DNA of 64,000 nt. Origin: Bacillota bacterium (GTDB lineage: Bacteria > Bacillota_I > Bacilli_A > Erysipelotrichales > Erysipelotrichaceae). The DNA is taken from contig JAHFCO010000004.1 of assembly GCA_023249475.1 (NCBI GenBank), forward strand, positions 1 through 64,000, given 5' to 3'. The notes beneath the pieces are model-generated. The model was not told the origin of the DNA, ran no database searches, and saw only the letters and a program-made list of their open reading frames with translations. Positions 1 to 64,000 of this stretch are shown piece by piece. Position numbers and translations under genes: made by a program. The stretch's first letter is position 1; the number at the start of each line of letters is the position of its first letter.

Positions 1-27
1 TCAGATAAAAAAGACACAACGACGAAG

Positions 28-60
28 AAAAAAGAGAAGGATTTTTGAGTCTCCTTCTCT
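28..60 (-). terminator. Rho-independent terminator after tRNA-Ala
   Basis: A 9-bp perfect stem (33-41 with 52-60) and a 10-base loop are followed, reading the minus strand, by six T residues (28-33). It lies downstream of the tRNA on the same strand and probably ends that transcript. A second small hairpin (CACTCTA/TAGAGTG, 102-118) lies between the two; it has no T-run in the minus direction. Confidence 0.7.
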
Positions 61-129
61 TTCACCCACACTGAATTTTATAGCGTGCTTTTCCTAAACC
101 ACACTCTATCTTAGAGTGCTCTTTTGATT

Positions 130-205
130 TGGTGGAGATTAGGGGATTCGAACCCCTGACCCCTTGATTGCGAACCAAGTGCTCTACCAGCTGAGCTAAA
201 CCCCC
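130..205 (-). tRNA. tRNA-Ala (anticodon CGC)
   Basis: The reverse complement folds into a complete 76-nt cloverleaf. It has a 7-bp acceptor stem, a D-arm GCTC/GAGC, an anticodon stem CTTGG/TCAAG around loop TTCGCAA (anticodon CGC, reads GCG), a T-arm with GGTTCGAATCC and an encoded CCA end. The acceptor stem carries a G3:U70 wobble pair, the classic identity element for alanyl-tRNA synthetase, and the discriminator is A. Both support alanine. CGC anticodons are typical of genomes with moderate GC that use GCG codons freely. Confidence 0.93.
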
Positions 206-266
206 AAAACAAGTGCAAAAGTATTATAGCATACCCCTGCACGACGATTCAACGGGAATCGAATCG

Positions 267-917
267 TCAGATGATGAATTTTAACAGTTCACCGGGATGG
301 TCGACCAAAAAATCCGCCGAATGGTCGATCAACTCCTGCCGATCGCGAAAGCCCCATGTCACCCCGACCGTTTTCAGACCCGCGTTATGTCCCGTCAGCA
401 TGTCGACTTTCGTATCGCCGACATACAGGATTTCATCCGATTTCAGTCTCATCGCGTCGACGCAGCGCAGGGTCAAGGTCGGATCGGGTTTACGGTCGAT
501 CCCTTGGATCTCGCCGCTCACGAACGTGAAGGCGATCTCCTTGAAGTAATGGGCGACGATGCTTTGCGTGTTCGCGTTTTGTTTATTGGAGATGACCCCG
601 ACCTGGATCCCCTTCGCATTCAAGGTATGAAGCATGTCAAGGATACCGTCGTAGGGGGCCGTCTTGTCGAATTGACGCCGGTTGTAGTCTTGTAGAAAAA
701 CCTGGATCACTTCATCGACCAAGGCTTCGGAGGCTTCTTCGTCAAGACAACGTTGAATCAACACCTTCATCCCGTCGCCGATTTTCTGTTTGATGTCCGC
801 CGAAGTGTACCGGGCATGACCGAAACGGTCCATCGCCAAATTCACACTATCGCGCAAATCCTCGATGGTATCCAGCAGCGTCCCGTCCAAATCGAAGATC
901 ATTCCTTTGATGGTCAT
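267..917 (-). CDS. HAD-family phosphatase, phosphoglycolate phosphatase-like
   Basis: This 216-residue haloacid dehalogenase-like hydrolase starts at MTIKGMIFDLDGTLLDT. Motif I DxDGTL is near residue 8, motif II is the 'GVISNK' segment, and the C-terminal 'ILYVGDTKVDM' is motif IV. The size and helical cap match Gph/PpaX-type phosphatases, which hydrolyse small phosphoesters such as 2-phosphoglycolate. The start was set at 917 because AGGAGG lies 6-7 bases upstream; an upstream in-frame extension to 992 would run into the preceding dioxygenase gene. The substrate cannot be told from sequence. Confidence 0.85.
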   Translation of the reverse strand: MTIKGMIFDLDGTLLDTIEDLRDSVNLAMDRFGHARYTSADIKQKIGDGMKVLIQRCLDEEASEALVDEVIQVFLQDYNRRQFDKTAPYDGILDMLHTLNAKGIQVGVISNKQNANTQSIVAHYFKEIAFTFVSGEIQGIDRKPDPTLTLRCVDAMRLKSDEILYVGDTKVDMLTGHNAGLKTVGVTWGFRDRQELIDHSADFLVDHPGELLKFII

Positions 918-969
918 AGTGCATCCTCCTACCGTTTTAGGATAAAAGGCGCAAGGAAGAAAGTCAAGG

Positions 970-1740
970 TTAATCGAAGCGCCAGACGTCATAACTCAGG
1001 GATCCCATCTGGATCTCGCTGTAGGTCAAGATCGGGGTCGAACCCTTGGTTGCGCTTGCGGCCAGTATCAGCAAGGGGGCGAAATGTTCGGGACGCGGGA
1101 CGGCATCAAGTGCGTGGGGTCCATCTTTCCATGCGGCGAGGCGCTTGAAGTCGAGGGACTTCACGGCGTCGTTGATCCAATCGTGGAAGGCTTTGGCCCA
1201 CGGGGCGATCGGTGCGTCGTCACGCCAATCGATGCGGCGCAGATTATGCAAGGTAACCCCGCTGCCGATGACCAGGATGTCTTCTTCCTTCAGCGTACGG
1301 AGGGTCTCGCCGATCTTGAACCATTGGGAAGCGTCGAGAAAGGGATTGACGGATAGCGTGACCAAGGGGATGTCGGCATGAGGGTACATGAGATGAAGGA
1401 TCGTCCACACACCGTGGTCGATCCCGCGGTCGGGGTCGGCTTGCGCATCGATCCCGGCGGATTGAAATCGATCCAGGATGCGCTGCGCCACGATCTTGTC
1501 CCCTTTCGCGGGATACACGATCTGACTCAGTTCACGGGGGAACCCGCCGAAGTCGTAGATCATGCGATAGTCCGTTGCCGTGCCGACCCGTTGGATCGAA
1601 CTTTCATAGTGCGCCGAAACCATCACGATGGCTTTGGGCTTCGGTAGATCGTGTGCGAGTTGTTTGAGATAGCGCGTATAGGCCGTGTCCTCCAAGGCGA
1701 TCATCGGGGAACCATGGCTGATAAAGAGAGATGGTAACAT
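970..1740 (-). CDS. Class III extradiol ring-cleavage dioxygenase, DODA/YgiD type
   Basis: This 256-residue protein of the LigB superfamily resembles 4,5-DOPA dioxygenase (YgiD). The N-terminal FISHGSP supplies the first metal-binding His, MVSAHYE (about residue 40) the second, and 'DHGVWTILHLMYPHADIP' and 'GSGVTLHNLR' carry further conserved His positions. These bind Fe(II) or Zn in the family. The start has GGAGG about 8 bases upstream. A TATAAT-like -10 (1764-1769, minus strand) lies about 20 bases above the ribosome site, so the gene probably starts a transcript that may read into the HAD gene at 917. The physiological catechol substrate is unknown. Confidence 0.85.
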   Translation of the reverse strand: MLPSLFISHGSPMIALEDTAYTRYLKQLAHDLPKPKAIVMVSAHYESSIQRVGTATDYRMIYDFGGFPRELSQIVYPAKGDKIVAQRILDRFQSAGIDAQADPDRGIDHGVWTILHLMYPHADIPLVTLSVNPFLDASQWFKIGETLRTLKEEDILVIGSGVTLHNLRRIDWRDDAPIAPWAKAFHDWINDAVKSLDFKRLAAWKDGPHALDAVPRPEHFAPLLILAASATKGSTPILTYSEIQMGSLSYDVWRFD

Positions 1741-1807
1741 TTTGTAAGTACCTCCATACCCCTATTATACCCAAGCGAAAGAATAACGCATCGAATATGC
1801 CCAACAG

Positions 1808-1826
1808 AAAAGCCCCCGAAGGGGCT
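1808..1826 (-). terminator. Terminator downstream of tldE-like gene
   Basis: AGCCCC/GGGGCT stem closed by a CGAA/TTCG tetraloop and followed on the minus strand by four T residues, just beyond the 1842 stop codon. Confidence 0.75.
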
Positions 1827-1841
1827 AAGGATGAAAATGAT

Positions 1842-3122
1842 TTATGCTGCTTTGATGCCGGAAACGACGACGTCCGCGATGCGGATTTTCAAGGGACCGC
1901 TGAAACGGTCGATGTCCTGGCGTTCGACGGAGAGTTCGATGTTTCGGTGGAGTTCCAAGAGGTTCCCGTTGATCGATCCCCCGCTGATGGCGGTTTTCAC
2001 ACCGTCTTTGATGAGATAGCCTAAGCGGATTTCGCCACCGAAATCCCCGCTGGTTTCATCCACGACGAAGGAGGAGAAATCCAGCACTTCGATCGCGTTA
2101 CTACGTTCGATCTCGGATAATGATTTGCTTCCGCTGGCCACGTCCATGTTTTTAAGGTTCCCCGTGATCGGGACATCCAGGTATTGGCAATATCTCGATT
2201 CACCCCAGATCGTCGTAAACACGCCCTGGTCAAGGATCTTCACCGGTTTCAATAATACCCCGTCTTCGTCGATGGGGGCGTTGGCACAGGAAGCGACAAG
2301 CCGGTCCGTCATCGTGAAGCTGACCTTATCCCCGACGGCGTTTTCCTGGACGTTTTGTCCTTGGGTGAAGGTCGACGCCTTGTTGAAGATCGAATTCGCG
2401 TTGGTCGCGCTACGATAGATACCAAACAATTCTTTTACGTTTTCCCCGCCGAGAATCAAATCGGCTTTCTTGAGGTCGGGGGTCGGCATCGCCGAAGCGC
2501 GGTCACGCGCTTCCCTGAAGACCTCTTCGTAACGGATCTCCATCTGTCGGGGATCGAAGGAAGCGAAGCGCCATTCGCGCATCAGTTCGATTTCCTTCTC
2601 CCCGTCGTTGGCGTTGACGATCATCTCCAAAAACGCATCGTTGACGCCGTAGGTGACATCGGTTTGGTTGGAGTTGACGAAACGGATGGCGTGGGTGTTG
2701 GTGAAGACTTCGAAGCTGTTGATTTCGCCCTGGTATTTCGCTTCCATCGCAAAGGTGAAATCGATGATTTTCTTGCCAAGTTCGATGCGGTCGACGGTTT
2801 CAAGCAAAGGCGTCGCCTCCGCTTTTTCAGGTAAGACATAGGCCTGGTTTTCGATCAGTTTCGCGGATGCGACCGCGTCGCCGATCAACGTTTTCAAGTC
2901 TTCTTCGGTATGCGAAGGATAGGCGATGAATTCCGCATGCCCCCGCTTTCCGTCATGGTCGACATACACCTTGACGAAACCGTATTTGACGCTCTTGCGG
3001 CGGCTTTGGTCGAGTTTGTGGCGGATATAGAACCATTCGGCGCTGTCGGTTTGTCTGAACTGGACGCTGAATTCATGAATCTGCGGCGTCGTGCGCAGTA
3101 AATGCAACAGGATGTCTTCCAT
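1842..3122 (-). CDS. TldE/PmbA-family metalloprotease subunit
   Basis: This 426-residue protein of the TldD/PmbA (U62) family begins MEDILLHLLRTT. It shows the C-terminal family signature 'SGSINGNLLELHRNIELSVERQDIDRFSGPLKIRIADVVVSG', close to the PmbA C-terminus. It lacks the HExxxH motif, as expected for the non-catalytic TldE partner of a TldD/TldE heterodimer that trims unfolded or modified peptides. The ATG overlaps the TAA of the upstream tldD by one base (TAATG), so the two are translationally coupled. Shorter and more divergent than E. coli PmbA (about 450 residues). Confidence 0.86.
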   Translation of the reverse strand: MEDILLHLLRTTPQIHEFSVQFRQTDSAEWFYIRHKLDQSRRKSVKYGFVKVYVDHDGKRGHAEFIAYPSHTEEDLKTLIGDAVASAKLIENQAYVLPEKAEATPLLETVDRIELGKKIIDFTFAMEAKYQGEINSFEVFTNTHAIRFVNSNQTDVTYGVNDAFLEMIVNANDGEKEIELMREWRFASFDPRQMEIRYEEVFREARDRASAMPTPDLKKADLILGGENVKELFGIYRSATNANSIFNKASTFTQGQNVQENAVGDKVSFTMTDRLVASCANAPIDEDGVLLKPVKILDQGVFTTIWGESRYCQYLDVPITGNLKNMDVASGSKSLSEIERSNAIEVLDFSSFVVDETSGDFGGEIRLGYLIKDGVKTAISGGSINGNLLELHRNIELSVERQDIDRFSGPLKIRIADVVVSGIKAA

Positions 3123-4537
3123 TAGCCCAACCTCGCTTTCGCTTTGATATACGTCCCGCCGTCGGCGGTCTTTACATATTCCTTGTGTCCTTTACCGCAG
3201 AACCCGGCGCCGAACATGTCGAAGTCGTCGCTTACGGCGTCGATGGATTTGAGGAGGTCGACCACGTGGCCCGTCAGGATGACCGGTCCGTAGACTTTCC
3301 CGGTCTTCTTCCCGTCGACGATTTCATAGGCTCGGGACAAAACGCATTGGATGCCCCAGTTCTTGGGGTCTTCCATCCCGCTTTCCATCCCGTCCAGCAG
3401 ATAGCCGAACTTGATCGAGGCGATCATGTCGTCCAAGCGGTCAATCCCTGCGGAGAAGTAGGTGTTGGTCATGCGCGTGTAGACTTTGCGCTCGAAGGAT
3501 TCGCGCTTCCCGTTGCCGGTCGGAAGGATGCCTAAGCGCGAGGCGGACAAGGCGTCGGCGATCCCCGTCTTCAGAATCCCGTTGTCGATGACGATCGTAT
3601 CCCCGGCCAACACGCCTTCATCGTCGAAAGCGAAACTGGAAACGTTCTTGGGTCCCAGCGCCCCTTCATGCATGGTGACTTTCGCCGAAGCGACCGGCTT
3701 GTCGATGTAGGACATCGCCAAGGCACGCTCTTTCACGAACATATCCATCTCGACCCCGTGGCCGAAGGCTTCATGCGCGATCAAGCCGGTGATTTCCGGT
3801 GTGCAGATGACTTCGTATTCCCCCGGTTCGATCGGTTTCGCCTGCAACACGTCGTCGACCTGGCTCAAGATCACGGGGACTTTGGTTTCCAATTCTTCCA
3901 AGATCTCGGCGCCCTTTTGTCCGGAAACGCTGGTGAACGCCATTTTGACGCCCTTTTCCCCGACCGCGACACCGACCAGATAACCCTGCGACCACGGATA
4001 GGCTTGGTAAAGGTCCTTGTTTTTCGAAATGAACAGCTTGTGGACGGTGACTTCGCCCATGGCCGCGATCGCATTGACGATCCGGCCGTCCTTGGCTTGG
4101 ACTTCCTTCACCAATTCCTGAAGTCGCTTCAACTTATCCTCCATCGATACGGATGCGAAAGGAACCAAGGGCTCGACGATGAAATCACCCGTTTGTTTCT
4201 CTTCAGCAAGATGCGCACTGAACGTTTCGACTTTGTTTTCACTCAACCAGTCGAATTGCGCATCCAGCGCGGACTTCAGTTGAGCCGCCAACGCCGTCGC
4301 ATCGACGGGCAGTTGATTGAGCGAAACTTCGACGACGCTTCCGGAGCGGATCGCCCGGGCGACGATCCCCCGCTCGCACATGAAGTCGCGCAGTTCGCTG
4401 CTTCTAGAGCGGATCTGATACATTTTCCCGACGGTATCACTGGCCAACACCGAAAGATAATCATAGTCATCGGACAAGAGTCGGACCGCTTCTTTGATGA
4501 GCGGCCGCCATAAAATGAGTATGGATGGTTTTTGCAT
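3122..4537 (-). CDS. tldD: TldD-family metalloprotease, catalytic subunit
   Basis: This 471-residue protein has the zinc motif HEAFGHG (HExxxH) in 'ITGLIAHEAFGHGVEMDMF' near residue 255, and the conserved C-terminal region 'VKTADGGTYIKAKARLG'. With the following TldE-like gene it forms the TldD/TldE pair known to cleave flexible peptides, including ribosomally made antimicrobial precursors and the CcdA antitoxin. The start was set at ATG 4537 behind AAGGAAG; a TTG five codons earlier sits inside that ribosome site and was rejected. The gene is divergent from cutC, with 73 bases between the two starts to hold both promoters. Confidence 0.9.
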   Translation of the reverse strand: MQKPSILILWRPLIKEAVRLLSDDYDYLSVLASDTVGKMYQIRSRSSELRDFMCERGIVARAIRSGSVVEVSLNQLPVDATALAAQLKSALDAQFDWLSENKVETFSAHLAEEKQTGDFIVEPLVPFASVSMEDKLKRLQELVKEVQAKDGRIVNAIAAMGEVTVHKLFISKNKDLYQAYPWSQGYLVGVAVGEKGVKMAFTSVSGQKGAEILEELETKVPVILSQVDDVLQAKPIEPGEYEVICTPEITGLIAHEAFGHGVEMDMFVKERALAMSYIDKPVASAKVTMHEGALGPKNVSSFAFDDEGVLAGDTIVIDNGILKTGIADALSASRLGILPTGNGKRESFERKVYTRMTNTYFSAGIDRLDDMIASIKFGYLLDGMESGMEDPKNWGIQCVLSRAYEIVDGKKTGKVYGPVILTGHVVDLLKSIDAVSDDFDMFGAGFCGKGHKEYVKTADGGTYIKAKARLG

Positions 4538-4610
4538 GGTACTTCCTTTCAAAGCACGGGCATTCCCCGTTGGTTTTATGATAAACTTGTTTCATAAGGA
4601 GTACAAGACC

Positions 4611-5327
4611 ATGGAACGAATTCGGATTGAAGTTTGTATCGGAAGTCTCGAAGATCTTAAAAACGCGATATCGCAGGATATCGACCGGATCGAATTGAAC
4701 CAAGCCTTGGAACTCGGAGGGCTGACGCCCTCCCGCGCCTTGTTTCTCGCGGCGCGCAGGATGACGGAGAAAGAATTGGTCGTCATGGTGCGACCCCGCA
4801 ACGGGTTCGCACCCTATGGTGAAGAGGAGTTCGAAATGATGCTTGAGGAAGCGAAGTATTTCGACGAACTCGGTGCCGACGGGATCGTGTTCGGGTGTCT
4901 GAACGAAGATCGAAACATCGATATGGACCAGACGCGACGGATGGTCGAATCGTTGAAGAAGGCGATGCCGATCTTCCACAAGGCGTTCGATTTGTGCCCG
5001 GATTTGGACAAGGCATCGCGCGAATTGATCGTGTGCGGCGTGAAACGCGTCTTGACGTCTGGCGGAAAGCATCCCAAAGAATTGAAAGATGGCGCGATGG
5101 TCATCGGGCAACTGGTGGATCGCTATGGGAAACAACTCGAGTTCTTGCCTGGCGGCGGCGTCGACGAAGAGAATCTCTTGGAGGTATTACGCCTAAGCGC
5201 ATCGAACCAGATCCATATGAGCGCGAAGCGGATCCTCCATGACCCCTTCAGTCAGGAACTCCGCATGGTCACCGATCCAATCCGACTGGCCGACTTGTGT
5301 CGAAGGGTCAGAAGCACGGAAAAATAA
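4611..5327 (+). CDS. cutC: CutC family protein (copper homeostasis)
   Basis: This 238-residue TIM-barrel protein of the CutC family starts MERIRIEVCIGS. It carries the diagnostic 'DRIELNQALELGGLTPS' (about residues 23-37), 'GADGIVFGCLNEDRNID', 'FHKAFDLCPD' and 'VLTSGG'. CutC was named for copper tolerance, but a direct enzymatic role has not been firmly shown. AAGGAG (4596-4601) lies 9 bases before the ATG; the longer open frame back to 4494 overlaps the divergent tldD start and was rejected. The HAD gene follows 37 bases downstream on the same strand. Confidence 0.88.
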   Translation: MERIRIEVCIGSLEDLKNAISQDIDRIELNQALELGGLTPSRALFLAARRMTEKELVVMVRPRNGFAPYGEEEFEMMLEEAKYFDELGADGIVFGCLNEDRNIDMDQTRRMVESLKKAMPIFHKAFDLCPDLDKASRELIVCGVKRVLTSGGKHPKELKDGAMVIGQLVDRYGKQLEFLPGGGVDEENLLEVLRLSASNQIHMSAKRILHDPFSQELRMVTDPIRLADLCRRVRSTEK

Positions 5328-5364
5328 GATCACAAACGAATCATCAATGAAAGTGGAGAAACTT

Positions 5365-6168
5365 ATGACAGACATCAAACTGATCATCTTCGATATCGAC
5401 GGGACCCTGATCAAGGTCGGACGGCATCGCATCGAACCTTCCGCGGTCGAAGCGATCCGCGCCATCAAAGCCAAAGGCATCAAAGTCCTCATCGCCACCG
5501 GACGCACCCTCTATTTCGTCAACCCCCATGTCCGCGAAGTGGTCGACAGCGACTATTACGTCACCGTCAACGGCCATTGCCTGATGGACCGCGAAGGCAA
5601 GATCCTGGTCCGCCAAGATCTTCCAATCGAAGCGGTGAAGCGCATGCATGCTTTCTGCGTCGAACACGACATCGCCTTGGGCATGAAATGCAGCGACGCG
5701 ATCTACGTGACGCACAATTTCAAACGCTACTATGAAACCTATTCCGAAGGCAAGGATGTGCGTTCGATCATCCTGGACGACACCATCCATGCGGATCATT
5801 ATCTGAACGTGGAAGCCCCGATGGGGCTCTTCCTGATCGGGAATCTTGAAGTACTGAAGGAAAACGCGGCGCTTTTCCCCGAATTCACTTTCAGCCCGGC
5901 GAAACCGGGGTGCATGGACGCCTATGGGCACGACGTCAACAAAACGAAAATCATCGAGGAAGTCCTCCACCGTCACAACATCCCGTGGGAACAAGTCATG
6001 GCCTTCGGGGACGGGGAGAACGATAAAGAGATGCTTCGGAAAGCCGGTTACGGGATTGCGATGGGCAACGCGAAACCCGGCGTTCAGAAATACGCGGACT
6101 TCGTGACGAAAGAAGTCGACGAAGGCGGCATCGTCCATGCCTTGAAACATTATCGGATCCTCGAATAA
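5365..6168 (+). CDS. Cof-type HAD hydrolase
   Basis: This 267-residue protein starts MTDIKLIIFDIDGTL. Motif I DIDGTL, motif II 'VLIATGRT', a C2-type cap, and the C-terminal 'VMAFGDGENDKEMLRKAGYGIAMGNAKPGVQKYADFVT' are the full Cof/YidA-like signature. Such enzymes dephosphorylate sugar phosphates or nucleotides. GGAG 6 bases upstream favours ATG 5365; an in-frame ATG at 5347 has no ribosome site. Probably cotranscribed with cutC and ended by the terminator that follows. Confidence 0.88.
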   Translation: MTDIKLIIFDIDGTLIKVGRHRIEPSAVEAIRAIKAKGIKVLIATGRTLYFVNPHVREVVDSDYYVTVNGHCLMDREGKILVRQDLPIEAVKRMHAFCVEHDIALGMKCSDAIYVTHNFKRYYETYSEGKDVRSIILDDTIHADHYLNVEAPMGLFLIGNLEVLKENAALFPEFTFSPAKPGCMDAYGHDVNKTKIIEEVLHRHNIPWEQVMAFGDGENDKEMLRKAGYGIAMGNAKPGVQKYADFVTKEVDEGGIVHALKHYRILE

Positions 6169-6195
6169 AAAACCTTGGACGAATCCAAGGTTTTT
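6167..6195. terminator. Bidirectional terminator
   Basis: Perfect 12-bp stem (AAAAACCTTGGA paired with TCCAAGGTTTTT) around a CGAA loop, with A/T tracts on both sides. It sits between the convergent Cof hydrolase and rlmD stops and can serve both. Confidence 0.88.
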
Positions 6196-6196
6196 C

Positions 6197-7510
6197 TTAC
6201 TTTTTCAGCCGCAGGGAGACGACCGTCTCCAGCAAAGGCGTATGGGTGAACAATTCGAAGGGTGTGATTTCCTCGATCACGTAATAGTCGCGCAAGACTT
6301 TCAAATTCTTCGCCAGCGTCGACGGGTTGCATGAAACATAGATCAGATGCGGGATCTTGCTTTTCACGATCGTCCCCAACATCGGATCGTCCAACCCGCT
6401 GCGCGGAGGATCCACCACCAGGACATCGATGGACTTCGTCTTCGAAAGGTGGGTGAGTTCCTCTGCGGCGTCGCCGCTGACGAACCTCACGTTCTTGATT
6501 TTATTCAAACTCGCGTTTTCCGTGGCGTTCTTGACGGCTGCGTCGATCGATTCGATCCCGACCACTTCTTCCGCCTTCGCACTGATCATCAAGGTCATCG
6601 CCCCGACGCCGCAATAGGCTTCGACGACGAACTTCGAGGGTTTGATGAGAGAGACGACTTTTTCATAGAGTTTCTCGGCTTGGACAAGATTCAACTGGAA
6701 GAAGGACATCGGGGAAAGCCGAAAGGTCAACCCGGCCATCTTCACTTCCAGCGTCTTGGCCTTGGCGAGATGGGTCACACCCGATCCGAAGATCTCATGG
6801 GTGTGCTTGTCGGTATTCACGCTTTGATAAAAAGAGTTGATTTCTTCGATCTCACTGAGTTCCGCGATGCATTCGGGCGAGAACTTGTCTTTCCCGGTCA
6901 CCAGGGTGCATTGGTAGACCCCGTTGAACCCGCGCAGGACGATGAAACGGATCCCTTCCCATTTTCTCTCGTCGAATTCCTTGAATTTGTATTTGGTCAA
7001 CACATCGAGGACTTTCGCACGTAAAACATCCAACCCTTCATCGTGGACCAGACAACGCGAAACCGGCACGAAATGATTGGATTGCGGACGATACATCCCG
7101 CTCACCAATTTCCCGTCCAACATCCGCACCGGCAATTTGCATTGATTACGGTAAGAGGTCGGGTTGGGGTTGACGACCATCGGTTGAATTACCTTGAAGT
7201 CGAATTTTCCCGAATATTTCAATAACGCTTCCTTCAGAAGCATTTCTTTGAGTTCGATCTGATAGCTTTGGTCGACGTGCATCATTGCGCATCCCCCGCA
7301 ACGGTGTTGCACGGGACAGGGCGGTGAAATCCGCTTGGGGCTTTTGATGAGGATTTCCTTCACTTCGGCGATATTGTATCGCTCGAAGCGTTTGACGACG
7401 TCGACTTCCGCGGTTTCCTGCGGTAAGGCGGACGAAACAAAGGTCGGGATCCTGTCGATGTACCCGATGCCTTCGCCGTTGATGCCGATCTTTTCGATTT
7501 TAATTTTCAT
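6197..7510 (-). CDS. rlmD: 23S rRNA (uracil-C5)-methyltransferase, RlmD/RlmCD type
   Basis: This 437-residue TrmA/RumA-family enzyme has an N-terminal TRAM domain (residues 1-55) and an iron-sulfur cysteine cluster 'CPVQHRCGGC' (about 65-75). The SAM domain contains 'VVEAYCGVGAMTL', and the catalytic region has 'VVDPPRSGLD' and 'YVSCNPSTLAKNL' with the nucleophilic Cys. It makes m5U in 23S rRNA; the exact position (1939, 747 or both) cannot be read from sequence, and a tRNA TrmFO-like substrate is less likely. The start has an AAGAAGG site 8 bases upstream. Confidence 0.88.
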   Translation of the reverse strand: MKIKIEKIGINGEGIGYIDRIPTFVSSALPQETAEVDVVKRFERYNIAEVKEILIKSPKRISPPCPVQHRCGGCAMMHVDQSYQIELKEMLLKEALLKYSGKFDFKVIQPMVVNPNPTSYRNQCKLPVRMLDGKLVSGMYRPQSNHFVPVSRCLVHDEGLDVLRAKVLDVLTKYKFKEFDERKWEGIRFIVLRGFNGVYQCTLVTGKDKFSPECIAELSEIEEINSFYQSVNTDKHTHEIFGSGVTHLAKAKTLEVKMAGLTFRLSPMSFFQLNLVQAEKLYEKVVSLIKPSKFVVEAYCGVGAMTLMISAKAEEVVGIESIDAAVKNATENASLNKIKNVRFVSGDAAEELTHLSKTKSIDVLVVDPPRSGLDDPMLGTIVKSKIPHLIYVSCNPSTLAKNLKVLRDYYVIEEITPFELFTHTPLLETVVSLRLKK

Positions 7511-7540
7511 GGTGTGTACCTTCTTTCTACATCATACAAC

Positions 7541-7565
7541 AAAAAAGTCCGTTTGGGACTTTTTA
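7541..7565 (-). terminator. Terminator of the pyrophosphatase-like gene
   Basis: AAAAAAGTCC/GGGACTTTTT hairpin with a GTTT loop directly past the stop at 7563. The run of T on the minus strand makes it a Rho-independent terminator; it also insulates rlmD. Confidence 0.82.
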
Positions 7566-7955
7566 CAAATCACTGTTTCCCCAGGCAGGGATTTCAAGTC
7601 CGCGTCTCACAAGAATCGTTTTCTGGAAGTCCGTCTGATTCAAGAAACGCAAAATCATGTCTTCTTCGGCCGGCGTGCATCCGACCAACAGTTTCACTTC
7701 GATGTCTTTTTTCAAAATGTCGACGGCGATGACCAAGGTGCTGATGAAACTCACCGACTTCGATCCTTTATACACATCGATGCCTTCTTGTCCCGCGTTG
7801 AGTGTGTCATGAAGATAGCCATAATCCACCGGATAAACAAGGTTACTGTATTGTGGGTGAACCGTTCCGGCCGGTCTGGAAATGATACATTTCGACGAGA
7901 AGAACAAGGTATCGATTTTCTGCCAGAAATAAGCGTTGTTTTCCAAATTCGTCAT
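7563..7955 (-). CDS. Small inorganic pyrophosphatase-like protein
   Basis: A 130-residue protein whose middle, 'ISRPAGTVHPQYSNLVYPVDYGYLHDT' followed by 'GIDVYKG', matches the N-terminal core of family I soluble inorganic pyrophosphatases (the RP.G..HP.YPN..YP.NYGY segment). It is shorter than true PPases (about 175 residues) and lacks the acidic DxDPxD cluster that binds the catalytic metals; only a single Asp remains in 'GIDVY'. Such mini-PPase homologues are common in Firmicutes and their activity is uncertain. A good promoter lies just upstream. Confidence 0.65.
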   Translation of the reverse strand: MTNLENNAYFWQKIDTLFFSSKCIISRPAGTVHPQYSNLVYPVDYGYLHDTLNAGQEGIDVYKGSKSVSFISTLVIAVDILKKDIEVKLLVGCTPAEEDMILRFLNQTDFQKTILVRRGLEIPAWGNSDL

Positions 7956-7980
7956 AGAAATACCTCACCTTTTCCATCCT

Positions 7981-8009
7981 ATTGTACATTGAATCGGAGT
8001 TTCTGTAAA
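7981..8009 (-). promoter_or_regulatory. Sigma-A promoter of the pyrophosphatase-like gene
   Basis: Minus-strand -35 TTTACA (8004-8009), 17-base spacer and -10 TACAAT (7981-7986), 26 bases above the start codon. Confidence 0.65.
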
Positions 8010-8053
8010 TAGCGAGACAATTTTTGCATGTGTGAAAAATCTTGCGATTATTT

Positions 8054-8614
8054 TCAACGCAACGGTCGAAGCTTGACTCCTAGGGTTTGGGCGAATTCGA
8101 CAGGGTCGTAGACTTCGCAACACCCCATCGCATTGAGCACAAGCAAGGCGGCGCCGCGGGCGTCGCTGAGGACGTCGTGATGGTTCAAGGGGATTTCAAG
8201 CGCACCGCAGACCGTGTTCAGTTTATGGTTTTCAAGGCGCGGATAACACCGTCGCGCGACCTCCACCGTGTCGAGGACCAATACGTTGGGAAAATCGATG
8301 AGATACAGATCGATCAGGCTTCGCAGGACACCCATGTCGAAGGGGGCGTTGTGCGCGGCTAAAATCGCATCGTCCATCCACGGGATGAGTTCCTGCGCCA
8401 CGGTCTCGAAGTTGGGCGCCTCTTCGACCATCTCGGGCGTTATCCCATGGATCGAGATGTTGAAGGGGTCGAAATAACCGTACAATCGATGGGGTTTGAT
8501 GAGATGGACGGCTTCGTGGATCAACTCGCCGTCTTGAAAGACCACGATTCCCACGCTGCAGGCGCTCTGGTTGTATTTGTTCGCGGTTTCAAAATCAATG
8601 ACCGTCAAGCGCAT
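8054..8614 (-). CDS. DnaQ-like 3'-5' exonuclease
   Basis: A 186-residue DEDDh exonuclease starting MRLTVIDFETANKY. The four acidic residues and His are seen in 'VIDFETAN' (D, E), 'AAHNAPFDMGVL' (D) and 'HHDVLSDARGAALL' (H, D). It resembles free-standing epsilon-like or YprB/PolC-proofreading exonucleases acting on DNA or RNA ends. The start at 8614 has GGAGG 5 bases upstream and overlaps the 3' end of the P-type ATPase gene by 20 bases, so it is probably the last gene of the arsR-ATPase operon. The longer open frame to 8668 lies wholly inside the ATPase gene and was rejected. Confidence 0.84.
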   Translation of the reverse strand: MRLTVIDFETANKYNQSACSVGIVVFQDGELIHEAVHLIKPHRLYGYFDPFNISIHGITPEMVEEAPNFETVAQELIPWMDDAILAAHNAPFDMGVLRSLIDLYLIDFPNVLVLDTVEVARRCYPRLENHKLNTVCGALEIPLNHHDVLSDARGAALLVLNAMGCCEVYDPVEFAQTLGVKLRPLR

Positions 8615-10682
8615 AGTTGCCTCCGTCGACGACACGCATCGCATTGAGAATGGCCAGAATCGCCACACCCACGTCGGCGAACACCGCCAGCCACATGGAG
8701 GCGATGCCCAGGCTTCCGAGAATCAGGATCCCAATCTTGACCGTCAAAACGAAGGCGAGGTTTTGTTTCAACACGAACATCGTGCGCTTGGAAAGACGGA
8801 TCGCATCGCTGATGGCCAAGGGGCTGTCGTGGGTCAGCACGACATCCGAGGCTTCGATGGCGACGTCGCTTCCCATCGCACCCATCGCGATCGATACGTC
8901 CGCGATCGCCAAGGCGGCGGCGTCGTTCATCCCGTCGCCCACGAAGGCGACCTTCTTCCCTTCGCTTTTCGCTCTCTCAAGATGAGCCACTTTGTCTTCC
9001 GGACGGGATTCCCCGAAATAGCCGTCCAATTTTAACGTATCACTGACTTTCTTCACGACGTCGGTTTTATCCCCGGAGATCATCACGACGTTTACTTTAT
9101 CCTGGTGGAGGCGTTGGATCGCTTCCCTGCTTTCATCCTTGATTTCATCTTCCATCACCAAGGTACCCAGATAATGGTATTCGCTCAAGACATGGATCAC
9201 GGTCTTGTCGCGTACATCCGTCGGGATCTTGATGTTGCGGGAGGCGGCCAAGCGTCCGTTGCCGACCAGATAGACCTGCCCGTCGAATTCCGCCTGCAAT
9301 CCGTATCCCGGAAGTTCCTGCATCTTTTCGATGCGGCTCAAATCGATGTCTTTCCCATAGGCGTCCAAAACCGCTTTGGCTAACGGATGGGTCGAGGAAG
9401 CTTCCGCATGCGCCGCGATTTCAAGCAGGGTCTCGCTGTCGACCGTGTTGACGAGGATTTCACTCACGACGAACTGACCTTTGGTGAGGGTCCCGGTCTT
9501 ATCGACCATCACTTCATCGACCAGCGCCAGTTTCTGTAGGGCGACGCCGCCTTTCACCAAGATACCCAGGGACGAAGCTTTCCCGATGGCCGCATAAAAG
9601 CCCAAGGGGATCGAAATCAACAGGGCGCACGGGCAAGAGATGACAAGGAAAATCAATGCGCGATGCATCCCGGTCACCCAGTCCTGCGTCGTTACGCCAT
9701 AGCTGATCGCCAACAGGAGCGCAAGGAAAACCACGGTCGGCGTGTAGACTTTGGCGAAACGGGTGATGAAACGCTCCATCGGGGCTTTCTTCAAGGAAGC
9801 TTGTTCGACGAAGGAAACCATTTTCTGAAGGGTCGAGTCGTTGGCCCGTTTGGTGACCTTCAAGAGAAAACGGGATTGTTGGTTGATGGATCCGGAAAGC
9901 ACGGCCATCCCCGGTTCGATCGAGGTCAATGTGCTTTCCCCGCTGATGGAGGAAGTATCGATGTTGGATCGTCCTTCATGGACGATCCCGTCCAAGGGAA
10001 TCATCGCACCCGGTTGAATCACCAGGATGTCGTTGACGAAGACGTTCTTCGGATCGATCTCGCTGGTTTTCCCGCCACGCAAGACGACGGCGACCTGCGG
10101 AACGGCTTTGAGACAACTCGCGATCGTTTTACGCGCCGCGTCGACCGCCCTTTCCTGCAAAGCTTCGCCGACCCGGTAGAACACCATGACGCCCAACGCT
10201 TCGGCGAAATCACCCAATGCCAAGGCACCCAAGGTCGCGATGCTCATCAAGAACGTTTCGTCGAACCATTCCTTATTGCGAAGGTTCGCCACCGCTTTTC
10301 TTAGGACGGGATAGGCGATCGGCAGATAGACGATGACTAAAAGCACATCGAAGACAGGGTTCTCGATGAAAAACGAAAGCAGAACCAACGCGGTCGCTCC
10401 GATGAGAATCCATTCTTCCCGGCTCAGTTTCTTCTTGACGTTGGTCTCCACGTTCTGATTCCGCTTCAACGTCACGTCTTCGATCTTCTTCACGGCGGAT
10501 TGCCAACGATCCAGTTTCCCTTCGTCGAACTTCATCCCTTCCGCCAAGGTAAGCATCACTTTCCCGCGTGCGAAATCCACCTGGGCGGAGTGGATTTCAT
10601 CCTGCCGTCCAAGTTCCTTTTCGATCTTCAGTGCGCAGTTCGCGCAATCCAATCCTTCAATCGTCAGTACGATGTGTTCCAT
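8595..10682 (-). CDS. Heavy-metal P1B-type ATPase (CadA/ZntA-like)
   Basis: A 695-residue P1B-type ATPase exporting soft divalent metals (Zn, Cd, Pb). An N-terminal HMA domain has the CANC metal site (about residue 14-17). The membrane CPC motif appears in 'ISCPCALLI', the phosphorylation site as DKTGTLTKG and the hinge as 'FVGDGMNDAAAL'. CPC together with a downstream 'DVGVAILAILNAMRVV' segment is typical of Zn/Cd pumps rather than CopA. The ArsR regulator gene overlaps the start by 26 bases, giving a self-contained metal-resistance operon; the tail of the gene overlaps the exonuclease gene. Confidence 0.92.
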   Translation of the reverse strand: MEHIVLTIEGLDCANCALKIEKELGRQDEIHSAQVDFARGKVMLTLAEGMKFDEGKLDRWQSAVKKIEDVTLKRNQNVETNVKKKLSREEWILIGATALVLLSFFIENPVFDVLLVIVYLPIAYPVLRKAVANLRNKEWFDETFLMSIATLGALALGDFAEALGVMVFYRVGEALQERAVDAARKTIASCLKAVPQVAVVLRGGKTSEIDPKNVFVNDILVIQPGAMIPLDGIVHEGRSNIDTSSISGESTLTSIEPGMAVLSGSINQQSRFLLKVTKRANDSTLQKMVSFVEQASLKKAPMERFITRFAKVYTPTVVFLALLLAISYGVTTQDWVTGMHRALIFLVISCPCALLISIPLGFYAAIGKASSLGILVKGGVALQKLALVDEVMVDKTGTLTKGQFVVSEILVNTVDSETLLEIAAHAEASSTHPLAKAVLDAYGKDIDLSRIEKMQELPGYGLQAEFDGQVYLVGNGRLAASRNIKIPTDVRDKTVIHVLSEYHYLGTLVMEDEIKDESREAIQRLHQDKVNVVMISGDKTDVVKKVSDTLKLDGYFGESRPEDKVAHLERAKSEGKKVAFVGDGMNDAAALAIADVSIAMGAMGSDVAIEASDVVLTHDSPLAISDAIRLSKRTMFVLKQNLAFVLTVKIGILILGSLGIASMWLAVFADVGVAILAILNAMRVVDGGNYALDGH

Positions 10683-11031
10683 AACGTTCTCCTACGTGTT
10701 CCAACGCTTGTAAAAAGATCGTTTCGACATGGGCGTCGTCGAAATGATAAAAGACATGCTTCCCTCTTTTTTCACTCTTCACCAAGCGGGCGGATTTCAA
10801 ATCCGCCAGTTGATGGCTGATCGCCGATTGGCTCATGCCTAAAACCGCCGAAAGATCCGCGACGCAGAGTTCACCGGATTTCAACGTCATCAAGACGCGA
10901 AGCCGCGTCGGATCCGCCAGCATCTTAAACAGATCGCCGAGTTCTTCGATCTGGTCTTGTTCGTCCAATATTTCTTTCGCATGTTTCGCCGCTTCGGGAT
11001 GATGGGCGCCCGCGAGTTCAAGTTGTGACAT
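10657..11031 (-). CDS. ArsR/SmtB-family metal-responsive repressor
   Basis: A 124-residue winged-helix repressor. The core 'LGDLFKMLADPTRLRVLMTLKSGELCVADLSAVLGMSQSAISHQLADLKSARLVKSEKRGKHVFYHFDDAHV' is standard ArsR/SmtB/CadC. The recognition helix contains 'GMSQSAISHQL'. The 'ELCVADL' segment keeps one Cys in the alpha-3 position used by CadC/ArsR sensors, and the C-terminal 'DDAHVETIFLQALEHVGE' carries the D-x-H...H-x-x-E-type alpha-5 ligands of zinc sensors. It is expected to derepress the downstream ATPase when zinc or cadmium binds. The gene is autoregulated through the operator just upstream. Confidence 0.92.
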   Translation of the reverse strand: MSQLELAGAHHPEAAKHAKEILDEQDQIEELGDLFKMLADPTRLRVLMTLKSGELCVADLSAVLGMSQSAISHQLADLKSARLVKSEKRGKHVFYHFDDAHVETIFLQALEHVGERYGTHRTDD

Positions 11032-11044
11032 TCGACCCTCCTAC

Positions 11045-11064
11045 ATATGAACAGTTGCTCATAT
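11045..11064 (-). promoter_or_regulatory. ArsR/SmtB 12-2-12-type operator
   Basis: The imperfect palindrome ATATGAACAGTTGCTCATAT matches the ArsR-family operator half-sites (ATATGA-CA / TG-TCATAT around a 2-base centre). A further half-site, TGTTCAT, lies at 11064-11070. It covers the expected transcription start, between the -10 and the ribosome site of the repressor gene. Confidence 0.82.
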
Positions 11065-11074
11065 GTTCATGAAT

Positions 11075-11103
11075 AGTATAACGCTACTCTTTCCAAAAGT
11101 AAA
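11075..11103 (-). promoter_or_regulatory. Promoter of the arsR-ATPase operon
   Basis: Minus-strand -35 TTTACT (11098-11103), 17-base spacer, -10 TATACT (11075-11080). The operator begins 10 bases downstream of the -10. Confidence 0.72.
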
Positions 11104-11107
11104 CATA

Positions 11108-11133
11108 AAGAAAGAGTGAAACTTTGGTTTCAC
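11108..11133 (-). terminator. Terminator of the vanW-like gene
   Basis: GTGAAAC/GTTTCAC stem (11116-11122 with 11127-11133) with a 4-base loop, overlapping the stop codon and followed on the minus strand by a T-rich tract. Confidence 0.6.
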
Positions 11134-11957
11134 CCAATGACTTCGACATCAAGCAACGAAGGATCATATTTTACTTCCGCATGATTTATCTTAACTAAAT
11201 CCCGCTTTACCACAAGCCCCGTTCTTCGATCCACGCTTTCTCTGACGATACGGGAATTTCGATAGACCTTCCCTTCTTCCATCGTAAAGCGCTCCATCTC
11301 ACATTTGATGTGGTGTTTTAGTCGAGGACTTCGATCACTTCGAATTTCCCCGCATAGATACTTATCATCCACGCTCACCATAAGTTGATATGTGATCTCC
11401 GTACTATTTTTGAAGCGATAGTCCAGGGAAGGATGAGAAATCGACGTACCCGTCCCAAAAGGGATTTGGCGTCCGAAATCCGGGAAGAGATCAATGCCGT
11501 CGTGGTGGTGATGTTCAATGATCTGCATATCCGTGTGAAGAATCAGCCAATGGATTAGGTTGGTAAACTGACAGAGTCCGCCTCCGATGCCTCTTGATGT
11601 TTTACCTGATGAAATCGTCAACCCTTCAAGATACCCATCTTGGGATCGGATCGATCCGACCAATTTCCAAAACGAAAAAGTTTCGCCGGGTTGGATCAGG
11701 ATGCCTGTCACTTTCGGCGCTGCGATCGATAGATTCACCGCCTTGTTTTCCTGTAGTCGCATGTCCACATCCCCGAGTTTTCTGCGAATCAGTGACTGAT
11801 GTGAATAGATGCGAAACGGCAACTTCTTGGATGTACGCCTCGTTGCGAAGACCTCATTGGTGACGAGGTCGGATCCAATTCTGAGCACTCTCTGTTTATA
11901 GGAAGACATTCGATAAGTCAACGGCGAGATCTCGCAAAACAATTTTCTACTTTTCAT
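11130..11957 (-). CDS. VanW family protein
   Basis: A 275-residue protein with the VanW domain: 'GETFSFWKLVGSIRSQDGYLEGLTISSGKTSRGIGGGLCQFTNLIHWLILHTDMQIIEHHHHDGIDLFPDFGRQIPFGTG'. VanW was found as an accessory gene in vanB-type clusters but is widespread in Gram-positives without glycopeptide resistance, and its biochemical role is unknown. No van ligase or VanX/VanY neighbour is present, so a resistance role is not suggested. There is no signal peptide. Composition is slightly more AT-rich than its neighbours. Confidence 0.87.
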   Translation of the reverse strand: MKSRKLFCEISPLTYRMSSYKQRVLRIGSDLVTNEVFATRRTSKKLPFRIYSHQSLIRRKLGDVDMRLQENKAVNLSIAAPKVTGILIQPGETFSFWKLVGSIRSQDGYLEGLTISSGKTSRGIGGGLCQFTNLIHWLILHTDMQIIEHHHHDGIDLFPDFGRQIPFGTGTSISHPSLDYRFKNSTEITYQLMVSVDDKYLCGEIRSDRSPRLKHHIKCEMERFTMEEGKVYRNSRIVRESVDRRTGLVVKRDLVKINHAEVKYDPSLLDVEVIG

Positions 11958-11975
11958 GGTCCCCCACCCTGTTTT

Positions 11976-12341
11976 CTATCGCTTCGGCACGATCTCCAAC
12001 CAATACCCGTCAGGGTCGTTGATGAAGTAGATGCCCATCGACGTGTTCTCGAAACAGATGCAGCCCATTTCCTCATGTTTCTTGTGCCACAGATCGTATT
12101 CGTCGGTGATGAAGGCGAGATGGAACTCGGCTTCCCCAAGATCATAGGGTTCCGTACGGTCTTTCAACCAAGTCAATTCGAGTTGAAACAAGCCGTTGTC
12201 GTCTTCCAAAAACGTCAGCACGAAACTTCCGTCCGCCGCTTTCTTTTCACGGACGACATGCAGGTTCAATGCCGATTGATAGAACGCGATCGACTTCTCT
12301 CTGTCCAAAACATTGAAATTCACGTGGGCGAATGTGAGCAT
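11976..12341 (-). CDS. VOC-family protein, glyoxalase I-like
   Basis: A 121-residue vicinal-oxygen-chelate protein. The beta-alpha-beta-beta-beta halves are 'FAHVNFNVLDREKSIAFYQSALNL' and 'EFHLAFITDEYDLWHKKHEEMG'. Expected metal ligands are visible as His 6, Glu in 'FQLELTW', His in 'FHLAF' and Glu in 'YWLEIVP'. All four fit a lactoylglutathione lyase-like fold, but VOC members have many substrates. It is 9 bases downstream of the TauE/SafE gene and may be cotranscribed with it. Confidence 0.82.
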   Translation of the reverse strand: MLTFAHVNFNVLDREKSIAFYQSALNLHVVREKKAADGSFVLTFLEDDNGLFQLELTWLKDRTEPYDLGEAEFHLAFITDEYDLWHKKHEEMGCICFENTSMGIYFINDPDGYWLEIVPKR

Positions 12342-12350
12342 GGGTACCTC

Positions 12351-13088
12351 CTACAGTACGTCGACAATCAGTTTCAAAAGCAACAACCCCAACACCCCGA
12401 CCAAGGCCGGACGGATGACTTTCGCCCCGTGCTTGATCGCGTAGATCGACCCCAAACGGCTGCCGATGATCGAACAGAGCGCGGCGGGGAGGGCGAGATA
12501 GAAGAGGACGTTGCCGGAAAGCAGGAACACCGTCATCGCCGCCAGGTTGCTGGCGAGGTTGACCACCTTCGCCGTCCCGGAAGCGCGCGTATAATCGATA
12601 TGCATGAAGGTGACATAACAGAAGATCAAGAGGCTTCCCGTACCGGGTCCCAGAAACCCGTCGTAGGTGCCGATCACCAACGCGATGAGTATCCCTAAGG
12701 GCAAATTGACATCCATGGTCTGGATTTCGGTCTTCGCCTTGCGCGTCAGCAGGAAGGCCGCCATCATGGGGATCACCCCGATCAGGATTTTCTTCAGATA
12801 AATGTCCTCGACCAACAAGGTCAGCGACGAACCGATCGACGAACCGATCCAGGCGAAAATCGCCGACAAGAGGGCGAGTTTACGAAGATAGCGGTCGTTG
12901 CGGACATACTGGAACGTCGCCATGATCGCGCCGAAACTCGATGAAAACTTATTCGACCCCAACGCTTGGTGCATCGGGATCCCCGCCATGGTGTAGGCGG
13001 GTAAGGAAATCAACCCGCCGCCGCCGGCGATCGAATCGATGAACCCGGCCAAGAAGACCAAGGGTGCGACAATCAGTAGTTTCTCCAT
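12351..13088 (-). CDS. TauE/SafE (TSUP) family anion permease
   Basis: A 245-residue polytopic membrane protein with about eight hydrophobic segments. The two TSUP repeat signatures are 'LAGFIDSIAGGGGLISLPAYT' near the N-terminus and 'GTYDGFLGPGTGSLLIFCYV' in the second half. Family members move sulfite, sulfonates or other sulfur-containing organic anions. No sulfur-metabolism gene adjoins it to refine this. Confidence 0.86.
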   Translation of the reverse strand: MEKLLIVAPLVFLAGFIDSIAGGGGLISLPAYTMAGIPMHQALGSNKFSSSFGAIMATFQYVRNDRYLRKLALLSAIFAWIGSSIGSSLTLLVEDIYLKKILIGVIPMMAAFLLTRKAKTEIQTMDVNLPLGILIALVIGTYDGFLGPGTGSLLIFCYVTFMHIDYTRASGTAKVVNLASNLAAMTVFLLSGNVLFYLALPAALCSIIGSRLGSIYAIKHGAKVIRPALVGVLGLLLLKLIVDVL

Positions 13089-13159
13089 ACCTTCCCCGCC
13101 TTTTGGACACTATCATACCATAGTGAAAACATGCGTGCACATTCCTCGGTGAATTTTGG

Positions 13160-13165
13160 TATAAT
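13160..13165 (+). promoter_or_regulatory. Extended -10 promoter of mscL
   Basis: TATAAT preceded by TGG (TGn extended -10), 22 bases before the mscL start codon, with an AGAGAGG ribosome site between. No good -35 is visible, as expected for an extended -10. Confidence 0.6.
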
Positions 13166-13186
13166 TTCCTAAGAGAGGTACAAACT

Positions 13187-13588
13187 ATGAAAATCGTAAA
13201 GGAATTCAAAGAATTCGCAATGCGCGGAAACGTCATCGACCTGGCCGTCGGGGTCGTCATCGGGGGGGCGTTCGGGAAGATCGTCACGTCGTTGGTGAAC
13301 GACATCCTGATGCCGGTCATATCGGTCATCACGGGCGGCGTCAATTTCTCCGAACTGAAACTCGTCCTCGTCGAGGCGCAAAGCGAAACGGTCGCCGAAG
13401 TCGCCTTGAAATACGGGAACTTCCTTCAAAACATCGTCGACTTCCTGATCATCGCGTTCTCGATCTTCGTCGTCATCAAGTTCATGAACTCGACGAAGAA
13501 GAAGGTCCAGGAAATCCCAGTTCCGAAACTCCCCGATCCGCAGATCGCCTTACTCGAAGACATTCGGAACTTATTGCGTAAGAAATAA
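13187..13588 (+). CDS. mscL: Large-conductance mechanosensitive channel MscL
   Basis: A 133-residue protein with the MscL signature '[37 protein letters not shown]' (N-terminal helix and TM1), TM2 '[16 protein letters not shown]' and a cytoplasmic C-terminal helix. It forms a homopentameric stretch-gated pore that releases solutes on hypo-osmotic shock. Length is standard. Monocistronic, with its own promoter and terminator. Confidence 0.97.
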
Positions 13589-13593
13589 GCAAG

Positions 13594-13614
13594 AGGGCAT
13601 TTGCGCCCTTTTTC
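13594..13614 (+). terminator. Terminator of mscL
   Basis: AGGGC/GCCCT stem (13594-13598 with 13605-13609) followed by a run of T, 5 bases past the mscL stop and 15 bases before the mupG start. Confidence 0.8.
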
Positions 13615-13628
13615 TCTGGAGGAGAAGC

Positions 13629-14690
13629 ATGTTGGAAATCGGTTTTTCAATCTACTCATCAAGCGGCCGGGACATTAACACCCGAATCCTGGACCGGGTC
13701 TGGGATGCGGATTTTACCTACGCGTTCACATCCTTGCACATCCCCGAGGAAGCCACGCCCGAGCTGCGTCAGGAACAACACGACCTCCTGCAGTCCTTGC
13801 GCGATTTGGATGTCAACGTGATGGCGGACATCGGTCCGCGGACCTTGAGCGACATGAAACTTTCGTCGTTTGAAGATCTATCCATGTATCCGATCACGCA
13901 CATGCGGGTGGATTACGGATTCAACCTCGAACAAATGGCGAAAATCAGCGAACACTACATTTTGGTCGTCAATCCATCCACCTTCGCCGAGGAAGATTTC
14001 TTCACTTTGCTGGAACTCGGGGTGAAGCGCGACCGGATCGTCGCCTGCCATAATTTCTATCCGAAAGAATGGACGGGTCTATCCTTGAAACGGGTATCCG
14101 AAAGCAATCGTTTCTACAAGAACCAAAACATCAAGACGATGACGTTCATCGCCGGGGATGCGCTCAAGCGCGGTCCGGTCCATCAAGGGTTGCCGACGGT
14201 GGAAACGATGCGGCATCTGGCCCCGTTGGAAGCGGCGTTGATGCTACGCGAAGAAACCTTCACGGATGTCGTCTTGGTCGGCGACATCGACTTGACGGAG
14301 AAGAGTTGGGAAGACTTGATCGCCTTGTCCCACGGGTATGTCCGTCTCCCCTGCACCCTCGATCCGCAATACAAGCATCTTCTCGGCGTCATCCAGCATG
14401 ACCGGATCGATTCCAGCGATTTCCTGATCCGATCCCTCGAATCGCGCATGTATGCCTCGCGCGGTCATCATGTCGAAAGCGTCGGGGCGACCGGGATCGA
14501 AGCCGGAACGATCTTGATCAGCAACGAAGACTATTCACGTTACTCCGGGGAGTTCGAAATCGCCCGCAGGGTACTTGGCGACGATCCGCGGAAAAACAGA
14601 ATCGGTCAAGTATCGACCGAAGCCCTGTATCTTCTTCCCTACATCACCAACGGCATGGGATTCATGTTGGTGGAAGAATTGGATAATTAA
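13629..14690 (+). CDS. mupG: MupG family protein (DUF871), 6-phospho-N-acetylmuramidase
   Basis: A 353-residue protein of the DUF871/MupG family: N-terminal TIM barrel ('EIGFSIYSSSGRD', 'CHNFYPKEWTGLS', 'AGDALKRGPVHQGLPTVE') and C-terminal cyclophilin-like domain ('GYVRLPCTLDPQYKHLLG', 'NRIGQVSTEALYLLPYI'). In Staphylococcus aureus MupG hydrolyses MurNAc-6P-GlcNAc taken up from wall turnover. The adjacent murQ supplies the next step, which strongly supports the call. GGAGGAG lies 7 bases upstream of the start. Confidence 0.88.
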   Translation: MLEIGFSIYSSSGRDINTRILDRVWDADFTYAFTSLHIPEEATPELRQEQHDLLQSLRDLDVNVMADIGPRTLSDMKLSSFEDLSMYPITHMRVDYGFNLEQMAKISEHYILVVNPSTFAEEDFFTLLELGVKRDRIVACHNFYPKEWTGLSLKRVSESNRFYKNQNIKTMTFIAGDALKRGPVHQGLPTVETMRHLAPLEAALMLREETFTDVVLVGDIDLTEKSWEDLIALSHGYVRLPCTLDPQYKHLLGVIQHDRIDSSDFLIRSLESRMYASRGHHVESVGATGIEAGTILISNEDYSRYSGEFEIARRVLGDDPRKNRIGQVSTEALYLLPYITNGMGFMLVEELDN

Positions 14691-14739
14691 TTCAATATTA
14701 TAGATGTTATTCGCATATTCTATTTATTTCCGTCTTCCC

Positions 14740-14751
14740 ATTGTGTACAAT
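14740..14751 (+). promoter_or_regulatory. Possible operator between mupG and murQ
   Basis: The palindrome ATTGTGTACAAT (5-bp arms, 2-base centre) sits 24 bases before the murQ start in the 85-base gap after mupG. It could be a regulator site or a chance palindrome. Confidence 0.25.
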
Positions 14752-14775
14752 GAACGTGACCATGGAGGAGAACAC

Positions 14776-15690
14776 ATGAATCCTGTAAAAATCAACCATC
14801 TGAACACTGAACAACGCAATCCCAAGACAATGATGCTGGATACCTTAAGCCCGCTGGAAATCGTCACGATCATGAACGAGGAAGACGGGAAGATCGCGGA
14901 TGCGATCCATGAGAAACTCCCCGAGATCGCCCGGGCAATCGAAACGATCGTCGCCGCCCTCTATGAAGGCGGCCGGGTGATCTATCTGGGTGCCGGCACC
15001 AGCGGAAGACTGGGCGTCCTTGACGCCTCGGAATGCCCTCCGACCTTCTCGACGACCGACGAATTCATCGGCTTGATCGCCGGCGGCGACATCGCCTTGC
15101 GCAGAGCCGTCGAAGGCGCGGAAGATTCGAAGGAACTCGGCGTGGAAGACCTAAAGAAACAATCGTTGAAAAAAGAAGACGTCGTCGTCGGATTGGCCGC
15201 CAGCGGTAGGACGCCCTATGTCATCGGAGCCCTCGACTATGCCAAACAGCTCGGATGCGCCACCATCGCCGTTTCCTGTAATCCGGGATCGACGATCGGA
15301 CAGATGGCGGACATCGCCATCGACATCGCCCCGGGACCGGAAGTCCTGACGGGATCGACGCGCCTTAAATCCGGCACCGCCCAAAAGATGGTCCTGAACA
15401 TGCTTTCGACCGCTTCGATGGTCCGCTATGGGAAAACCTACGGAAACCTCATGGTCGACGTCGCCGCGACCAACCTGAAACTGATCGAGCGCACGGTGAA
15501 GATCGTCCAGGAAGCGACGGGATGCGACGATGCGTCGGCACGGGAAGCCTTGGGTCGATGCAACCATAAACCCAAGGTCGCCATCGTGATGATCTTGTGC
15601 GAGTGCACCCATGAAGAAGCATTGAAACGATTGGATAACGCCCGCGGATTCGTCCGTGAAGCCATCAAGCAAGAAAACTCCGCTAAATGA
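14776..15690 (+). CDS. murQ: N-acetylmuramic acid 6-phosphate etherase MurQ
   Basis: A 304-residue etherase that converts MurNAc-6P to GlcNAc-6P plus D-lactate. It shows the SIS domain 'IYLGAGTSGRLGVLDASECPPTF', 'GEDSKE'-like linker and 'GLAASGRTPYVIGAL', 'LTGSTRLKSGTAQKMVLNM' and 'NLMVDVAATNLKL', all highly conserved. The start at 14776 has GGAGGAG 6 bases upstream; the open frame to 14704 has no ribosome site. It follows mupG by 85 bases. The mobile island begins immediately after its stop, so its native terminator may have been displaced. Confidence 0.95.
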   Translation: MNPVKINHLNTEQRNPKTMMLDTLSPLEIVTIMNEEDGKIADAIHEKLPEIARAIETIVAALYEGGRVIYLGAGTSGRLGVLDASECPPTFSTTDEFIGLIAGGDIALRRAVEGAEDSKELGVEDLKKQSLKKEDVVVGLAASGRTPYVIGALDYAKQLGCATIAVSCNPGSTIGQMADIAIDIAPGPEVLTGSTRLKSGTAQKMVLNMLSTASMVRYGKTYGNLMVDVAATNLKLIERTVKIVQEATGCDDASAREALGRCNHKPKVAIVMILCECTHEEALKRLDNARGFVREAIKQENSAK

Positions 15691-15700
15691 AGCTTTCACT

Positions 15701-15710
15701 TAGGGATTGA
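15701..15710 (+). repeat. Left copy of the 10-bp inverted end sequence
   Basis: TAGGGATTGA, 10 bases past the murQ stop. It lies in the loop of an imperfect inverted repeat (TGAAGCTTTCACTT at 15688-15701 and AAGTGAACAGCTTCA at 15721-15735), a layout that would suit a recombinase binding site. Confidence 0.5.
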
Positions 15711-15750
15711 ATATAAAACCAAGTGAACAGCTTCAAACGGGGGCAAAAAG

Positions 15751-15799
15751 AGACCAGTCACATTCAAGCGTAAGTGCTTGATGTGGCTGGTCTTTTCTC
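15751..15799. terminator. Strong bidirectional terminator at the island's left edge
   Basis: A long, nearly perfect hairpin (AGACCAGTCACATTCAAGC against GCTTGATGTGGCTGGTCT) with A-rich and T-rich flanks. It lies between murQ and the convergent DGQHR-domain gene and ends the restriction operon. Confidence 0.8.
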
Positions 15800-15819
15800 T
15801 ATTCTTCGTCATAGCAATT

Positions 15820-17268
15820 TTAGTTCATCTCATTTAAAATGCTTACAATCAATGGCTTAACTTTTGTATGAATTTCTGCTGAATCATTTATTAGTTCATA
15901 TCGGAAACCATTCAAGTCAAAAGGCGGGCTGGAGTATTGATTCGTTTGGGCAAAATAGAACAGCATCCGCTCTTTATCAGAACGGAGAGCATAACCAACC
16001 TCAACCATTACATTATGTCGGCATCCTGTTAAATCTGCGATAAATATATCACATTCCTTGATCTCATTATACATTACAGATCGAATATCAAATGTAGCTC
16101 CTTCCTGTGTTCCTAAATCAACCAATTCAAGATTTAAATCTTCAACAACGCTTTTTAATGCATTAAGACGATGTAGTGCATTTTGGTAATTTTCATCCGT
16201 CGAAGCGGGATACCATCGTGCCAAGAACACCTTTTTGGGGATGTTGTCATAGACCTTATCAAAAATACTGATGATATCATCTATACCAACGTTTTTGGCA
16301 TCAGAAATATGATTTTTAGCCACCCACTTGATGAAGCGATTGTACTTGTCAAGGTTAGAAAGCTTGTAATACGCTAAAGCCCCAACAATTGAACTATTGT
16401 TGGAAGAAATAACTATGCTGGATTCATTTAGTGCATTTTCTACATTTACAAGCTCATTCTTAACATCATCAACTGCTGTTTCTTTGCTAATCAGATCTTC
16501 TTTAAGTAAGTATCTGAATAAATCAGTGAAGAATGAATACTTATTTGAAGATACCAATTTCTTAATATTAGGAAAACAACTAAAATCTATTTTTTCATCC
16601 CCGCATAACAATTCGCGTGTGAACTTATAGTGCAATCCAAACGGCTGAGGTTTTTCAAGAATTGCGTCAGTAAATATGCTGCTGCTTTCTATAATTATCT
16701 TTATGTTTTGCTCCATTTTAATTGGGATTTGTTTTGAATTTATATTATGAAATATTGCTCGTGAATTATTTCTGGCTTCGTCATCGTTAGGAAATATAAT
16801 AAGACAAAAGGGAATCAAAATATCACTTGTCAGATAATTTGCAGCACTTAGGCGATGATTCCCATCGATCCTGCTTAATCGTATATCGTTTTCATCAAAT
16901 GATATTTGAGCAACTTTTAATTGTCTTCGATCGTCAATTAATTTATTTTCATCAGGCTTAAAATTGATTTTAACTTTTCCAACTTTCGAATTGAAGCCTT
17001 TGTCTGCCGAATCAACAGCAGCGGCAAGATTAATAAAATCTCCGTTCTCACCAGACAGGCCCATTTTCATTGACAGAACAACTTCTGGAAAGAAGGCGTA
17101 TTCGCCTCTTTCTAAAAATTCTTTCATCTCATCTTTGTGTTCTTCAAGCAAGTCCCGCTGTATGTCAGGATTTATTTCGGATATTTGAGCCAACGACTTA
17201 ATACTCGCGATACCACGCAAGCACAGATAATTGTCCATGATTTTTGAAAGCATTCCGTTTAATTTCAT
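15820..17268 (-). CDS. DGQHR/DndB-like domain protein with TIR/NDT-like C-terminal effector domain
   Basis: A 482-residue two-domain protein. Residues 100-185 contain 'LSRIDGNHRLSAANYL' (134-146) and 'AIFHNINSKQIPIK', the pattern of DGQHR/DndB/ParB-like domains. Residues 346-440 contain 'KKVFLARWYP...' then 'ECDIFIADLTGCRHNVMVEVGYALRSDKERMLFYF'. The ADLTG-xx-NVxxExGYA motif is shared by TIR-like and nucleoside 2-deoxyribosyltransferase-like proteins, with Glu 423 in the catalytic position. It starts 12 bases after the hsdR stop with GGGGG as ribosome site, so it is the fifth gene of the restriction operon. The gene is clearly more AT-rich than hsdR. I infer a defence effector; a direct function is not established. 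Confidence 0.72.
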   Translation of the reverse strand: MKLNGMLSKIMDNYLCLRGIASIKSLAQISEINPDIQRDLLEEHKDEMKEFLERGEYAFFPEVVLSMKMGLSGENGDFINLAAAVDSADKGFNSKVGKVKINFKPDENKLIDDRRQLKVAQISFDENDIRLSRIDGNHRLSAANYLTSDILIPFCLIIFPNDDEARNNSRAIFHNINSKQIPIKMEQNIKIIIESSSIFTDAILEKPQPFGLHYKFTRELLCGDEKIDFSCFPNIKKLVSSNKYSFFTDLFRYLLKEDLISKETAVDDVKNELVNVENALNESSIVISSNNSSIVGALAYYKLSNLDKYNRFIKWVAKNHISDAKNVGIDDIISIFDKVYDNIPKKVFLARWYPASTDENYQNALHRLNALKSVVEDLNLELVDLGTQEGATFDIRSVMYNEIKECDIFIADLTGCRHNVMVEVGYALRSDKERMLFYFAQTNQYSSPPFDLNGFRYELINDSAEIHTKVKPLIVSILNEMN

Positions 17269-17280
17269 ATGTGATCCCCC

Positions 17281-20200
17281 TTACACCAGCCCGAAATATT
17301 TCTCGAAGAACTTCATCAATTTCTCAATAACACTCTGCTTCTTAGCAGCTCTGTTGCCTCCGCCAAAGCGTGAAACCGGAGGCATGATCTTGTCGATGTC
17401 TGTACCGGTTGTTTTGAGTGTGCCATCGCGGAAGGAATTGTCGATGAACCGCTTCGTTTCATCCTGCTTGAGCTTTTCCTCATCAATGAGTGCTGCAAGG
17501 TCGGTTTCCTTCTGTTCATGGACAAATCTACGCCAATCCTCATCAACCTTAGTGGAAGCATTGACTGTGTCGATGAAGTGCTCGATGAGTTCCTTCTTGC
17601 TGCGGAGCTGGATACTGGAATTGACCGCTTTGTCAATCGAAACCAGAATGTTCTTATCTTCACAGTTGGATGCATGGTATTTGGCTACCAACATGAGGAT
17701 GTAATCGATGTTGATTTCAATTTGCCTGATGAGTTCAATCTCAAAGACAATGTCATCATTGATCTTTTCCTTGTCGGCAGTCTTATCTTTAGAAAACTCT
17801 TGATAAAGGTCAATATAAACGCTCTGGTAGTCTTGATAATCCCTGTTCGTCAGAATCTCATTACCAGAAAAACTGTCAAAGGCAGTCAGGATATTCTTGA
17901 GACGAAGAACAGCGCCGAACAGACGGATAAAGTCCTTCTGGTTTTGCTCTCCGATAATGGCTTGTCCCAAAGGGAATCGCTCTGTCAATTCATCAATCAA
18001 CTCGCTATAGCCGGGCTGATGCTTTCCATTCTCATCAAAACCATTGTAGTAAGTCTCATAATTTTTCAAGAGGACGATACTGCCGGCATCCTTATCTCCG
18101 AATAGGGCAATGGCTTCATCCGTTTCCTGCTGCAGATCACGGAAGCATACGATATTGCCGTAGGTCTTGACCGAGTTTAGAATACGGTTGGTGCGTGAAA
18201 AGGCTTGAATCAAGCCATGCTGCTTAAGATTCTTGTCTACCCATATAGTATTAAGAGTAGTTGCGTCAAAGCCAGTCAGGAACATATTGACGACAACCAG
18301 CAGATCCACCTCGCGCCTTTTCATACGCATGGATAGATCCTTATAGTAGTTTTGGAACTTGTCCGAGGAAGTATCATAATTAACATTGAAGTCGGCATTG
18401 TAATCCGCGATTGCGGACTCAAGAAAATCGCGAGAAGACTGGTCCAAGCTATCCGTGTCAAAACCTTCGTCCGGGAACACATCCTCTGGATCGGCTTCAT
18501 TTGCGCTATAACTGAAGATGGTTGCCACATTGAGTTTGCGGCCTTGTTCTGACAACTGCTTTTTTAGTTCGGAGTAATACATCCTTGCCACAGGGATCGA
18601 ACTAGTCGCCAAAATGGAATTAAAGCCTGCTACACGTTGACCTTGAAGCGAATAGAAACTACTGCGTTTGGTCTTCTGGTCAAAGTGTTCGAGGATGTAA
18701 CTGACGACCTCACGTATACGGTTCGGATCAGCCATAGCTTTTTCAGTATCGATGGCAGAGACGTTTTTATCCTTAACATCGTTTTTCATTTTCACCGTGT
18801 TGATGTAATCGATGCGGAAAGGCAGCACGTTTCCGTCATTGATGGCATCCACGATGGTATAGGTGTGAAGCTTTTCCCCAAAAGCCTGTGGCGTGGTTCT
18901 CATCAGTGGGTTACCACCACTTCCGGCATTGGCCGCAAAGATGGGTGTTCCTGTAAAACCGAACAAATGATAATGCTTAAAAGACTTCACGATCTTGCTG
19001 TGCATATCCCCGAACTGGGAGCGGTGGCATTCGTCAAAGATGATGACCATGTGCTTCTTGAAAATTTCATGGCCTTTATTCTTTGAAACGAATACATCCA
19101 GCTTCTGTATAGTCGTTATGATGATATGAGATGTGTGATCCTCCAGTTGTTTTTGCAGGATTCTAGTTGAAATGTTGCTATTGGCAGCTCCCTTCTGGAA
19201 GCGGTCATATTCCTTCATTGTCTGATAGTCCAGATCCTTACGGTCAACAACGAAAAGTACCTTATCTATGTAAGGTAAAGCCGAAGCGATTTGTGCGGTC
19301 TTGAAAGAAGTTAGTGTCTTTCCGCTTCCTGTAGTGTGCCAGATATAGCCTCCCGCATCTAGTGTACCGGTTTTCTTGTAGTTGCTAGATATTTCAATTC
19401 GAGAGAGGATGCGCTCAGTAGCGGCGATCTGGTAGGGGCGCATAACCAACAGCAAATCCTCAGACGTGAAGACGCAGTATTTCGTCAGCACATTCAAAAG
19501 GGTGTGCTTTGCCAGAAAAGTTCTGGTGAAGTCAACAAGATCTGCAATGGCTTTATTGGTTCCGTCCGCCCAGTAGGAGGTGAACTCAAAGCTATTGCTG
19601 GTCTTTTTACTTTTTTTGCGCTCGCCCTCTTCGTTTTCTTTCACATGACTGAAGCGAGTAGTATTTGAATAATACTTGGTATGAGTTCCATTGGAGATGA
19701 TAAAAATCTGGGCATACTCAAATAAGCCGCTGGCTGCCCAGAAGCTGTCTCGCTGATAGCGCTTGATTTGATTGAAGGCTTCCCGGATGGCGACCCCTCG
19801 GCGTTTAAGCTCGACATGGACCAGCGGCAGCCCATTCACAAGGATCGTCACATCATAACGAGTGTTGTGAGCTCCTGCGGATTCCTCATATTGATTCATG
19901 ACTTGCAGTTGGTTATTGTGTATATTCCTTTTATCTATTATGGCGATGTTTTTGGTTAAACCATTATCGAGTCTAAAACTATGTCGCTCATCTACTTGAA
20001 TCTTTCGAGTTTTTTCAACAATGCCCTCATTTTTACAAATAAGGTATTCATTACAAAAACGTTCCCACTCACTATCATAAAACTTATAATCGTTAAGTCT
20101 TTCAATTTGAGAGCGTAGATTGGCAATAAGACCAGCCTCGTTCGTGATGCTCAAGTATTCGTACCCTTGTTCTTGCAAACGCTTAATAAAATCTTGCTCT

Positions 20201-20304
20201 AACTTAGCCTCGGACTGATAGGAGTTCGAGCAATCATATTCTGCTACATATTCAGCAACTACTGTACTTTCATTGGAGGAAACCACGATGTTGTATAGGA
20301 TCAT
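17281..20304 (-). CDS. hsdR: Type I restriction endonuclease subunit HsdR
   Basis: A 1007-residue motor/nuclease subunit. The nuclease domain carries 'ARYDVTILVNGLPLVHVELKRRG' (D...ExK, about residue 150-172). The SF2 translocase has Walker A 'IWHTTGSGKTLTSFKTA' (about 325), DECH box 'VIIFDECHRSQFG', 'LFGFTGTPIF' and 'FLTGFDATTLNTIWVDK'. It cuts DNA at a distance after ATP-driven translocation when the target is unmethylated. It begins inside the hsdS stop (ATGA overlap). Full length, with all catalytic motifs intact. Confidence 0.96.
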   Translation of the reverse strand: MILYNIVVSSNESTVVAEYVAEYDCSNSYQSEAKLEQDFIKRLQEQGYEYLSITNEAGLIANLRSQIERLNDYKFYDSEWERFCNEYLICKNEGIVEKTRKIQVDERHSFRLDNGLTKNIAIIDKRNIHNNQLQVMNQYEESAGAHNTRYDVTILVNGLPLVHVELKRRGVAIREAFNQIKRYQRDSFWAASGLFEYAQIFIISNGTHTKYYSNTTRFSHVKENEEGERKKSKKTSNSFEFTSYWADGTNKAIADLVDFTRTFLAKHTLLNVLTKYCVFTSEDLLLVMRPYQIAATERILSRIEISSNYKKTGTLDAGGYIWHTTGSGKTLTSFKTAQIASALPYIDKVLFVVDRKDLDYQTMKEYDRFQKGAANSNISTRILQKQLEDHTSHIIITTIQKLDVFVSKNKGHEIFKKHMVIIFDECHRSQFGDMHSKIVKSFKHYHLFGFTGTPIFAANAGSGGNPLMRTTPQAFGEKLHTYTIVDAINDGNVLPFRIDYINTVKMKNDVKDKNVSAIDTEKAMADPNRIREVVSYILEHFDQKTKRSSFYSLQGQRVAGFNSILATSSIPVARMYYSELKKQLSEQGRKLNVATIFSYSANEADPEDVFPDEGFDTDSLDQSSRDFLESAIADYNADFNVNYDTSSDKFQNYYKDLSMRMKRREVDLLVVVNMFLTGFDATTLNTIWVDKNLKQHGLIQAFSRTNRILNSVKTYGNIVCFRDLQQETDEAIALFGDKDAGSIVLLKNYETYYNGFDENGKHQPGYSELIDELTERFPLGQAIIGEQNQKDFIRLFGAVLRLKNILTAFDSFSGNEILTNRDYQDYQSVYIDLYQEFSKDKTADKEKINDDIVFEIELIRQIEINIDYILMLVAKYHASNCEDKNILVSIDKAVNSSIQLRSKKELIEHFIDTVNASTKVDEDWRRFVHEQKETDLAALIDEEKLKQDETKRFIDNSFRDGTLKTTGTDIDKIMPPVSRFGGGNRAAKKQSVIEKLMKFFEKYFGLV

Positions 20305-21485
20305 GCGCTCGCCTCCTTAAAGTTTAATAGTTTGTCTCTATAATATTCGTACTGCTTGCGTCTTGCTTCGATTTCAGCAGGCAAACCGTATGCAATGTCG
20401 TTGACAAGTGAATCAAATCGGTCAAGTATGGCAACAATACGCGCCTGTTCCTCTTTTGGTGGGATAGGGATTTCTATAGCTTTTAACGCGGGAACACTTG
20501 AATGCACAACTTTGCTTTTTACTTTTCCTTTACTTTTTTGTATCTGCGCATCAGTAGTTGATAATGCATAAGCTATATATTTCGGGTTTTCATTGTGTTT
20601 CATTACAACAATGTCACCCCCAGCCAAGCACTTTTCATGTCCAACATAAACGCAAGATTTTCCAATTTCATTAACACTTTCACCTGTAATTGCAAATAGA
20701 ACATCTCCATGCTCAAAATACTTTTTGTTCTGAATTTCTTTAGCATTTGTGTGTGACACACAAGTGTCAAACCAAATATTGTAAGTGGTATATATTTCCC
20801 CATATCGTACACACGGCGTTCCTGTTTCGGTAACTTGGTCACGCTTAATGCCTGAACCTCTATACATATCAATAGCAATCTCACCCAACAATTTCCTTGG
20901 TGCATTATTTGTGATCGAGAATAACTCGTCCCTATAATACTCATACTGCTTTTTTCGCGCTGTAAGCTCCGCTGTAAGCTCCGCTGTAAGCTCCGCTGTA
21001 AGCTCCGTAAAATTGTCCAGTATACGGACAATTTCCTGCTGCACGAGCAGCGGTGGGATGGGGATTGAAAGCTTTCTAAAGTCACCACCAGTAAGCTTTG
21101 GTATATTCCCATGGATAAGTGCACTAACATTTATTATCTGAATATAATGGTATAAATATCTAAGAAGAATGCCTTCTTTTTCTTCAATGATATGTGCATG
21201 ATTATTTACCCATATCTTGCCTTCGGCCCAATTAACAACGGGATTACCGTTAGGAGTAACAACGCTCCCATCTTCACCAACAAGTACATAGGTCCCATCA
21301 AAAATGTAGTCTGAAACGTAATCTTGTATTCCATTAGCACCATAGTAAGGATATTCTCCTTTTACACGTGCTGATTTCGTTACCGGTTTACGCTTATTAT
21401 CAAGAATGCTGCAACATTGCTCAAGAGGCTTGTACTCCACACCATCCGGGCAAAGTTCCGTAATCAATTCTTCCAATCTACTCAT
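20301..21485 (-). CDS. hsdS: Type I restriction specificity subunit HsdS with ELTA repeats
   Basis: A 394-residue specificity subunit with two target recognition domains. TRD1 (about 1-165) ends at 'LSIPIPPLLVQQEIVRILDNF' and TRD2 (about 195-365) at 'IEIPIPPKEEQARIVAILDRF'. Each is followed by a conserved coiled coil ending in (R/K)KQYEYYRD. Between TRD1 and its 'KKQYEYYRD' is the run TELTAELTAELTAELTAR, four exact 12-base repeats. This is the same place and motif as the TAEL repeats of EcoR124I/EcoDXXI that set spacer length in the DNA target. Start at 21485 overlaps hsdM by 8 bases; the upstream open frame to 21581 is inside hsdM. Confidence 0.94.
   Translation of the reverse strand: MSRLEELITELCPDGVEYKPLEQCCSILDNKRKPVTKSARVKGEYPYYGANGIQDYVSDYIFDGTYVLVGEDGSVVTPNGNPVVNWAEGKIWVNNHAHIIEEKEGILLRYLYHYIQIINVSALIHGNIPKLTGGDFRKLSIPIPPLLVQQEIVRILDNFTELTAELTAELTAELTARKKQYEYYRDELFSITNNAPRKLLGEIAIDMYRGSGIKRDQVTETGTPCVRYGEIYTTYNIWFDTCVSHTNAKEIQNKKYFEHGDVLFAITGESVNEIGKSCVYVGHEKCLAGGDIVVMKHNENPKYIAYALSTTDAQIQKSKGKVKSKVVHSSVPALKAIEIPIPPKEEQARIVAILDRFDSLVNDIAYGLPAEIEARRKQYEYYRDKLLNFKEASA
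20959..21006 (-). repeat. Four tandem 12-bp repeats in hsdS
   Basis: Four identical copies of GAGCTTACAGCG (minus strand) encode (ELTA)4. The unit is a multiple of three, so gain or loss of a copy changes the HsdS spacer by four residues without a frameshift. Confidence 0.95.
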
Positions 21486-23049
21486 GCGCCACCTCGATTT
21501 CCGCGATGATTTTCGCAATCTCATCTCGAAGAACTTGCTCCCGAGCAACGATCTCTTCAATCTCAGCGTTGAGCACAGCAATATCGACTACTTCGCGCGT
21601 GTCCTTCTGCTCAACATAAGTAGAAACGGAAAGGTTATAATCCTGAGCAGCAATATCGCTATTGGCCACCTTCACAACGAAATGGTCATGGTCAGCTCGT
21701 TTCGTATAGGCACCGATAATCGCATCCATATTTTTCTGCGTCAGCTTATTGCTGTTGGTAACCTTGACGCACTCCTTGGAAGCATCGATGAACAGAGTGC
21801 TATTTTCCGTTTTGGACTTCTTTAAGACCATGATACAGGTGGCGATGGTGGTGCCAAAGAAAAGGTTATCTGGCAGTTGGATCACGCAGTCGATGTAGTT
21901 GTTGTCGATCAGATATTTTCGAATCTTCTGCTCCGCGCCACCTCGATACATAACGCCAGGGAAGCAGACGATGGCTGCTGTCCCATTCGTGGCAAGCCAA
22001 GAAAGTGAGTGCATGACAAAGGCAAGGTCAGCCTTGGACTTTGGTGCCAGCACACCAGCGGGTGAAAACCTCGGATCGTTGATCATAAGCGGATTGGCGT
22101 CTCCATCCCATCTGATCGAGTAAGGGGGATTAGACACGATGGCCTCAAAAGGCTCATCATCCCAATGCATCGGGTCTGTCAGTGTGTCGCCATGACCGAT
22201 ATCGAATTTGTCATAATCGATGTCGTGGAGGAACATATTGATCCGGCAAAGGTTATAGGTGGTGATGTTAATCTCCTGTCCATAAAAGCCCTGACGAACA
22301 TTCTCCTTACCGAGGAGCTTCGCAAAATTGAGCAAAAGTGAACCAGAGCCACAGGCAGGGTCATAGACCTTGTTGACTTCCGTTTTGCCCACAAGGGTTA
22401 TGCGTGTCAGCAACTCGCTCACTTCTTGAGGTGTATAATACTCGCCGCCGCTTTTCCCGGCATTCGAAGCATACATTCCCATAAGGAATTCATAGGCATC
22501 GCCAAAGGCATCAATGGTATTGTCCTGATAATCGCCCAGCTTCATTTCGCCCACGCCGTTCATGAGTTTAACGAGTTTTTCGTTTCTCTTAGCTACAGTG
22601 CCGCCAAGCTTGTTGCTGTTTACATCAATATCGTCAAACAAGCCTTTGAAGTCATCCTCACTGGGTGCTCCTTGGGCTGAGCTTTCAATGTTACGGAAAG
22701 CTCTCTCAAGGGTCTCGTTGAGGTTCTCGTCTCCAGCTGCTTTTTTCCGTACATTCTCAAACAGCTCGCTTGGTAGGATAAAAAAGCCCTTGGTATGCAC
22801 CAGATCCATTCGGGCTTCTTCTGCTTCGCTGTCCTTAAGCTTAGCATAATCAAAGTCTTTGTTCCCGGCTTCATGCTCGCCGCGGTTTATGTAGTCTGTG
22901 AGGTTCTCTGAGATATATCGATAAAAAAGCATCCCAAGAACGTACTGTTTAAAGTCCCAGCCGTCCACGCTGCCTCTAAGGTCATTGGCAATATTCCAAA
23001 TGGTGCGGTGTAGTTCCGCGCGTTCCTGTTCTTTTCTGTTATCAGCCAT
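21478..23049 (-). CDS. hsdM: Type I restriction DNA methyltransferase subunit HsdM
   Basis: A 523-residue N6-adenine methyltransferase. The N-terminal HsdM domain begins MADNRKEQERAELHRTIWNIANDLRGSVDGWDFKQYVLGMLFYRYIS. SAM motif I is 'VYDPACGSGSLLLNF' (about 255) and the catalytic NPPY is in 'AIVSNPPYSIRWDGDANPL'. It forms an M2S1 methyltransferase with HsdS. ATG 23049 has GGAG 10 bases upstream and overlaps the end of the XRE regulator gene by 8 bases. Confidence 0.96.
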   Translation of the reverse strand: MADNRKEQERAELHRTIWNIANDLRGSVDGWDFKQYVLGMLFYRYISENLTDYINRGEHEAGNKDFDYAKLKDSEAEEARMDLVHTKGFFILPSELFENVRKKAAGDENLNETLERAFRNIESSAQGAPSEDDFKGLFDDIDVNSNKLGGTVAKRNEKLVKLMNGVGEMKLGDYQDNTIDAFGDAYEFLMGMYASNAGKSGGEYYTPQEVSELLTRITLVGKTEVNKVYDPACGSGSLLLNFAKLLGKENVRQGFYGQEINITTYNLCRINMFLHDIDYDKFDIGHGDTLTDPMHWDDEPFEAIVSNPPYSIRWDGDANPLMINDPRFSPAGVLAPKSKADLAFVMHSLSWLATNGTAAIVCFPGVMYRGGAEQKIRKYLIDNNYIDCVIQLPDNLFFGTTIATCIMVLKKSKTENSTLFIDASKECVKVTNSNKLTQKNMDAIIGAYTKRADHDHFVVKVANSDIAAQDYNLSVSTYVEQKDTREVVDIAVLNAEIEEIVAREQVLRDEIAKIIAEIEVAHE

Positions 23050-23275
23050 TGTTCTGTTTCTCCTCTTTATCTGTATTTGGCACAAACTCCATGACATCGC
23101 AAATGTCGCAGTTTAGAGCGGCGCATATCTTTTGAAGTATTTCAGTGTTCACATTTTCATTTCGGCCAAGCTTCGATATGGTAGCCGAGCTGACGCCAGA
23201 AAGACGCTGCAGATCTTTCTTTTTCATGTTCTTATCAATCAGCAACTTCCAGAGCTTGTTATAGCTTATCGCCAT
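23042..23275 (-). CDS. XRE-family regulator of the restriction operon
   Basis: A 77-residue one-domain helix-turn-helix protein starting MAISYNKLWKLLIDKNMKKKDLQRLSGVSSATISKLGRNENVNTEILQKICAALNCDICDVMEF. This is the Cro/C1-type fold related to YozG and HTH_26 proteins. It is the first gene in the operon and overlaps hsdM, as control (C) proteins of restriction systems do. The start at 23275 is preceded by GGAGGTG 7 bases away; the longer frame to 23305 starts inside the promoter -10 and was rejected. Likely autoregulates the operon promoter, which is inferred from position. Confidence 0.88.
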   Translation of the reverse strand: MAISYNKLWKLLIDKNMKKKDLQRLSGVSSATISKLGRNENVNTEILQKICAALNCDICDVMEFVPNTDKEEKQNNG

Positions 23276-23304
23276 GGTTTTGCACCTCCCGCAAATATAT
23301 TCCA

Positions 23305-23333
23305 ATTATATCGTTAATGCGAGAGAATAACAA
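23305..23333 (-). promoter_or_regulatory. Promoter of the type I RM operon
   Basis: Minus-strand -35 TTGTTA (23328-23333), 17-base spacer, consensus -10 TATAAT (23305-23310), 30 bases above the XRE start codon. Confidence 0.82.
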
Positions 23334-23499
23334 TTAAATTTAAGAACGCATTATTTATAATGCCTATTCATATTTGCATCCGCATCGTCTTGCGGGTGCT
23401 TTTAATTTTTCCCGCACCCCGTCCGATTTAACCAGATTTCCTGGCATACGGTGAGCGAGATAAATTTTCAAGAAAAATACCTTTCTTGGTACTCAACCA

Positions 23500-23730
23500 A
23501 TGTGATTGTGTCCTTTGGCTGTTGAGGGACATAAAACTTTTCAAAGAAGTTTATCTTTCTCTCGTTCAAACAGTGCAAAAGTGTCCTGTGACTATTAGAG
23601 GGAGAAAAAAACTATTTGAAAAGCCTCAACTTATGGTCTTCTCCAAGGCTATGGGATGAGAAGAAAAATTATTTTGATTCTTTTCGTTCAAACAGATGGT
23701 TTAGCTCCATTGGTTAGTGAGGGACAAGAA
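23500..23730 (+). repeat. Three degenerate repeats before the primase gene
   Basis: In the 420-base gap without a gene between the RM promoter and the primase start, a motif of form TCCnnTGrnTrnTnGAGGGA occurs three times, with GAGGGA at 23524-23529, 23598-23603 and 23719-23724. Copies 1 and 2 share a longer GTGTCCT...GAGGGA core and similar AT-rich flanks with CTTTTCAAAG/TATTTGAAAAG. GTCC and GGGAC arms can pair within a copy. The position before a replicative primase-helicase suggests an origin or control region; this is inference. Confidence 0.45.
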
Positions 23731-23756
23731 TTCAGCCCTCGGGAGGAGGTGAAAAA

Positions 23757-23917
23757 ATGCAATACGACAATCTGCCAAAAGTACTGAGAGAAAACGGCAC
23801 TTTCTGCCTCTGGCGGTTTGAAGAACGACAAGGACAAGAGAAGCCCGCTAAGTTTCGCATCAAATTAATGGGAGAAAAGCACAGCCAAACAATGAAAAGA
23901 CCTTCACAGATTATGCC
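23757..23917 (+). pseudogene. N-terminal fragment of the primase, separated by a frameshift
   Basis: A well-placed start (GGAGGTG then ATG at 23757) opens a frame MQYDNLPKVLRENGTFCLWRFEERQG... which runs through 'KPAK' and then becomes nonsense, stopping at 23917. From about 23852 the -1 frame reads 'HQINGRKAQPNNEKTFTDYAAAVEVVNRYDG' and joins the primase frame without a break. One base has been lost near 'AAGTTTCGC'. No good slippery heptamer is seen, so a real mutation or a sequencing error is more likely than programmed frameshifting. Confidence 0.75.
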
Positions 23918-23932
23918 GCTGCGGTTGAGGTC

Positions 23933-26086
23933 GTGAATCGGTATGACGGGCTTGGGATTGGTATCTTTAAAGGTTTTTCCGCCATCGACATCGACCACTG
24001 CATCAACGAGGACGGAACCTTAAGCCCTCTCAGCAAAGCCATCGTAGACTTATTCGAGGGCTGCTATATGGAGAAAAGTCCATCCGGTAGAGGCCTTCGC
24101 ATTCTTTTCAAGGCCAGTGGCTTTAAGTACAACACAGCCAAATACTACATCAACAATATCAACGTCGGTGTTGAGGTGTACGTCTACGGTGCGACCAAGA
24201 AATTTGTCTCCGTTACCGGCAATGTGTTTCGAGATGGGGAGATTATTGAGGCCGCTGACAAGCTGCAGCTCCTGCTGGACCGCTTCATGCTCCGACCATT
24301 GAAAAATAAAGCCAAAAATCGAAAACCGGCAATCTCCTACCTATCCGATGAAGAAGTCCTCAGCAGAGCAAAGACTGATAATAACAGCGAGGAATTCATC
24401 AAGCTGTGGGAGGGCGAAATCCCTGAAGGCAAATCCCATAGTGAAGCGGACCTTGCCCTGTGTGCTCATCTTGCGTTCTGGTGCGGTAAGGATATCACCC
24501 AGATGGACAGGCTATTCCGACAAAGCGGCCTGTACCGTGAAAAATGGGACCGGGTGCAGAGCGGTACAACCTATGGACAGATCACTCTTGAAAAGGCGGT
24601 CGAAAGTGTGACAGAGACCTACAGCCCCATGGGAAAGCTCTCTCAAATCGAATCAGACTTTGAAGTGCCGGGCTGTAAGCCGCTTGAGGAAATGAAGCCC
24701 CATCGTGATCCCCGATATGGGTGGAACGACATCGGTAACAGCAATATGTTCGCGGATCACTATAAGGCTATCGCAAGGTATGTGCCGGAGCGCAGGCAGT
24801 GGTTTGTCTATGACGGGATGGCTTGGCGTGGTGATACCGGAAACTTAAAGGTCATGAACCTCTGTAAAAAGCTGGCCAATAAGCTGATGGTCTATGCCCT
24901 GTCCATTGAGGAAGAGTTGCTGCGCAAGCAGTACATCGAATTTATCAGCAAATGGCAGACCCGCAGGCAGCGGGAAATCATCCTCAAAGACGCTCAGGAC
25001 GTACATCCACTCTCGGCCAGTGCCTTTGATAACGACATTTATCTGCTCAATTGCCAGAACGGGGCGCTGAATCTCCATGACGGTGTGTTTCGTGAACACA
25101 GGGCCGAGGACTACATTACCAAAATCGCCGGTGTGCATTATGACCCATCAGCAAAGTGTCCTCGCTGGGAGCGGTTCATTGACGAAGTCATGAGCGGCGA
25201 CCGCGAAAAAGCGGAGTTCTTCCAAAAAAGCCTGGGCTATGCCCTGACAGGCGATACCCGCCACGAAGCGATGTTCATCCTCTTCGGCGCAACTACCCGA
25301 AATGGCAAAGGCACCTCGATGGAAACCTTCCTGCGGATCTGTGGTGATTATGGCAGAACCTGCAGACCGGAAACCATCGGAATGAAACAAAACAATAGCG
25401 GCTCCGCTCCTTCTGAGGATGTGGCGCGGCTGGCCGGAGCGAGGTTTGTGAACATCAGCGAGCCGGACAAGCGCCTGACGCTCAGTGCAGCCTTGCTCAA
25501 AACCCTAACAGGAAGCGACACCGTCAACGCCCGGTTCCTGCATGAAAACAGCTTTGACTTCAAGCCCCAGTTCAAAATATTTACCAATACCAACTACCTG
25601 CCAACAGTAACGGATCTAACCCTACTGACTAGCGGGCGGGTGAAGATCATTCCCTTTGAGCGTCACTTTGATGAGTTCGAGCGGGACCTCGGACTGAAAG
25701 ACGAGTTCTTTCGACAGGAAAACCTTAGCGGCATTCTCAACTGGGCGCTGGAAGGCTATGCAAAGCTACGCAGGACCGGCCTTGAGATGCCTCAGTCGGT
25801 CAAGGATGCCACCTTTGCCTACCACCGGGAAAACGACAAGGTGGGACTCTTCATTGAAGAGCGCCTAGTCGAGGATGGAAGCTGTGAGGAACGCACCTCC
25901 GACATCTACTTTGCCTACCAAAGCTGGTGTAGAGAGAACGGCTACTTCCCGGAAAACGCCAGAAACTTTAAAAATTCTCTGGCCAATGTGGGAGAGATTG
26001 TGAGGAAGCGCCCTCGGAACGGAGGTGAAAAGACCACTGTGTTCATCGGCTACAAGCTACTCAGAGGAACAGAATTCCTCGAGTAA
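23933..26086 (+). CDS. Phage/plasmid primase-polymerase and SF3 helicase, P4 family (5' end frameshifted)
   Basis: The frame as it stands gives 717 residues; about 58 N-terminal residues lie in another frame starting at 23757. The first part is a prim-pol/AEP-like domain with 'FSAIDIDHC' (D-x-D) and 'EKSPSGRGLRILF'. The C-terminal half is the P4/D5 superfamily 3 helicase with Walker A 'LFGATTRNGKGTSMETFL' (about residue 445-460), 'ARFVNISEPDKRLTLSAALLKTLTGSDTVNARFLHENSFDFKPQFKIFTNTNYLP' and a winged-helix tail. It would replicate the element. The GTG at 23933 lacks a ribosome site, so whether a stable product is made is doubtful. Confidence 0.82.
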   Translation: MNRYDGLGIGIFKGFSAIDIDHCINEDGTLSPLSKAIVDLFEGCYMEKSPSGRGLRILFKASGFKYNTAKYYINNINVGVEVYVYGATKKFVSVTGNVFRDGEIIEAADKLQLLLDRFMLRPLKNKAKNRKPAISYLSDEEVLSRAKTDNNSEEFIKLWEGEIPEGKSHSEADLALCAHLAFWCGKDITQMDRLFRQSGLYREKWDRVQSGTTYGQITLEKAVESVTETYSPMGKLSQIESDFEVPGCKPLEEMKPHRDPRYGWNDIGNSNMFADHYKAIARYVPERRQWFVYDGMAWRGDTGNLKVMNLCKKLANKLMVYALSIEEELLRKQYIEFISKWQTRRQREIILKDAQDVHPLSASAFDNDIYLLNCQNGALNLHDGVFREHRAEDYITKIAGVHYDPSAKCPRWERFIDEVMSGDREKAEFFQKSLGYALTGDTRHEAMFILFGATTRNGKGTSMETFLRICGDYGRTCRPETIGMKQNNSGSAPSEDVARLAGARFVNISEPDKRLTLSAALLKTLTGSDTVNARFLHENSFDFKPQFKIFTNTNYLPTVTDLTLLTSGRVKIIPFERHFDEFERDLGLKDEFFRQENLSGILNWALEGYAKLRRTGLEMPQSVKDATFAYHRENDKVGLFIEERLVEDGSCEERTSDIYFAYQSWCRENGYFPENARNFKNSLANVGEIVRKRPRNGGEKTTVFIGYKLLRGTEFLE

Positions 26087-26095
26087 ATCAACACA

Positions 26096-26183
26096 GGGGC
26101 AGTATGTGGCAAGTTTTTTAGGTAGTTTCTAAATTCTATAGTCACATGAGAAACAACCCGTAAAACCTGCCACAAGATGCCCC
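26096..26183 (+). repeat. Long inverted repeat between primase and zinc-ribbon genes
   Basis: 16-base arms (26096-26111 and 26168-26183), GGGGCA-nnn-TGTGGCA and its complement, match except for the middle three bases. They enclose 56 bases with an inner GTTTCT/AGAAAC pair. The structure fills most of the 118-base gap and ends 22 bases before the next start codon. It may be an RNA leader structure, a single-strand origin or a cruciform. Confidence 0.6.
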
Positions 26184-26204
26184 ATGTGAGAAAGGAGTAA
26201 AAGC

Positions 26205-26492
26205 ATGGCTACTAAAACCTATCTTCTGGTCAAAGACGACCACAACCTACTGTGTACCCGATACTTTTTCGGCAATCCTTATCTTGTTGCAGAGGAAAGC
26301 GGCTGCCGCTTCTATATGACAGTTCACGACAGCGGCGCTATCCGGGTACACGCAACAAAGCCGTATGACTTTGGAAGGCTTGAAGCCTTAATGGTACGGT
26401 GTCCTAAGTGCACAGCGCAAATGGTACCGATCCATTCGTCATTCAACAACGATGAGACACAAGCCTTTCGGTGCATAATCTGCAAGAAGTGA
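26205..26492 (+). CDS. Small zinc-ribbon protein of the island
   Basis: A 95-residue protein I do not recognise by family name. A hydrophilic N-terminal part (MATKTYLLVKDDHNLL...) is followed by a C-terminal zinc ribbon with 'VRCPKCTAQM' and 'FRCIICKK' (CxxC-x23-CxxC). The start has GGAGTAAAAG upstream. Its place between a primase and a capsid gene suggests an element-specific regulator or replication accessory factor, which is inference. Confidence 0.7.
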   Translation: MATKTYLLVKDDHNLLCTRYFFGNPYLVAEESGCRFYMTVHDSGAIRVHATKPYDFGRLEALMVRCPKCTAQMVPIHSSFNNDETQAFRCIICKK

Positions 26493-26612
26493 CCCTGGGG
26501 GCTGTGAAATCCCTAGAACTATTTCAAACGGACAGCGGCGTGGGGCTTCACGCAGAAAAACGCGAATTCAAACGGGGTATTAACCTCAAAACAAATTTAG
26601 GAGGATTTTATC

Positions 26613-27527
26613 ATGAAAACATCAACGACTTACAACAGAGCATTTTGGAATTTAGTTCGAGGTTCCAACGATCATCACAATGATTTACGGGAAGGCTCAG
26701 ACTATCAGACTGGCGCATACTTCTTGCCAAACGAATCGACCAGTCGTTTCCTCGCAGCGCTTTCAAAAGAGAACCTTTTTCGCAGAATTGCTACCACGAT
26801 AAACGCCACAACCAAAGGCGGATCTATCATAGCCAGCGATGCTTGCACAGCAGCAGACTGGATTCCAGAGAACAGCCCTATTCCGGACGCAGAACAGTTA
26901 TATAAGCAGTACCGTGTGCAGGAACACAAGCTTGCAGGAATCACACTGCTTCAAAACGATTTTATTCAAGATTCTGCGTTCGATGTTGAATCCTATCTCA
27001 CCAATGAATTTGCTCGCAGCTTTGGTAAAAAAGAAGAATGTGCCTTCATAAACGGAGATGGTGAGAATCAGCCTTACGGTATTCTGCATCCGACCAATGG
27101 TGCCGAAGTCGGTGTGACTGCTGCTGCAGCTGACAGCATCAGCTTTGATGAAATTATCAAGCTATTCTTCAGTCTCGAATCTGAATACCGCAATCGTGCT
27201 GTGTGGGTCATGAACGATGATACAGCAATGGCTCTACGAAAACTTAAAGACACGGATGGCAATTACCTCTGGAGAAACAGCGATGACACCATTTTCGGTA
27301 AACCAGTCCTAATCTCCAATTTTATGCCCGGTCAGGCATCTGGTAACAAAGCGATTGCTTTTGGAGATTTCAGCTACTACTGGATCGTTGAAAGACAGAA
27401 TCTTTCCATCAGACCAATCAAAGAAAAGTACTATGTCACTGATCAGATTGCCTATATTGGCTTTGTGTTCCTTGACGGATGTCTTATCCGACCTGAGGCC
27501 ATCAAGCTTCTACAGATGAGTGCCTAA
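26613..27527 (+). CDS. HK97-fold phage major capsid protein
   Basis: A 304-residue capsid protein. 'GAYFLPNESTSRFLAALSKENLFRRIATTINAT', 'AADWIPENSPIPDAEQLYKQYRVQEHKLAGITLLQNDFIQDSAFDVESYLTNEFARSFGKKEECAFINGDGENQPYGIL', 'WVMNDDTAMALRKLKDTDGNYLW' and 'PVLISNFMP' are classical HK97 features. The N-terminal delta/scaffolding region found in phage precursors is missing and the protein begins just before the mature shell part. There is no protease, portal, terminase or tail gene in the island, so it is either a relic or used by a satellite with a helper. AGGAGG 8 bases upstream supports the start. Confidence 0.87.
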   Translation: MKTSTTYNRAFWNLVRGSNDHHNDLREGSDYQTGAYFLPNESTSRFLAALSKENLFRRIATTINATTKGGSIIASDACTAADWIPENSPIPDAEQLYKQYRVQEHKLAGITLLQNDFIQDSAFDVESYLTNEFARSFGKKEECAFINGDGENQPYGILHPTNGAEVGVTAAAADSISFDEIIKLFFSLESEYRNRAVWVMNDDTAMALRKLKDTDGNYLWRNSDDTIFGKPVLISNFMPGQASGNKAIAFGDFSYYWIVERQNLSIRPIKEKYYVTDQIAYIGFVFLDGCLIRPEAIKLLQMSA

Positions 27528-27537
27528 GTCAAACTTA

Positions 27538-27576
27538 GGGTGCCGGGTCCTGATCCGGCTCGGCACCTCTTTCTAA
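27538..27576 (+). terminator. Terminator after the capsid gene
   Basis: GGTGCCG/CGGCACC stem (27539-27545 with 27561-27567), extended by inner GG/CC pairs, followed by CTCTTTCT. It lies 10 bases past the capsid stop. Confidence 0.72.
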
Positions 27577-27599
27577 AAAACTGAAAATGGAGGTCATTT

Positions 27600-27803
27600 A
27601 TGGACGCGCAAAATCAAAGCCGCACCTTTGAAACGGACATTGGCGGGACCGTCTATGTCGTTGAATCCTGTGTAAGCGAATCCGCAAAGGAAAGCGCCTA
27701 CACCAAGCTTAAAAAGCTGATTACCGCCAACGCAAAGCACCTGGAAAAGATATCAGACAGTTCAAATAAAGATACGGAAATCGACTCGACTACTTCAAAA
27801 TAG
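27600..27803 (+). CDS. TnpW-like transposon protein
   Basis: A 67-residue protein whose core 'RTFETDIGGTVYVVESCVSESAKESAYTKLKKLI' matches the TnpW family encoded next to the TnpX resolvase in Tn4451-like mobilizable elements (known pattern TFE..IG.TTYVV...FSE.SKET...K..RLI). The function of TnpW is unknown. GGAGG is 7 bases upstream. It lies between the capsid terminator and the recombinase gene, as in related elements. Confidence 0.76.
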   Translation: MDAQNQSRTFETDIGGTVYVVESCVSESAKESAYTKLKKLITANAKHLEKISDSSNKDTEIDSTTSK

Positions 27804-27834
27804 TACGGTAATATCACAGTGCCTAACCGTTTGA

Positions 27835-29555
<1,721 letters not shown>

Positions 29556-29564
29556 CAGAAAATA

Positions 29565-29574
29565 TCAATCCCTA
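29565..29574 (-). repeat. Right copy of the 10-bp inverted end sequence
   Basis: TCAATCCCTA here is the exact reverse complement of TAGGGATTGA at 15701-15710. Both lie between the last element gene and the first chromosomal gene on each side. Confidence 0.5.
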
Positions 29575-29601
29575 TCTGACTACCGTGAATCGCGGAGTTT
29601 T

Positions 29602-30456
29602 TTATCGAGGATCCTTAGGCATCTTGCTTAAGGTGATTTTCCATTGGTAACCGGTGGATATGTTGTAGGCGTTGGCGAAACTGCCTTGGTTGATCGCGAT
29701 CCCCATGCGATAGAGCGAATTGACATAGAGGATCGGCGCACCGATCCGCACATCGGCGAAACTTCGTCCGTAAGGGATGGTGTTCTCATAGACCAAGGTG
29801 TCCCCGTTGTAGAGGCTGACCAGGAATTTCTCGCCGAATTCGGGGCGGAGTTCCATGAAGTCCGATCGATCGATGCTGGTCCACAGACTGCCGAAACGGA
29901 CATCCAGGGCTTCGATTGATCCGCTGACCGTGTCTTTGGCGACCAGGGTTTGGACCAAGGGAAGCATGACGATACGCGAAAGGTCGATGGTCGGTCCGAC
30001 GTCTTCGAAGCCGATCTGACCGGCTGCCAATTTCGCCCCCGTCGCCGCATAGACATCCCTTCCGTGGAAGGTATAGGAGGCTTCGGTGTTGGCCCGGCGA
30101 TGCTTGCTTTCTTCGATCTCGCGCATCTCGACGATGCCGATTTCCTTATGGACATGGGTCAGCGTCCCGTTGTTGGGGGTGACGATGAACATCCCATCCT
30201 TGGTTTTGGCGACGACGCTTTTGCGCGTCGTCCCGACCCCGGGGTCGACCACCGAAACGAACACGGAACCTTTGGGCCAATATTGAACGCTTTGCAGAAG
30301 GCGGTAGGAGCCTTCGAAGATTTGATAGGGCGGGATTTCATGCGTCAGATCGAAGATTTTCAAGTCTTCGTCGATTTGCAATGCGACGCCGTACATCGCG
30401 GCGACCGCACCGTCCGCATAGCCGAAATCCGATTGCATGACCAGGATCTTACTCAT
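29602..30456 (-). CDS. SAM hydroxide adenosyltransferase (DUF62), intact copy
   Basis: A 284-residue protein starting MSKILVMQSDFGYADGAVAAMYGV. The N-terminal DFG-x-x-D motif, 'ALQIDEDLKIFDLTHEIPPYQIFEGSYRLLQSVQYWPKGSVFVSVVDPGVGT', 'IVTPNNGTLTH' and 'FHGRDVYAATGAKLAAG' are the DUF62 signature. These trimeric enzymes hydrolyse S-adenosylmethionine to adenosine and methionine, with relatives that make 5'-halogenated adenosines. AAGGAGGT lies 3 bases before ATG 30456, and the start overlaps the stop of the truncated paralogue (ATGA). Confidence 0.9.
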   Translation of the reverse strand: MSKILVMQSDFGYADGAVAAMYGVALQIDEDLKIFDLTHEIPPYQIFEGSYRLLQSVQYWPKGSVFVSVVDPGVGTTRKSVVAKTKDGMFIVTPNNGTLTHVHKEIGIVEMREIEESKHRRANTEASYTFHGRDVYAATGAKLAAGQIGFEDVGPTIDLSRIVMLPLVQTLVAKDTVSGSIEALDVRFGSLWTSIDRSDFMELRPEFGEKFLVSLYNGDTLVYENTIPYGRSFADVRIGAPILYVNSLYRMGIAINQGSFANAYNISTGYQWKITLSKMPKDPR

Positions 30457-31253
30457 TGGACCTCCTTGATCGTGACTTTCCACGAGGGACCGAAACGTAA
30501 ACCATAGGTATCTTTGGCCGAACCCATGCAGATCGCGAACGCCACCTTCATCAGTTCGTTGGTGTAAAGGACGGGTCGGCCTTCAGAAACATAGCCGAAG
30601 GTCGGATGATAAGGGACGATCGTATCTAAAACTAGCGTGGAATCATGGTGGACGACAAGATGAACCGATTCCCCGTAGGCGAGGTTCAGCTTTTTCATGA
30701 ACTCGATCGGGATGTTGGTCCAAAGGTTGCCGAAGTTGGGGTCCATGATTTCGAAGATGCCATGCAGACCTTGATTATCGATCCAGGGGTCGGGGATGTC
30801 GAAGCGCACGATCTCGTCGATCGGATAGACCGGTCCGACGTCTTCAAAGGCGATGATCCCGCTTGCCAGACGCGCGGCGCAATAGCCAAACAGATCCCGT
30901 CCATGGAAGACCGAAGTCCCCGTGGTCGTCGCCAAGCGGTTGACCGATTCGTCGATCACCCGGACTTCGAGGATCCCCGGATCGCTGAAGAGATGCGTCA
31001 GCGTCCCGTTGTCCGGTGTGACGATATAGTTGCCTCGCCGGGTCTTCGCGACGCAGGCTCTGCGTTTCGTCCCGACGCCCGGGTCGACCACCGAGACAAA
31101 CACCGTATCCTGCGGCCAGAACCTGACCGTCTGCAACAACCGAAACGAAGCGCTCCAAATGTCGTATTGCGGGATTTCGTGGGTCGAATCGAAGATTTCC
31201 AGATCGCGGTCGACGCTTTTGACGACGCCGTACATCCAGCATCGCCCCGGCAT
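30453..31253 (-). pseudogene. SAM hydroxide adenosyltransferase paralogue lacking its N-terminus
   Basis: This frame of up to 266 residues aligns with the next gene from 'MYGVVKSVDRDLEIFDSTHEIPQYDIWSASFRLLQTVRFWP' to the end ('FGPSWKVTIKEVQ'). It has nothing matching the first 24 residues, which hold the DFG-x-x-D motif that binds SAM in the family. The missing part is replaced by 'MPGRCW', read out of frame from the 3' end of the pepV-like gene. A deletion seems to have removed the pepV end, the spacer, the ribosome site and the first codons here. The rest is conserved, so the event looks recent. Confidence 0.75.
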
Positions 31254-32571
31254 AGACTTCCACCAGTCTCTCCAAGTGCTGCAGATCGATGCATTCGTCG
31301 GCTTGATGGGCGAGACTCGGTTCGTCTTGGCGATGCGGTCCGAAAGCCACGCAGTGCCGGATCACTTTACTATAGGTCACGCCGCCGGAGATGATCGGAC
31401 GCGAGGTCGCATCCTTGGACCACTCGGCATAGCGCTTAAGCAGGATTTGAATCATCGGGTCGTTTTCATCGTTGAGGACGGGTTTCGCATCGTAATCCAA
31501 GCTTAGTTCGAGTCCGATCAAGCGTTCCTGCAATCGACGCGTCAAGTCGTGCGAATCGCATTCGATGGGATAGCGGCAATCGATCTCCGCATACAATTCA
31601 CCGTTTTGAATCCGCAGAACCCCGAGGTTCAAGGTGAGTTTGCCCATGGCTTCGCCGGTGAAGGAAAGACCCGCGGATTCGCCGTAGGGATCGCGGAACA
31701 CGGTGTAAAGCAAGTTCGCCAACGGTTCTTTGGTCGCCGTTGCGATGAGTTCCAGAAGTTTCACCGTCGCATTGTCCCCCAGTTCGGGTCGCGACGCATG
31801 GGCGGCTTTCCCTTCGACATGGACCACGATGCCGTCGGGGGTGGTTTCGATCGTATGTTGGATTTTCGCTTGATTGAATCGCTCGATCAGGATTTCAGGG
31901 ATCAGGCTGGTGAAGCGGGCTTGGGCGGTCGGCGCGATGACGTTGCACTGGACCCCTCCGTCCAAGGCGTCGAACCCTGCGAAGACCTTCCCTTTCAGCG
32001 TCCACATCAAGGCGCCCTTCTCCCCGATGGACAAGGGGAAATACCCGTCCGGGGTGAAGGCGAAGGTCGGTTCACCGGCTTTCGATATGTAATGTTTGAT
32101 GTCGTCCATGGTCCGCTCTTCATCGCAACCCAACACGACACGCAGTTGGCGTTTTAATTTGAACTGTTTCGCTTCAAGCCTCTCTTTGATGTCTTTCAGG
32201 GCGGTATAGGCGGCCATCGCCGGACCTTTGTTGTCCTGCGTCCCCCGTCCATACATTTGATTGTCGACGATTTCGCCGCCGAAGGGATCTTTCGTCCATC
32301 CGACGCCTTCGCTCACCACATCGAGATGGCATACGACATCGATCCGCTCTTCCCCCTCGCCCAACACGATCGCGATGGCGTGGTTGTCAAAGTCCAACAC
32401 TTGAAAACCGTCGCGTAGCGCCAGTTCCTTCATGAACCTCAGCGCGTTGAACGCGCCGATCCCGTAGGGATGTTCGGGTGTTACGGTATGCGGGTCGCCG
32501 ACGCTGTTGATGCGGATCAGACGTTGCAGGTTCGCGACCATTTCTTCCATTCCACGTTGCTTCAGTAACAT
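30844..32571 (-). CDS. pepV: PepV-like M20 dipeptidase with out-of-frame C-terminal tail
   Basis: The first 445 or so residues, from MLLKQRGMEEMVANLQRLIRINSV, are a PepV-type M20 dipeptidase. 'VDVVCHLDVVSEGVGWTKDPFGGEIVDNQMYGRGTQDNKGPAMAAY' has metal ligands His and Asp, 'CDEERTMDD' the catalytic Glu pair, and 'AFTPDGYFPL', 'ISGGVTYSKVIRHCVAFGP' and 'SLAHQADECIDLQHLERLVEVYAGAM' follow. The family normally ends a few residues after this last segment. Here the frame continues for about 130 residues that are only the shifted reading of the SAM hydrolase gene, to a stop at 30844. The active domain looks complete but the tail is probably not native. It starts one base after the ecfT stop. Confidence 0.82.
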   Translation of the reverse strand: MLLKQRGMEEMVANLQRLIRINSVGDPHTVTPEHPYGIGAFNALRFMKELALRDGFQVLDFDNHAIAIVLGEGEERIDVVCHLDVVSEGVGWTKDPFGGEIVDNQMYGRGTQDNKGPAMAAYTALKDIKERLEAKQFKLKRQLRVVLGCDEERTMDDIKHYISKAGEPTFAFTPDGYFPLSIGEKGALMWTLKGKVFAGFDALDGGVQCNVIAPTAQARFTSLIPEILIERFNQAKIQHTIETTPDGIVVHVEGKAAHASRPELGDNATVKLLELIATATKEPLANLLYTVFRDPYGESAGLSFTGEAMGKLTLNLGVLRIQNGELYAEIDCRYPIECDSHDLTRRLQERLIGLELSLDYDAKPVLNDENDPMIQILLKRYAEWSKDATSRPIISGGVTYSKVIRHCVAFGPHRQDEPSLAHQADECIDLQHLERLVEVYAGAMLDVRRRQKRRPRSGNLRFDPRNPAIRHLERFVSVVADGQVLAAGYGVCLGGRPGRRDETQSLRREDPARQLYRHTGQRDADASLQRSGDPRSPGDRRIGQPLGDDHGDFGLPWTGSVWLLRRASGKRDHRL

Positions 32572-32572
32572 A

Positions 32573-33430
32573 TCATACCTCGAAGGGGAACCACATTTTC
32601 GTCGCGGGCTCCCAGATGTTGCGCGACACGATCCAAGCCAGACAGAAGAGAAACAAAGCAAGCGTCGACCATCGGAACAGTTTATCCATCAGCGTCGGTT
32701 CGACTTCGGCGTAATACGTCCGGTCTTTCTTCAGCCCGTAACCCCGCAAATCCAAGGCGTTGGCGATGTTCCCGATCCGGTCGAACGAGGTGATGATCAA
32801 CGGAAACAGGATGTAGATCGTTTGTTTCAAGCGTTTGAGGATCGGCGTTTTGCGAAGGTCCATCTCGACGCCCCGCGCCTGCATCGACACCTTGATGTTT
32901 TCATAATCCCGGGAAATGTCGGGGATGTAGCGGAACGCGAGCGAGACGACCGTACAGATCTTGTACGGGACCCCCAGTCCGTGCAGACCCGAAGCCAGTT
33001 CGCTCGGGGTGATCGAAAGGATGAACGCCATCGACACGGTGAACGAGGTCAGCATCTTAAACAGCCGGACCAGCAGATACCAGAGCGTTTCCAGACTGAC
33101 GAAATAATAAGAACTGAAGGAGTACAAGATCGTACTGGTCCCGCCGGTCCATTCGGAACCGATGTCCGGCTTGACGACCCAGTACAGGAAGATGTTGAAG
33201 AAGTTCATCAGGAAGATCGCGATGAAGAGGACGATGATCACTTTCCAATCGGGTTTCAGGCTGACGATCGCGATGAGGGAAAGGAACATCAGCGGCGCCA
33301 ACAAGCGCAGGTCGAACGACATGATCGTATAGACGATGCAGACGATGAAGAGTCCGACTTTCGTTTTCCCCGAGAGTTTATGGAGGAAGGTCTTGCCGGG
33401 CACGATGTTGATGAAGATGCGTTTACTCAT
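32573..33430 (-). CDS. ecfT: ECF transporter transmembrane subunit EcfT
   Basis: A 285-residue membrane protein with about six hydrophobic helices. Two coupling motifs contact the ATPase: 'VSMQARGVEMDL' (first ARG) and 'ANALDLRGYGLKKDRTYY' (second RG). EcfT links the ATPase to the substrate-binding S subunit. Overlaps the ecfA end by 8 bases and is followed by pepV after one base, so the whole set is one transcript. Confidence 0.92.
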   Translation of the reverse strand: MSKRIFINIVPGKTFLHKLSGKTKVGLFIVCIVYTIMSFDLRLLAPLMFLSLIAIVSLKPDWKVIIVLFIAIFLMNFFNIFLYWVVKPDIGSEWTGGTSTILYSFSSYYFVSLETLWYLLVRLFKMLTSFTVSMAFILSITPSELASGLHGLGVPYKICTVVSLAFRYIPDISRDYENIKVSMQARGVEMDLRKTPILKRLKQTIYILFPLIITSFDRIGNIANALDLRGYGLKKDRTYYAEVEPTLMDKLFRWSTLALFLFCLAWIVSRNIWEPATKMWFPFEV

Positions 33431-35126
33431 GGGTTTTCACCTCCCGCTCATGGCCGATGAAATGATCGACCAAGGTTTCCGGAGGCAATCCGAGACGCAT
33501 CGCCAATGTATAGAGCGAGGTTTGTTTGAGGTTGGCTTTCTGGATGATTTCATTATCGCTCAAGACCTCGACGACCAAGTCGTCGGCGATTTTTTCCCCG
33601 TCGGCGAATACGATCGCCCGATCGGTGTATTCGATCGCCAGATGCATGTCGTGGGTGATGAAGATGATCGTGATCCCGGTCTGGCGGTTAAGGTCGTCCA
33701 GGAAATCCATGATTTCCGTGTAATGGCGATAATCCTGCCCGGCCGTGGGTTCATCGAGAATCAAGACTTCCGTATCCAGCGCCAACATCGCGGCGACGGT
33801 GATGCGCTTGCGCTGTCCGTAGCTTACCGCGCTAACCGGCCAGTTCCGCATCGGCCACAGACCGCATACCGTCAAGGCATGCTGTACCCTCTCGTCGATT
33901 TCCTGTTGAGGTAGATTGCGTAGCGTCAATGCGAACGCGACTTCGTCCTTGATGATGTTTTTCACCAGCATTTGGTTGGGGTTCTGCATCACGAAGCCGA
34001 TTTTCTCGCCGATCTCACGGATCGACCACGACTTCAAATCGGTTTTCTGAAACGTAATGTTCCCATGGTCGGGACGGACGATCCCGCACAACAACTTGGC
34101 CATCGTCGACTTCCCCGCCCCGTTTTTCCCGATGAACGCGATCTTCTCGCCTTTTCGCACTTGAAAAGAGATGTTTTTGATGGCTTCCTGCGTATCGTAG
34201 GAGAAACGTACGTTCGTCGCTTCGATCAACACTTCCCCGGGATAATGTGCTTTCGGCTGGATTTCCGTTTGAATGAAGTTCAAAAGCGAAGCGCGGTAGG
34301 GATCGAGATTGAAACGGGTGACGGAAGACGGATGGTCGTCCGCATGAAGGACGCATCCCGCATGGTGCATCTGCGTGATGAACAGGGGTTCGCGAATCCC
34401 GATTTCAGGTAAGAGTTTTCCGCATAACAGGGTGTCGGCGTCGCCGTCGAACACGATGCGGCCTTCATCCATCACCAAGATCCGGTCGACCTCGCGATGC
34501 AGGACGTCTTCCAGGCGATGCTCGATAATGACGACGGTTTTCCCTTGGGCATGGATATCGTCGATCAACTCCACCGCGTGCATCCCGGCTTTCGGATCAA
34601 GGCTGGCCAACGGTTCGTCGAAAAGCACGATGTCCACGTGCTCGTGCAGAACGCCCGCCAGCGATACTTTTTGTTTTTGTCCCCCCGACAAGGCATAGGG
34701 GACGTGGTTGAGGAAGTCCTGCATCCCGACGATCGAGGCGGCCGCGATCACCTGGGGGATCATCATCGACCGTTTGACCGCCTGGTTCTCAAGGGCGAAG
34801 GCGATGTCCTCGCCGACCGACAAAGCGACGAACTGGGCGTCGGAATCCTGTAGGACCGTCCCGACGTGCTTGCTTAACGAAAAGATGCCGGCATGGCGTG
34901 TATCCATGCCGGCCACCTTGACTTCGCCGGTCGATTCACCTTTGAAGGAGAACGGGATCAATCCGTTGATGCAGTTGGCCAAGGTCGACTTCCCGCTTCC
35001 GCTGGGACCCAGGATCAACACTTTCTCCCCTTCATAGATCGTAAGATTGATTCCATGCAAGGTCGGTTCGCTTTGCGATGCATAGCGGAACCCGAAATCA
35101 TGGAATTCGATCACCGGATTCTTCAT
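33423..35126 (-). CDS. ecfA: ECF transporter ATPase, two fused ATP-binding domains
   Basis: A 567-residue double ATPase. Domain 1 (1-250) has Walker A 'ILGPSGSGKSTLA', signature 'ALSGGQKQKV' and Walker B 'IVLFDEPLASLD'. Domain 2 (300-540) has 'FIGKNGAGKSTMA', signature 'VSYGQRKRI' and 'VLILDEPTAGQD'. Fused EcfA1A2-type (YkoD-like) ATPases are common in group I ECF systems, and the SYGQ form is usual for their second half. It gives ATP-driven import together with EcfT and the S subunit encoded just upstream. Confidence 0.92.
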   Translation of the reverse strand: MKNPVIEFHDFGFRYASQSEPTLHGINLTIYEGEKVLILGPSGSGKSTLANCINGLIPFSFKGESTGEVKVAGMDTRHAGIFSLSKHVGTVLQDSDAQFVALSVGEDIAFALENQAVKRSMMIPQVIAAASIVGMQDFLNHVPYALSGGQKQKVSLAGVLHEHVDIVLFDEPLASLDPKAGMHAVELIDDIHAQGKTVVIIEHRLEDVLHREVDRILVMDEGRIVFDGDADTLLCGKLLPEIGIREPLFITQMHHAGCVLHADDHPSSVTRFNLDPYRASLLNFIQTEIQPKAHYPGEVLIEATNVRFSYDTQEAIKNISFQVRKGEKIAFIGKNGAGKSTMAKLLCGIVRPDHGNITFQKTDLKSWSIREIGEKIGFVMQNPNQMLVKNIIKDEVAFALTLRNLPQQEIDERVQHALTVCGLWPMRNWPVSAVSYGQRKRITVAAMLALDTEVLILDEPTAGQDYRHYTEIMDFLDDLNRQTGITIIFITHDMHLAIEYTDRAIVFADGEKIADDLVVEVLSDNEIIQKANLKQTSLYTLAMRLGLPPETLVDHFIGHEREVKTHE

Positions 35127-35128
35127 GA

Positions 35129-35707
35129 TTATTCTTTCGTCAGGTTCTTGGATCCGCCATAACGTTTCGCGAGTAAGAACAGCAACGGGATGCCCAACAA
35201 AGTCAAGACGAGCACGTTGGACGCGCCGCCGGTCAGCGACTGCATGAAGGTGATCGTCAATTCGCCGCCGTAGAACAAGACGGTGAAGATCGGCGTAATG
35301 ACGCCGAATGCCAAGGCGTTGGCCAATACGGCGATGATGGCGAAGATGACGGCGTGTTTAACGTTGAAGATGCCCTCGTCGATACGGGCTCCGTAGACCG
35401 GAAGCAAACCGACGAAGAAACCCAGGACGGCGTTCCCGATCGACCAGTCGAACCAGAAACCCCAACCGCCGATCAAGTCGGCCAATACATTCCCGACGCC
35501 GCAGGCGACCAAGGCCGGAACCGGTCCGAACAAGGCGCCGACGATGACCGGAATCAACATCGCGGTGGTCAGCTTGGTGTTGGTGAAGACTTGGACGCCC
35601 CCGTAGACCATCAAGACCCCGAACAAGGCGGCGCCGATGGCGACCGCGACGATGGTCTTGGTATTCCATTCCCCGACAATCAATTCGATGATACTCTTCT
35701 TCTTCAT
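35129..35707 (-). CDS. ECF transporter substrate-binding subunit, UPF0397-like
   Basis: A 192-residue protein starting MKKKSIIELIVGEWNTKTIVAVAIGAALFGVLMVYGG, with about five to six membrane helices. The segments 'TKLTTAMLIPVIVGALFGPVPALVACGVGNVLADLIGGWGFWFDWSIGNAVLGFFVGLLPVYG' and 'FTVLFYGGELTITFMQSL' fit the UPF0397 family of ECF S components. The substrate is not known with certainty; vitamins or nucleoside-related compounds are possible given the SAM hydrolases in the same operon (inference). GGAGGG lies 7 bases before ATG 35707, and a TATAAT -10 is at 35733-35738. Confidence 0.8.
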   Translation of the reverse strand: MKKKSIIELIVGEWNTKTIVAVAIGAALFGVLMVYGGVQVFTNTKLTTAMLIPVIVGALFGPVPALVACGVGNVLADLIGGWGFWFDWSIGNAVLGFFVGLLPVYGARIDEGIFNVKHAVIFAIIAVLANALAFGVITPIFTVLFYGGELTITFMQSLTGGASNVLVLTLLGIPLLFLLAKRYGGSKNLTKE

Positions 35708-35794
35708 AGCATACCCTCCTTTGGATAGTTTTATTATACCCCTTTTCCTGAAAACAAATAAAGCGTTACAATGAATTTTCACTCCTTTTCAACA

Positions 35795-35820
35795 CAAAAA
35801 AAAGGAACCGGAGTTCCTTT
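35795..35820 (-). terminator. Terminator of the polyamine operon
   Basis: AAAGGAAC/GTTCCTTT stem with a CGGA loop overlapping the speB stop, followed on the minus strand by nine T residues. Confidence 0.88.
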
Positions 35821-36685
35821 AGCGTAATCTGTTTTTCGAGAGGGCGATCAGCGATTCGCGCGTGATCTTGCAGGCGAGGGCCGTGCTGGCGCCCGAATGG
35901 TCGTAGATCGGGGACAATTCGTTGATGTCCATCCCCACGACGCGCAGATGGCTCATGTGGATGACGGAGTTCAAAAGGTCCATGAAGCCGATCCCGCCGG
36001 CTTCCGGCGTACCGGTTCCCGGGAAATTGGATGGATCCAATACATCGAGGTCGATCGTGATGTAGACGGGGACTTCGCCCAGATTGGGCAGGATGTCCTT
36101 CAAGGTCTCGCAGGTCGATTTTTCGATGTAGTTATGTTGCTGGGCGAAGATGAATTCATCGCGCGCCCCGGAACGCAATCCGAAATGGAAGATCTTCCCG
36201 TCGCCGACCAAGTCGTAGCAGCGTTTGAGCACGGTCGCATGGGAGAACCATTCGCCGTAATAGGTGTCGCGCAGGTCGGTGTGGGCGTCGAAGTGGATGA
36301 TGTGGAGGTCGGGGTATTTTTCATAGACGGCGCGGACAGATCCGAAGGTGACGGTGTGTTCCCCGCCGATCATGAACGGGACTTTCTCGTCGTTCACGAT
36401 TTCCTTGGCGTGTCGGTAGATCTCTTCCAAGGCGCGCTCGGCGCTGCCAAAAGGCAGGACGAGGTCGCCGGAATCGAAGACGCTGCATTGGACCAAATCA
36501 TAATCCTGGTACGGGCTGTAGGTTTCCAATCCGATCGATTCGGCGCGGATCGCACTGGGTCCGAAGCGGGTCCCCGGACGAAACGAGGTGGTGGAGTCAA
36601 ACGGTGCGCCGAAGATCACGATGTGCGAATCTTCGTATTCCTTATCGCATCCGACGAAGGTGGAGACGTTTTTATTCATGGTCAT
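35819..36685 (-). CDS. speB: Agmatinase
   Basis: A 288-residue ureohydrolase converting agmatine to putrescine and urea. Mn ligands appear in 'MIGGEHTVTFG', 'IIHFDAHTDLRD' and 'ITIDLDVLDPSNFPGTGTPEAGG', the last also being the arginase/agmatinase specificity loop. It is the last gene of speD-speA-speE-speB; an arginine decarboxylase in the same operon makes agmatine the expected substrate. AAGGAG is 9 bases upstream of the ATG, inside the end of speE, which it overlaps by 14 bases. Confidence 0.93.
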   Translation of the reverse strand: MTMNKNVSTFVGCDKEYEDSHIVIFGAPFDSTTSFRPGTRFGPSAIRAESIGLETYSPYQDYDLVQCSVFDSGDLVLPFGSAERALEEIYRHAKEIVNDEKVPFMIGGEHTVTFGSVRAVYEKYPDLHIIHFDAHTDLRDTYYGEWFSHATVLKRCYDLVGDGKIFHFGLRSGARDEFIFAQQHNYIEKSTCETLKDILPNLGEVPVYITIDLDVLDPSNFPGTGTPEAGGIGFMDLLNSVIHMSHLRVVGMDINELSPIYDHSGASTALACKITRESLIALSKNRLR

Positions 36686-37526
36686 TTTTCAACAACTCCT
36701 TTACATAGTTGGGAAGCGCGAAGCAACCCACATGAAGTTCGGTGTTATAATACTTGGTTTTCAGGTTCAATGCATTCCATTTGACCGCATCCAGGTCTTT
36801 GATCGGATCGAATTTCTTCGAAGCGAAGCCAAACAGCCAATAGCCCGAAGGATAGGTCGGGATATGCGCCTGATAGACGCGCGCGATCGGGAATTTCTCG
36901 CGGATCCGGCGATGCGCGCGTTGCATCGCGACGGCGTTGAAACTATAGTAGGGGCTTTCGTGTTGGTTGACCAGAATCCCGGATTCGCTCAGGGCGTTGT
37001 AGCAGTTGCCGTAGAATTCACGGGTGAACAAGCCTTCGCCCGGACCGACCGGGTCGGTCGAGTCGACGAGAATCAAATCATAGTCGTTCTTTTTCGAACG
37101 GACGAATTTCAAGCCGTCTTCGAAGTGCAGTTTGACGCGCGGGTCGTCGAAGGAACAGGCGGTCGACGGAAAGAACTGACGGCAGACCGTCACGACTTCC
37201 TCGTCGATTTCGACCATGTCGATGTGTTCGATGCTGGCGTAGCGGCAGAGTTCGCGGATCGTCCCGCCGTCGCCCGCGCCGATGACCAAGACCCGCTTGA
37301 TGTCGGGGTTGACGGACATGGGGACGTGCACGATCATGTCGTGGTAGATGAACTCGTCTTTTTCGGTGATCATGATGTAGCCGTCCAGACTGAAGAATTT
37401 CCCGAATTCCGGGGATTGGAAAACGTCGATGCGTTGGAAGTCGGACTGTTTGCTTAAGAGTTGACGGTCGACTTTGACGGAGAAACGGACGTTTTCCGTA
37501 TGTTGTTCGGTGAACCAGAATTCCAT
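36672..37526 (-). CDS. speE: Polyamine aminopropyltransferase (spermidine synthase)
   Basis: A 284-residue SpeE: N-terminal beta domain 'WFTEQHTENVRFSVKVDRQLLSKQSDFQRIDVFQSPEFGKFFSLDGYIMITEKDEFIYHDMIVHVPM', Rossmann motif 'VLVIGAGDGGTIREL' and catalytic 'LILVDSTDPVGPGEGLFTREFY'. It transfers the aminopropyl group of decarboxylated SAM to putrescine. Operon position between the arginine decarboxylase and agmatinase genes agrees. Confidence 0.95.
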   Translation of the reverse strand: MEFWFTEQHTENVRFSVKVDRQLLSKQSDFQRIDVFQSPEFGKFFSLDGYIMITEKDEFIYHDMIVHVPMSVNPDIKRVLVIGAGDGGTIRELCRYASIEHIDMVEIDEEVVTVCRQFFPSTACSFDDPRVKLHFEDGLKFVRSKKNDYDLILVDSTDPVGPGEGLFTREFYGNCYNALSESGILVNQHESPYYSFNAVAMQRAHRRIREKFPIARVYQAHIPTYPSGYWLFGFASKKFDPIKDLDAVKWNALNLKTKYYNTELHVGCFALPNYVKELLKNDHE

Positions 37527-37529
37527 GGG

Positions 37530-38981
37530 TTATACCTCCAGTACGTTGATGTATTCGATGGCGGTGTCTTCGATGCCGGTCAGGAAACTGCCCCTGTCCT
37601 TGGCGTAGAGGATGTAGTCGATGGCTTCCTGCGTGATCAGTTCGCCGGGGGCCAGGATCGGGATGCCGGGCGGATAGACCATGATCGATTCGCCGGCGAT
37701 TTCATCCAAGGCTTCGACGATCTTGACTTTCTTCTGCGTGGCGTAGAAGGCGCGCTGCGGGGAGACGCGGACGATCGGGGAGACGTATTCGTAGGTGATC
37801 ATCCCGAAGTCTTCCTTGGCGTAGTTTTCCTGGATGTCCATCAAGGCGCTGATCAGACGTTCGATGTCTTGCCTCTTGTCGCCGATCCCGACGATCGCCA
37901 GGATGTTGCCGAGGTCGCCCAGTTCGACCTGGATGTCGTATTCGTCGCGCAGGATGTCGTAGACTTCGATCCCGGCCAAACCGATGCCGCGCGTATGGAT
38001 CGTAAGTTTGGTCGTATCGAAATTGGCGATGTTCCCGCCGTTGATGATGTCGCTTCCGAAACAATAGAAACCCGGGATCTTGTTGATCTCGGTGCGTGCG
38101 TAGTCCGTCAGCTGCATGACCCTGGAAAACTCTTCTTCCCCGTGCAACGCCAAGAACTTGCGCGTGATGTCCAGGGAGGAAAGCAGGAGGTAGCTGCCGC
38201 TGGTCGTATGGGTGAGGTTGAGCACTTGGCGCACTTCCCCCATCATTTTGGGATCTTGGATGAGCAGGAAGGAGCTTTGGGTTAAGCTTCCCCCGGTCTT
38301 ATGCATGCTGACGGCGGCCATGTCGGCCCCCGCGGCCATCGCGCTGACCGGCAGTCCGCTCTTAAAGTAGAAATGCGTCCCGTGGGCTTCGTCCACGATG
38401 ACTTTCATGTTGTGTCTGTGGGCGAGTTCCACGATCGCGGGAAGGTCGCTGCAGATGCCGTAGTAGGTCGGGTTGTTGACGAAGACGGCCTTGGCGTCGG
38501 GGTTCTTGAGGATCGCTTCTTCCACATCCTTCAGTTGCATCCCCAAGGGGATGCCCAGTTTGGGATGGACGCCGGGGTTGACATAGACCGGGATCGCCCC
38601 CGTCAAGATCAAGGCGTAGATGGCGGAGCGATGGACGTTGCGCGGCAGGATGATCTTCTCTTCCTTCCGTGCGACGTTCATGACCATCGCCTGGACGGCG
38701 GCGGTCGTACCGTTCACGATGAAAAAGGCATGTCCGGCCCCGAAGGCCTGGGCGGCGATTTCCTCCGCCTCCAAGATCACCCCGACGGGGTGGCAAAGAT
38801 TGTCCAGATCTTTGCGTGAATTCATATCGAAACGAAGGCATTTGTCGCCTAAAAACTCCCGAAGCATCGGGTTGCCCTTGCCCTGCTTATGTCCCGGAAC
38901 GTCGAACGCGACGGTCCGCTTGTGCGTATGCGTGATCATCGCTTCCGCGATGGGCGCCTTGCTTTGATCGAGTTGTGTCAT
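37530..38981 (-). CDS. speA: Orn/Lys/Arg decarboxylase, likely arginine decarboxylase
   Basis: A 483-residue fold-type I PLP decarboxylase of the group III family. The PLP lysine is in '[17 protein letters not shown]' (about residue 225), with '[19 protein letters not shown]' at the N-terminus, '[14 protein letters not shown]' and '[11 protein letters not shown]', and C-terminal '[13 protein letters not shown]'. It lacks the N-terminal wing domain of inducible AdiA/CadA. Context with agmatinase makes arginine the probable substrate, as in the B. subtilis SpeA. Overlaps the speD stop by 4 bases. Confidence 0.92.
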
Positions 38982-39793
38982 TGAACCTCTTCCTCTTGGT
39001 AGATGTTTTCCCCGCTGAAAATCTCAATCATTTCTTTGTATAAGGCGTCGTGGATCTCGCGGCGCTGCGTCGGACGCAGGTCGTCGGGATCCGTATTGAA
39101 CATGTAGTTCTCAAGGTCGATGTGGTTGATCATCATCTTGGTGTGGAAGAGGTTGGTATGGTAGACGTTCACGTCCAGCGCGTCGTAGCGCTTCAGCGTC
39201 TTCTTGTCGATGAAGTTCTGGATCGAGGTGATGTCGTGGTCGATGAAGAATTTCTTCCCTTCCAGGTTGCGCGTGAAGCCCCGTACGCGGTAGTCGATCG
39301 TGATGATGTCCGAATCGAAACTGCCGATCAGGTAATCCAGGGCTTTGAGCGGCGAAATGCGGCCGCAGGTGGAGACGTCGATGTCGACCCGGAAGGTCGA
39401 GATGTTCTGGTCGGGATGATGTTCGGGATAGGTATGCACGGTCACATGGCTCTTGTCCAGGTGGGCGAGGATGGTACGCGGCGTGACTTCCCCGCTCATG
39501 TTCAACGAGGGGTCCTTCAGTTGTTCTTCGACCGGCTCTTCGCTGATCAAGACCGTGACGCTGGCGCCTTGCGGGTCGTAATCCTGCTTGGCGATGTTGA
39601 GGACATGGGCGCCGATGATCTCGGTGACGTCGCAAAGGATCTTGGTCAGACGCGCCGAATTGTATTGTTCGTCGATGTAGGTCAGGTAGTCCTTGTGTTC
39701 CCTCTCGCTCTTGGCATAGCAGATATCGTAGATGTTGAAACTCAATGTTTTCGTCAAGTTATTAAATCCGTAAAGAGCGATTTTCTTGTTCAT
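38978..39793 (-). CDS. speD: S-adenosylmethionine decarboxylase proenzyme, class 1 (long form)
   Basis: A 271-residue SpeD of the E. coli-like long type. Self-cleavage to form the pyruvoyl group is expected before the Ser in '[21 protein letters not shown]' (about residue 112). '[65 protein letters not shown]' is the conserved C-terminal chain. It supplies decarboxylated SAM to SpeE. The ATG at 39793 is 10 bases after GGAGG; a GTG two codons earlier is a possible alternative. First gene of the polyamine operon with its own promoter. Confidence 0.94.
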
Positions 39794-39828
39794 TTCCACA
39801 AACCCTCCTGTTTATCAATGCGAAACAA

Positions 39829-39856
39829 ATTATACAGTATTATTAAAAATCCGCAA
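39829..39856 (-). promoter_or_regulatory. Promoter of the polyamine operon
   Basis: Minus-strand -35 TTGCGG (39851-39856), 16-base spacer, -10 TATAAT (39829-39834), 36 bases before the speD start. Confidence 0.68.
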
Positions 39857-39903
39857 CCCTTTTCCCTTGATTTCACCAACTTTTTCACCCTCGCATCTTT
39901 CAA

Positions 39904-39931
39904 GAAAAAAAGCCTCGTCCAAGAGGCTTTT
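39904..39931 (-). terminator. Terminator of the thioredoxin/CcdA gene set
   Basis: AAAAGCCTC/GAGGCTTTT stem with a 6-base loop, 7 bases past the stop at 39938, followed by T residues on the minus strand. Confidence 0.85.
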
Positions 39932-39937
39932 CGCGCA

Positions 39938-41128
39938 TTAATAAAAGTTGAGTTGCAACCATGCCGGCTTCAAAATCATCAGTAATCCGATCAGGACCAT
40001 GATGATCCCGCCGACCAGATGCGACCATTTCCCGTACTTCGTGGAGATGCCCGTCAAGGTCATCGTCTTCATGGCGATGAAAAACACCAGCAGGTCGTCC
40101 AAGAGGAAGAACAGGATGTAAAGCAGGAGATAGCCGACATATTGGAAGGCGTCGAGGTTCTGCAGCGCCAAGATCTGGGTGAAGATGACCGGGAATCCCG
40201 CCGAACAGAGCAGTTCGATGAAATTGACGGACAAGGCCAGGCCCATGATGCCCAAAATCGCCAGATAGAACACCGGTTGGTTGGAGATCGACAGGACTTT
40301 TTTCTTCAGTTTCTTGCGCTTGTCGTCGTCGACGACTTCGCACCCGTCGTCGGGTGTTTTCAAGAACGAGCGGAAGTTGAAGACCCCGCCCGCGATCGCG
40401 ACCGCCCCGATGGCGTAGCGGACGTAGGCGATCGATCCGAAGAACACGGTGATGTTGAGCCAGGATAGCATGAAGAGGAAATACATCGCGGCGGAAGTGA
40501 TAAGGAACGCCCCGCCCAGGATCCACATCTTCTTGCGGTCTTCCATACGGAACAGCATGCCGATCAAGAAAAGCAGGGTCCACATGGCGCAGGGGTTGAA
40601 TCCGTCAAGGATACCCAAAACGATCGCGACCAGCGGGATGGATACGGTCGCCATGTCCACGGTGCCGAAGAACGGAAGCGTGACGGTCGAACCGCCGGTG
40701 TAGTCGACCGTCCCCGTACCGGGTTTGACGATCCCCAACATTTCGCCGACCAAATCGCGGACCGGGTTTTCCTTGGTGTCCGCGATCGCATCGAGGATGG
40801 TTTGGTCGGTGATGCCTTCGGTGAACCCCGAGATGCGGTATCTTCCGATCAACACGAAAGGAACGGTCTTGATCGGAGCCCCGATCAGATCGCCGACTTT
40901 CTTCATCAATTCCCGGTTGGCTTCGTTTTCGATGACTTCAAAACGATGGAATTCAAGGGTCGGATCCTCTTCACCCAACTCGTTCAGGAACACTTCCTGG
41001 TTGGCGCAGTGGATGCAGGTTTCCGAGTAAAAGACGTAGATATGGAGTTTGGCGGGGGCTTCCTCGGCCGATACAGGCAATAGGAACGCGAACATCAACA
41101 ATCCGATGAATAAGATCCGTTTAATCAT
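39938..41128 (-). CDS. Membrane thiol transporter: thioredoxin domain plus CcdA/DsbD-like domain
   Basis: A 396-residue protein with a signal peptide (MIKRILFIGLLMFAFLLPVSAEE) and an extracytoplasmic thioredoxin/glutaredoxin-like domain with CxxC in 'FYSETCIHCANQEVF' (about residue 37-42). A six-helix membrane domain carries the CcdA-type cysteines in 'GFNPCAMWTLLFLIGM' and 'FIELLCSAGFPVIF'. In CcdA/DsbD these cysteines carry electrons from cytoplasmic thioredoxin across the membrane. The cytoplasmic thioredoxin gene overlaps its start by 8 bases, which fits a relay. Confidence 0.87.
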   Translation of the reverse strand: MIKRILFIGLLMFAFLLPVSAEEAPAKLHIYVFYSETCIHCANQEVFLNELGEEDPTLEFHRFEVIENEANRELMKKVGDLIGAPIKTVPFVLIGRYRISGFTEGITDQTILDAIADTKENPVRDLVGEMLGIVKPGTGTVDYTGGSTVTLPFFGTVDMATVSIPLVAIVLGILDGFNPCAMWTLLFLIGMLFRMEDRKKMWILGGAFLITSAAMYFLFMLSWLNITVFFGSIAYVRYAIGAVAIAGGVFNFRSFLKTPDDGCEVVDDDKRKKLKKKVLSISNQPVFYLAILGIMGLALSVNFIELLCSAGFPVIFTQILALQNLDAFQYVGYLLLYILFFLLDDLLVFFIAMKTMTLTGISTKYGKWSHLVGGIIMVLIGLLMILKPAWLQLNFY

Positions 41129-41381
41129 GGAAGACTTCCTCTTTGAGTTCTAAGGCGGTACGTTCGCCGACGATGCGCCGGATTTCCTTCCCTTCCTCAT
41201 CCAACACGATGAAGACCGGTAAGGTTTTTCCGACGGTATAGGGTGCGACTTTCTCTTCGTCGAAATCCAGATCCAGGATTTCCAGCGAATAGCGCGCGGT
41301 CAATTCTTTCAATTCACGAAGACGTTTATGGACGATGAGACAAGCGGGACACCAGGTCGCCGAGATCATGACGACTTTCAT
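41121..41381 (-). CDS. Small thioredoxin-like protein
   Basis: An 86-residue thioredoxin-fold protein with 'MISATWCPACLIVHKRL' (CPAC active site) and the cis-Pro segment 'GKTLPVFIVLDEEG'. Shorter than classical thioredoxin (about 105 residues), nearer to glutaredoxin-like proteins. It starts one base after the cysteine desulfurase stop and overlaps the membrane CcdA-like gene, so it probably feeds electrons to that protein (inference). Confidence 0.83.
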   Translation of the reverse strand: MKVVMISATWCPACLIVHKRLRELKELTARYSLEILDLDFDEEKVAPYTVGKTLPVFIVLDEEGKEIRRIVGERTALELKEEVFHD

Positions 41382-41382
41382 T

Positions 41383-42489
41383 TCAATCGGCCGTCCGTTC
41401 TTTCAAGGCTTGGATCAATTGTTCGAGCTCGTCCATGGTGGTCAGATGGGAGAGGCTGATGCGGATGCTGGAGGTCGCGCGGGCTTCGTCCTTGGTGATC
41501 GCATGGACCGAACGGGAGAACCCTTCCTTCCCGCTGCATGCGCTGCGCGCCGTGAGATAAATCCCGCGTTCGCTCAACCATTCCACCGTCTCGTCCGAAT
41601 CTTTGCCTATGAGGCTAAGATTGAGGATATGGGGGATTCCGTAGCGATTGGTGTTGAAGGTGATGGAGGGGATTTCGCCCAAGGCTTCGCGGAGCTTGTC
41701 GTTCATCGCCTTGACATGGTCGAATCTTCGAACCTCGTCGAAGGTGAACAGTTCGATCGCTTTGGCCGCCGCCGCCACGAAGGACACCGCCGGGGTTCCG
41801 GATCGGACGTTGGTGAGGCTTTTCCCGCCATTGATCAAGGGGATCAGTTCCAAACCTTGGTTGCGGATCAATCCGCCGATCCCTTTGGGACCGTAGAACT
41901 TATGGACGCTGAACGAAACCAGGTCGAACGCGTTGAGGTCGATGGGGCATTTCCCGATCGCCTGGGTCGCGTCGCAATGGAAGAGCACGCCTTTTTCACG
42001 GGCGATCAGCGCGGCTTCTTCGACCGGTTGACGGATCCCCGTCTCGCTGTCGACCGCCACCAAGGTCACCAGGCAGGTGTCTTCCCGGATCAATGACGTC
42101 AGCGACTCCAGATCATAGCGTCCGTCTTCATCCAAGGTCACGAAGTCCAGGTCATAGCCCGCACGCATCAGATAGGTCAGAGGGGCGACGACGGAGGAAT
42201 GTTCGATCAAGGACGAGACGATGTGTTTCTTTTCGGGCAACTTATTCGCAACCCCTTTGATCGCCAAATTGTTGGACTCGGAAGCGCCGGAGGTAAACAC
42301 GATTTCCTTTTGGATCAAGCCCAGACGCGTCTGGATCGATCGGATCCGTTCATCCAAAAAAGCCCGGGATGTTCGTCCAAGAGCATGGGAGGCATTGGGG
42401 TTGGCAACATAATCGCGGTCCGCTTCCAGCAACGCCTTGGAAACTTCAGGGTCGCATGGCGTGGTCGCGCTGTAATCGAAGTAGGGCAT
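41383..42489 (-). CDS. Cysteine desulfurase (NifS/IscS family)
   Basis: A 368-residue PLP enzyme: N-terminal 'YFDYSATTPCDPEV', 'VFTSGASESNNLAIKG', 'FHCDATQAIGK', PLP lysine in 'SFSVHKFYGPKGIGG' and catalytic Cys in 'TARSACSGKEGFSRSVHAI'. It takes sulfur from cysteine for iron-sulfur clusters or tRNA thiolation. No IscU or MnmA gene is adjacent; instead it heads a three-gene set with thioredoxin and a CcdA-like membrane protein. GGAAGGTG lies 7 bases upstream of the ATG. Confidence 0.92.
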   Translation of the reverse strand: MPYFDYSATTPCDPEVSKALLEADRDYVANPNASHALGRTSRAFLDERIRSIQTRLGLIQKEIVFTSGASESNNLAIKGVANKLPEKKHIVSSLIEHSSVVAPLTYLMRAGYDLDFVTLDEDGRYDLESLTSLIREDTCLVTLVAVDSETGIRQPVEEAALIAREKGVLFHCDATQAIGKCPIDLNAFDLVSFSVHKFYGPKGIGGLIRNQGLELIPLINGGKSLTNVRSGTPAVSFVAAAAKAIELFTFDEVRRFDHVKAMNDKLREALGEIPSITFNTNRYGIPHILNLSLIGKDSDETVEWLSERGIYLTARSACSGKEGFSRSVHAITKDEARATSSIRISLSHLTTMDELEQLIQALKERTAD

Positions 42490-42576
42490 GGAATCACCTT
42501 CCGGCTTTCATTGTATCACAATCGACTTACTTTTCGTTCGTCCGACACTCTTTTCACCTGCTTTTCAAAGAGTGGG

Positions 42577-42603
42577 AAAAAAGGAATCCTTGCAGGATCC
42601 CTT
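42577..42603 (-). terminator. Terminator of the M23 peptidase gene
   Basis: AAGGAATCC/GGATCCCTT stem with one G-T pair and a 5-base loop, followed by T residues on the minus strand, just past the stop at 42609. Confidence 0.8.
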
Positions 42604-42608
42604 GCGTT

Positions 42609-43757
42609 TTAGATGTAATCCCAGGGACTGACGTAGTTCCCGTTCTTGATGACCCCGAAGTGCAGGTGGTTGCCCGTACTGTATCCGGTCGACCCGACCT
42701 GACCGATCTTGGTGCCGACGTTGACGCTCTGTCCGACCTTCACCAAGGTTCTGGAGAGGTGGAGGTAGGTCGTCTGTAGCCCGTTGCCGTGGCTGATCGT
42801 GATGTAATAGCCGCGTAGGTTGGTGTAGCTGACGGTCGTGACCGTCCCCGAGGCGTAGGAATAGACGGCGGCCCCATAGGACGAGGCGATGTCGATGCCG
42901 GTATGGAACGCTTTTTTCCCAGAAATCGGATCGGTGCGCCATCCGAAATTACTGGTCAGGCGACCGGAGGAAACGACGCCGAAATTCGATGAACTGATCC
43001 GCACCAAGGTGCGTTTGGTGCCGACTTTGACGACGGCTCCGACCGGTGCGACGATTTCCTTTTCGGTGAGCACGGTCACCGTCTTCTCATATCCGTTCTC
43101 CATGACGATGTCGTAGGTCACGTCCTTCTCCCCTTCGACGCCTTTCTTGACGACGATCCGTTGCGTCGCCAGCAAGCTTTTATCCTGGATGTATTGGGTG
43201 GTGTATTCGACCGGTTCGCGCAAGGTCGTCTGAAGCTTCACTTCGACGTCCAACACGGGGTTCATCGGTTCGAAAAGCAGTTGGTTGCCTGCCCAGATCT
43301 TATCCGGGTTGATCTGCGGGTTGAGCTTGATGATGCGCGACAACTTGATGTCGTTGGCGATCGCGATATCCCACAGGGTATCGCCGCTCTTGACCGTATA
43401 GTAGACCGCCGGTTCCTCGACGGCGTAAAGCATTTGTTCCGCCGCTTCCATACTCATGAATTCTTCCTTCTCGACCTTCACTTCTTCGACGACGACGTTC
43501 TGCGTGAAGTCGACGCCGACGATTTTCGCTTGTTCGCCGATGCCGGTCATGTAGGAAGCACGATACTTCTCGATCGCGTCGGCCAAGGCGGTCTTGTCTT
43601 CGACGACAAACCAGGGTTCCCCGTCGACGCTTAAACGATAGCCTTTCACCAGTAGGCTTTCCTTATAGGCGCTGGTCGCCAGATTGGTTAGGAAAGCACC
43701 TGCGATCAAGACAAGGATGATGATGACAGGCGGCTTCAGTTTTCTCTTCAATTTCAT
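42609..43757 (-). CDS. Cell-wall M23 endopeptidase with LysM and G5 domains
   Basis: A 382-residue exported or membrane-anchored protein. An N-terminal membrane segment (residues 9-28) is followed by LysM 'YYTVKSGDTLWDIAIANDIKLSRIIKLNPQINPDKIWAGNQLLF' (about 118-162). Next come a G5-like domain (about 175-245), then peptidase M23 with 'GWRTDPISGKKAFHTGIDIASSYGAAVYSYASGTV', 'NGLQTTYLHLS' and 'STGNHLHFGVIKNG' supplying the zinc His/Asp/His set. It should cleave peptidoglycan cross-links, so the host has a wall. Length and domain order match the common Firmicutes LysM-G5-M23 proteins. Confidence 0.92.
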   Translation of the reverse strand: MKLKRKLKPPVIIILVLIAGAFLTNLATSAYKESLLVKGYRLSVDGEPWFVVEDKTALADAIEKYRASYMTGIGEQAKIVGVDFTQNVVVEEVKVEKEEFMSMEAAEQMLYAVEEPAVYYTVKSGDTLWDIAIANDIKLSRIIKLNPQINPDKIWAGNQLLFEPMNPVLDVEVKLQTTLREPVEYTTQYIQDKSLLATQRIVVKKGVEGEKDVTYDIVMENGYEKTVTVLTEKEIVAPVGAVVKVGTKRTLVRISSSNFGVVSSGRLTSNFGWRTDPISGKKAFHTGIDIASSYGAAVYSYASGTVTTVSYTNLRGYYITISHGNGLQTTYLHLSRTLVKVGQSVNVGTKIGQVGSTGYSTGNHLHFGVIKNGNYVSPWDYI

Positions 43758-43845
43758 GTGTACCTCGATCGTTCCCTGAACGTGACTTCGACCCCGCTTC
43801 GCCGAATCGAATGTCGTTGTGAAAACCCGCCCTCTTCTCGCGACG

Positions 43846-43874
43846 ATTATATCAGAAGTTTTTCAAACTGACAA
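43846..43874 (-). promoter_or_regulatory. Promoter of the M23 peptidase gene
   Basis: Minus-strand -35 TTGTCA (43869-43874), 17-base spacer, consensus -10 TATAAT (43846-43851). The start codon is 88 bases downstream; I see no clear structure in that leader. Confidence 0.78.
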
Positions 43875-43937
43875 CCTGTTGTTATTATCTTGTGTCAGAT
43901 TGAAGGAAATTCTTACGTTTCCTTCACAACCGAAACC

Positions 43938-44258
43938 TTACCGGACCACGACCGCCGTACCGCTCGCGGTGACCATCAGCATGTTTCCGCCCTGCCCCAG
44001 CACTTCGTAGTCGATGTCGACCCCGATGACGGCGTTAGCCCCCAGGGCGATGGCGCGGCGTTCCATCTCCATCAGCGCGTTTTCGCGCGCTTCGATCAGT
44101 TCGCCTTCATACGAGCCCGATCGTCCGCCGAAGAAGTTGGAGAAGGAGGCGGCGATGTCCTTGACGAAGTCCACCCCGGAAACCACTTCCCCGAAAACGA
44201 TGCCTTTGTATTCAACGATGGACTTCCCTTCGATCGAAGGCGTGGTGGTTAGGATCAT
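43938..44258 (-). CDS. YbjQ family (UPF0145) heavy-metal-binding-like protein
   Basis: A 106-residue protein of the YbjQ family: '[88 protein letters not shown]'. The pentameric fold is known from structures; function is not. Only GGGAACATG precedes, with a GAGGGGA ribosome site. Ends the hflX-side cluster. Confidence 0.88.
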
Positions 44259-44285
44259 GTTCCCCTCCTGCGCAGGATTGCGACT

Positions 44286-44307
44286 GAAAAGGACCCGAAA
44301 AGGTCCT
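44286..44307 (-). terminator. Terminator of hflX
   Basis: AGGACC/GGTCCT stem with a 6-base loop and TTTTC on the minus strand, 6 bases past the hflX stop and before the ybjQ-like gene. Confidence 0.72.
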
Positions 44308-44312
44308 GGTTC

Positions 44313-45566
44313 TCATTGGTTGACGATTCTGAAGAAGATGCGGTAGGCCGCCAGTTTATCGGGGCTTCCGCTGACTTGGACCAAGGTCCCCGTCTCGGTT
44401 TCCGTCATCGACAAGATCCTGAACTCGCTGCGGATCTTACTGATGAGGTTTTGGTTCTCAAAGGGGATGAACAACTGGACCTGGATTTCGCTAAGCGATA
44501 ATTGGTGTTCGACGGCGGAGATCAGTTCTTCCATCCCGGTCCCGAACTTGGCGGAAATGCGTACGCCGTCCACGGGGACGTCGAAACAGGACTTGTCGGT
44601 CTTGTTGAAGACATTGATCATCGGGATATCCCCCGCCCCGATTTCCTTGATGGTCGCCAGGGTGATTTCGGCTTGTTTCATGGCATCGGGATGCGCCGCG
44701 TCGATGACGTGCAGGAGGATGTCGGCTTCCAGGATTTCTTCCAACGTGGACCGGAACGCCTTGATGAGTCCGTGGGGCAGGTGGGAAACGAAGCCGACCG
44801 TATCGGTCAGGACGATGTTCTTCCCGTTGCGCAAGGACAAGCCGCGGCTGGCGGTGTCCAAGGTGGCGAAAAGCATGTCCTTGGTTTCCGCGAACTTGCT
44901 TTCCTTTTCATCGAGGAATTTGATGAACGCGTTCATCAAGGTCGATTTCCCCGCATTGGTGTAGCCGACCAACGCGATGTTGGGTAGATCTTTCTTCAAT
45001 CGTTGTTTGCGTTGGGTTTGACGCTGGATTTCCATGATGCGCAGTTCTTCCTGCAAATCCTGGATTCTCGATTTTAGATGACGACGGTTGATCTCGATCT
45101 GGCTTTCACCCGATCCGCGATTTCGCGATCCGCCGCCCTGTTGCCTTCCCGCGAACGAGCCGTGACGGGTGTTGCTGCGGGGGAGCTGATAGGTCAGTTC
45201 CGCGACTTGCACTTGCAGTTTCGCTTCGCGCGTCTTGGCGCGCTGTTCGAAAATTCGCAGGATCAATTGGGTACGATCCAAGATCGTCACCGGTAACCGT
45301 TCTTCCAGGTTGCGCAGTTGCGATCCGCTGAGTTCGTCGTTGAAAATCACGACGTCGGCTTTCTGCGCCTCGATCGCTTGATACAACTCTTCCAGTTTCC
45401 CGCTTTTCACATAGGTCGGCGACGCGGTGGATGCGGCCTTTTGCGTCAGGGTCTGGGCGACCGTGATGTCGCAGGCTTCCGCCAAGGCTTCCGTCTCGCG
45501 GATTTCCTGTTCGAAATCCTTACGTTCCGGTGTTTCCAACGCGACAAGGATGGCAATGGGTTTCAT
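44313..45566 (-). CDS. hflX: GTPase HflX
   Basis: A 417-residue ribosome-associated GTPase. The N-terminal ND1 domain holds 'SGSQLRNLEERLPVTILDRTQLILRIFEQRAKTREAKLQVQVAELTYQLPR'. A coiled coil 'HLKSRIQDLQEELRIMEIQRQTQRKQR' and the G domain follow: G1 'GYTNAGKSTLMN', G3 'DTVGFVSHLPHGLIKAF', G4 'NKTD'. It splits stalled ribosomes after heat stress. Full length, with all motifs intact. Confidence 0.95.
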   Translation of the reverse strand: MKPIAILVALETPERKDFEQEIRETEALAEACDITVAQTLTQKAASTASPTYVKSGKLEELYQAIEAQKADVVIFNDELSGSQLRNLEERLPVTILDRTQLILRIFEQRAKTREAKLQVQVAELTYQLPRSNTRHGSFAGRQQGGGSRNRGSGESQIEINRRHLKSRIQDLQEELRIMEIQRQTQRKQRLKKDLPNIALVGYTNAGKSTLMNAFIKFLDEKESKFAETKDMLFATLDTASRGLSLRNGKNIVLTDTVGFVSHLPHGLIKAFRSTLEEILEADILLHVIDAAHPDAMKQAEITLATIKEIGAGDIPMINVFNKTDKSCFDVPVDGVRISAKFGTGMEELISAVEHQLSLSEIQVQLFIPFENQNLISKIRSEFRILSMTETETGTLVQVSGSPDKLAAYRIFFRIVNQ

Positions 45567-45584
45567 CAGGATTCCCCTCTTTCG

Positions 45585-46466
45585 TTACTCGATGACCTTC
45601 CATTCCAATTGAAGGTCGATATCGAAGCGTTCTTTCACGCGTTTCATGCATTCGCTCACTAAATCCAAGACGTCTTTCTGACTCGCCTTCCCTAGGTTGA
45701 CGATGAATCCCGGATGTTTCTCGGACACTTGCGCATCCCCGATCCGATAACCTCGCAACCCGGTTTCTTCAAATAGTTTCCAGACATAGTAGGTTTCCCC
45801 ATCCTTGGTCGGTCGCTTGAAGACCGACCCCGCATTGGGATAGTTCCGGGGCTGCTTACGATATCTTTCCCGCTTGTACTCCAACACTTTCTCCAGGCTT
45901 TTCATGCTTTCGCCCGGCGGCGTGCGCAGGCCGCAGGCGAGGACGACCGCCCCTTCTTCTTCCAGTTTCGAGCGGCGATACCCGAAGAAATCCGGATCGG
46001 GGTGGATTCTCTTGAATTCGTCCGAGGCCGGATGATAGACGTCGATCCAGTTCACGTACATCCCGATCGTATATTCGAACTGTCCGGCGTTCATGATCAA
46101 GGCGCCCCCGACGGTCCCCGGGATGTCTTCCGCGAACTCGAAGCCGCCGATGCTTTGTTCGATGCAGAACCAGGCCAAACGATCCAGCGTGACGCCGGCT
46201 TCGGCCACCATTTCCCCGTTCTCAAGCCGGAGGTTGCCGGCGTTGGACGTGACGATGAAGGCATAGGAGTCGTCGTAGTAGGCTTTGGCGAGAAGGATGT
46301 TCGCGCCTCTCCCGATCAACACCCGGGTTTTGTCCTTGGTCCGGATCAGCGCCTGGTTGAAGGCTTCCTGGGAGAAAGGTAAATAGAGGTTGGACGCGAC
46401 CGCGTCCAACCCGAGTGTGTTGTATCGCTTCAGCGAAGCGTCATGGAGGAGAAACAGTTCATTCAT
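45585..46466 (-). CDS. murB: UDP-N-acetylenolpyruvoylglucosamine reductase
   Basis: A 293-residue FAD enzyme that reduces the enolpyruvyl group to make UDP-MurNAc. FAD-binding motif is 'VLIGRGANILL', followed by 'GGFEFAEDIPGTVGGALIMNAGQFEYTIG', 'FGYRRSKLEEEGAVVLACGLR' and 'RKQPRNYPNAGSVFKRP', with the catalytic Ser in GSVFK, then 'KHPGFIVN'. The size and missing type I loop fit type II MurB. ATG 46466 lies 8 bases inside the end of the upstream NYN gene; the longer frame to 46544 begins inside that gene and was rejected. Confidence 0.93.
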   Translation of the reverse strand: MNELFLLHDASLKRYNTLGLDAVASNLYLPFSQEAFNQALIRTKDKTRVLIGRGANILLAKAYYDDSYAFIVTSNAGNLRLENGEMVAEAGVTLDRLAWFCIEQSIGGFEFAEDIPGTVGGALIMNAGQFEYTIGMYVNWIDVYHPASDEFKRIHPDPDFFGYRRSKLEEEGAVVLACGLRTPPGESMKSLEKVLEYKRERYRKQPRNYPNAGSVFKRPTKDGETYYVWKLFEETGLRGYRIGDAQVSEKHPGFIVNLGKASQKDVLDLVSECMKRVKERFDIDLQLEWKVIE

Positions 46467-47235
46467 CGTGCTCAACGTTCTGCTTGATGCGAACGTACTT
46501 GTGGGTGATGTTGGGGTTGGAGGTCTTGCGGGACTGGACTTCAAAGCCTTTCAAGGAATTGATCAGCGGAGTCAGTTTCTGATAACCGTAGTTGCGCGAG
46601 TCGAAATCCGGATAACGTTTGTTCAATACGTTGCCGATCTCGCCCAAGAACGCCCAGCCGTCGTCGTCGGAATTGTCGTTGATGATGGTCTTGATCGTTT
46701 CGATCAATTCCTTCTGCGAAGCCATCCCGCTCTTTTCCTTGATGCCGTTCTTCTTTTCGATCTTTTCCTTCGGATCGACCGTTCCCGACGTATCGGTGGG
46801 ATTCAGCAGGACTTCGAGGTATTTGAATTTCTCGCACGCCGCGATGAACGCGGTCGGTGTTTTCTTTTCACCCATGCCCAGGACGTATTTCCCGGCTTCG
46901 CGCAGACGGCTCGCCAAGCGGGTAAAGTCGCTGTCGGAGGACACGATGCAGAAGCCGTCCACGTTTTGCGAATAGAGGATGTCCATCGCATCGATGATCA
47001 AGGCGGCGTCCGTCGCGTTTTTCCCGGTGGTGTAGGCGTATTGCTGGATGGGGGAAATGGAATAGTCCAACAGAAGTGTTTTCCAACTGGCGAACTGCGG
47101 TTTGGTCCAATCCCCGTAAATCCGTTTATAGGTCGGAGTTCCATGATTCGAAACTTCGTTGAAAATCGCTTTCACATATTTGTCGCTCACATTGTCCGCA
47201 TCGATCAAGACGGCGATCCGTAAATCTTTTTCCAT
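46459..47235 (-). CDS. NYN-domain ribonuclease-like protein with OST-HTH domain
   Basis: A 258-residue protein. The N-terminal NYN/PIN-like domain (1-150) has 'AVLIDADNVSDKYV', 'NATDAALIIDAMDILYS' and 'FCIVSSDSDFTRLASRLREAGKYVLGMG', the acidic set of LabA/DUF88 nucleases. The C-terminal part (about 175-250, 'KELIETIKTIINDNSDDDGWAFLGEIGNVLNKRYPDFDSRNYGYQKLTPLINSLKGFEV') is an OST-HTH/LOTUS domain that binds RNA in relatives. An RNA-processing role is inferred. A TATAAT with TGG (47255-47260) lies 19 bases upstream. Confidence 0.88.
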   Translation of the reverse strand: MEKDLRIAVLIDADNVSDKYVKAIFNEVSNHGTPTYKRIYGDWTKPQFASWKTLLLDYSISPIQQYAYTTGKNATDAALIIDAMDILYSQNVDGFCIVSSDSDFTRLASRLREAGKYVLGMGEKKTPTAFIAACEKFKYLEVLLNPTDTSGTVDPKEKIEKKNGIKEKSGMASQKELIETIKTIINDNSDDDGWAFLGEIGNVLNKRYPDFDSRNYGYQKLTPLINSLKGFEVQSRKTSNPNITHKYVRIKQNVEHDE

Positions 47236-47266
47236 AGAGTACCTCGTTTTTCCTATTATACCATGT

Positions 47267-47986
47267 TTACTTTGCCTTCAATAGGTCAGTTACGACGGCA
47301 TAGGCGATCAACAAGCCCGCGGTGGAGGGCACGAAGCTGATGCTACCGGGCGTTTGACGCTTTTTATGGCTCCCGTTCTCATTCAGTTCGACTTCGTATC
47401 GCTTGACGGGTTCTTCCGTGGAATAGACGACTTTCAAGGCGTCGACCCCCCGTTTGCGCAATTCATGGCGCATCACTTTCGCCAAGGGGCAGACGGAGGT
47501 CTCATAGATATCCCCGACCTTCAGACGGGTCGGATCGAGTTTGTTGCCGGCACCCATGCTGGAAAGGATCGGTACGCCCAGCGTTTTACACCGCTGGATC
47601 AGTTCCAGTTTCGCACTGACCGTATCGATCGCGTCGACCACGTAGTCGAATTCGGATAAATCGATCTGGTCCGCGTTTTCCGGCAGATAAAGCATCGGCA
47701 GCTTCACCAGTTTCAGTTCAGGGTTGATATCCAATAGACGGTCCCCCATCGCATCGACCTTCTTTTTGCCCAAGGTCGAATGCAATGCGGGTAGTTGACG
47801 ATTGAGGTTGGTAAGGTGGACATCGTCGTCGTCGATCAGGGTGATCGATCCGATTCCGGAGCGGACAAGGGCTTCGGCCGTGAAACTGCCGACTCCGCCG
47901 ATCCCGAAGACCGCCACTTTGCTTTCATTGAGTTTTTTGATCCCGTCGGCACCGATGATCAATTCGGTTCTGGAAAATGGGTTCAT
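47267..47986 (-). CDS. tcdA: tRNA threonylcarbamoyladenosine dehydratase (TcdA-like)
   Basis: A 239-residue E1-like/ThiF-family enzyme starting MNPFSRTELIIGADGIKKL. It has the nucleotide-binding 'VAVFGIGGVGSFTAEALVRSGIGSITLIDDDDVHLTNLNRQ', 'DYVVDAIDTVSAKLELIQRC' and 'VVYSTEEPVKRYE'. TcdA cyclises t6A37 of ANN-decoding tRNAs. AAAGGCGG lies 7 bases before ATG 47986; the open frame to 48025 has no ribosome site and would run into the queT promoter. Confidence 0.9.
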   Translation of the reverse strand: MNPFSRTELIIGADGIKKLNESKVAVFGIGGVGSFTAEALVRSGIGSITLIDDDDVHLTNLNRQLPALHSTLGKKKVDAMGDRLLDINPELKLVKLPMLYLPENADQIDLSEFDYVVDAIDTVSAKLELIQRCKTLGVPILSSMGAGNKLDPTRLKVGDIYETSVCPLAKVMRHELRKRGVDALKVVYSTEEPVKRYEVELNENGSHKKRQTPGSISFVPSTAGLLIAYAVVTDLLKAK

Positions 47987-48019
47987 GTGCGTCCGCCTTT
48001 CATGTAATTCGGATAATCC

Positions 48020-48048
48020 TTGCATAAATCGAGAGAAACAAGTAGAAT
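48020..48048 (+). promoter_or_regulatory. Promoter of queT
   Basis: -35 TTGCAT (48020-48025), 17-base spacer, -10 TAGAAT (48043-48048), 24 bases before the start codon. The leader is too short for a preQ1 riboswitch. Confidence 0.68.
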
Positions 48049-48072
48049 AGGCTCTGGAATTCGGAGGTTCTC

Positions 48073-48597
48073 ATGAAACAAAACGATGTACAGAAATTGG
48101 TGAAGATCGCGATGATCGCGGCCGTCTATAGCGCAGTCTCCTTGCTGTTGGCACCCCTGAGTTTCGGAGCGGTCCAGATCCGGGTGGCGGAAGCGCTGAC
48201 TTTGTTGCCGCTCTTGTCTTTCCTACCGGTCTGGGGGTTGACCCTGGGCTGTGCCTTGACCAATCTGATCGGGGCGATGACCGGTGTCAACATCCTTGGC
48301 TTTTGGGATGTGTTGTTCGGGACCCTGGCGACCTTGATCGCCGCGTATCTCACGTATCGGTTCAGATTTGTCCGCTACAAGGGCATTCCATGGTTGAGCG
48401 CCTTGTTCCCCATCGTCGTCAACGGCATCATCATCGGGGCGGAACTGGCCATCCTGCTTGATCCGACCTTCACCGGGTTCATGGTGTTCTCCGGCTATGT
48501 CGCCTTGGGTGAAGCCTTGAGCGTGCTGGTCATCGGACTCCCGCTGTTACGCCGGATGGAGAAGGGCAGCTTCGCCAAATATTTCAGTGTTTCCTAA
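48073..48597 (+). CDS. queT: Queuosine precursor ECF transporter S component QueT
   Basis: A 174-residue membrane protein with about five to six helices. The QueT signature 'LAPLSFGAVQIRVAEALTLLPLLSFLPVWGLTLGCALTNLIGAMTGVNILGFWDVLFGTLATLIAAYLTY' is clear. It needs a shared EcfT/EcfA module, which could be the one at 32.6-35.1 kb or another elsewhere. It should import preQ1 or a related 7-deazaguanine. CGGAGG lies 6 bases upstream. Confidence 0.9.
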   Translation: MKQNDVQKLVKIAMIAAVYSAVSLLLAPLSFGAVQIRVAEALTLLPLLSFLPVWGLTLGCALTNLIGAMTGVNILGFWDVLFGTLATLIAAYLTYRFRFVRYKGIPWLSALFPIVVNGIIIGAELAILLDPTFTGFMVFSGYVALGEALSVLVIGLPLLRRMEKGSFAKYFSVS

Positions 48598-48604
48598 GCG
48601 TTAG

Positions 48605-48629
48605 GCGTCGATCAATCGACGCTTTTTTT
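48605..48629. terminator. Terminator of queT and possibly of the convergent gene
   Basis: GCGTCGA/TCGACGC perfect stem with a TCAA loop and seven T residues on the plus strand; it overlaps the last codons of the convergent grpB-like gene. Confidence 0.85.
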
Positions 48630-49328
48630 ATACCCGATCGCGATTTCTTCCGCAAGTCCGAGGAGGTGTTTTTTTACCTTTTCCTCCCCGATCAGCAAGA
48701 CCGCTTGGAAAGGATGAAGCGTAAACCGGATTTCCCCCGGGAAATCCCCTTCGGTTTGAAGCAGGATCGTGTTCGGATCGATTCGTTCTCTTCTATGAAA
48801 TTGACCGTTGAGTTCATAGGATGTCCTACCGATTTCGCTCGCTTTGATCTTGCGGATGGTTTCGCCTTTCCCTTCGATGTAGGCGTCGATATCGTCGGGG
48901 AAACGGTCCGCCATGGCGCGTTTGATGCGGGAATACTCTTCCATGAATTCACGGTCCGCGCGCAGACTGTCGCGTAGGGCGAGATGGCTGAGATAGCCGT
49001 CGCTTTGGGGTAGGACGACATAGAGATGGTGGCGCATGAACGAACTGCTCCCGTAGCCGAAGGCAAAGCGTTCGGGAATCCCCAGGTCGCCTTTGAAATA
49101 ATAGCCGCGTTTTTCCAAAAGGGCACGGATCTTCGGTAGATCGTCGGGATGGTTCAACACGACATCCACGTCCAGGATCGGTTTGGCATCGCATCCTTCG
49201 ACGGATGTGGATCCGACATGCCGGATCGCCAGCACCTCATCCTCCAGAATCGTGGTTAAGTGATGGCATAATCGGACGAATTCGCTCTTCCACTTCGCTT
49301 GATACGGGGAGACATACACTCGCTTCAT
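48612..49328 (-). CDS. GrpB-family nucleotidyltransferase-like protein with C-terminal extension
   Basis: A 238-residue protein. Residues 1-165 are a GrpB/UPF0157 domain ('RHVGSTSVEGCDAKPILDVDVVL', 'GIPERFAFGYGSSSFMRHHLYVVLPQSDGYLSHLALRDSLRADREFMEEYSRIKRAMA'), related to nucleotidyltransferases; some relatives are CoaE fusion partners. The last 70 residues ('FHRRERIDPNTILLQTEGDFPGEIRFTLHPFQAVLLIGEEKVKKHLLGLAEEIAIGYKK') are an extra domain I cannot place. Overlaps the SDR gene by 4 bases. Confidence 0.83.
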   Translation of the reverse strand: MKRVYVSPYQAKWKSEFVRLCHHLTTILEDEVLAIRHVGSTSVEGCDAKPILDVDVVLNHPDDLPKIRALLEKRGYYFKGDLGIPERFAFGYGSSSFMRHHLYVVLPQSDGYLSHLALRDSLRADREFMEEYSRIKRAMADRFPDDIDAYIEGKGETIRKIKASEIGRTSYELNGQFHRRERIDPNTILLQTEGDFPGEIRFTLHPFQAVLLIGEEKVKKHLLGLAEEIAIGYKKSVD

Positions 49329-50095
49329 TGACGGGATCCTTGGATTTTGGCCACGCTTTTGCGGGCGACACGCCGACCCAAGAGGATCGTCAGGAAATGC
49401 AGGAATTGGTTGCGGAAGCCGGAAATCGCGATCGCTTTATTGCGCTTGGCATCCCGGATCGCCTGTCGCACGACATCGTCGCTGCCCATGAGGAAGAGAT
49501 TCTGCCCGAGGGCGCGTTTGGGTCCGGTGTGGTCGAAGAATTCCGTCAAGGTCGGACCCGGACAGACGGCGATCACATGGACGTTGAAAGGCAACAGTTC
49601 TTCATGCAGGGCTTCGCTGAGTGAAAGGACGAACGCTTTGGACGCATAATACGCCGCCATGTAGGGACCGGCCGTAAACCCGGCCATCGAGGCGATGTTC
49701 AGGATCGACCCTTCGCCCCGAGCTTTCATTTCGGGGATGAAGGCGTGGCAAAATTCGCTGACCGCGCTGACGTTGACGTCGATCAGTTCCTGGACGCGGG
49801 GATAGGGTGTCGATTCGAAAGTCGAACCGATCCCGAACCCGGCGTTGTTGACAAGGATGCCGACCCTTCCCAGACAGTGATCGATCACGAACTTGCGACC
49901 CGCGGCCGATGAAAGGTCGGCGGAGATCACTTCCACCTTGACGCCATGTTTCGCTTCGATTTCGGTTTTCAACTCTTCTAAACGATCGAGACGGCGTGCC
50001 GTCAAGATCAGGTTCTTCCCTTCCATCGCATAGCGGCGCGCGAAATCCGCGCCCAGACCGGAGCTGGCTCCGGTGATCAGTACATAAGTATCCAT
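49325..50095 (-). CDS. Short-chain dehydrogenase/reductase, DltE/YqjQ-like
   Basis: A 256-residue classical SDR: 'YVLITGASSGLGADFARRYAMEGKNLILTARR' (TGxxxGxG), 'ILVNNAGFGIGSTF' and active site 'ILNIASMAGFTAGPYMAAYYASKAFVLSLSEAL' (S, YxxxK). The C-terminal 'CPGPTLTEFF' is conserved. The N-terminal ARR favours NADPH. It follows zur by 9 bases and precedes the grpB-like gene with overlap, so both may be read from the zinc operon. Substrate unknown. Confidence 0.9.
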   Translation of the reverse strand: MDTYVLITGASSGLGADFARRYAMEGKNLILTARRLDRLEELKTEIEAKHGVKVEVISADLSSAAGRKFVIDHCLGRVGILVNNAGFGIGSTFESTPYPRVQELIDVNVSAVSEFCHAFIPEMKARGEGSILNIASMAGFTAGPYMAAYYASKAFVLSLSEALHEELLPFNVHVIAVCPGPTLTEFFDHTGPKRALGQNLFLMGSDDVVRQAIRDAKRNKAIAISGFRNQFLHFLTILLGRRVARKSVAKIQGSRQ

Positions 50096-50104
50096 CGTTC
50101 CCCC

Positions 50105-50527
50105 TTAGGCATCGTGTTTCACTTTCGATGACCGCATTCGTTCTAGACATTCCGCGCAATACCCGAACACTTCGACCCGGTGTTCCGTGATTTCAAAGCC
50201 TTCCGCCTGGACATGCACGTCCTCGTGGATCGGGCAATCGTCCAGCTCGAAGCGTTGATGACAGCCGACGCAGACGGCGAAGTGTTTGTGTTCGTGCCGG
50301 TTCAACTCGAACAACGTGTGGTTGACATCCATCCCGGCGATCCGCAGGATCATCTTCTCCTGTTCGAATTGTCCCAGGACGCGATAGACGGTCGAGAGCC
50401 AGAAATCCCCTTGGTTGATCCTGGCGTGGATTTCCTTGGGCGACAGCGGTTGGGAAGCCGCTTCCAACACCTTATAGATGGCGACACGGGATTTCGTGCG
50501 TTTCATCCCTTTGGGCCAAGCGTTCAT
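50105..50527 (-). CDS. zur: Fur-family regulator, probably zinc-responsive (Zur)
   Basis: A 140-residue Fur-family repressor: winged helix 'KRTKSRVAIYKVLEAASQPLSPKEIHARINQGDFWLSTVYRVLGQFEQEKMILRI', metal segment 'LNRHEHKHFAVCVGCHQRFELDDCPIH', and a second CxxC 'FGYCAECLERM'. CVGC and CAEC form the structural zinc site. Its place as the last gene of a zinc-ABC operon argues for Zur over Fur or PerR. It overlaps the permease gene by 4 bases. Confidence 0.88.
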   Translation of the reverse strand: MNAWPKGMKRTKSRVAIYKVLEAASQPLSPKEIHARINQGDFWLSTVYRVLGQFEQEKMILRIAGMDVNHTLFELNRHEHKHFAVCVGCHQRFELDDCPIHEDVHVQAEGFEITEHRVEVFGYCAECLERMRSSKVKHDA

Positions 50528-51330
50528 TTTGCCAACCCCTTCCTTGAGGTGAGGGCGATCAGACCGAGGTAGGTGAAGACCCCCAAAAGGACGATCGCAC
50601 CGCCCGGTTTGATGCCGAAGTAGAAACTCAAAGTCAACCCGGTGACCGTAAAGAACAAGCCGAACAAGATCGAATAGACGGTGGTTTGCTTATAGCTTTT
50701 CGCGATGCGCATCCCGGACAAAACCGGCAGGATTGCCAAGGATGAAACGATCAGCGCCCCGACGGTCTTCGCGGCGATACTGACGCTCAAGGCGGTCAAG
50801 GTCATGAAGACCATATTGACTAAGCGAACGTTGACGCCGCTGAGGCGGGCGAAGGTTTCATCCAGCGAGACGGAAAACAAAGCGCGATAGAAGATCAGGA
50901 AGACTGTGAAGACGACGACGCTCCCGATCAAAATCAAGAGATACTCGTCGTCGGGGATCGCGACGATGCTTCCGAAGAGGAAGGCGTTGAAGTTGGTTCC
51001 GCTTTTGGTGAAATCGGAAAGGATCGCAGCCAAGCCGATGCCCAGCGACAAGACGACCGCGATGGCGGTTTCGCCGTATTCGGGGAGGACTTTGCGGAGT
51101 TCGTCCAAGCCGAACACCGCTAGGATACACGCCAAAATCGCGCTTAACACCGGATTCATCCCGACCACCAACCCGAAGGCGACTCCGGCCAACGAGACAT
51201 GGCTGAGGGCGTCGGAAACCATCGACATGCGTTTGAGGACCAGGACTTGGCCGATGGCGGGGACGATCAAAGCGACCAAGACGCCGACGACCAGCGCCCT
51301 GCGCATGAATTCATAGTTGAACAGATCCAT
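50524..51330 (-). CDS. znuB: Metal ABC transporter permease, ZnuB-like
   Basis: A 268-residue ABC-3 family permease with about eight hydrophobic helices: 'FMRRALVVGVLVALIVPAIGQVLVLKRMSMVSDALSHVSLAGVAFGLVVG', 'KTVGALIVSSLAILPVLSGMRIAKSYKQ'. It imports Zn(II) or Mn(II) together with the adjacent ATPase and binding protein. It overlaps the ATPase gene by 20 bases. Confidence 0.92.
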   Translation of the reverse strand: MDLFNYEFMRRALVVGVLVALIVPAIGQVLVLKRMSMVSDALSHVSLAGVAFGLVVGMNPVLSAILACILAVFGLDELRKVLPEYGETAIAVVLSLGIGLAAILSDFTKSGTNFNAFLFGSIVAIPDDEYLLILIGSVVVFTVFLIFYRALFSVSLDETFARLSGVNVRLVNMVFMTLTALSVSIAAKTVGALIVSSLAILPVLSGMRIAKSYKQTTVYSILFGLFFTVTGLTLSFYFGIKPGGAIVLLGVFTYLGLIALTSRKGLAK

Positions 51331-52060
51331 GGGATTCCTCCTTGTGCGGGTGGCTGTGTTTGTGGCGCAGTTCTTCTTCGATCTGCGATTTTTCCAATTC
51401 GACGATCGAAGTTTCTTCCAGACAGTAGACGGTATCCGCGAACTCCTTCGCCAAGCCCATGTCGTGGGTGATCACGATGATCGTCGTGTTGCGTTTCATG
51501 TTGATTTCCTTCAGAAGGGCGAAGAAAGTGTGGGAAAAGGAAGGATCCAGCGACGAGGTGGGTTCATCCAACAAGATCGCATCGGGGTCGCACATCAAGG
51601 CTTGGGCGAGGAAGACCCGTTGGATCTGTCCCCCGGACAAGTCGGAAAGCAAGGTGTCCGAACTTTCAGGCAAACCGACCAAATCCAGGACGTCGACCGC
51701 TTTCTTACGGTCTTCCACCGTGTAGCGATCCAACCATTTCTTGCGTCCGTTGAGCGCGGACAAGACGACTTCCTGGGCGGTCGCGGGAAAACCGCCGTGT
51801 TGCGCGGCGGCGTTTTGTCTGACGTAGGCGACATGTCCTTTCGGATCGATCCGTCGGTCTTTTTCATCGACCCATCGGATCTCCCCTTCCTGCGGGATAC
51901 TGACGCCGCATAACAGGTTCATCAGCGTGCTCTTGCCCGAACCGTTGGCGCCGACGATGACGCAGAATTCCCCGGGTTTCACGCTGAAATCCGTTTCTTC
52001 GATGATGCATCGGTTTTGGTAGCAAAACCGTAAATGTTCTCCTCTTACCCCTAGATTCAT
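51311..52060 (-). CDS. znuC: Metal ABC transporter ATP-binding protein, ZnuC-like
   Basis: A 249-residue ATPase: Walker A 'IVGANGSGKSTLMNLL', Q-loop 'YVRQNA', signature 'DLSGGQIQRVFLAQAL', Walker B 'AILLDEPTSSLD' and H-loop 'VITHD'. The C-terminus is His-rich ('EELRHKHSHPHKEESHGS'), which fits a zinc-handling protein. It lies one base downstream of the znuA stop. Confidence 0.93.
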   Translation of the reverse strand: MNLGVRGEHLRFCYQNRCIIEETDFSVKPGEFCVIVGANGSGKSTLMNLLCGVSIPQEGEIRWVDEKDRRIDPKGHVAYVRQNAAAQHGGFPATAQEVVLSALNGRKKWLDRYTVEDRKKAVDVLDLVGLPESSDTLLSDLSGGQIQRVFLAQALMCDPDAILLDEPTSSLDPSFSHTFFALLKEINMKRNTTIIVITHDMGLAKEFADTVYCLEETSIVELEKSQIEEELRHKHSHPHKEESHGSVQL

Positions 52061-52061
52061 C

Positions 52062-52925
52062 TTAGTTCGCTCCTAACGCGATTTTAAGCCCGTCCAGATT
52101 CTTTTCCATGAGGCTGAAGTAACTTTCCCCCGCCTCGATCTCCTCTTCGCTGAGACTCTCGATCGGGTTCAGCGTCCTGATCATCGCCTGGGTTTCGTTG
52201 GCGATCGCTTCGGCGATCTTGGGGTCCAGATTCTCTTCACTGAAGATCACCGGGATCTTTTCCGCATTCACCAGATCGATGATTTCCTTGAGTCGCTTCG
52301 CATCCACGTCCCCCTCGGGGTTGGCCCCGGCGATAGATCGTTGGGTCAAGCCATAGGCAAGGGCGAGATAGGAGAACGCATCGTGGGCAGGGATGAAGAG
52401 ATCGCGTTGACGGTTCGCGAGGGAAGTTTCAAACAAATCATCCAATCCTTCCAGTTCTTGCACCAACGCTTGCGTATTGGCACGATAAGTCGCTTCGTTT
52501 TCAGGATCTTTTTCGACCAAGGCGTTCTGGATCTTGATCGCGATTTCCTTCGCGAGCATCGGGTCGAGCCAAATGTGCGGATCGCTTTCGTCCCCCATCA
52601 GTCCGTCCCCGGTACGTACGACCAAGGTGTCTTTCAATCCGGCAGCCACTTCGTCGAGCCAGGATTCAAAACTCGAACCGATGGCCAAGAGCACATCGCT
52701 CTTGTCCAACAAGATGCGGTCTTGCGCACTCAGTTCGAAATCGTGCGCTTCGACCCCCGGCGGGACCAGGTTCACCACATCCACCAGATCGCCCCCGATC
52801 CGTTGGGAGAACTCTTCCAAGACATACACGCCGACGACGATGGACAATCGATCGTCGTTTGGTTTTTTCGTGCATCCCGACAGACTCAACATCAGGATGA
52901 TCAGTACGGTTAGTATTCGTTTCAT
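52062..52925 (-). CDS. znuA: Zinc/manganese-binding lipoprotein, ZnuA-like
   Basis: A 287-residue cluster A-I solute-binding protein. Lipoprotein signal MKRILTVLIILMLSLSGC with a lipobox Cys (18); metal ligands 'GVEAHDFELSAQD' (His), 'DESDPHIWLDPMLA' (His), 'IPAHDAFSYLA' (His) and 'IFSEENLDPKIAEAIA' (Glu/Asp). It has no His-rich loop. ATG 52925 follows GGGAGAG by 4-5 bases. First gene of znuACB-zur. Confidence 0.92.
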   Translation of the reverse strand: MKRILTVLIILMLSLSGCTKKPNDDRLSIVVGVYVLEEFSQRIGGDLVDVVNLVPPGVEAHDFELSAQDRILLDKSDVLLAIGSSFESWLDEVAAGLKDTLVVRTGDGLMGDESDPHIWLDPMLAKEIAIKIQNALVEKDPENEATYRANTQALVQELEGLDDLFETSLANRQRDLFIPAHDAFSYLALAYGLTQRSIAGANPEGDVDAKRLKEIIDLVNAEKIPVIFSEENLDPKIAEAIANETQAMIRTLNPIESLSEEEIEAGESYFSLMEKNLDGLKIALGAN

Positions 52926-52938
52926 ACACTCTCCCACT

Positions 52939-52953
52939 TGCGAAACATTCGCA
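52939..52953 (-). promoter_or_regulatory. Candidate operator of the zinc-uptake operon
   Basis: Perfect palindrome TGCGAA-TGT-TTCGCA 13 bases before the znuA start codon, where a repressor would block transcription. It may be the Zur box of this organism, although it does not match the usual Firmicutes TCGTAATnATTACGA form. Confidence 0.45.
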
Positions 52954-52986
52954 TCTGGATATAGGATAATCCTTTTTTGGACGAAT

Positions 52987-53020
52987 GAAAAGGATAAAGC
53001 CTTGTTTCAAGCTTTATCCT
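52987..53020 (-). terminator. Terminator of corA
   Basis: AGGATAAAGC/GCTTTATCCT perfect 10-bp stem with a 10-base loop and a T tract on the minus strand, just past the corA stop. Confidence 0.88.
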
Positions 53021-53026
53021 GTTCGA

Positions 53027-54022
53027 TCAGAACCATTTTTTCCGTTTAAAGTAGACGATCATCGCAATGGCGATCAAGCTCATCAAGATCAAGGCGAACG
53101 GATAACCGTAGATCCAAGGGATTTCCGGCATGTATTTGAAGTTCATGCCATAGACGCCGGCGATGAAGGTCAAGGGGATGAAGATGGTCGAAATGATGGT
53201 CAAGACCTTCATGATTTCGTTCATCCGGTTGGAGTTTCCCGAGAGATAAAGGTCCATCATCCCCGACAACAGTTCACGATAGGTTTCGATCGTATCGATG
53301 CTTTGGTAGACATGGTCGTAGACATCCCTCAGATACGGTATGGTTTCCTTGTTGATTTCCTTGGGTTGATCGCTCAGCATCCGTGAAATCACCTCACGCA
53401 ATGGCCAGATCGCCCGATGCAGGAACAATAGATCGCGTTTGTATTGTCGCAACGTGGTCAAGAGGGCGATGTTGGGATGCTCAAGCAGGTCTTCTTCGCT
53501 CTCTTCGATTTTTTCACCCAGGACTTCCAACACGTCGAAATAGGCATCGATGATCGAATCCACGATGGCATAGACCAGATGGTCGCTCTTCCCTTTACGT
53601 AGGTTGCTATCTTCGTTTTCAAGCCGTTTCCGTATCCCGTCGAAGACATCGCCGTTTCTTTCGCCGATGGTGATGACGGTTTCCATGTCAAACAAGATCG
53701 ACAGTTGTTCGAACACCAGCTCCTCGTCGGCATAGTAAATCATCTTCAACATGATGTACGCATATTCATCATACGATTCGATCTTGGGTCGCTGTCCGAC
53801 GACCAAGACATCCTCCACGATCATCGGATGGATCCCGAACGGTTCCAAAATGCTTTCGACCCGGTCGTGGTCGCTGATCCCGTCGACATTGATCCAGGTG
53901 ACGGTCGGAGCGAACGGACGACTCTCGCCAACATAGTCGGAGTACGGGATCTTTTTGATTTCCTTAGGTGAATAGATCGTAACTTCGATTTCCTGGTTGT
54001 CCAGGATGGTTTCAGCATTCAT
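53027..54022 (-). CDS. corA: CorA-type magnesium/cobalt transporter
   Basis: A 331-residue CorA. A large cytoplasmic domain ends in the stalk helix 'YRELLSGMMDLYLSGNSNRMNEIMKVLTIISTIFIPLTFIAGVYGMNFKYMPEIPWIYGYPFALILMSLIAIAMIVYFKRKKWF'. This holds TM1, the GMN selectivity motif and TM2, ending in a basic tail. A pentameric Mg2+ channel. It has a TGnTAAAAT -10 about 32-37 bases upstream (54054-54059). Confidence 0.93.
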   Translation of the reverse strand: MNAETILDNQEIEVTIYSPKEIKKIPYSDYVGESRPFAPTVTWINVDGISDHDRVESILEPFGIHPMIVEDVLVVGQRPKIESYDEYAYIMLKMIYYADEELVFEQLSILFDMETVITIGERNGDVFDGIRKRLENEDSNLRKGKSDHLVYAIVDSIIDAYFDVLEVLGEKIEESEEDLLEHPNIALLTTLRQYKRDLLFLHRAIWPLREVISRMLSDQPKEINKETIPYLRDVYDHVYQSIDTIETYRELLSGMMDLYLSGNSNRMNEIMKVLTIISTIFIPLTFIAGVYGMNFKYMPEIPWIYGYPFALILMSLIAIAMIVYFKRKKWF

Positions 54023-54159
54023 CTGTTTTCCTCTTTCGCCGCTTTTCTACATTTTAGCACACTCTCGCGTCTTTCGACGCACTCCGCCGACAAACCCTTA
54101 CCCAAATCCGAAGGATGACGAGGCGGACGTCCTTTTTCGTCGGTCTTGTCTGTTTGTCC

Positions 54160-54187
54160 TTTTCACCCGACGTCTTGGTGGTATAAT
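54160..54187 (+). promoter_or_regulatory. Promoter of the fluoride-responsive antiporter gene
   Basis: -10 TATAAT (54182-54187) with a weak -35 TTTTCA (54160-54165) at 16 bases. The riboswitch begins at the expected start of transcription. Confidence 0.68.
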
Positions 54188-54192
54188 ACTGA

Positions 54193-54252
54193 CGGGCATG
54201 AAGTACTCCCATAGCTCTGCTTAAACCGCCAAAGGCTGATGACTTCTACGAT
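54193..54252 (+). ncRNA. Fluoride riboswitch (crcB motif)
   Basis: The leader reads GGGCATGAAGTACTCCC, then a linker, AAACC, GCC-AAA-GGC, and TGATGACTTCTACG. It matches the crcB aptamer layout: helix AUGAAGU with ACUUC(U), a GCC/GGC hairpin, the conserved CUGAUGACUUCUAC 3' strand, and a GGG/CCC pseudoknot. The gene downstream is a cation/proton antiporter, a known fluoride-riboswitch target class. The 3' strand is also part of a terminator stem, giving a direct on/off mechanism. Confidence 0.86.
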
Positions 54253-54278
54253 CTTTGGATCGCGGTCACGGCTTTTTT
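54235..54278 (+). terminator. Riboswitch-controlled intrinsic terminator
   Basis: GCTGATGAC (54235-54243) can pair with GTCACGGC (54265-54272), leaving one bulged A. The stem encloses an inner CGATC/GATCG hairpin and is followed by seven T residues. The 5' arm lies in the aptamer's conserved 3' strand, so the two folds exclude each other. Confidence 0.75.
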
Positions 54279-54294
54279 TAAAGGAGGAATCGAA

Positions 54295-55473
54295 ATGTTG
54301 CTGAGTCTCGCCTTGATCTTGATCACTTCCCTTTTCCTGGGCGGGGTCATGAACCGTTTAAAACTCCCCGCCTTGTTGGGGATGTTGTTGTCGGGGATTC
54401 TGTTGGGTCCCTTTGTCTTCAACCAAATCTCCCCCAAATTGTTGGACATCTCGTCGGAAATCCGTCAGATCGCCCTGATCATCATTTTATTTCGTGCCGG
54501 TCTATCGCTAGATCTTAGCGACCTGAAGAAAGTCGGCCGGCCGGCGTTCTTTCTCTGCTTTGTGCCCGCGACTTTTGAAATCTTGGCCGTCACATTTCTT
54601 GGACCTTTACTTTTGGGCTTGTCGCCCTTGGATGCGGCGATCTTGGGATCGATCCTTGCAGCCGTTTCACCGGCCGTCGTCGTCCCCCGCATGCTTCATT
54701 TGATGGAGGCGGGCTATGGTCGCGACCATCGGATCCCCCAGATGATCATGGCGGGTGCCTCGGTCGACGACATTTATGTCATCGTCGTTTTCACCGGATT
54801 GATCGCCCTATCGACCGGCGGAACCTTCGGTTGGCTGACCTTGACCAACGTCCCGCTCGCCGTCATCCTCGGAGCGACGATCGGTTATCTGCTGGGTTGT
54901 GGTTTGGTTGTTTTCTTTAAAAAAGTGCATATGCGGGATACCGTGAAAGTCATCCTGTTGTTGAGCGCCAGCTTCTTTCTTGTCAGTCTGGAAAGCGCAC
55001 TCGTCGGTAAGTTCGCCTTCTCCGGCTACATCGCCGTCATGGCGTTGGGGATCGCGATCCTCAAAAACTACGCGATCCTGGCGAAGCGTTTGTCCGGGAA
55101 ATTCTCGAAAGTCTGGGTCGCCGCGGAACTGTTCCTCTTCGTGATGGTCGGTGCCGCCGTCCAAATTTCAAGTCTTCAGACCGTCGGTTACCTAGCGGTC
55201 GCCCTGATCCTCCTCGCGCTTGTGGTCCGAAGCCTGGGGGTCTTGTTGAGTCTATCCAAAACCTCGCTCACCTCCAAGGAGAAACGCTTCTGCGTCTATG
55301 CCTATCTACCCAAAGCGACCGTCCAGGCCGCGATCGGAAGCATCCCGCTTTCATTGGGACTGGCTTCGGGGAACACGTTGCTCAGTGTCGCCGTCTTGTC
55401 CATCTTGATCAGCGCCCCCTTGGGAGCCATCCTGATCGACATGAACTTTGCTCGACTTTTACAGAAAAAATAG
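54295..55473 (+). CDS. Monovalent cation/proton antiporter, CPA2 (KefB/NapA-like)
   Basis: A 392-residue membrane protein with about 11-12 helices: 'LALILITSLFLGGVMNRLKLPALLGMLLSGILLGPFVF', 'RQIALIIILFRAGLSLDLSDLKKVGRPAFFLCFVPATFEILAVTFLGPLLLG', 'AAILGSILAAVSPAVVVPRML', 'AGASVDDIYVIVVFTGL'. The ASVDD acidic pair marks the ion-binding site of CPA-type exchangers. There is no C-terminal TrkA/RCK domain. The fluoride riboswitch in its leader suggests a role in fluoride stress, perhaps by pH or ion balance or by moving fluoride itself (inference). Confidence 0.88.
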   Translation: MLLSLALILITSLFLGGVMNRLKLPALLGMLLSGILLGPFVFNQISPKLLDISSEIRQIALIIILFRAGLSLDLSDLKKVGRPAFFLCFVPATFEILAVTFLGPLLLGLSPLDAAILGSILAAVSPAVVVPRMLHLMEAGYGRDHRIPQMIMAGASVDDIYVIVVFTGLIALSTGGTFGWLTLTNVPLAVILGATIGYLLGCGLVVFFKKVHMRDTVKVILLLSASFFLVSLESALVGKFAFSGYIAVMALGIAILKNYAILAKRLSGKFSKVWVAAELFLFVMVGAAVQISSLQTVGYLAVALILLALVVRSLGVLLSLSKTSLTSKEKRFCVYAYLPKATVQAAIGSIPLSLGLASGNTLLSVAVLSILISAPLGAILIDMNFARLLQKK

Positions 55474-55490
55474 GCGTTTCGCCTATTATT
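55465..55490. terminator. Bidirectional terminator
   Basis: AATAGGCG/CGCCTATT stem with a TTT loop between the convergent antiporter and DUF438 genes, with A and T tracts on either side. Confidence 0.85.
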
Positions 55491-56652
55491 CGTTTTTCCA
55501 CGATAAGATCCGCCGTTCACCTTCAAGTGCCCGGATTTCACTTACGTTCTGACTGACTTCCAAAGTACCCAGGTAGTATCCATCTTCATTGCGTAAAGCG
55601 AAATATTGGATCAGTACGAACTTGGGACCCATCTGGATCCAGAAGGTCGCGCTGTCCTGGGTTTTGTTTTTGAAGGACTCGATGATGTCCAAGACCACAT
55701 GGACGCTTTGGGGAGGATGACAGTTGCGAACATCACGACCGATGATGGCCGGGGATCGTGGAAAGATCCGGTCTTTTCCTTTGTTGAAGAAGCGTACTTT
55801 GTCTTGATCGTCGACGAAGGTCACATCGACCGGAAGTGCGGAGAATAATGACAGCAGCTGTTCGCTGCTCATCGATCCGGTGGAGGTGGTGAAACTTCCG
55901 TCGGGGATCGAGGTTTTGGTATGGCTTGCCGGTTTTTTCGGGGTGTCGATGTAGGGGAAGCCGTACTCGAAACTCTCCTCCAGCAAGGCGTCCAGTTCGT
56001 TGACGGAAAGGATTTCGCTTGCGATCGGGAATAAAATACGTTCTTCCTTTTCGATGTTTCCATACAGTTGGAAATAGAGAATTCCGATCTGCGTCTCGAT
56101 TTCTTTGGGATCCAGGTCCGTTTTAACGAAACAACGGATGCAGGTCTTGAGTTGGCGGCGGATGTCGTCATGCAGCGCCCACATGATCTTCAATCCGACG
56201 AATCGTTCGTTTTTCAACTCGAGCGCAGGAAACAACAGATTCTCTTTCTTAAGATAATGGGCGTTGAAGGCATTGAGATCGCCCAGGAAATCGAGGTAGA
56301 CGAGTTTATCACCTACATAATCCCGTTTCAACAGGGTCGGGCGAAGCGTGTCCAAACGCTTCGCCAAGGCTTTGTTTTCTTCCAGTAAGGTCCACAAGAA
56401 AGATCCCTGAGCCGGTTGGGTCCAGACATGGTTCTTCAGTGCGGTCGAAAAGACATGGACGAACTTATCCAAAGTTTCCAAGACATCCTTCACTTCTTCG
56501 CCATCGACCAAGCGACGGTTCATGAGTTCCATTGTTTCCATCGGTGTGATCGACGTGATGTCTTCTTTGAATTCTTGGTACAGTGGAAATCCGCTTTCCG
56601 TCTTGCTTCGCCGGATGTATTCTTCCAAACGTTGGATGCGCAGCTTATCCAT
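55486..56652 (-). CDS. DUF438 / hemerythrin-like / PAS domain protein
   Basis: A 388-residue soluble sensor-type protein. An N-terminal DUF438 segment (about 1-65) is followed by a hemerythrin/HHE-like helical bundle (about 70-220) with 'HVFSTALKNHVWTQPAQGSFLWTLLEENKAL', 'FNAHYLKKENLLFPALE', 'LHDDIRRQL' and 'NIEKEERILFPIASEIL'. A C-terminal PAS domain (about 265-385) has 'LPVDVTFVDDQDKVRFFNKGKDRIFPRSPAIIGRDVRNCHPPQSVHVV'. Relatives may sense oxygen or nitric oxide through a di-iron site and haem. It overlaps the SDR gene by 8 bases. Confidence 0.86.
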   Translation of the reverse strand: MDKLRIQRLEEYIRRSKTESGFPLYQEFKEDITSITPMETMELMNRRLVDGEEVKDVLETLDKFVHVFSTALKNHVWTQPAQGSFLWTLLEENKALAKRLDTLRPTLLKRDYVGDKLVYLDFLGDLNAFNAHYLKKENLLFPALELKNERFVGLKIMWALHDDIRRQLKTCIRCFVKTDLDPKEIETQIGILYFQLYGNIEKEERILFPIASEILSVNELDALLEESFEYGFPYIDTPKKPASHTKTSIPDGSFTTSTGSMSSEQLLSLFSALPVDVTFVDDQDKVRFFNKGKDRIFPRSPAIIGRDVRNCHPPQSVHVVLDIIESFKNKTQDSATFWIQMGPKFVLIQYFALRNEDGYYLGTLEVSQNVSEIRALEGERRILSWKNE

Positions 56653-57388
56653 GGTTCTCCTTTGTGGCGAAAGTCCACCCTTCGTCGTGATGGTAGATCA
56701 TGCGTTTACTCATGCCGCCGTCGATCGTGATCGTTTCACCGGTGATGAAACCGGCGTCTTCGCTTGCGAGAAACACTACGGCTTTGGCGATGTCTCCGGG
56801 TGTACCGACCCGTCCGACCGGGTGTTGCAGAAGGTCGGAATCGCTAAGAGTACTTGGTTTTGTCTGGATCCACCCCGGGGCGATCGCATTGACACGGACT
56901 TTGGGTCCAAGGGACAACGCCGCCGCATGGGTGAGTGAACCGAGTGCGCCTTTCGCCATCGCATAGCCTTCGCTGTCGGCTTGGGATTGAAAAGCGCGGG
57001 TCGAGAGAAGATTGATGATGGAGGAAGACTCGTTCATGGATTCGCTTAGTTGAAGGATCAAATCATAGGGCGCGATCGCCCCGAGTTCGATCGCCTTACG
57101 GATGGCTTCGGTCGGGGTGTGGCTGCGTAGTCCGGTCGTGAACACCATCGCGTTGTTGACCAGGACGTCGACTTTTCGCTTCGATTTCAGGATTTCGTCC
57201 ACGAAGAATTTCCGATCTTCGTCAAGTGTCAAATCCCCTTGGATCCATACAAGGTTCGCTGCGGATTGTCCGTGCTGAAGATCCATCATAAAGACAAACG
57301 CCCCTTCGGCTAGAAACGCGTCGACGATCGCTTTCCCGATGCCTTGCGCACCGCCTGTCACCACGATGACCTTGTCGCTGAATCGCAT
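56645..57388 (-). CDS. Short-chain dehydrogenase/reductase
   Basis: A 247-residue classical SDR with 'KVIVVTGGAQGIGKAIVDAFLAEGAFVFMMDLQ', 'VDVLVNNAMVFTTG', catalytic region 'SIINLLSTRAFQSQADSEGYAMAKGALGSLTHAAALSLGP' (S, YxxxK) and 'VNAIAPGWIQT'. The conserved C-terminal 'FITGETITIDGGM' is complete. The Asp after the second beta strand favours NAD(H). It follows the HAD gene by one base. Confidence 0.9.
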   Translation of the reverse strand: MRFSDKVIVVTGGAQGIGKAIVDAFLAEGAFVFMMDLQHGQSAANLVWIQGDLTLDEDRKFFVDEILKSKRKVDVLVNNAMVFTTGLRSHTPTEAIRKAIELGAIAPYDLILQLSESMNESSSIINLLSTRAFQSQADSEGYAMAKGALGSLTHAAALSLGPKVRVNAIAPGWIQTKPSTLSDSDLLQHPVGRVGTPGDIAKAVVFLASEDAGFITGETITIDGGMSKRMIYHHDEGWTFATKENHG

Positions 57389-57389
57389 A

Positions 57390-58118
57390 TCAGTCGCCTT
57401 CCGTCAAATCCGGCAGGCTTTCCACGAAGCGCAGGAAATCGGCGTAGGTCCCGATGTGGTCCGCCACCACTTCCTTGTTCTTCCGGTTGACCATATGGTT
57501 GGTGATCAGATAGGTCGAAATGCCCAGTTGTTTCGCCACCATGTCTTCTTCCACGTCGTTGCCGACCATCAGTACTTCTTCTCCGTCTTTCTTCAAGACG
57601 TCAAGCAGTTCCTGAAAGAACATGGGTTGGGGTTTACAGTAGTGGTTATCCTCGAAGGACGTCACGTAGGAGAAATCATTGCGGTCGAGCCCCGTCCATT
57701 CGATGCGTTTTTCGATGGCAAGGCGAGGGAACATGGGGTTGGTCGCGACCACCAGGTCATAGCCCTTCTTTTTCAAGAGGGCGACGGACTCGTGGACTTC
57801 GACGCTTTCGATCACGGCTTCACGGACTTTATCGAAACCGGTCTTGTAGAACTCGATGAACCGCTCCTGCATTTCACCCAGGTTCCCGTTGACCACGCTT
57901 CCCAGGGCTTCCATGAAGGCGGTCTCGTTGGTGACATGCCGCGTATCCGCGACCATCGCCTTGGTGGCGTTCCAGATCAGCTGGATGAATTCCTGGGGGC
58001 TATACAAGTCGGTGAAACGGGCGGAAAGGTTCCCGAAATAAAGTTCTTCGAACTTCTTGTTGTCGATGGGGAGCAAGGTCCCGTCCAAATCAAAGAAAAA
58101 GGTCGTCAATGGTTTCAT
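57390..58118 (-). CDS. HAD-family phosphatase
   Basis: A 242-residue HAD hydrolase: motif I 'FFFDLDGTLLPID', motif II 'LVVATNP', the conserved Lys in 'NHYCKPQPMFF' and motif IV 'VLMVGNDVEEDM'. The cap is helical (C1). GAGGTAA lies upstream of the ATG. It heads a HAD-SDR-DUF438 operon with a strong promoter. Confidence 0.88.
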   Translation of the reverse strand: MKPLTTFFFDLDGTLLPIDNKKFEELYFGNLSARFTDLYSPQEFIQLIWNATKAMVADTRHVTNETAFMEALGSVVNGNLGEMQERFIEFYKTGFDKVREAVIESVEVHESVALLKKKGYDLVVATNPMFPRLAIEKRIEWTGLDRNDFSYVTSFEDNHYCKPQPMFFQELLDVLKKDGEEVLMVGNDVEEDMVAKQLGISTYLITNHMVNRKNKEVVADHIGTYADFLRFVESLPDLTEGD

Positions 58119-58137
58119 ACACTTACCTCACGTAGGT

Positions 58138-58167
58138 ATTGTAGGGTTTGACGACCCGTGATGTCAA
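58138..58167 (-). promoter_or_regulatory. Promoter of the HAD-SDR-DUF438 operon
   Basis: Minus-strand consensus -35 TTGACA (58162-58167), 18-base spacer, -10 TACAAT (58138-58143), 19 bases upstream of the start codon. Confidence 0.78.
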
Positions 58168-58180
58168 ATGAAACGGATGT

Positions 58181-58402
58181 TCAACCGCCGCCGACCGGCG
58201 GGAAGAGGGCGATGACATCGCCGTCTTTGACGCTGTCCCGGGGTTGACTGTGCATCCCGTTGATCAACAGGATGGCGACGTCGCTTGCGGGGATGTTGAG
58301 TTCATGCAGGATGCTGTCGGCATCTCTAAAGTTCTCCGGCTCGAAAAACAGGATCTTCCCGCGGTTCTCCCGTAATGTCGCAAACAATCGGATTTCGATC
58401 AT
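58181..58402 (-). CDS. MoaD/ThiS-family sulfur carrier
   Basis: A 73-residue ubiquitin-like protein: 'MIEIRLFATLRENRG...' and C-terminal 'DGDVIALFPPVGGG' with the diglycine end that is adenylated and thiocarboxylated. Placed directly after the tungsten AOR gene, it probably gives sulfur to the pyranopterin dithiolene of the tungsten cofactor. AAGGAGG lies 5 bases upstream, right after the terminator T-run. MoaE is not in the window. Confidence 0.88.
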   Translation of the reverse strand: MIEIRLFATLRENRGKILFFEPENFRDADSILHELNIPASDVAILLINGMHSQPRDSVKDGDVIALFPPVGGG

Positions 58403-58413
58403 AGGTCCTCCTT

Positions 58414-58440
58414 AAAAAACCGGGAGGATTTCTCCTCCCG
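58414..58440 (-). terminator. Terminator between the AOR and moaD-like genes
   Basis: CGGGAGGA/TCCTCCCG perfect stem with a 4-base loop and six T residues on the minus strand, immediately before the ribosome site of the moaD-like gene. The latter is then expressed either by read-through or at a reduced level. Confidence 0.82.
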
Positions 58441-58446
58441 CTTTGA

Positions 58447-60246
58447 TTATAGCAGATCCAGTCTCTTCAATGTTGCTTCGGTCGGGAAGGCATCGACCCA
58501 TCCGCGGACTTCGTAGTACTGCGGCAAGGTGATGTTCAACTTGCTGACTTCGCCTTTGGACGGACCACTGGGAATCGGTTCATTCAAAATGCGTTTCGGT
58601 AAGGTATCGTCCCCGGCGACCATGCCGGCTTCCTTATTGAACAGACGTTCGATGTTGTAGATGCGTTCTCCAACCTTCAAAACGCCTTCCACGTCGTAGT
58701 TCGTTCCCGTCGCCGCGTTCAACAATCCCGCATAATCCGGAGCGCCGAGGGCGAAGGAGGTGAACAGACACATCCCGCTGGAGTCGATGACCGCGGTCAA
58801 GTCTTGGAAAATCTTGGTCCACGTGGCTTTCCCTTCGGTCGCCAAACGGTTCAGAGGTTCAGGCAAGCCGAGGACTTCGGGCGAAATCATATAGCCGCGT
58901 ACGTGGCAACCGCCGCGATTGCTGGTGGCATAGGTGATCCCGATGCCTTGGATACCGCGTGCATCATACGCCGGCATTTCTTGTTTCTTGACGCTCATCG
59001 AGAATTCGGGCACGCCGTAATGATCGCACAGGCGGTAGGATCCGCTCGCCATCAAACGACCCAGCTTGTTGTCGCCGTAGCCCATATGTTTCGTCCATTC
59101 GACGATCGCTTTCGCGCTTCCCCAAACCAAGGGGACGCCATCGCAATCTTCGTCTTTGAGATAGCCTTTTTGATAGAGTTCCATGGCGGCCGCGATGGTC
59201 GTCGGAGCACCGATGGCATCCAGACCCAATTCGTTGCACCAGTAGTTCGCTTCGTTGATGGCTTCGAGGTCTTCGACACCGCAGTTGGCGCCGTAGGCCC
59301 AGATCGGTTCGTATTCCGGACCGCCGACCGTCTTCCCGTTCAGGTTGATGACGCGTCCGCATCCGATCGGACAACGGTGGCAATAGCCCTGTTTCACAAG
59401 ATACTTTTCTTTCAAGGTTTCACCGCTGGTCTTGTCCGCATCGGCGAAATAGGATTCCTGCCAGTTACGGGTCGGGAACGAACCGATGTTGTTGACGATG
59501 TTGACCAATACCGCGGTCCCGTACGTCGGCAAGCCTTGTCCGGTGACGCCGTTTTCGCGGATCTTGCGTAGCGATTCGGTGACGACTTCACGGAGTTTTT
59601 CTTTATCGAACGGTTCGATGACGGTACGCGTTGAGGCACAGACGATGGCTTTCAGCATCTTGCTTCCCATGACGGCACCGACGCCGCTGCGTCCCGCTGC
59701 ACGGTCGGCTTCGTTCATGATGCAAGCCAATTCGAACAGTTGTTCGCCGGCCGGACCGATGTTGAGAACGGAAGCGTCTTTCCCGTGTTTTTCTTTCAAG
59801 ATTTCTTCGACGACCGTGGATTCCTTGCCCCAGAGGTCTCCCGCCGGCAGCAATTCGACTTTATCGTCATGGATGCTCAGGTAAACCGGAGCGTCCGCTT
59901 TCCCTTCGACGATGACCGCGTCATAGCCCGCGTATTTCAAACGCGCGCCCCAGACGCCGCCCGAATTGGAACTTGCAATCATCCCGGTCAGCGGGGATTT
60001 CGTCACGACCATGTATCTTCCTCCGGTCGGTACGTTGCATCCCGTCAAGGGACCGTTAATGAAAACCAACTTGTTGGCGGGTGACAGCGGGTCGACTTTC
60101 GCGACGCCTTCGTCATACAGGATCTTCGTCCCTAAGCCACGTCCCCCGATGAACTTTTTGGCCAAGGCTTCGTCGAGGATTTCGGTTTTGATGGATTTCT
60201 CCGTCAAGTTGACGCGTAACATCTTCAGATTGTAGGATGTTGTCAT
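58447..60246 (-). CDS. aor: Tungsten-dependent aldehyde ferredoxin oxidoreductase
   Basis: A 599-residue AOR-family enzyme starting MTTSYNLKMLRVNLTEKS. N-terminal 'KKFIGGRGLGTKILYDEG' and 'GRYMVVTKSPLTGMIASSNSGGVWGARLKYAGYDAVIVEG' are AOR_N. 'YCHRCPIGCGRVINLNGKTVGGPEYEPIWAYGANCGVED' provides the 4Fe-4S cysteines, and 'AVIDSSGMCLFTSF' carries the fourth Cys. These enzymes oxidise aldehydes to acids and reduce ferredoxin using a W-bis-pyranopterin. AAAGGAGG is 6 bases upstream. Its leader contains a Moco/Tuco riboswitch and terminator. Confidence 0.94.
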   Translation of the reverse strand: MTTSYNLKMLRVNLTEKSIKTEILDEALAKKFIGGRGLGTKILYDEGVAKVDPLSPANKLVFINGPLTGCNVPTGGRYMVVTKSPLTGMIASSNSGGVWGARLKYAGYDAVIVEGKADAPVYLSIHDDKVELLPAGDLWGKESTVVEEILKEKHGKDASVLNIGPAGEQLFELACIMNEADRAAGRSGVGAVMGSKMLKAIVCASTRTVIEPFDKEKLREVVTESLRKIRENGVTGQGLPTYGTAVLVNIVNNIGSFPTRNWQESYFADADKTSGETLKEKYLVKQGYCHRCPIGCGRVINLNGKTVGGPEYEPIWAYGANCGVEDLEAINEANYWCNELGLDAIGAPTTIAAAMELYQKGYLKDEDCDGVPLVWGSAKAIVEWTKHMGYGDNKLGRLMASGSYRLCDHYGVPEFSMSVKKQEMPAYDARGIQGIGITYATSNRGGCHVRGYMISPEVLGLPEPLNRLATEGKATWTKIFQDLTAVIDSSGMCLFTSFALGAPDYAGLLNAATGTNYDVEGVLKVGERIYNIERLFNKEAGMVAGDDTLPKRILNEPIPSGPSKGEVSKLNITLPQYYEVRGWVDAFPTEATLKRLDLL

Positions 60247-60274
60247 ACGTTCCTCCTTTAAGAACTTTTCAAAC

Positions 60275-60301
60275 AAAAAAACAAGGGTTGCGACCCTTGT
60301 A
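60275..60301 (-). terminator. Riboswitch terminator in the AOR leader
   Basis: ACAAGGGT/ACCCTTGT perfect stem with a 4-base loop, followed by seven T residues on the minus strand, 29 bases before the AOR start codon and after the riboswitch. A terminator in a leader implies attenuation. Confidence 0.85.
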
Positions 60302-60412
60302 ATGAACATTCTTGGGCCGCACAAAAATCATGCAGTCCCTTTCCAAGCGGGAGGCCGTTCCGTTTCCAGAACAACCCATCGGTCGGTTTCCGTTTGAGGA
60401 AATGCGACTCGG
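60302..60412 (-). ncRNA. Moco/Tuco riboswitch
   Basis: The minus-strand leader contains TTCCGAGTCGC, a TTTCC-loop-GGAAACC hairpin, a GTTC/GAAC hairpin, GGCCTCCCGC, then a short loop and GGGACTGC. These follow the order of conserved blocks of the molybdenum-cofactor RNA motif (CCGAG, GGAAACC, GCCTCCC, GGGACTGC). Upstream of a tungsten enzyme the ligand is probably the tungsten form of the cofactor. The -10 TATAAT at 60428-60433 and the terminator at 60275-60301 frame it. Confidence 0.83.
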
Positions 60413-60427
60413 AACTTATCTACTTCT

Positions 60428-60450
60428 ATTATAAGCGCTTTCAGGCGCTT
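60428..60450 (-). promoter_or_regulatory. AOR promoter -10 with overlapping inverted repeat
   Basis: Minus-strand -10 TATAAT (60428-60433). Directly upstream is the inverted repeat AAGCGC-CTGAAA-GCGCTT (60433-60450) in the spacer. The -35 region is weak, so an activator or repressor site here is plausible. Confidence 0.6.
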
Positions 60451-60484
60451 GTGAATAGACGAATTATTGTTTTTCGAATTTTTT

Positions 60485-60667
60485 TTATCCGCCGCATCCG
60501 CCTTCGATCAAGTGGATCAGGATCACATCGTAACCCAGGCTGGCGGCGATGTCACACGCCCGCTTCCCCTCATCGTTTCGTGCGTTGCGATCCGCACCTT
60601 CCGCCAATAATCTCTTGACGGATTCCAGGTCTTTTCGAAGCACCGCCTCCATCAATGGCGTGTTCAT
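60485..60667 (-). CDS. Single-ankyrin-repeat small protein
   Basis: A 60-residue protein starting MNTPLMEAVLRKDLESVKRLLAEGADRNARNDEGKRACDIAASLGYDVILIHLIEGGCGG. This is about one and a half ankyrin repeats. It ends with Cys-Gly-Gly, unusual for an ankyrin and reminiscent of sulfur-carrier tails. The ATG overlaps the radical SAM stop (ATGA), so it is cotranscribed with the AOR maturase. Function unknown; a small adaptor for the tungstoenzyme pathway is a guess. Confidence 0.78.
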   Translation of the reverse strand: MNTPLMEAVLRKDLESVKRLLAEGADRNARNDEGKRACDIAASLGYDVILIHLIEGGCGG

Positions 60668-61716
60668 ATGCACTCCACGAACCCTCGTGTCCAGAGACAA
60701 TCGGCACAGGACGGGTTTTGCCCTTTACAGTCGCATTGGGAATCGTTGATATAGTCGCAGGAATCCACCAGGTCGCAATCGGGGCAGGACGGAAAGCGGT
60801 TGGCCAGGTTCTGCAATCGTAAATCGCGGTATTGCCGGGTGTCCCAGATTTCCTTCATCGTGTTTTGATTGACGTTGCCGTAATGATACGGATACACCTG
60901 CTTTCTGCGACCAAAGACATATTCTACGGAAGGATGGGCGAAACGATAGCAGGAGGAAACATTCCCGTCCGAATTGATCGTCATCGTCCCGTCTTCGATG
61001 AAGACGCATTTACGCTCCGTCTTGAGTTCGATGTTGGGGAACTTGACCTGGAGTTGGTTGCTTAAACAAAGGTTCAACCATTCGTTGCGTTTCTGCTTCA
61101 TGCGCTGGTTATCGTGCAACGCATAGACGATCTTGTCCGCATCCTCCGCATTTTGGGGCAACAGATTGGACAAGACGAGTTTCATGAATCCGTGTTTGTG
61201 TAAAAGCGGGATCAAACCGGACACATCGTCGATATTGTATTCGCTCAACACCAGTTGGGCGATGAGGAACGGACGATGCAATCCCAGTTCGGTGCGACGT
61301 TGGATGAGTTTTGAGACATTGTCGAACAATCGGGTGAGGTCGAAATTACGGATGACTTCGAACGTGCCGGGAAGCCCGTCGACGGAAATGATGACGCGCT
61401 CGAAACGCCTCGCCAAGGTATCGATCGTTTCATCGCTCCAGTAAAAGGCATTGGTCGTAATACTTAGGGTCACATCGGGTAAATCCTTAACGATCTGATT
61501 GAAGCGGGTATGGGTCGTCGGTTCCCCGATGCCACCCAAAACGATCTCTTCAAGGTCCGGATTGGCATGCAAGTCGCGCAAACATCGCTCCAAGGTTTCC
61601 GGACTCATTTCATGCAGTTCCCCACCCCAATTCTGACGAAAACAACTGATGCAATTCAGATTGCACCGTTGCGTCAATTCAAGGTAGACTTTACGTAACG
61701 TTAGTTTTTCAAGCAC
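60664..61716 (-). CDS. Radical SAM/SPASM maturase of tungsten oxidoreductases
   Basis: A radical SAM protein with 'LELTQRCNLNCISCFRQNWGGELHEMSP' (CxxxCxxC) and 'IVLGGIGEPTTH', and a SPASM-type C-terminus rich in Cys ('FPSCPDCDLVDSCDYINDSQCDCKGQNPSCADCLW'). It resembles the family of tungsten-cofactor oxidoreductase maturases (Cmo-like) found beside AOR genes. The start was set at GTG 61716 with GAGGTG 6 bases upstream, giving 350 residues. The upstream ATG 61740 lies across the -10 box, so it cannot be on the transcript from that promoter. Confidence 0.85.
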   Translation of the reverse strand: MLEKLTLRKVYLELTQRCNLNCISCFRQNWGGELHEMSPETLERCLRDLHANPDLEEIVLGGIGEPTTHTRFNQIVKDLPDVTLSITTNAFYWSDETIDTLARRFERVIISVDGLPGTFEVIRNFDLTRLFDNVSKLIQRRTELGLHRPFLIAQLVLSEYNIDDVSGLIPLLHKHGFMKLVLSNLLPQNAEDADKIVYALHDNQRMKQKRNEWLNLCLSNQLQVKFPNIELKTERKCVFIEDGTMTINSDGNVSSCYRFAHPSVEYVFGRRKQVYPYHYGNVNQNTMKEIWDTRQYRDLRLQNLANRFPSCPDCDLVDSCDYINDSQCDCKGQNPSCADCLWTRGFVECI

Positions 61717-61738
61717 GGTATTCACCTCAAGCGCTTTC

Positions 61739-61767
61739 ATTGTACCATAGTTGTAGTTTGATCACAA
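61739..61767 (-). promoter_or_regulatory. Promoter of the radical SAM maturase gene
   Basis: Minus-strand -35 TTGTGA (61762-61767), 17-base spacer, -10 TACAAT (61739-61744). The palindrome AAGCGCTT (61729-61736) follows at the start of transcription. Confidence 0.7.
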
Positions 61768-61812
61768 AATCGAATTGTTTCAGGATTGGACAGACTTGAT
61801 TTGTTTCTTTCG

Positions 61813-61841
61813 TTGATTCAAACGCTTAAAAATGATACAAT
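61813..61841 (+). promoter_or_regulatory. Promoter of the ion permease gene
   Basis: -35 TTGATT (61813-61818), 17-base spacer, -10 TACAAT (61836-61841), 32 bases before the start codon. Divergent from the radical SAM promoter. Confidence 0.7.
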
Positions 61842-61873
61842 TGCACGGAAATCAAATGATATGAGAGGATTCC

Positions 61874-63151
61874 ATGATGAAAGAAATCGCTTTAGGCCTA
61901 TTTGCCATAACTTACGTCTGTTTATTGATGTTTCCGAAACGCCGATCCTACATCGCTTTGGCTTCGGCCGTCGTCTTTGTATTGATCGGAATCTTACCGA
62001 CCGGAGACATTTTGACCGCGATCGACTGGAACGTCATTCTGATGATCGGCGGTACCATGGGGATCGTATCGCTCTTCATCGAGTCCAAGATGCCATCCCT
62101 TCTGGCCGACATCATTCTCGACAAGATGCCCAACGTGAAATGGGCTGTGATCGCATTGGCCTTATTCGCGGGGATCGTCTCCGCCTTCATCGACAATGTG
62201 GCGACCGTATTGATGGTCGCTCCCGTCGCCGTCGACATCGCGAAGAAACTGAAGATTTCCCCGGTGAACGCGATTATCGCGATCGCCGTATCCTCCAACC
62301 TGCAAGGGGCCGCGACCTTGGTCGGCGATACCACGTCGATCCTTCTTGGCGGCGCAGCGGGTATGAATTTCATGGATTTCTTCTTCTACCAAGGAAGAAT
62401 CGGGATTTTCTGGGTCGTACAAGCCGGTGCGATCATCTCCGCTTTTATCCTGTTGTGGTTGTTCCGAAAAGACAAACAACCGATCCATTTGACGGAAAAA
62501 ACGATCGTGAAGGATTACTTCCCGACGATTCTGCTGTCTTCGATGGTATTGTTGCTGATCGTGGTCTCGTTTGTCCCTGAATCCAACAAGCTTCCTGAAA
62601 CCAACGGTTTGATCTGCGTCGCCTTGATGGTCGTCGGATTGATCCGTGAAGGATTGTTCAAAAAGAACCCTTCCCGGGTCGTCAGCACTTTCCTTGAAAT
62701 CGACGTCCAGACCATCCTGTTGCTCGCCAGTTTATTCGTCATCATCGGCGGCATCAAGGAAGTCGGCATCATCGACGATATCTCGAAACTCTTCGTATCG
62801 TTCGCGGGGGATAATCTCTTCGCCATCTATACCTTGATCGTCTTCGCTTCGGTCATCATCTCCGCCTTCATCGACAATATCCCTTATGTCGCCACGATGC
62901 TTCCCGTCGTCGCCTCCATCGCCCTGCAGCTGAACGTCGACCCGACCATCCTCTACTTCGGCTTGTTGATCGGTGCGACCTTGGGTGGAAACATGACGCC
63001 GATCGGCGCTTCCGCGAACATCGCCGGCTTGGGGATCTTGCGTAAAGAAGGCTATGAAGTCAGCAGCGGAACCTTCATGAAGATCGGCATCCCCTTTACG
63101 TTAGCCGCCGTCCTTACCGGTTATGTATTGATTTGGTTCATCTGGATGTAG
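61874..63151 (+). CDS. Ion transporter superfamily permease (ArsB/NhaD/SLC13-like)
   Basis: A 425-residue membrane protein with about 11 helices and internal duplication. The paired motifs 'FAGIVSAFIDNVATVLMVAPVAVDIA' and 'ASVIISAFIDNIPYVATMLPVVASIA' are the IT-superfamily signatures, with 'SSNLQGAATLVGDTTSILLG' and 'GATLGGNMTPIGASANIAGLGI' after each. Family members export arsenite, exchange Na+/H+, or move dicarboxylates; sequence alone does not decide. Its gene is divergent from the tungstoenzyme operon. GAGAGGA precedes the two in-frame ATGs at 61874 and 61877. Confidence 0.87.
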   Translation: MMKEIALGLFAITYVCLLMFPKRRSYIALASAVVFVLIGILPTGDILTAIDWNVILMIGGTMGIVSLFIESKMPSLLADIILDKMPNVKWAVIALALFAGIVSAFIDNVATVLMVAPVAVDIAKKLKISPVNAIIAIAVSSNLQGAATLVGDTTSILLGGAAGMNFMDFFFYQGRIGIFWVVQAGAIISAFILLWLFRKDKQPIHLTEKTIVKDYFPTILLSSMVLLLIVVSFVPESNKLPETNGLICVALMVVGLIREGLFKKNPSRVVSTFLEIDVQTILLLASLFVIIGGIKEVGIIDDISKLFVSFAGDNLFAIYTLIVFASVIISAFIDNIPYVATMLPVVASIALQLNVDPTILYFGLLIGATLGGNMTPIGASANIAGLGILRKEGYEVSSGTFMKIGIPFTLAAVLTGYVLIWFIWM

Positions 63152-63499
63152 TCAGTCGACGATTCTATAAATCAACATCAACACCCCAAGATATAGCAGA
63201 CCGATCAAAAGCAACCCGATCCATCCAAGGTTCGGGTTTTTTATCGCTTCTTCGTCCGCATGAACAAGACATTCATCCCACACCCCTTTCGGTAATGTCT
63301 TGATCGTCAATGCGATGCCGATCGGTAAGATCAAGAGATCGTCGAGATATCCGATGACCGGGATGAAGTCGGGGATCAGATCGATCGGCGACAAGGCATA
63401 ACCCAATACAAGGACGGGGATGATTTTGTAGATCCAATGGACTTCTTTGTTTCGATAGAGAATCGTCAAGGCATGTAACTGACGCTTCAGTTTCTTCAT
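63152..63499 (-). CDS. DUF1232 (YkvA-like) membrane protein
   Basis: A 115-residue protein with the DUF1232 core 'YALSPIDLIPDFIPVIGYLDDLLILPIGIALTIKTLP' and a C-terminal membrane helix 'IGLLLIGLLYLGVLMLIY'. Function unknown. Convergent with the permease with no spacer between the stops and no terminator. It overlaps the rocB-like gene by 4 bases. Confidence 0.87.
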   Translation of the reverse strand: MKKLKRQLHALTILYRNKEVHWIYKIIPVLVLGYALSPIDLIPDFIPVIGYLDDLLILPIGIALTIKTLPKGVWDECLVHADEEAIKNPNLGWIGLLLIGLLYLGVLMLIYRIVD

Positions 63500-64000
63500 G
63501 TTCTTTCACCAAGCAACTTGATCATCAAAATGAAATAAGGCAACGCCTTGTCGAACGAGTACTTCAGATCGATCCGTTCGCTGACTTTATGGGCGTCTTT
63601 CCCGTTGGGTCCAAGATTCAAGAACGGGATGTCCAGTCGGCTCAACGCTTCAAGGGGCAAGTCATAGATCGCATTGAATCCCGCGAACCAATCGCCGAGT
63701 TGTTTCGGATCCACATCCCCTTCCAAACCGAGGTAGGACATATCGCTTAAGCCTTGATAGACCGGATCGACCGTGAAGGTCGTTTGATTCGCGACTTGCT
63801 TGATGAACTTAGTCGTACTTTGAACGATTCTTTCCTGGGTCGCATTCTTTGTGCGATGAGGATAGTACGGAGGGGCGAAGAACGGGACCACGAGGATATC
63901 ATCCGAGGCGAGGGCATCGAGGCTACGTTTCACCAAATCGACCGCCCGCTCCCTTACGTCCTGGATCTTGTCGTCCGCTTTCAGACTCACATTCAGTTCG
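63496..64000 (-). CDS. RocB-like M20 family peptidase, C-terminal part
   Basis: The frame is open to the window edge, so the gene is cut at its 5' end. The visible 168 residues ('FFAPPYYPHRTKNATQERIVQST', 'DPVYQGLSDMSYLGLEGDVD', 'ALSRLDIPFLNLGPNGKDAHKVSERIDLKYSFDKALPYFILMIK') resemble the C-terminus of RocB, an M20-type protein of arginine use whose reaction is not established. His in 'GKDAHKVSERI' is the conserved final metal ligand. An internal ATG/GTG near 63990 is not a start. Confidence 0.8.
   Translation of the reverse strand, partial: ELNVSLKADDKIQDVRERAVDLVKRSLDALASDDILVVPFFAPPYYPHRTKNATQERIVQSTTKFIKQVANQTTFTVDPVYQGLSDMSYLGLEGDVDPKQLGDWFAGFNAIYDLPLEALSRLDIPFLNLGPNGKDAHKVSERIDLKYSFDKALPYFILMIKLLGERT

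Follow-up and report, generated by a model that had tools for sequence, protein, structure and literature searches.

In the 64,000-nucleotide stretch of DNA analysed here (the window), the minus strand encodes an aldehyde ferredoxin oxidoreductase (AOR), the large subunit of a tungsten oxidoreductase, preceded by a leader with an aptamer and a terminator and followed by a small MoaD/ThiS-like gene. In order of transcription, the features of the locus are:

60664..61740 (-), radical SAM/SPASM protein, tungsten cofactor oxidoreductase maturase-like (TIGR04317, 337 bits, E 1e-100, cut-off 380)
60428..60455 (-), sigma-70-type promoter (-35 TTCACA 60455-60450, -10 TATAAT 60433-60428)
60430..60443 (-), cre-like palindrome TGAAAGCGCTTATA, overlapping the -10 box, 13/14 to TGWAARCGYTWNCW
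60320..60426 (-), Moco/Tuco aptamer RF01055, without the P3 stem (cmscan, 50.3 bits, E 4.7e-9)
60411..60416 (-), aptamer stem P1, 5' strand AGUUCC (cmscan alignment, folds)
60334..60339 (-), aptamer stem P1, 3' strand GGGACU (cmscan alignment, folds)
60314..60322 (-), relay strand GUGCGGCCC (folds, ensemble energies, linker shuffles)
60289..60296 (-), antiterminator 3' strand GGGUCGCA, overlapping the terminator 5' arm and loop (folds)
60274..60300 (-), intrinsic terminator ACAAGGGU/ACCCUUGU and U tract (hairpin 60300-60281)
60252..60258 (-), Shine-Dalgarno AAGGAGG of the AOR gene (sequence)
58447..60246 (-), AOR/tungsten oxidoreductase large subunit (WorL), 599 amino acids (Pfam AFOR_N 266 bits, AFOR_C 474 bits)
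58181..58402 (-), MoaD/ThiS-like protein, 3' of AOR (Pfam ThiS 42 bits)

The AOR frame comprises PF02730 and PF01314 and starts at 60246. A longer reading of 625 amino acids, with a TTG start at 60324 inside the leader, was rejected because the Pfam match and the ribosome site favour the ATG at 60246. The nearest named relatives are the metagenome genomes UBA12416 (AOR 98% identical) and UBA4808 (83%), both labelled Erysipelotrichaceae. The MoaD/ThiS-like gene adjoins AOR in every relative checked and, by position and family, is the equivalent of WorX. The radical SAM/SPASM gene lies upstream of the riboswitch-AOR unit and is kept in three genera; it is a conserved member of the neighbourhood outside riboswitch control.

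The promoter (TTCACA-16-TATAAT) matches the consensus at 11 of 12 positions, and the RF01055 match begins 1 nt past its -10 box. Taken by itself within the window, the cre-like site is below significance. An TGWAAGCGCTTWATAAT-like sequence, however, occupies the equivalent position in 9 of 9 related AOR promoters, and the host genome encodes CcpA-like regulators (scores under the CcpA cut-off); catabolite repression of the CcpA type, acting through the palindrome at the -10 box, is possible. Elsewhere in the window, a fluoride riboswitch (RF01734, 37.2 bits, 54185-54255, (+)) precedes a gene judged by eye to encode a 392-amino-acid cation/proton-antiporter-like membrane protein (54295-55473) and not crcB.

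The initial annotation had placed a Moco/Tuco riboswitch ahead of a tungsten AOR, at 60275-60433. We searched the whole window with cmscan (Infernal), and the RF01055 match at 60426-60320 (-), covering model positions 1-135, exceeded the curated threshold (50.3 versus 36 bits), in agreement with that call. Its interval is correct as well, because it begins at the -10 box and ends with the U tract. The conserved blocks of the Moco RNA that it described are seen in the alignment, where the GAAA (GNRA) tetraloop on P4, a feature of the class, is present and a conserved UUGGAAAGG stretch precedes the P1 3' strand; both are unvarying among relatives. The terminator that it noted before the AOR start corresponds to the terminator-like hairpin ACAAGGGUCGCAACCCUUGU-UUUUUUGUUU at 60300-60281 (-), between aptamer and AOR, and the PF02730/PF01314 and ThiS matches 3' of the riboswitch bear out the AOR and the moaD-like gene. 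It was also right that the evidence for the ligand of this class is genetic and not from direct binding, which could not be demonstrated in the 2008 study (PMC2408646). Its remark that the class seldom accompanies tungsten enzymes of Firmicutes did not hold, since RF01055 scored over threshold at 25 of the 80 AOR loci nearest in sequence (most from Clostridia/Bacillota), 23 of these in AOR orientation. Two further loci fell just under threshold (L022, 31.8 bits; L048, 29.1 bits). Clostridia and tungsten genes were already among the hosts and targets listed in 2008 (PMC2408646). Among genomes of the host's own family the class turns up sporadically, with matches over cut-off in 12 of 146. The points that go beyond the initial annotation are the P3 criterion, a second copy at a tup-moe-moa operon, and a relay expression platform that predicts ON control.

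The P3 columns of the RF01055 alignment are empty in the window aptamer, making it Tuco-type. P3-less RNAs occur almost exclusively with genes for the tungsten cofactor or molybdopterin synthesis, and tungsten genes are found in 17 of 19 of their host organisms (PMC2408646). The absence of P3 as a sign of Tuco is a correlation; when P3 was deleted from the E. coli RNA, control was lost and specificity did not switch (PMC2408646), and in the literature searched we found no class member with a preference for Tuco over Moco. The AOR leaders of Blautia (L032:2816-2941 and L046:2816-2941) carry a P3-like hairpin (GCCGA..UCGGC) and so seem to depart from the association of tungsten genes with P3-less RNAs.

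We looked at tungsten use in the host genome (2.09 Mb, 96% complete). It encodes two AFOR_C proteins, and a search of it for a PF00384 molybdoenzyme found none. Its one other RF01055 copy, likewise P3-less, precedes tupA-, tupB- and tupC-like genes, two moeA genes, moaA, moaC and a MOSC gene. Among NCBIfam models, TupA and TupB rank first or second for the transporter genes, with scores under the curated cut-offs, and the tupC-like gene has a generic ABC ATPase match only. The neighbours of both copies (AOR and a MoaD-like gene here, tup-moe-moa there) fit the class, and gene content suggests that the host uses the tungsten cofactor. In the leader of the tup operon, the ribosome site GGAGG lies within the P1 3' strand, and locking P1 lowers its exposure from 0.37 to 0.17 (0.68 to 0.17 in G034). 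This is the known OFF platform, in which a ligand-stabilized P1 hides the ribosome site, and the tup copy is thus predicted to be OFF.

Several other features of this genome (G000) were noted. MoaE was not found in it by PF02391 or with a relative's MoaE, nor in G034; G000 still has moaA, moaC, moeA and the MoaD-like gene. The second AOR-family gene (G000:C16:380-2335 (-), L132) shares about 30% identity with the window AOR and has no RF01055 match nearby. At L003 the two moeA genes are distinct and adjacent, the second (12838-14763, (+)) being a fusion of MoeA with a C-terminal domain (PRK14498, 747 bits, above cut-off). Adjoining the tup-moe-moa operon is a lysine riboswitch (RF00168, 86 bits, L003:7727-7894 (-)) before a 472-amino-acid amino-acid-permease-like gene.

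We then turned to the expression platform of the window leader. The 9-nt relay strand (60322-60314) can pair with the P1 3' strand or with the terminator 5' arm and loop. The first pairing gives an anti-P1 helix (GGG-A-CUGCAU 60339-60330, which includes the P1 3' strand, with GUGCGGCCC 60322-60314); the second gives an antiterminator (UGCGGCCC 60321-60314 with GGGUCGCA 60296-60289). Anti-P1, antiterminator and terminator (60300-60281) are mutually exclusive, and anti-P1 additionally excludes P1; the antiterminator is compatible with P1, and the two do not compete. The dual complementarity of the linker was equalled in 1 of 1000 dinucleotide shuffles. A long G-U-rich antiterminator candidate for the window RNA proved false, and the helices named here were used instead.

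Folding of successive prefixes of the growing transcript gave, in order, P1; anti-P1; P1 with antiterminator; and anti-P1 with terminator. For the RNA ending at the terminator, the ensemble energy of anti-P1 with terminator was -54.2 kcal/mol versus -48.2 kcal/mol for all P1-locked structures, these being secondary-structure energies that leave out the tertiary contacts of the aptamer. The ligand-free RNA is therefore predicted to terminate. When P1 was locked and the terminator incomplete, nearly all of the RNA was in the antiterminator (-47.2 of -47.4 kcal/mol); with the terminator complete, the antiterminator and the terminator of the window RNA were close in energy (-47.5 versus -48.1 kcal/mol). 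The order of emergence favours the antiterminator, and hence ON. As the two helices are about equally stable once complete, ON in the window RNA requires that the antiterminator forms first and persists. For G137 and G117, both g8 genomes, the antiterminator under the same lock was stabler than the terminator by 3 to 5 kcal/mol, and for G139 by up to 4 kcal/mol; in G310, G311, G034 and UBA10612 it ranged from 2 kcal/mol less to 1 kcal/mol more stable.

The relay is retained in nine AOR leaders from 9 genomes of three genera, and the dual complementarity of the relatives' linkers was equalled by 0-8 of 1000 dinucleotide shuffles. Two-sided changes affect two pairs in anti-P1 and two pairs in the terminator. 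The covariation is limited because the P1 3' strand is identical across all nine leaders, an invariance that would be expected if this strand serves two helices. We make no claim of covariation for the antiterminator, because its register is ambiguous in G139 and G310. In UBA10612, a more distant member of Clostridiales, analogous helices are built from different letters, and direct pairing of the P1 3' strand with the terminator 5' arm (-9.4) equals the relay (-9.7) in strength.

As a contrast set, we took the five terminator-type leaders of the host's family that do not precede AOR. In four of them (L004, L006, L007 and L009), direct pairing joins the P1 3' strand to the terminator 5' arm (-8.0 to -13.1; -5.7 in L008), and none of the five had a relay score better than -4.0. 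In the AOR leaders, the relay scored -12.4 to -12.9 and the direct pairing about -6.5. The terminator-type uptake and biosynthesis leaders of the family thus mostly appear to have the direct (OFF) layout. Terminator-less leaders were tested for masking of the ribosome site under P1 lock. The lock exposed the site in L032, L046, L038 and G066, and changed it little or not at all in L023-L028 and L033 (P1 was poorly registered for L023-L025); translational ON control in terminator-less leaders is only suggestive.

From the observed sequence, homology, exclusive helices and conservation, we infer a ligand, a sign and a kinetic order for the window RNA. In the model that we consider probable, it is a Tuco-type riboswitch of the Moco class that switches transcription of AOR and its MoaD-like partner ON. 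As prefix folds suggest, the aptamer would fold first while the polymerase transcribes the leader. Binding of the tungsten cofactor would lock P1 (60416-60411/60339-60334) and leave the relay GUGCGGCCC free; the free relay (60322-60314) would pair with the emerging GGGUCGCA (60296-60289), pre-empting the terminator so that AOR is transcribed. When the cofactor is lacking, the relay would invade P1 to form anti-P1, the terminator at 60300-60281 would form, and transcription would end. AOR would thereby be produced only when its cofactor is present. The aptamer itself is of a known kind; what appears to be new is the predicted ON platform.

An ordinary Tuco OFF switch, in which the ligand-bound aptamer permits the terminator and AOR is off at plentiful cofactor, as in the E. 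coli moaA leader, is in our judgement unlikely. The published tests that we found all show OFF control (PMC2408646), the P1-locked window RNA keeps a terminator about as stable as the antiterminator, and a weak direct pairing of the P1 3' strand with the terminator (-6.8 kcal/mol) is present. However, OFF control needs an unliganded state that prevents termination, and here the unliganded minimum contains the terminator. The window leader does not show the known OFF layout, in which ligand-stabilized P1 either covers the ribosome site or vies with an antiterminator built on the P1 3' strand, because its antiterminator fits together with P1 and its unliganded fold already contains the terminator. 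The relay layout, moreover, is kept in the nine AOR leaders and missing from the uptake and biosynthesis leaders compared.

The sensing of Moco, or indifference to molybdenum versus tungsten, in place of Tuco would agree with the correlative nature of the P3 rule, with the loss of control and unswitched specificity upon P3 deletion in E. coli, and with the P3-like hairpin of some AOR leaders (L032, L046). We hold it to be quite improbable, given a window aptamer without P3, a 96% complete genome in which PF00384 was not found, and tungstate-type transporter genes under the other RF01055 copy. That the aptamer is degenerate or a chance match, and AOR controlled by the promoter and cre-like site alone, we regard as very improbable: 50 bits is modest for RF01055, the best relatives reaching 91 bits, but the E value is 4.7e-9, the junction nucleotides are invariant among relatives, and equivalent elements lie upstream of AOR across Bacillota.

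We compared the transcriptional ON switch proposed here with known systems. Like the E. coli moaA leader, an RF01055 RNA for which OFF control was shown, the window RNA has P1, P2, P4, P5, the conserved junction, the GAAA tetraloop and a cofactor-related gene downstream; unlike it, the window RNA lacks P3 and targets an enzyme that uses the cofactor, and its platform is a transcriptional relay, predicted to be ON, instead of an OFF platform masking the ribosome site (PMC2408646). With the Tuco RNAs of Clostridia and Deltaproteobacteria it shares the absence of P3 and a host genome that has Tup-like transport as well as tungsten enzymes. A terminator follows the aptamer in some published examples too, and terminator and ribosome-site platforms occur together in some organisms; a relay antiterminator or ON switch is absent from the main text of that study, and the window's host group (labelled Erysipelotrichaceae) is not among the groups listed there (PMC2408646). 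In the open-access literature searched, no ON-type Moco or Tuco switch was found. The genes resemble the Class I tungsten oxidoreductase described with WorX, which has one large-subunit gene and a ThiS-like gene after it; that classification mentions neither riboswitches nor an adjacent radical SAM protein, and the window locus has both (PMC13328260).

With a predicted relay ON leader at AOR and a P1-masked ribosome site at tup, ON and OFF control appear to coexist in one genome. The second Tuco RNA would stop tungstate uptake and cofactor synthesis at plentiful cofactor. We tentatively suggest, as a possibility open to considerable doubt, a joint reading in which one aptamer class acts with opposite signs in one genome (ON at the tungsten enzyme, OFF at tungstate uptake and cofactor synthesis), and control of uptake has, in a related genus, been taken over by a small antisense RNA that begins with a riboswitch and pairs through its hairpin loop with the 5' end of tupA mRNA. 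Knowledge of the Moco/Tuco class rests largely on one OFF-type leader from E. coli, and on an unstable ligand for which binding assays are difficult. If a tungsten enzyme is indeed under a natural ON switch and the cell also has an OFF switch of the class, ligand and metal specificity could be tested cleanly, as the two leaders would be expected to shift oppositely with tungstate. Such a pair would also show how bacteria keep from producing a large iron-sulphur enzyme when the cofactor for it is missing. In gut microbes, tungsten oxidoreductases are thought to serve in aldehyde detoxification, which gives their control a wider interest.

A category of MOCO riboswitches that act in antisense has been described (PMC9943018). 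Unlike its members, the window copy acts in sense; the category is relevant to further copies in relatives. In G139 (UBA4808) and G310, a second P3-less RNA lies divergent to tupA (L125:3632-3810 (+) and L127:7390-7570 (-), respectively); it has a terminator of its own, and no gene in the sense direction follows it directly. Its hairpin loop AACCCCAACACU is the exact complement of the predicted 5' end of tupA mRNA (12 bp, -19.5 kcal/mol), and between the two genomes the hairpin and target are identical and the intervening spacer has diverged. Only a small change in ribosome-site exposure is predicted (from 0.41 to 0.17 in one case, from 0.25 to 0.19 in the other). This RNA is possibly a riboswitch-controlled antisense small RNA acting on tupA, a lead from two genomes only; it differs from the described category in adjoining its putative target and in its proposed pairing via the hairpin loop. 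No report of such loop-to-5'-end pairing by an antisense MOCO riboswitch was found in the literature searched. In G145, an RF01055 copy (L134:2257-2375 (+)) lies on the strand opposite to the flanking tup/moa/AOR-like genes and has downstream a terminator that pairs directly with P1; it is possibly an antisense-acting Moco/Tuco riboswitch.
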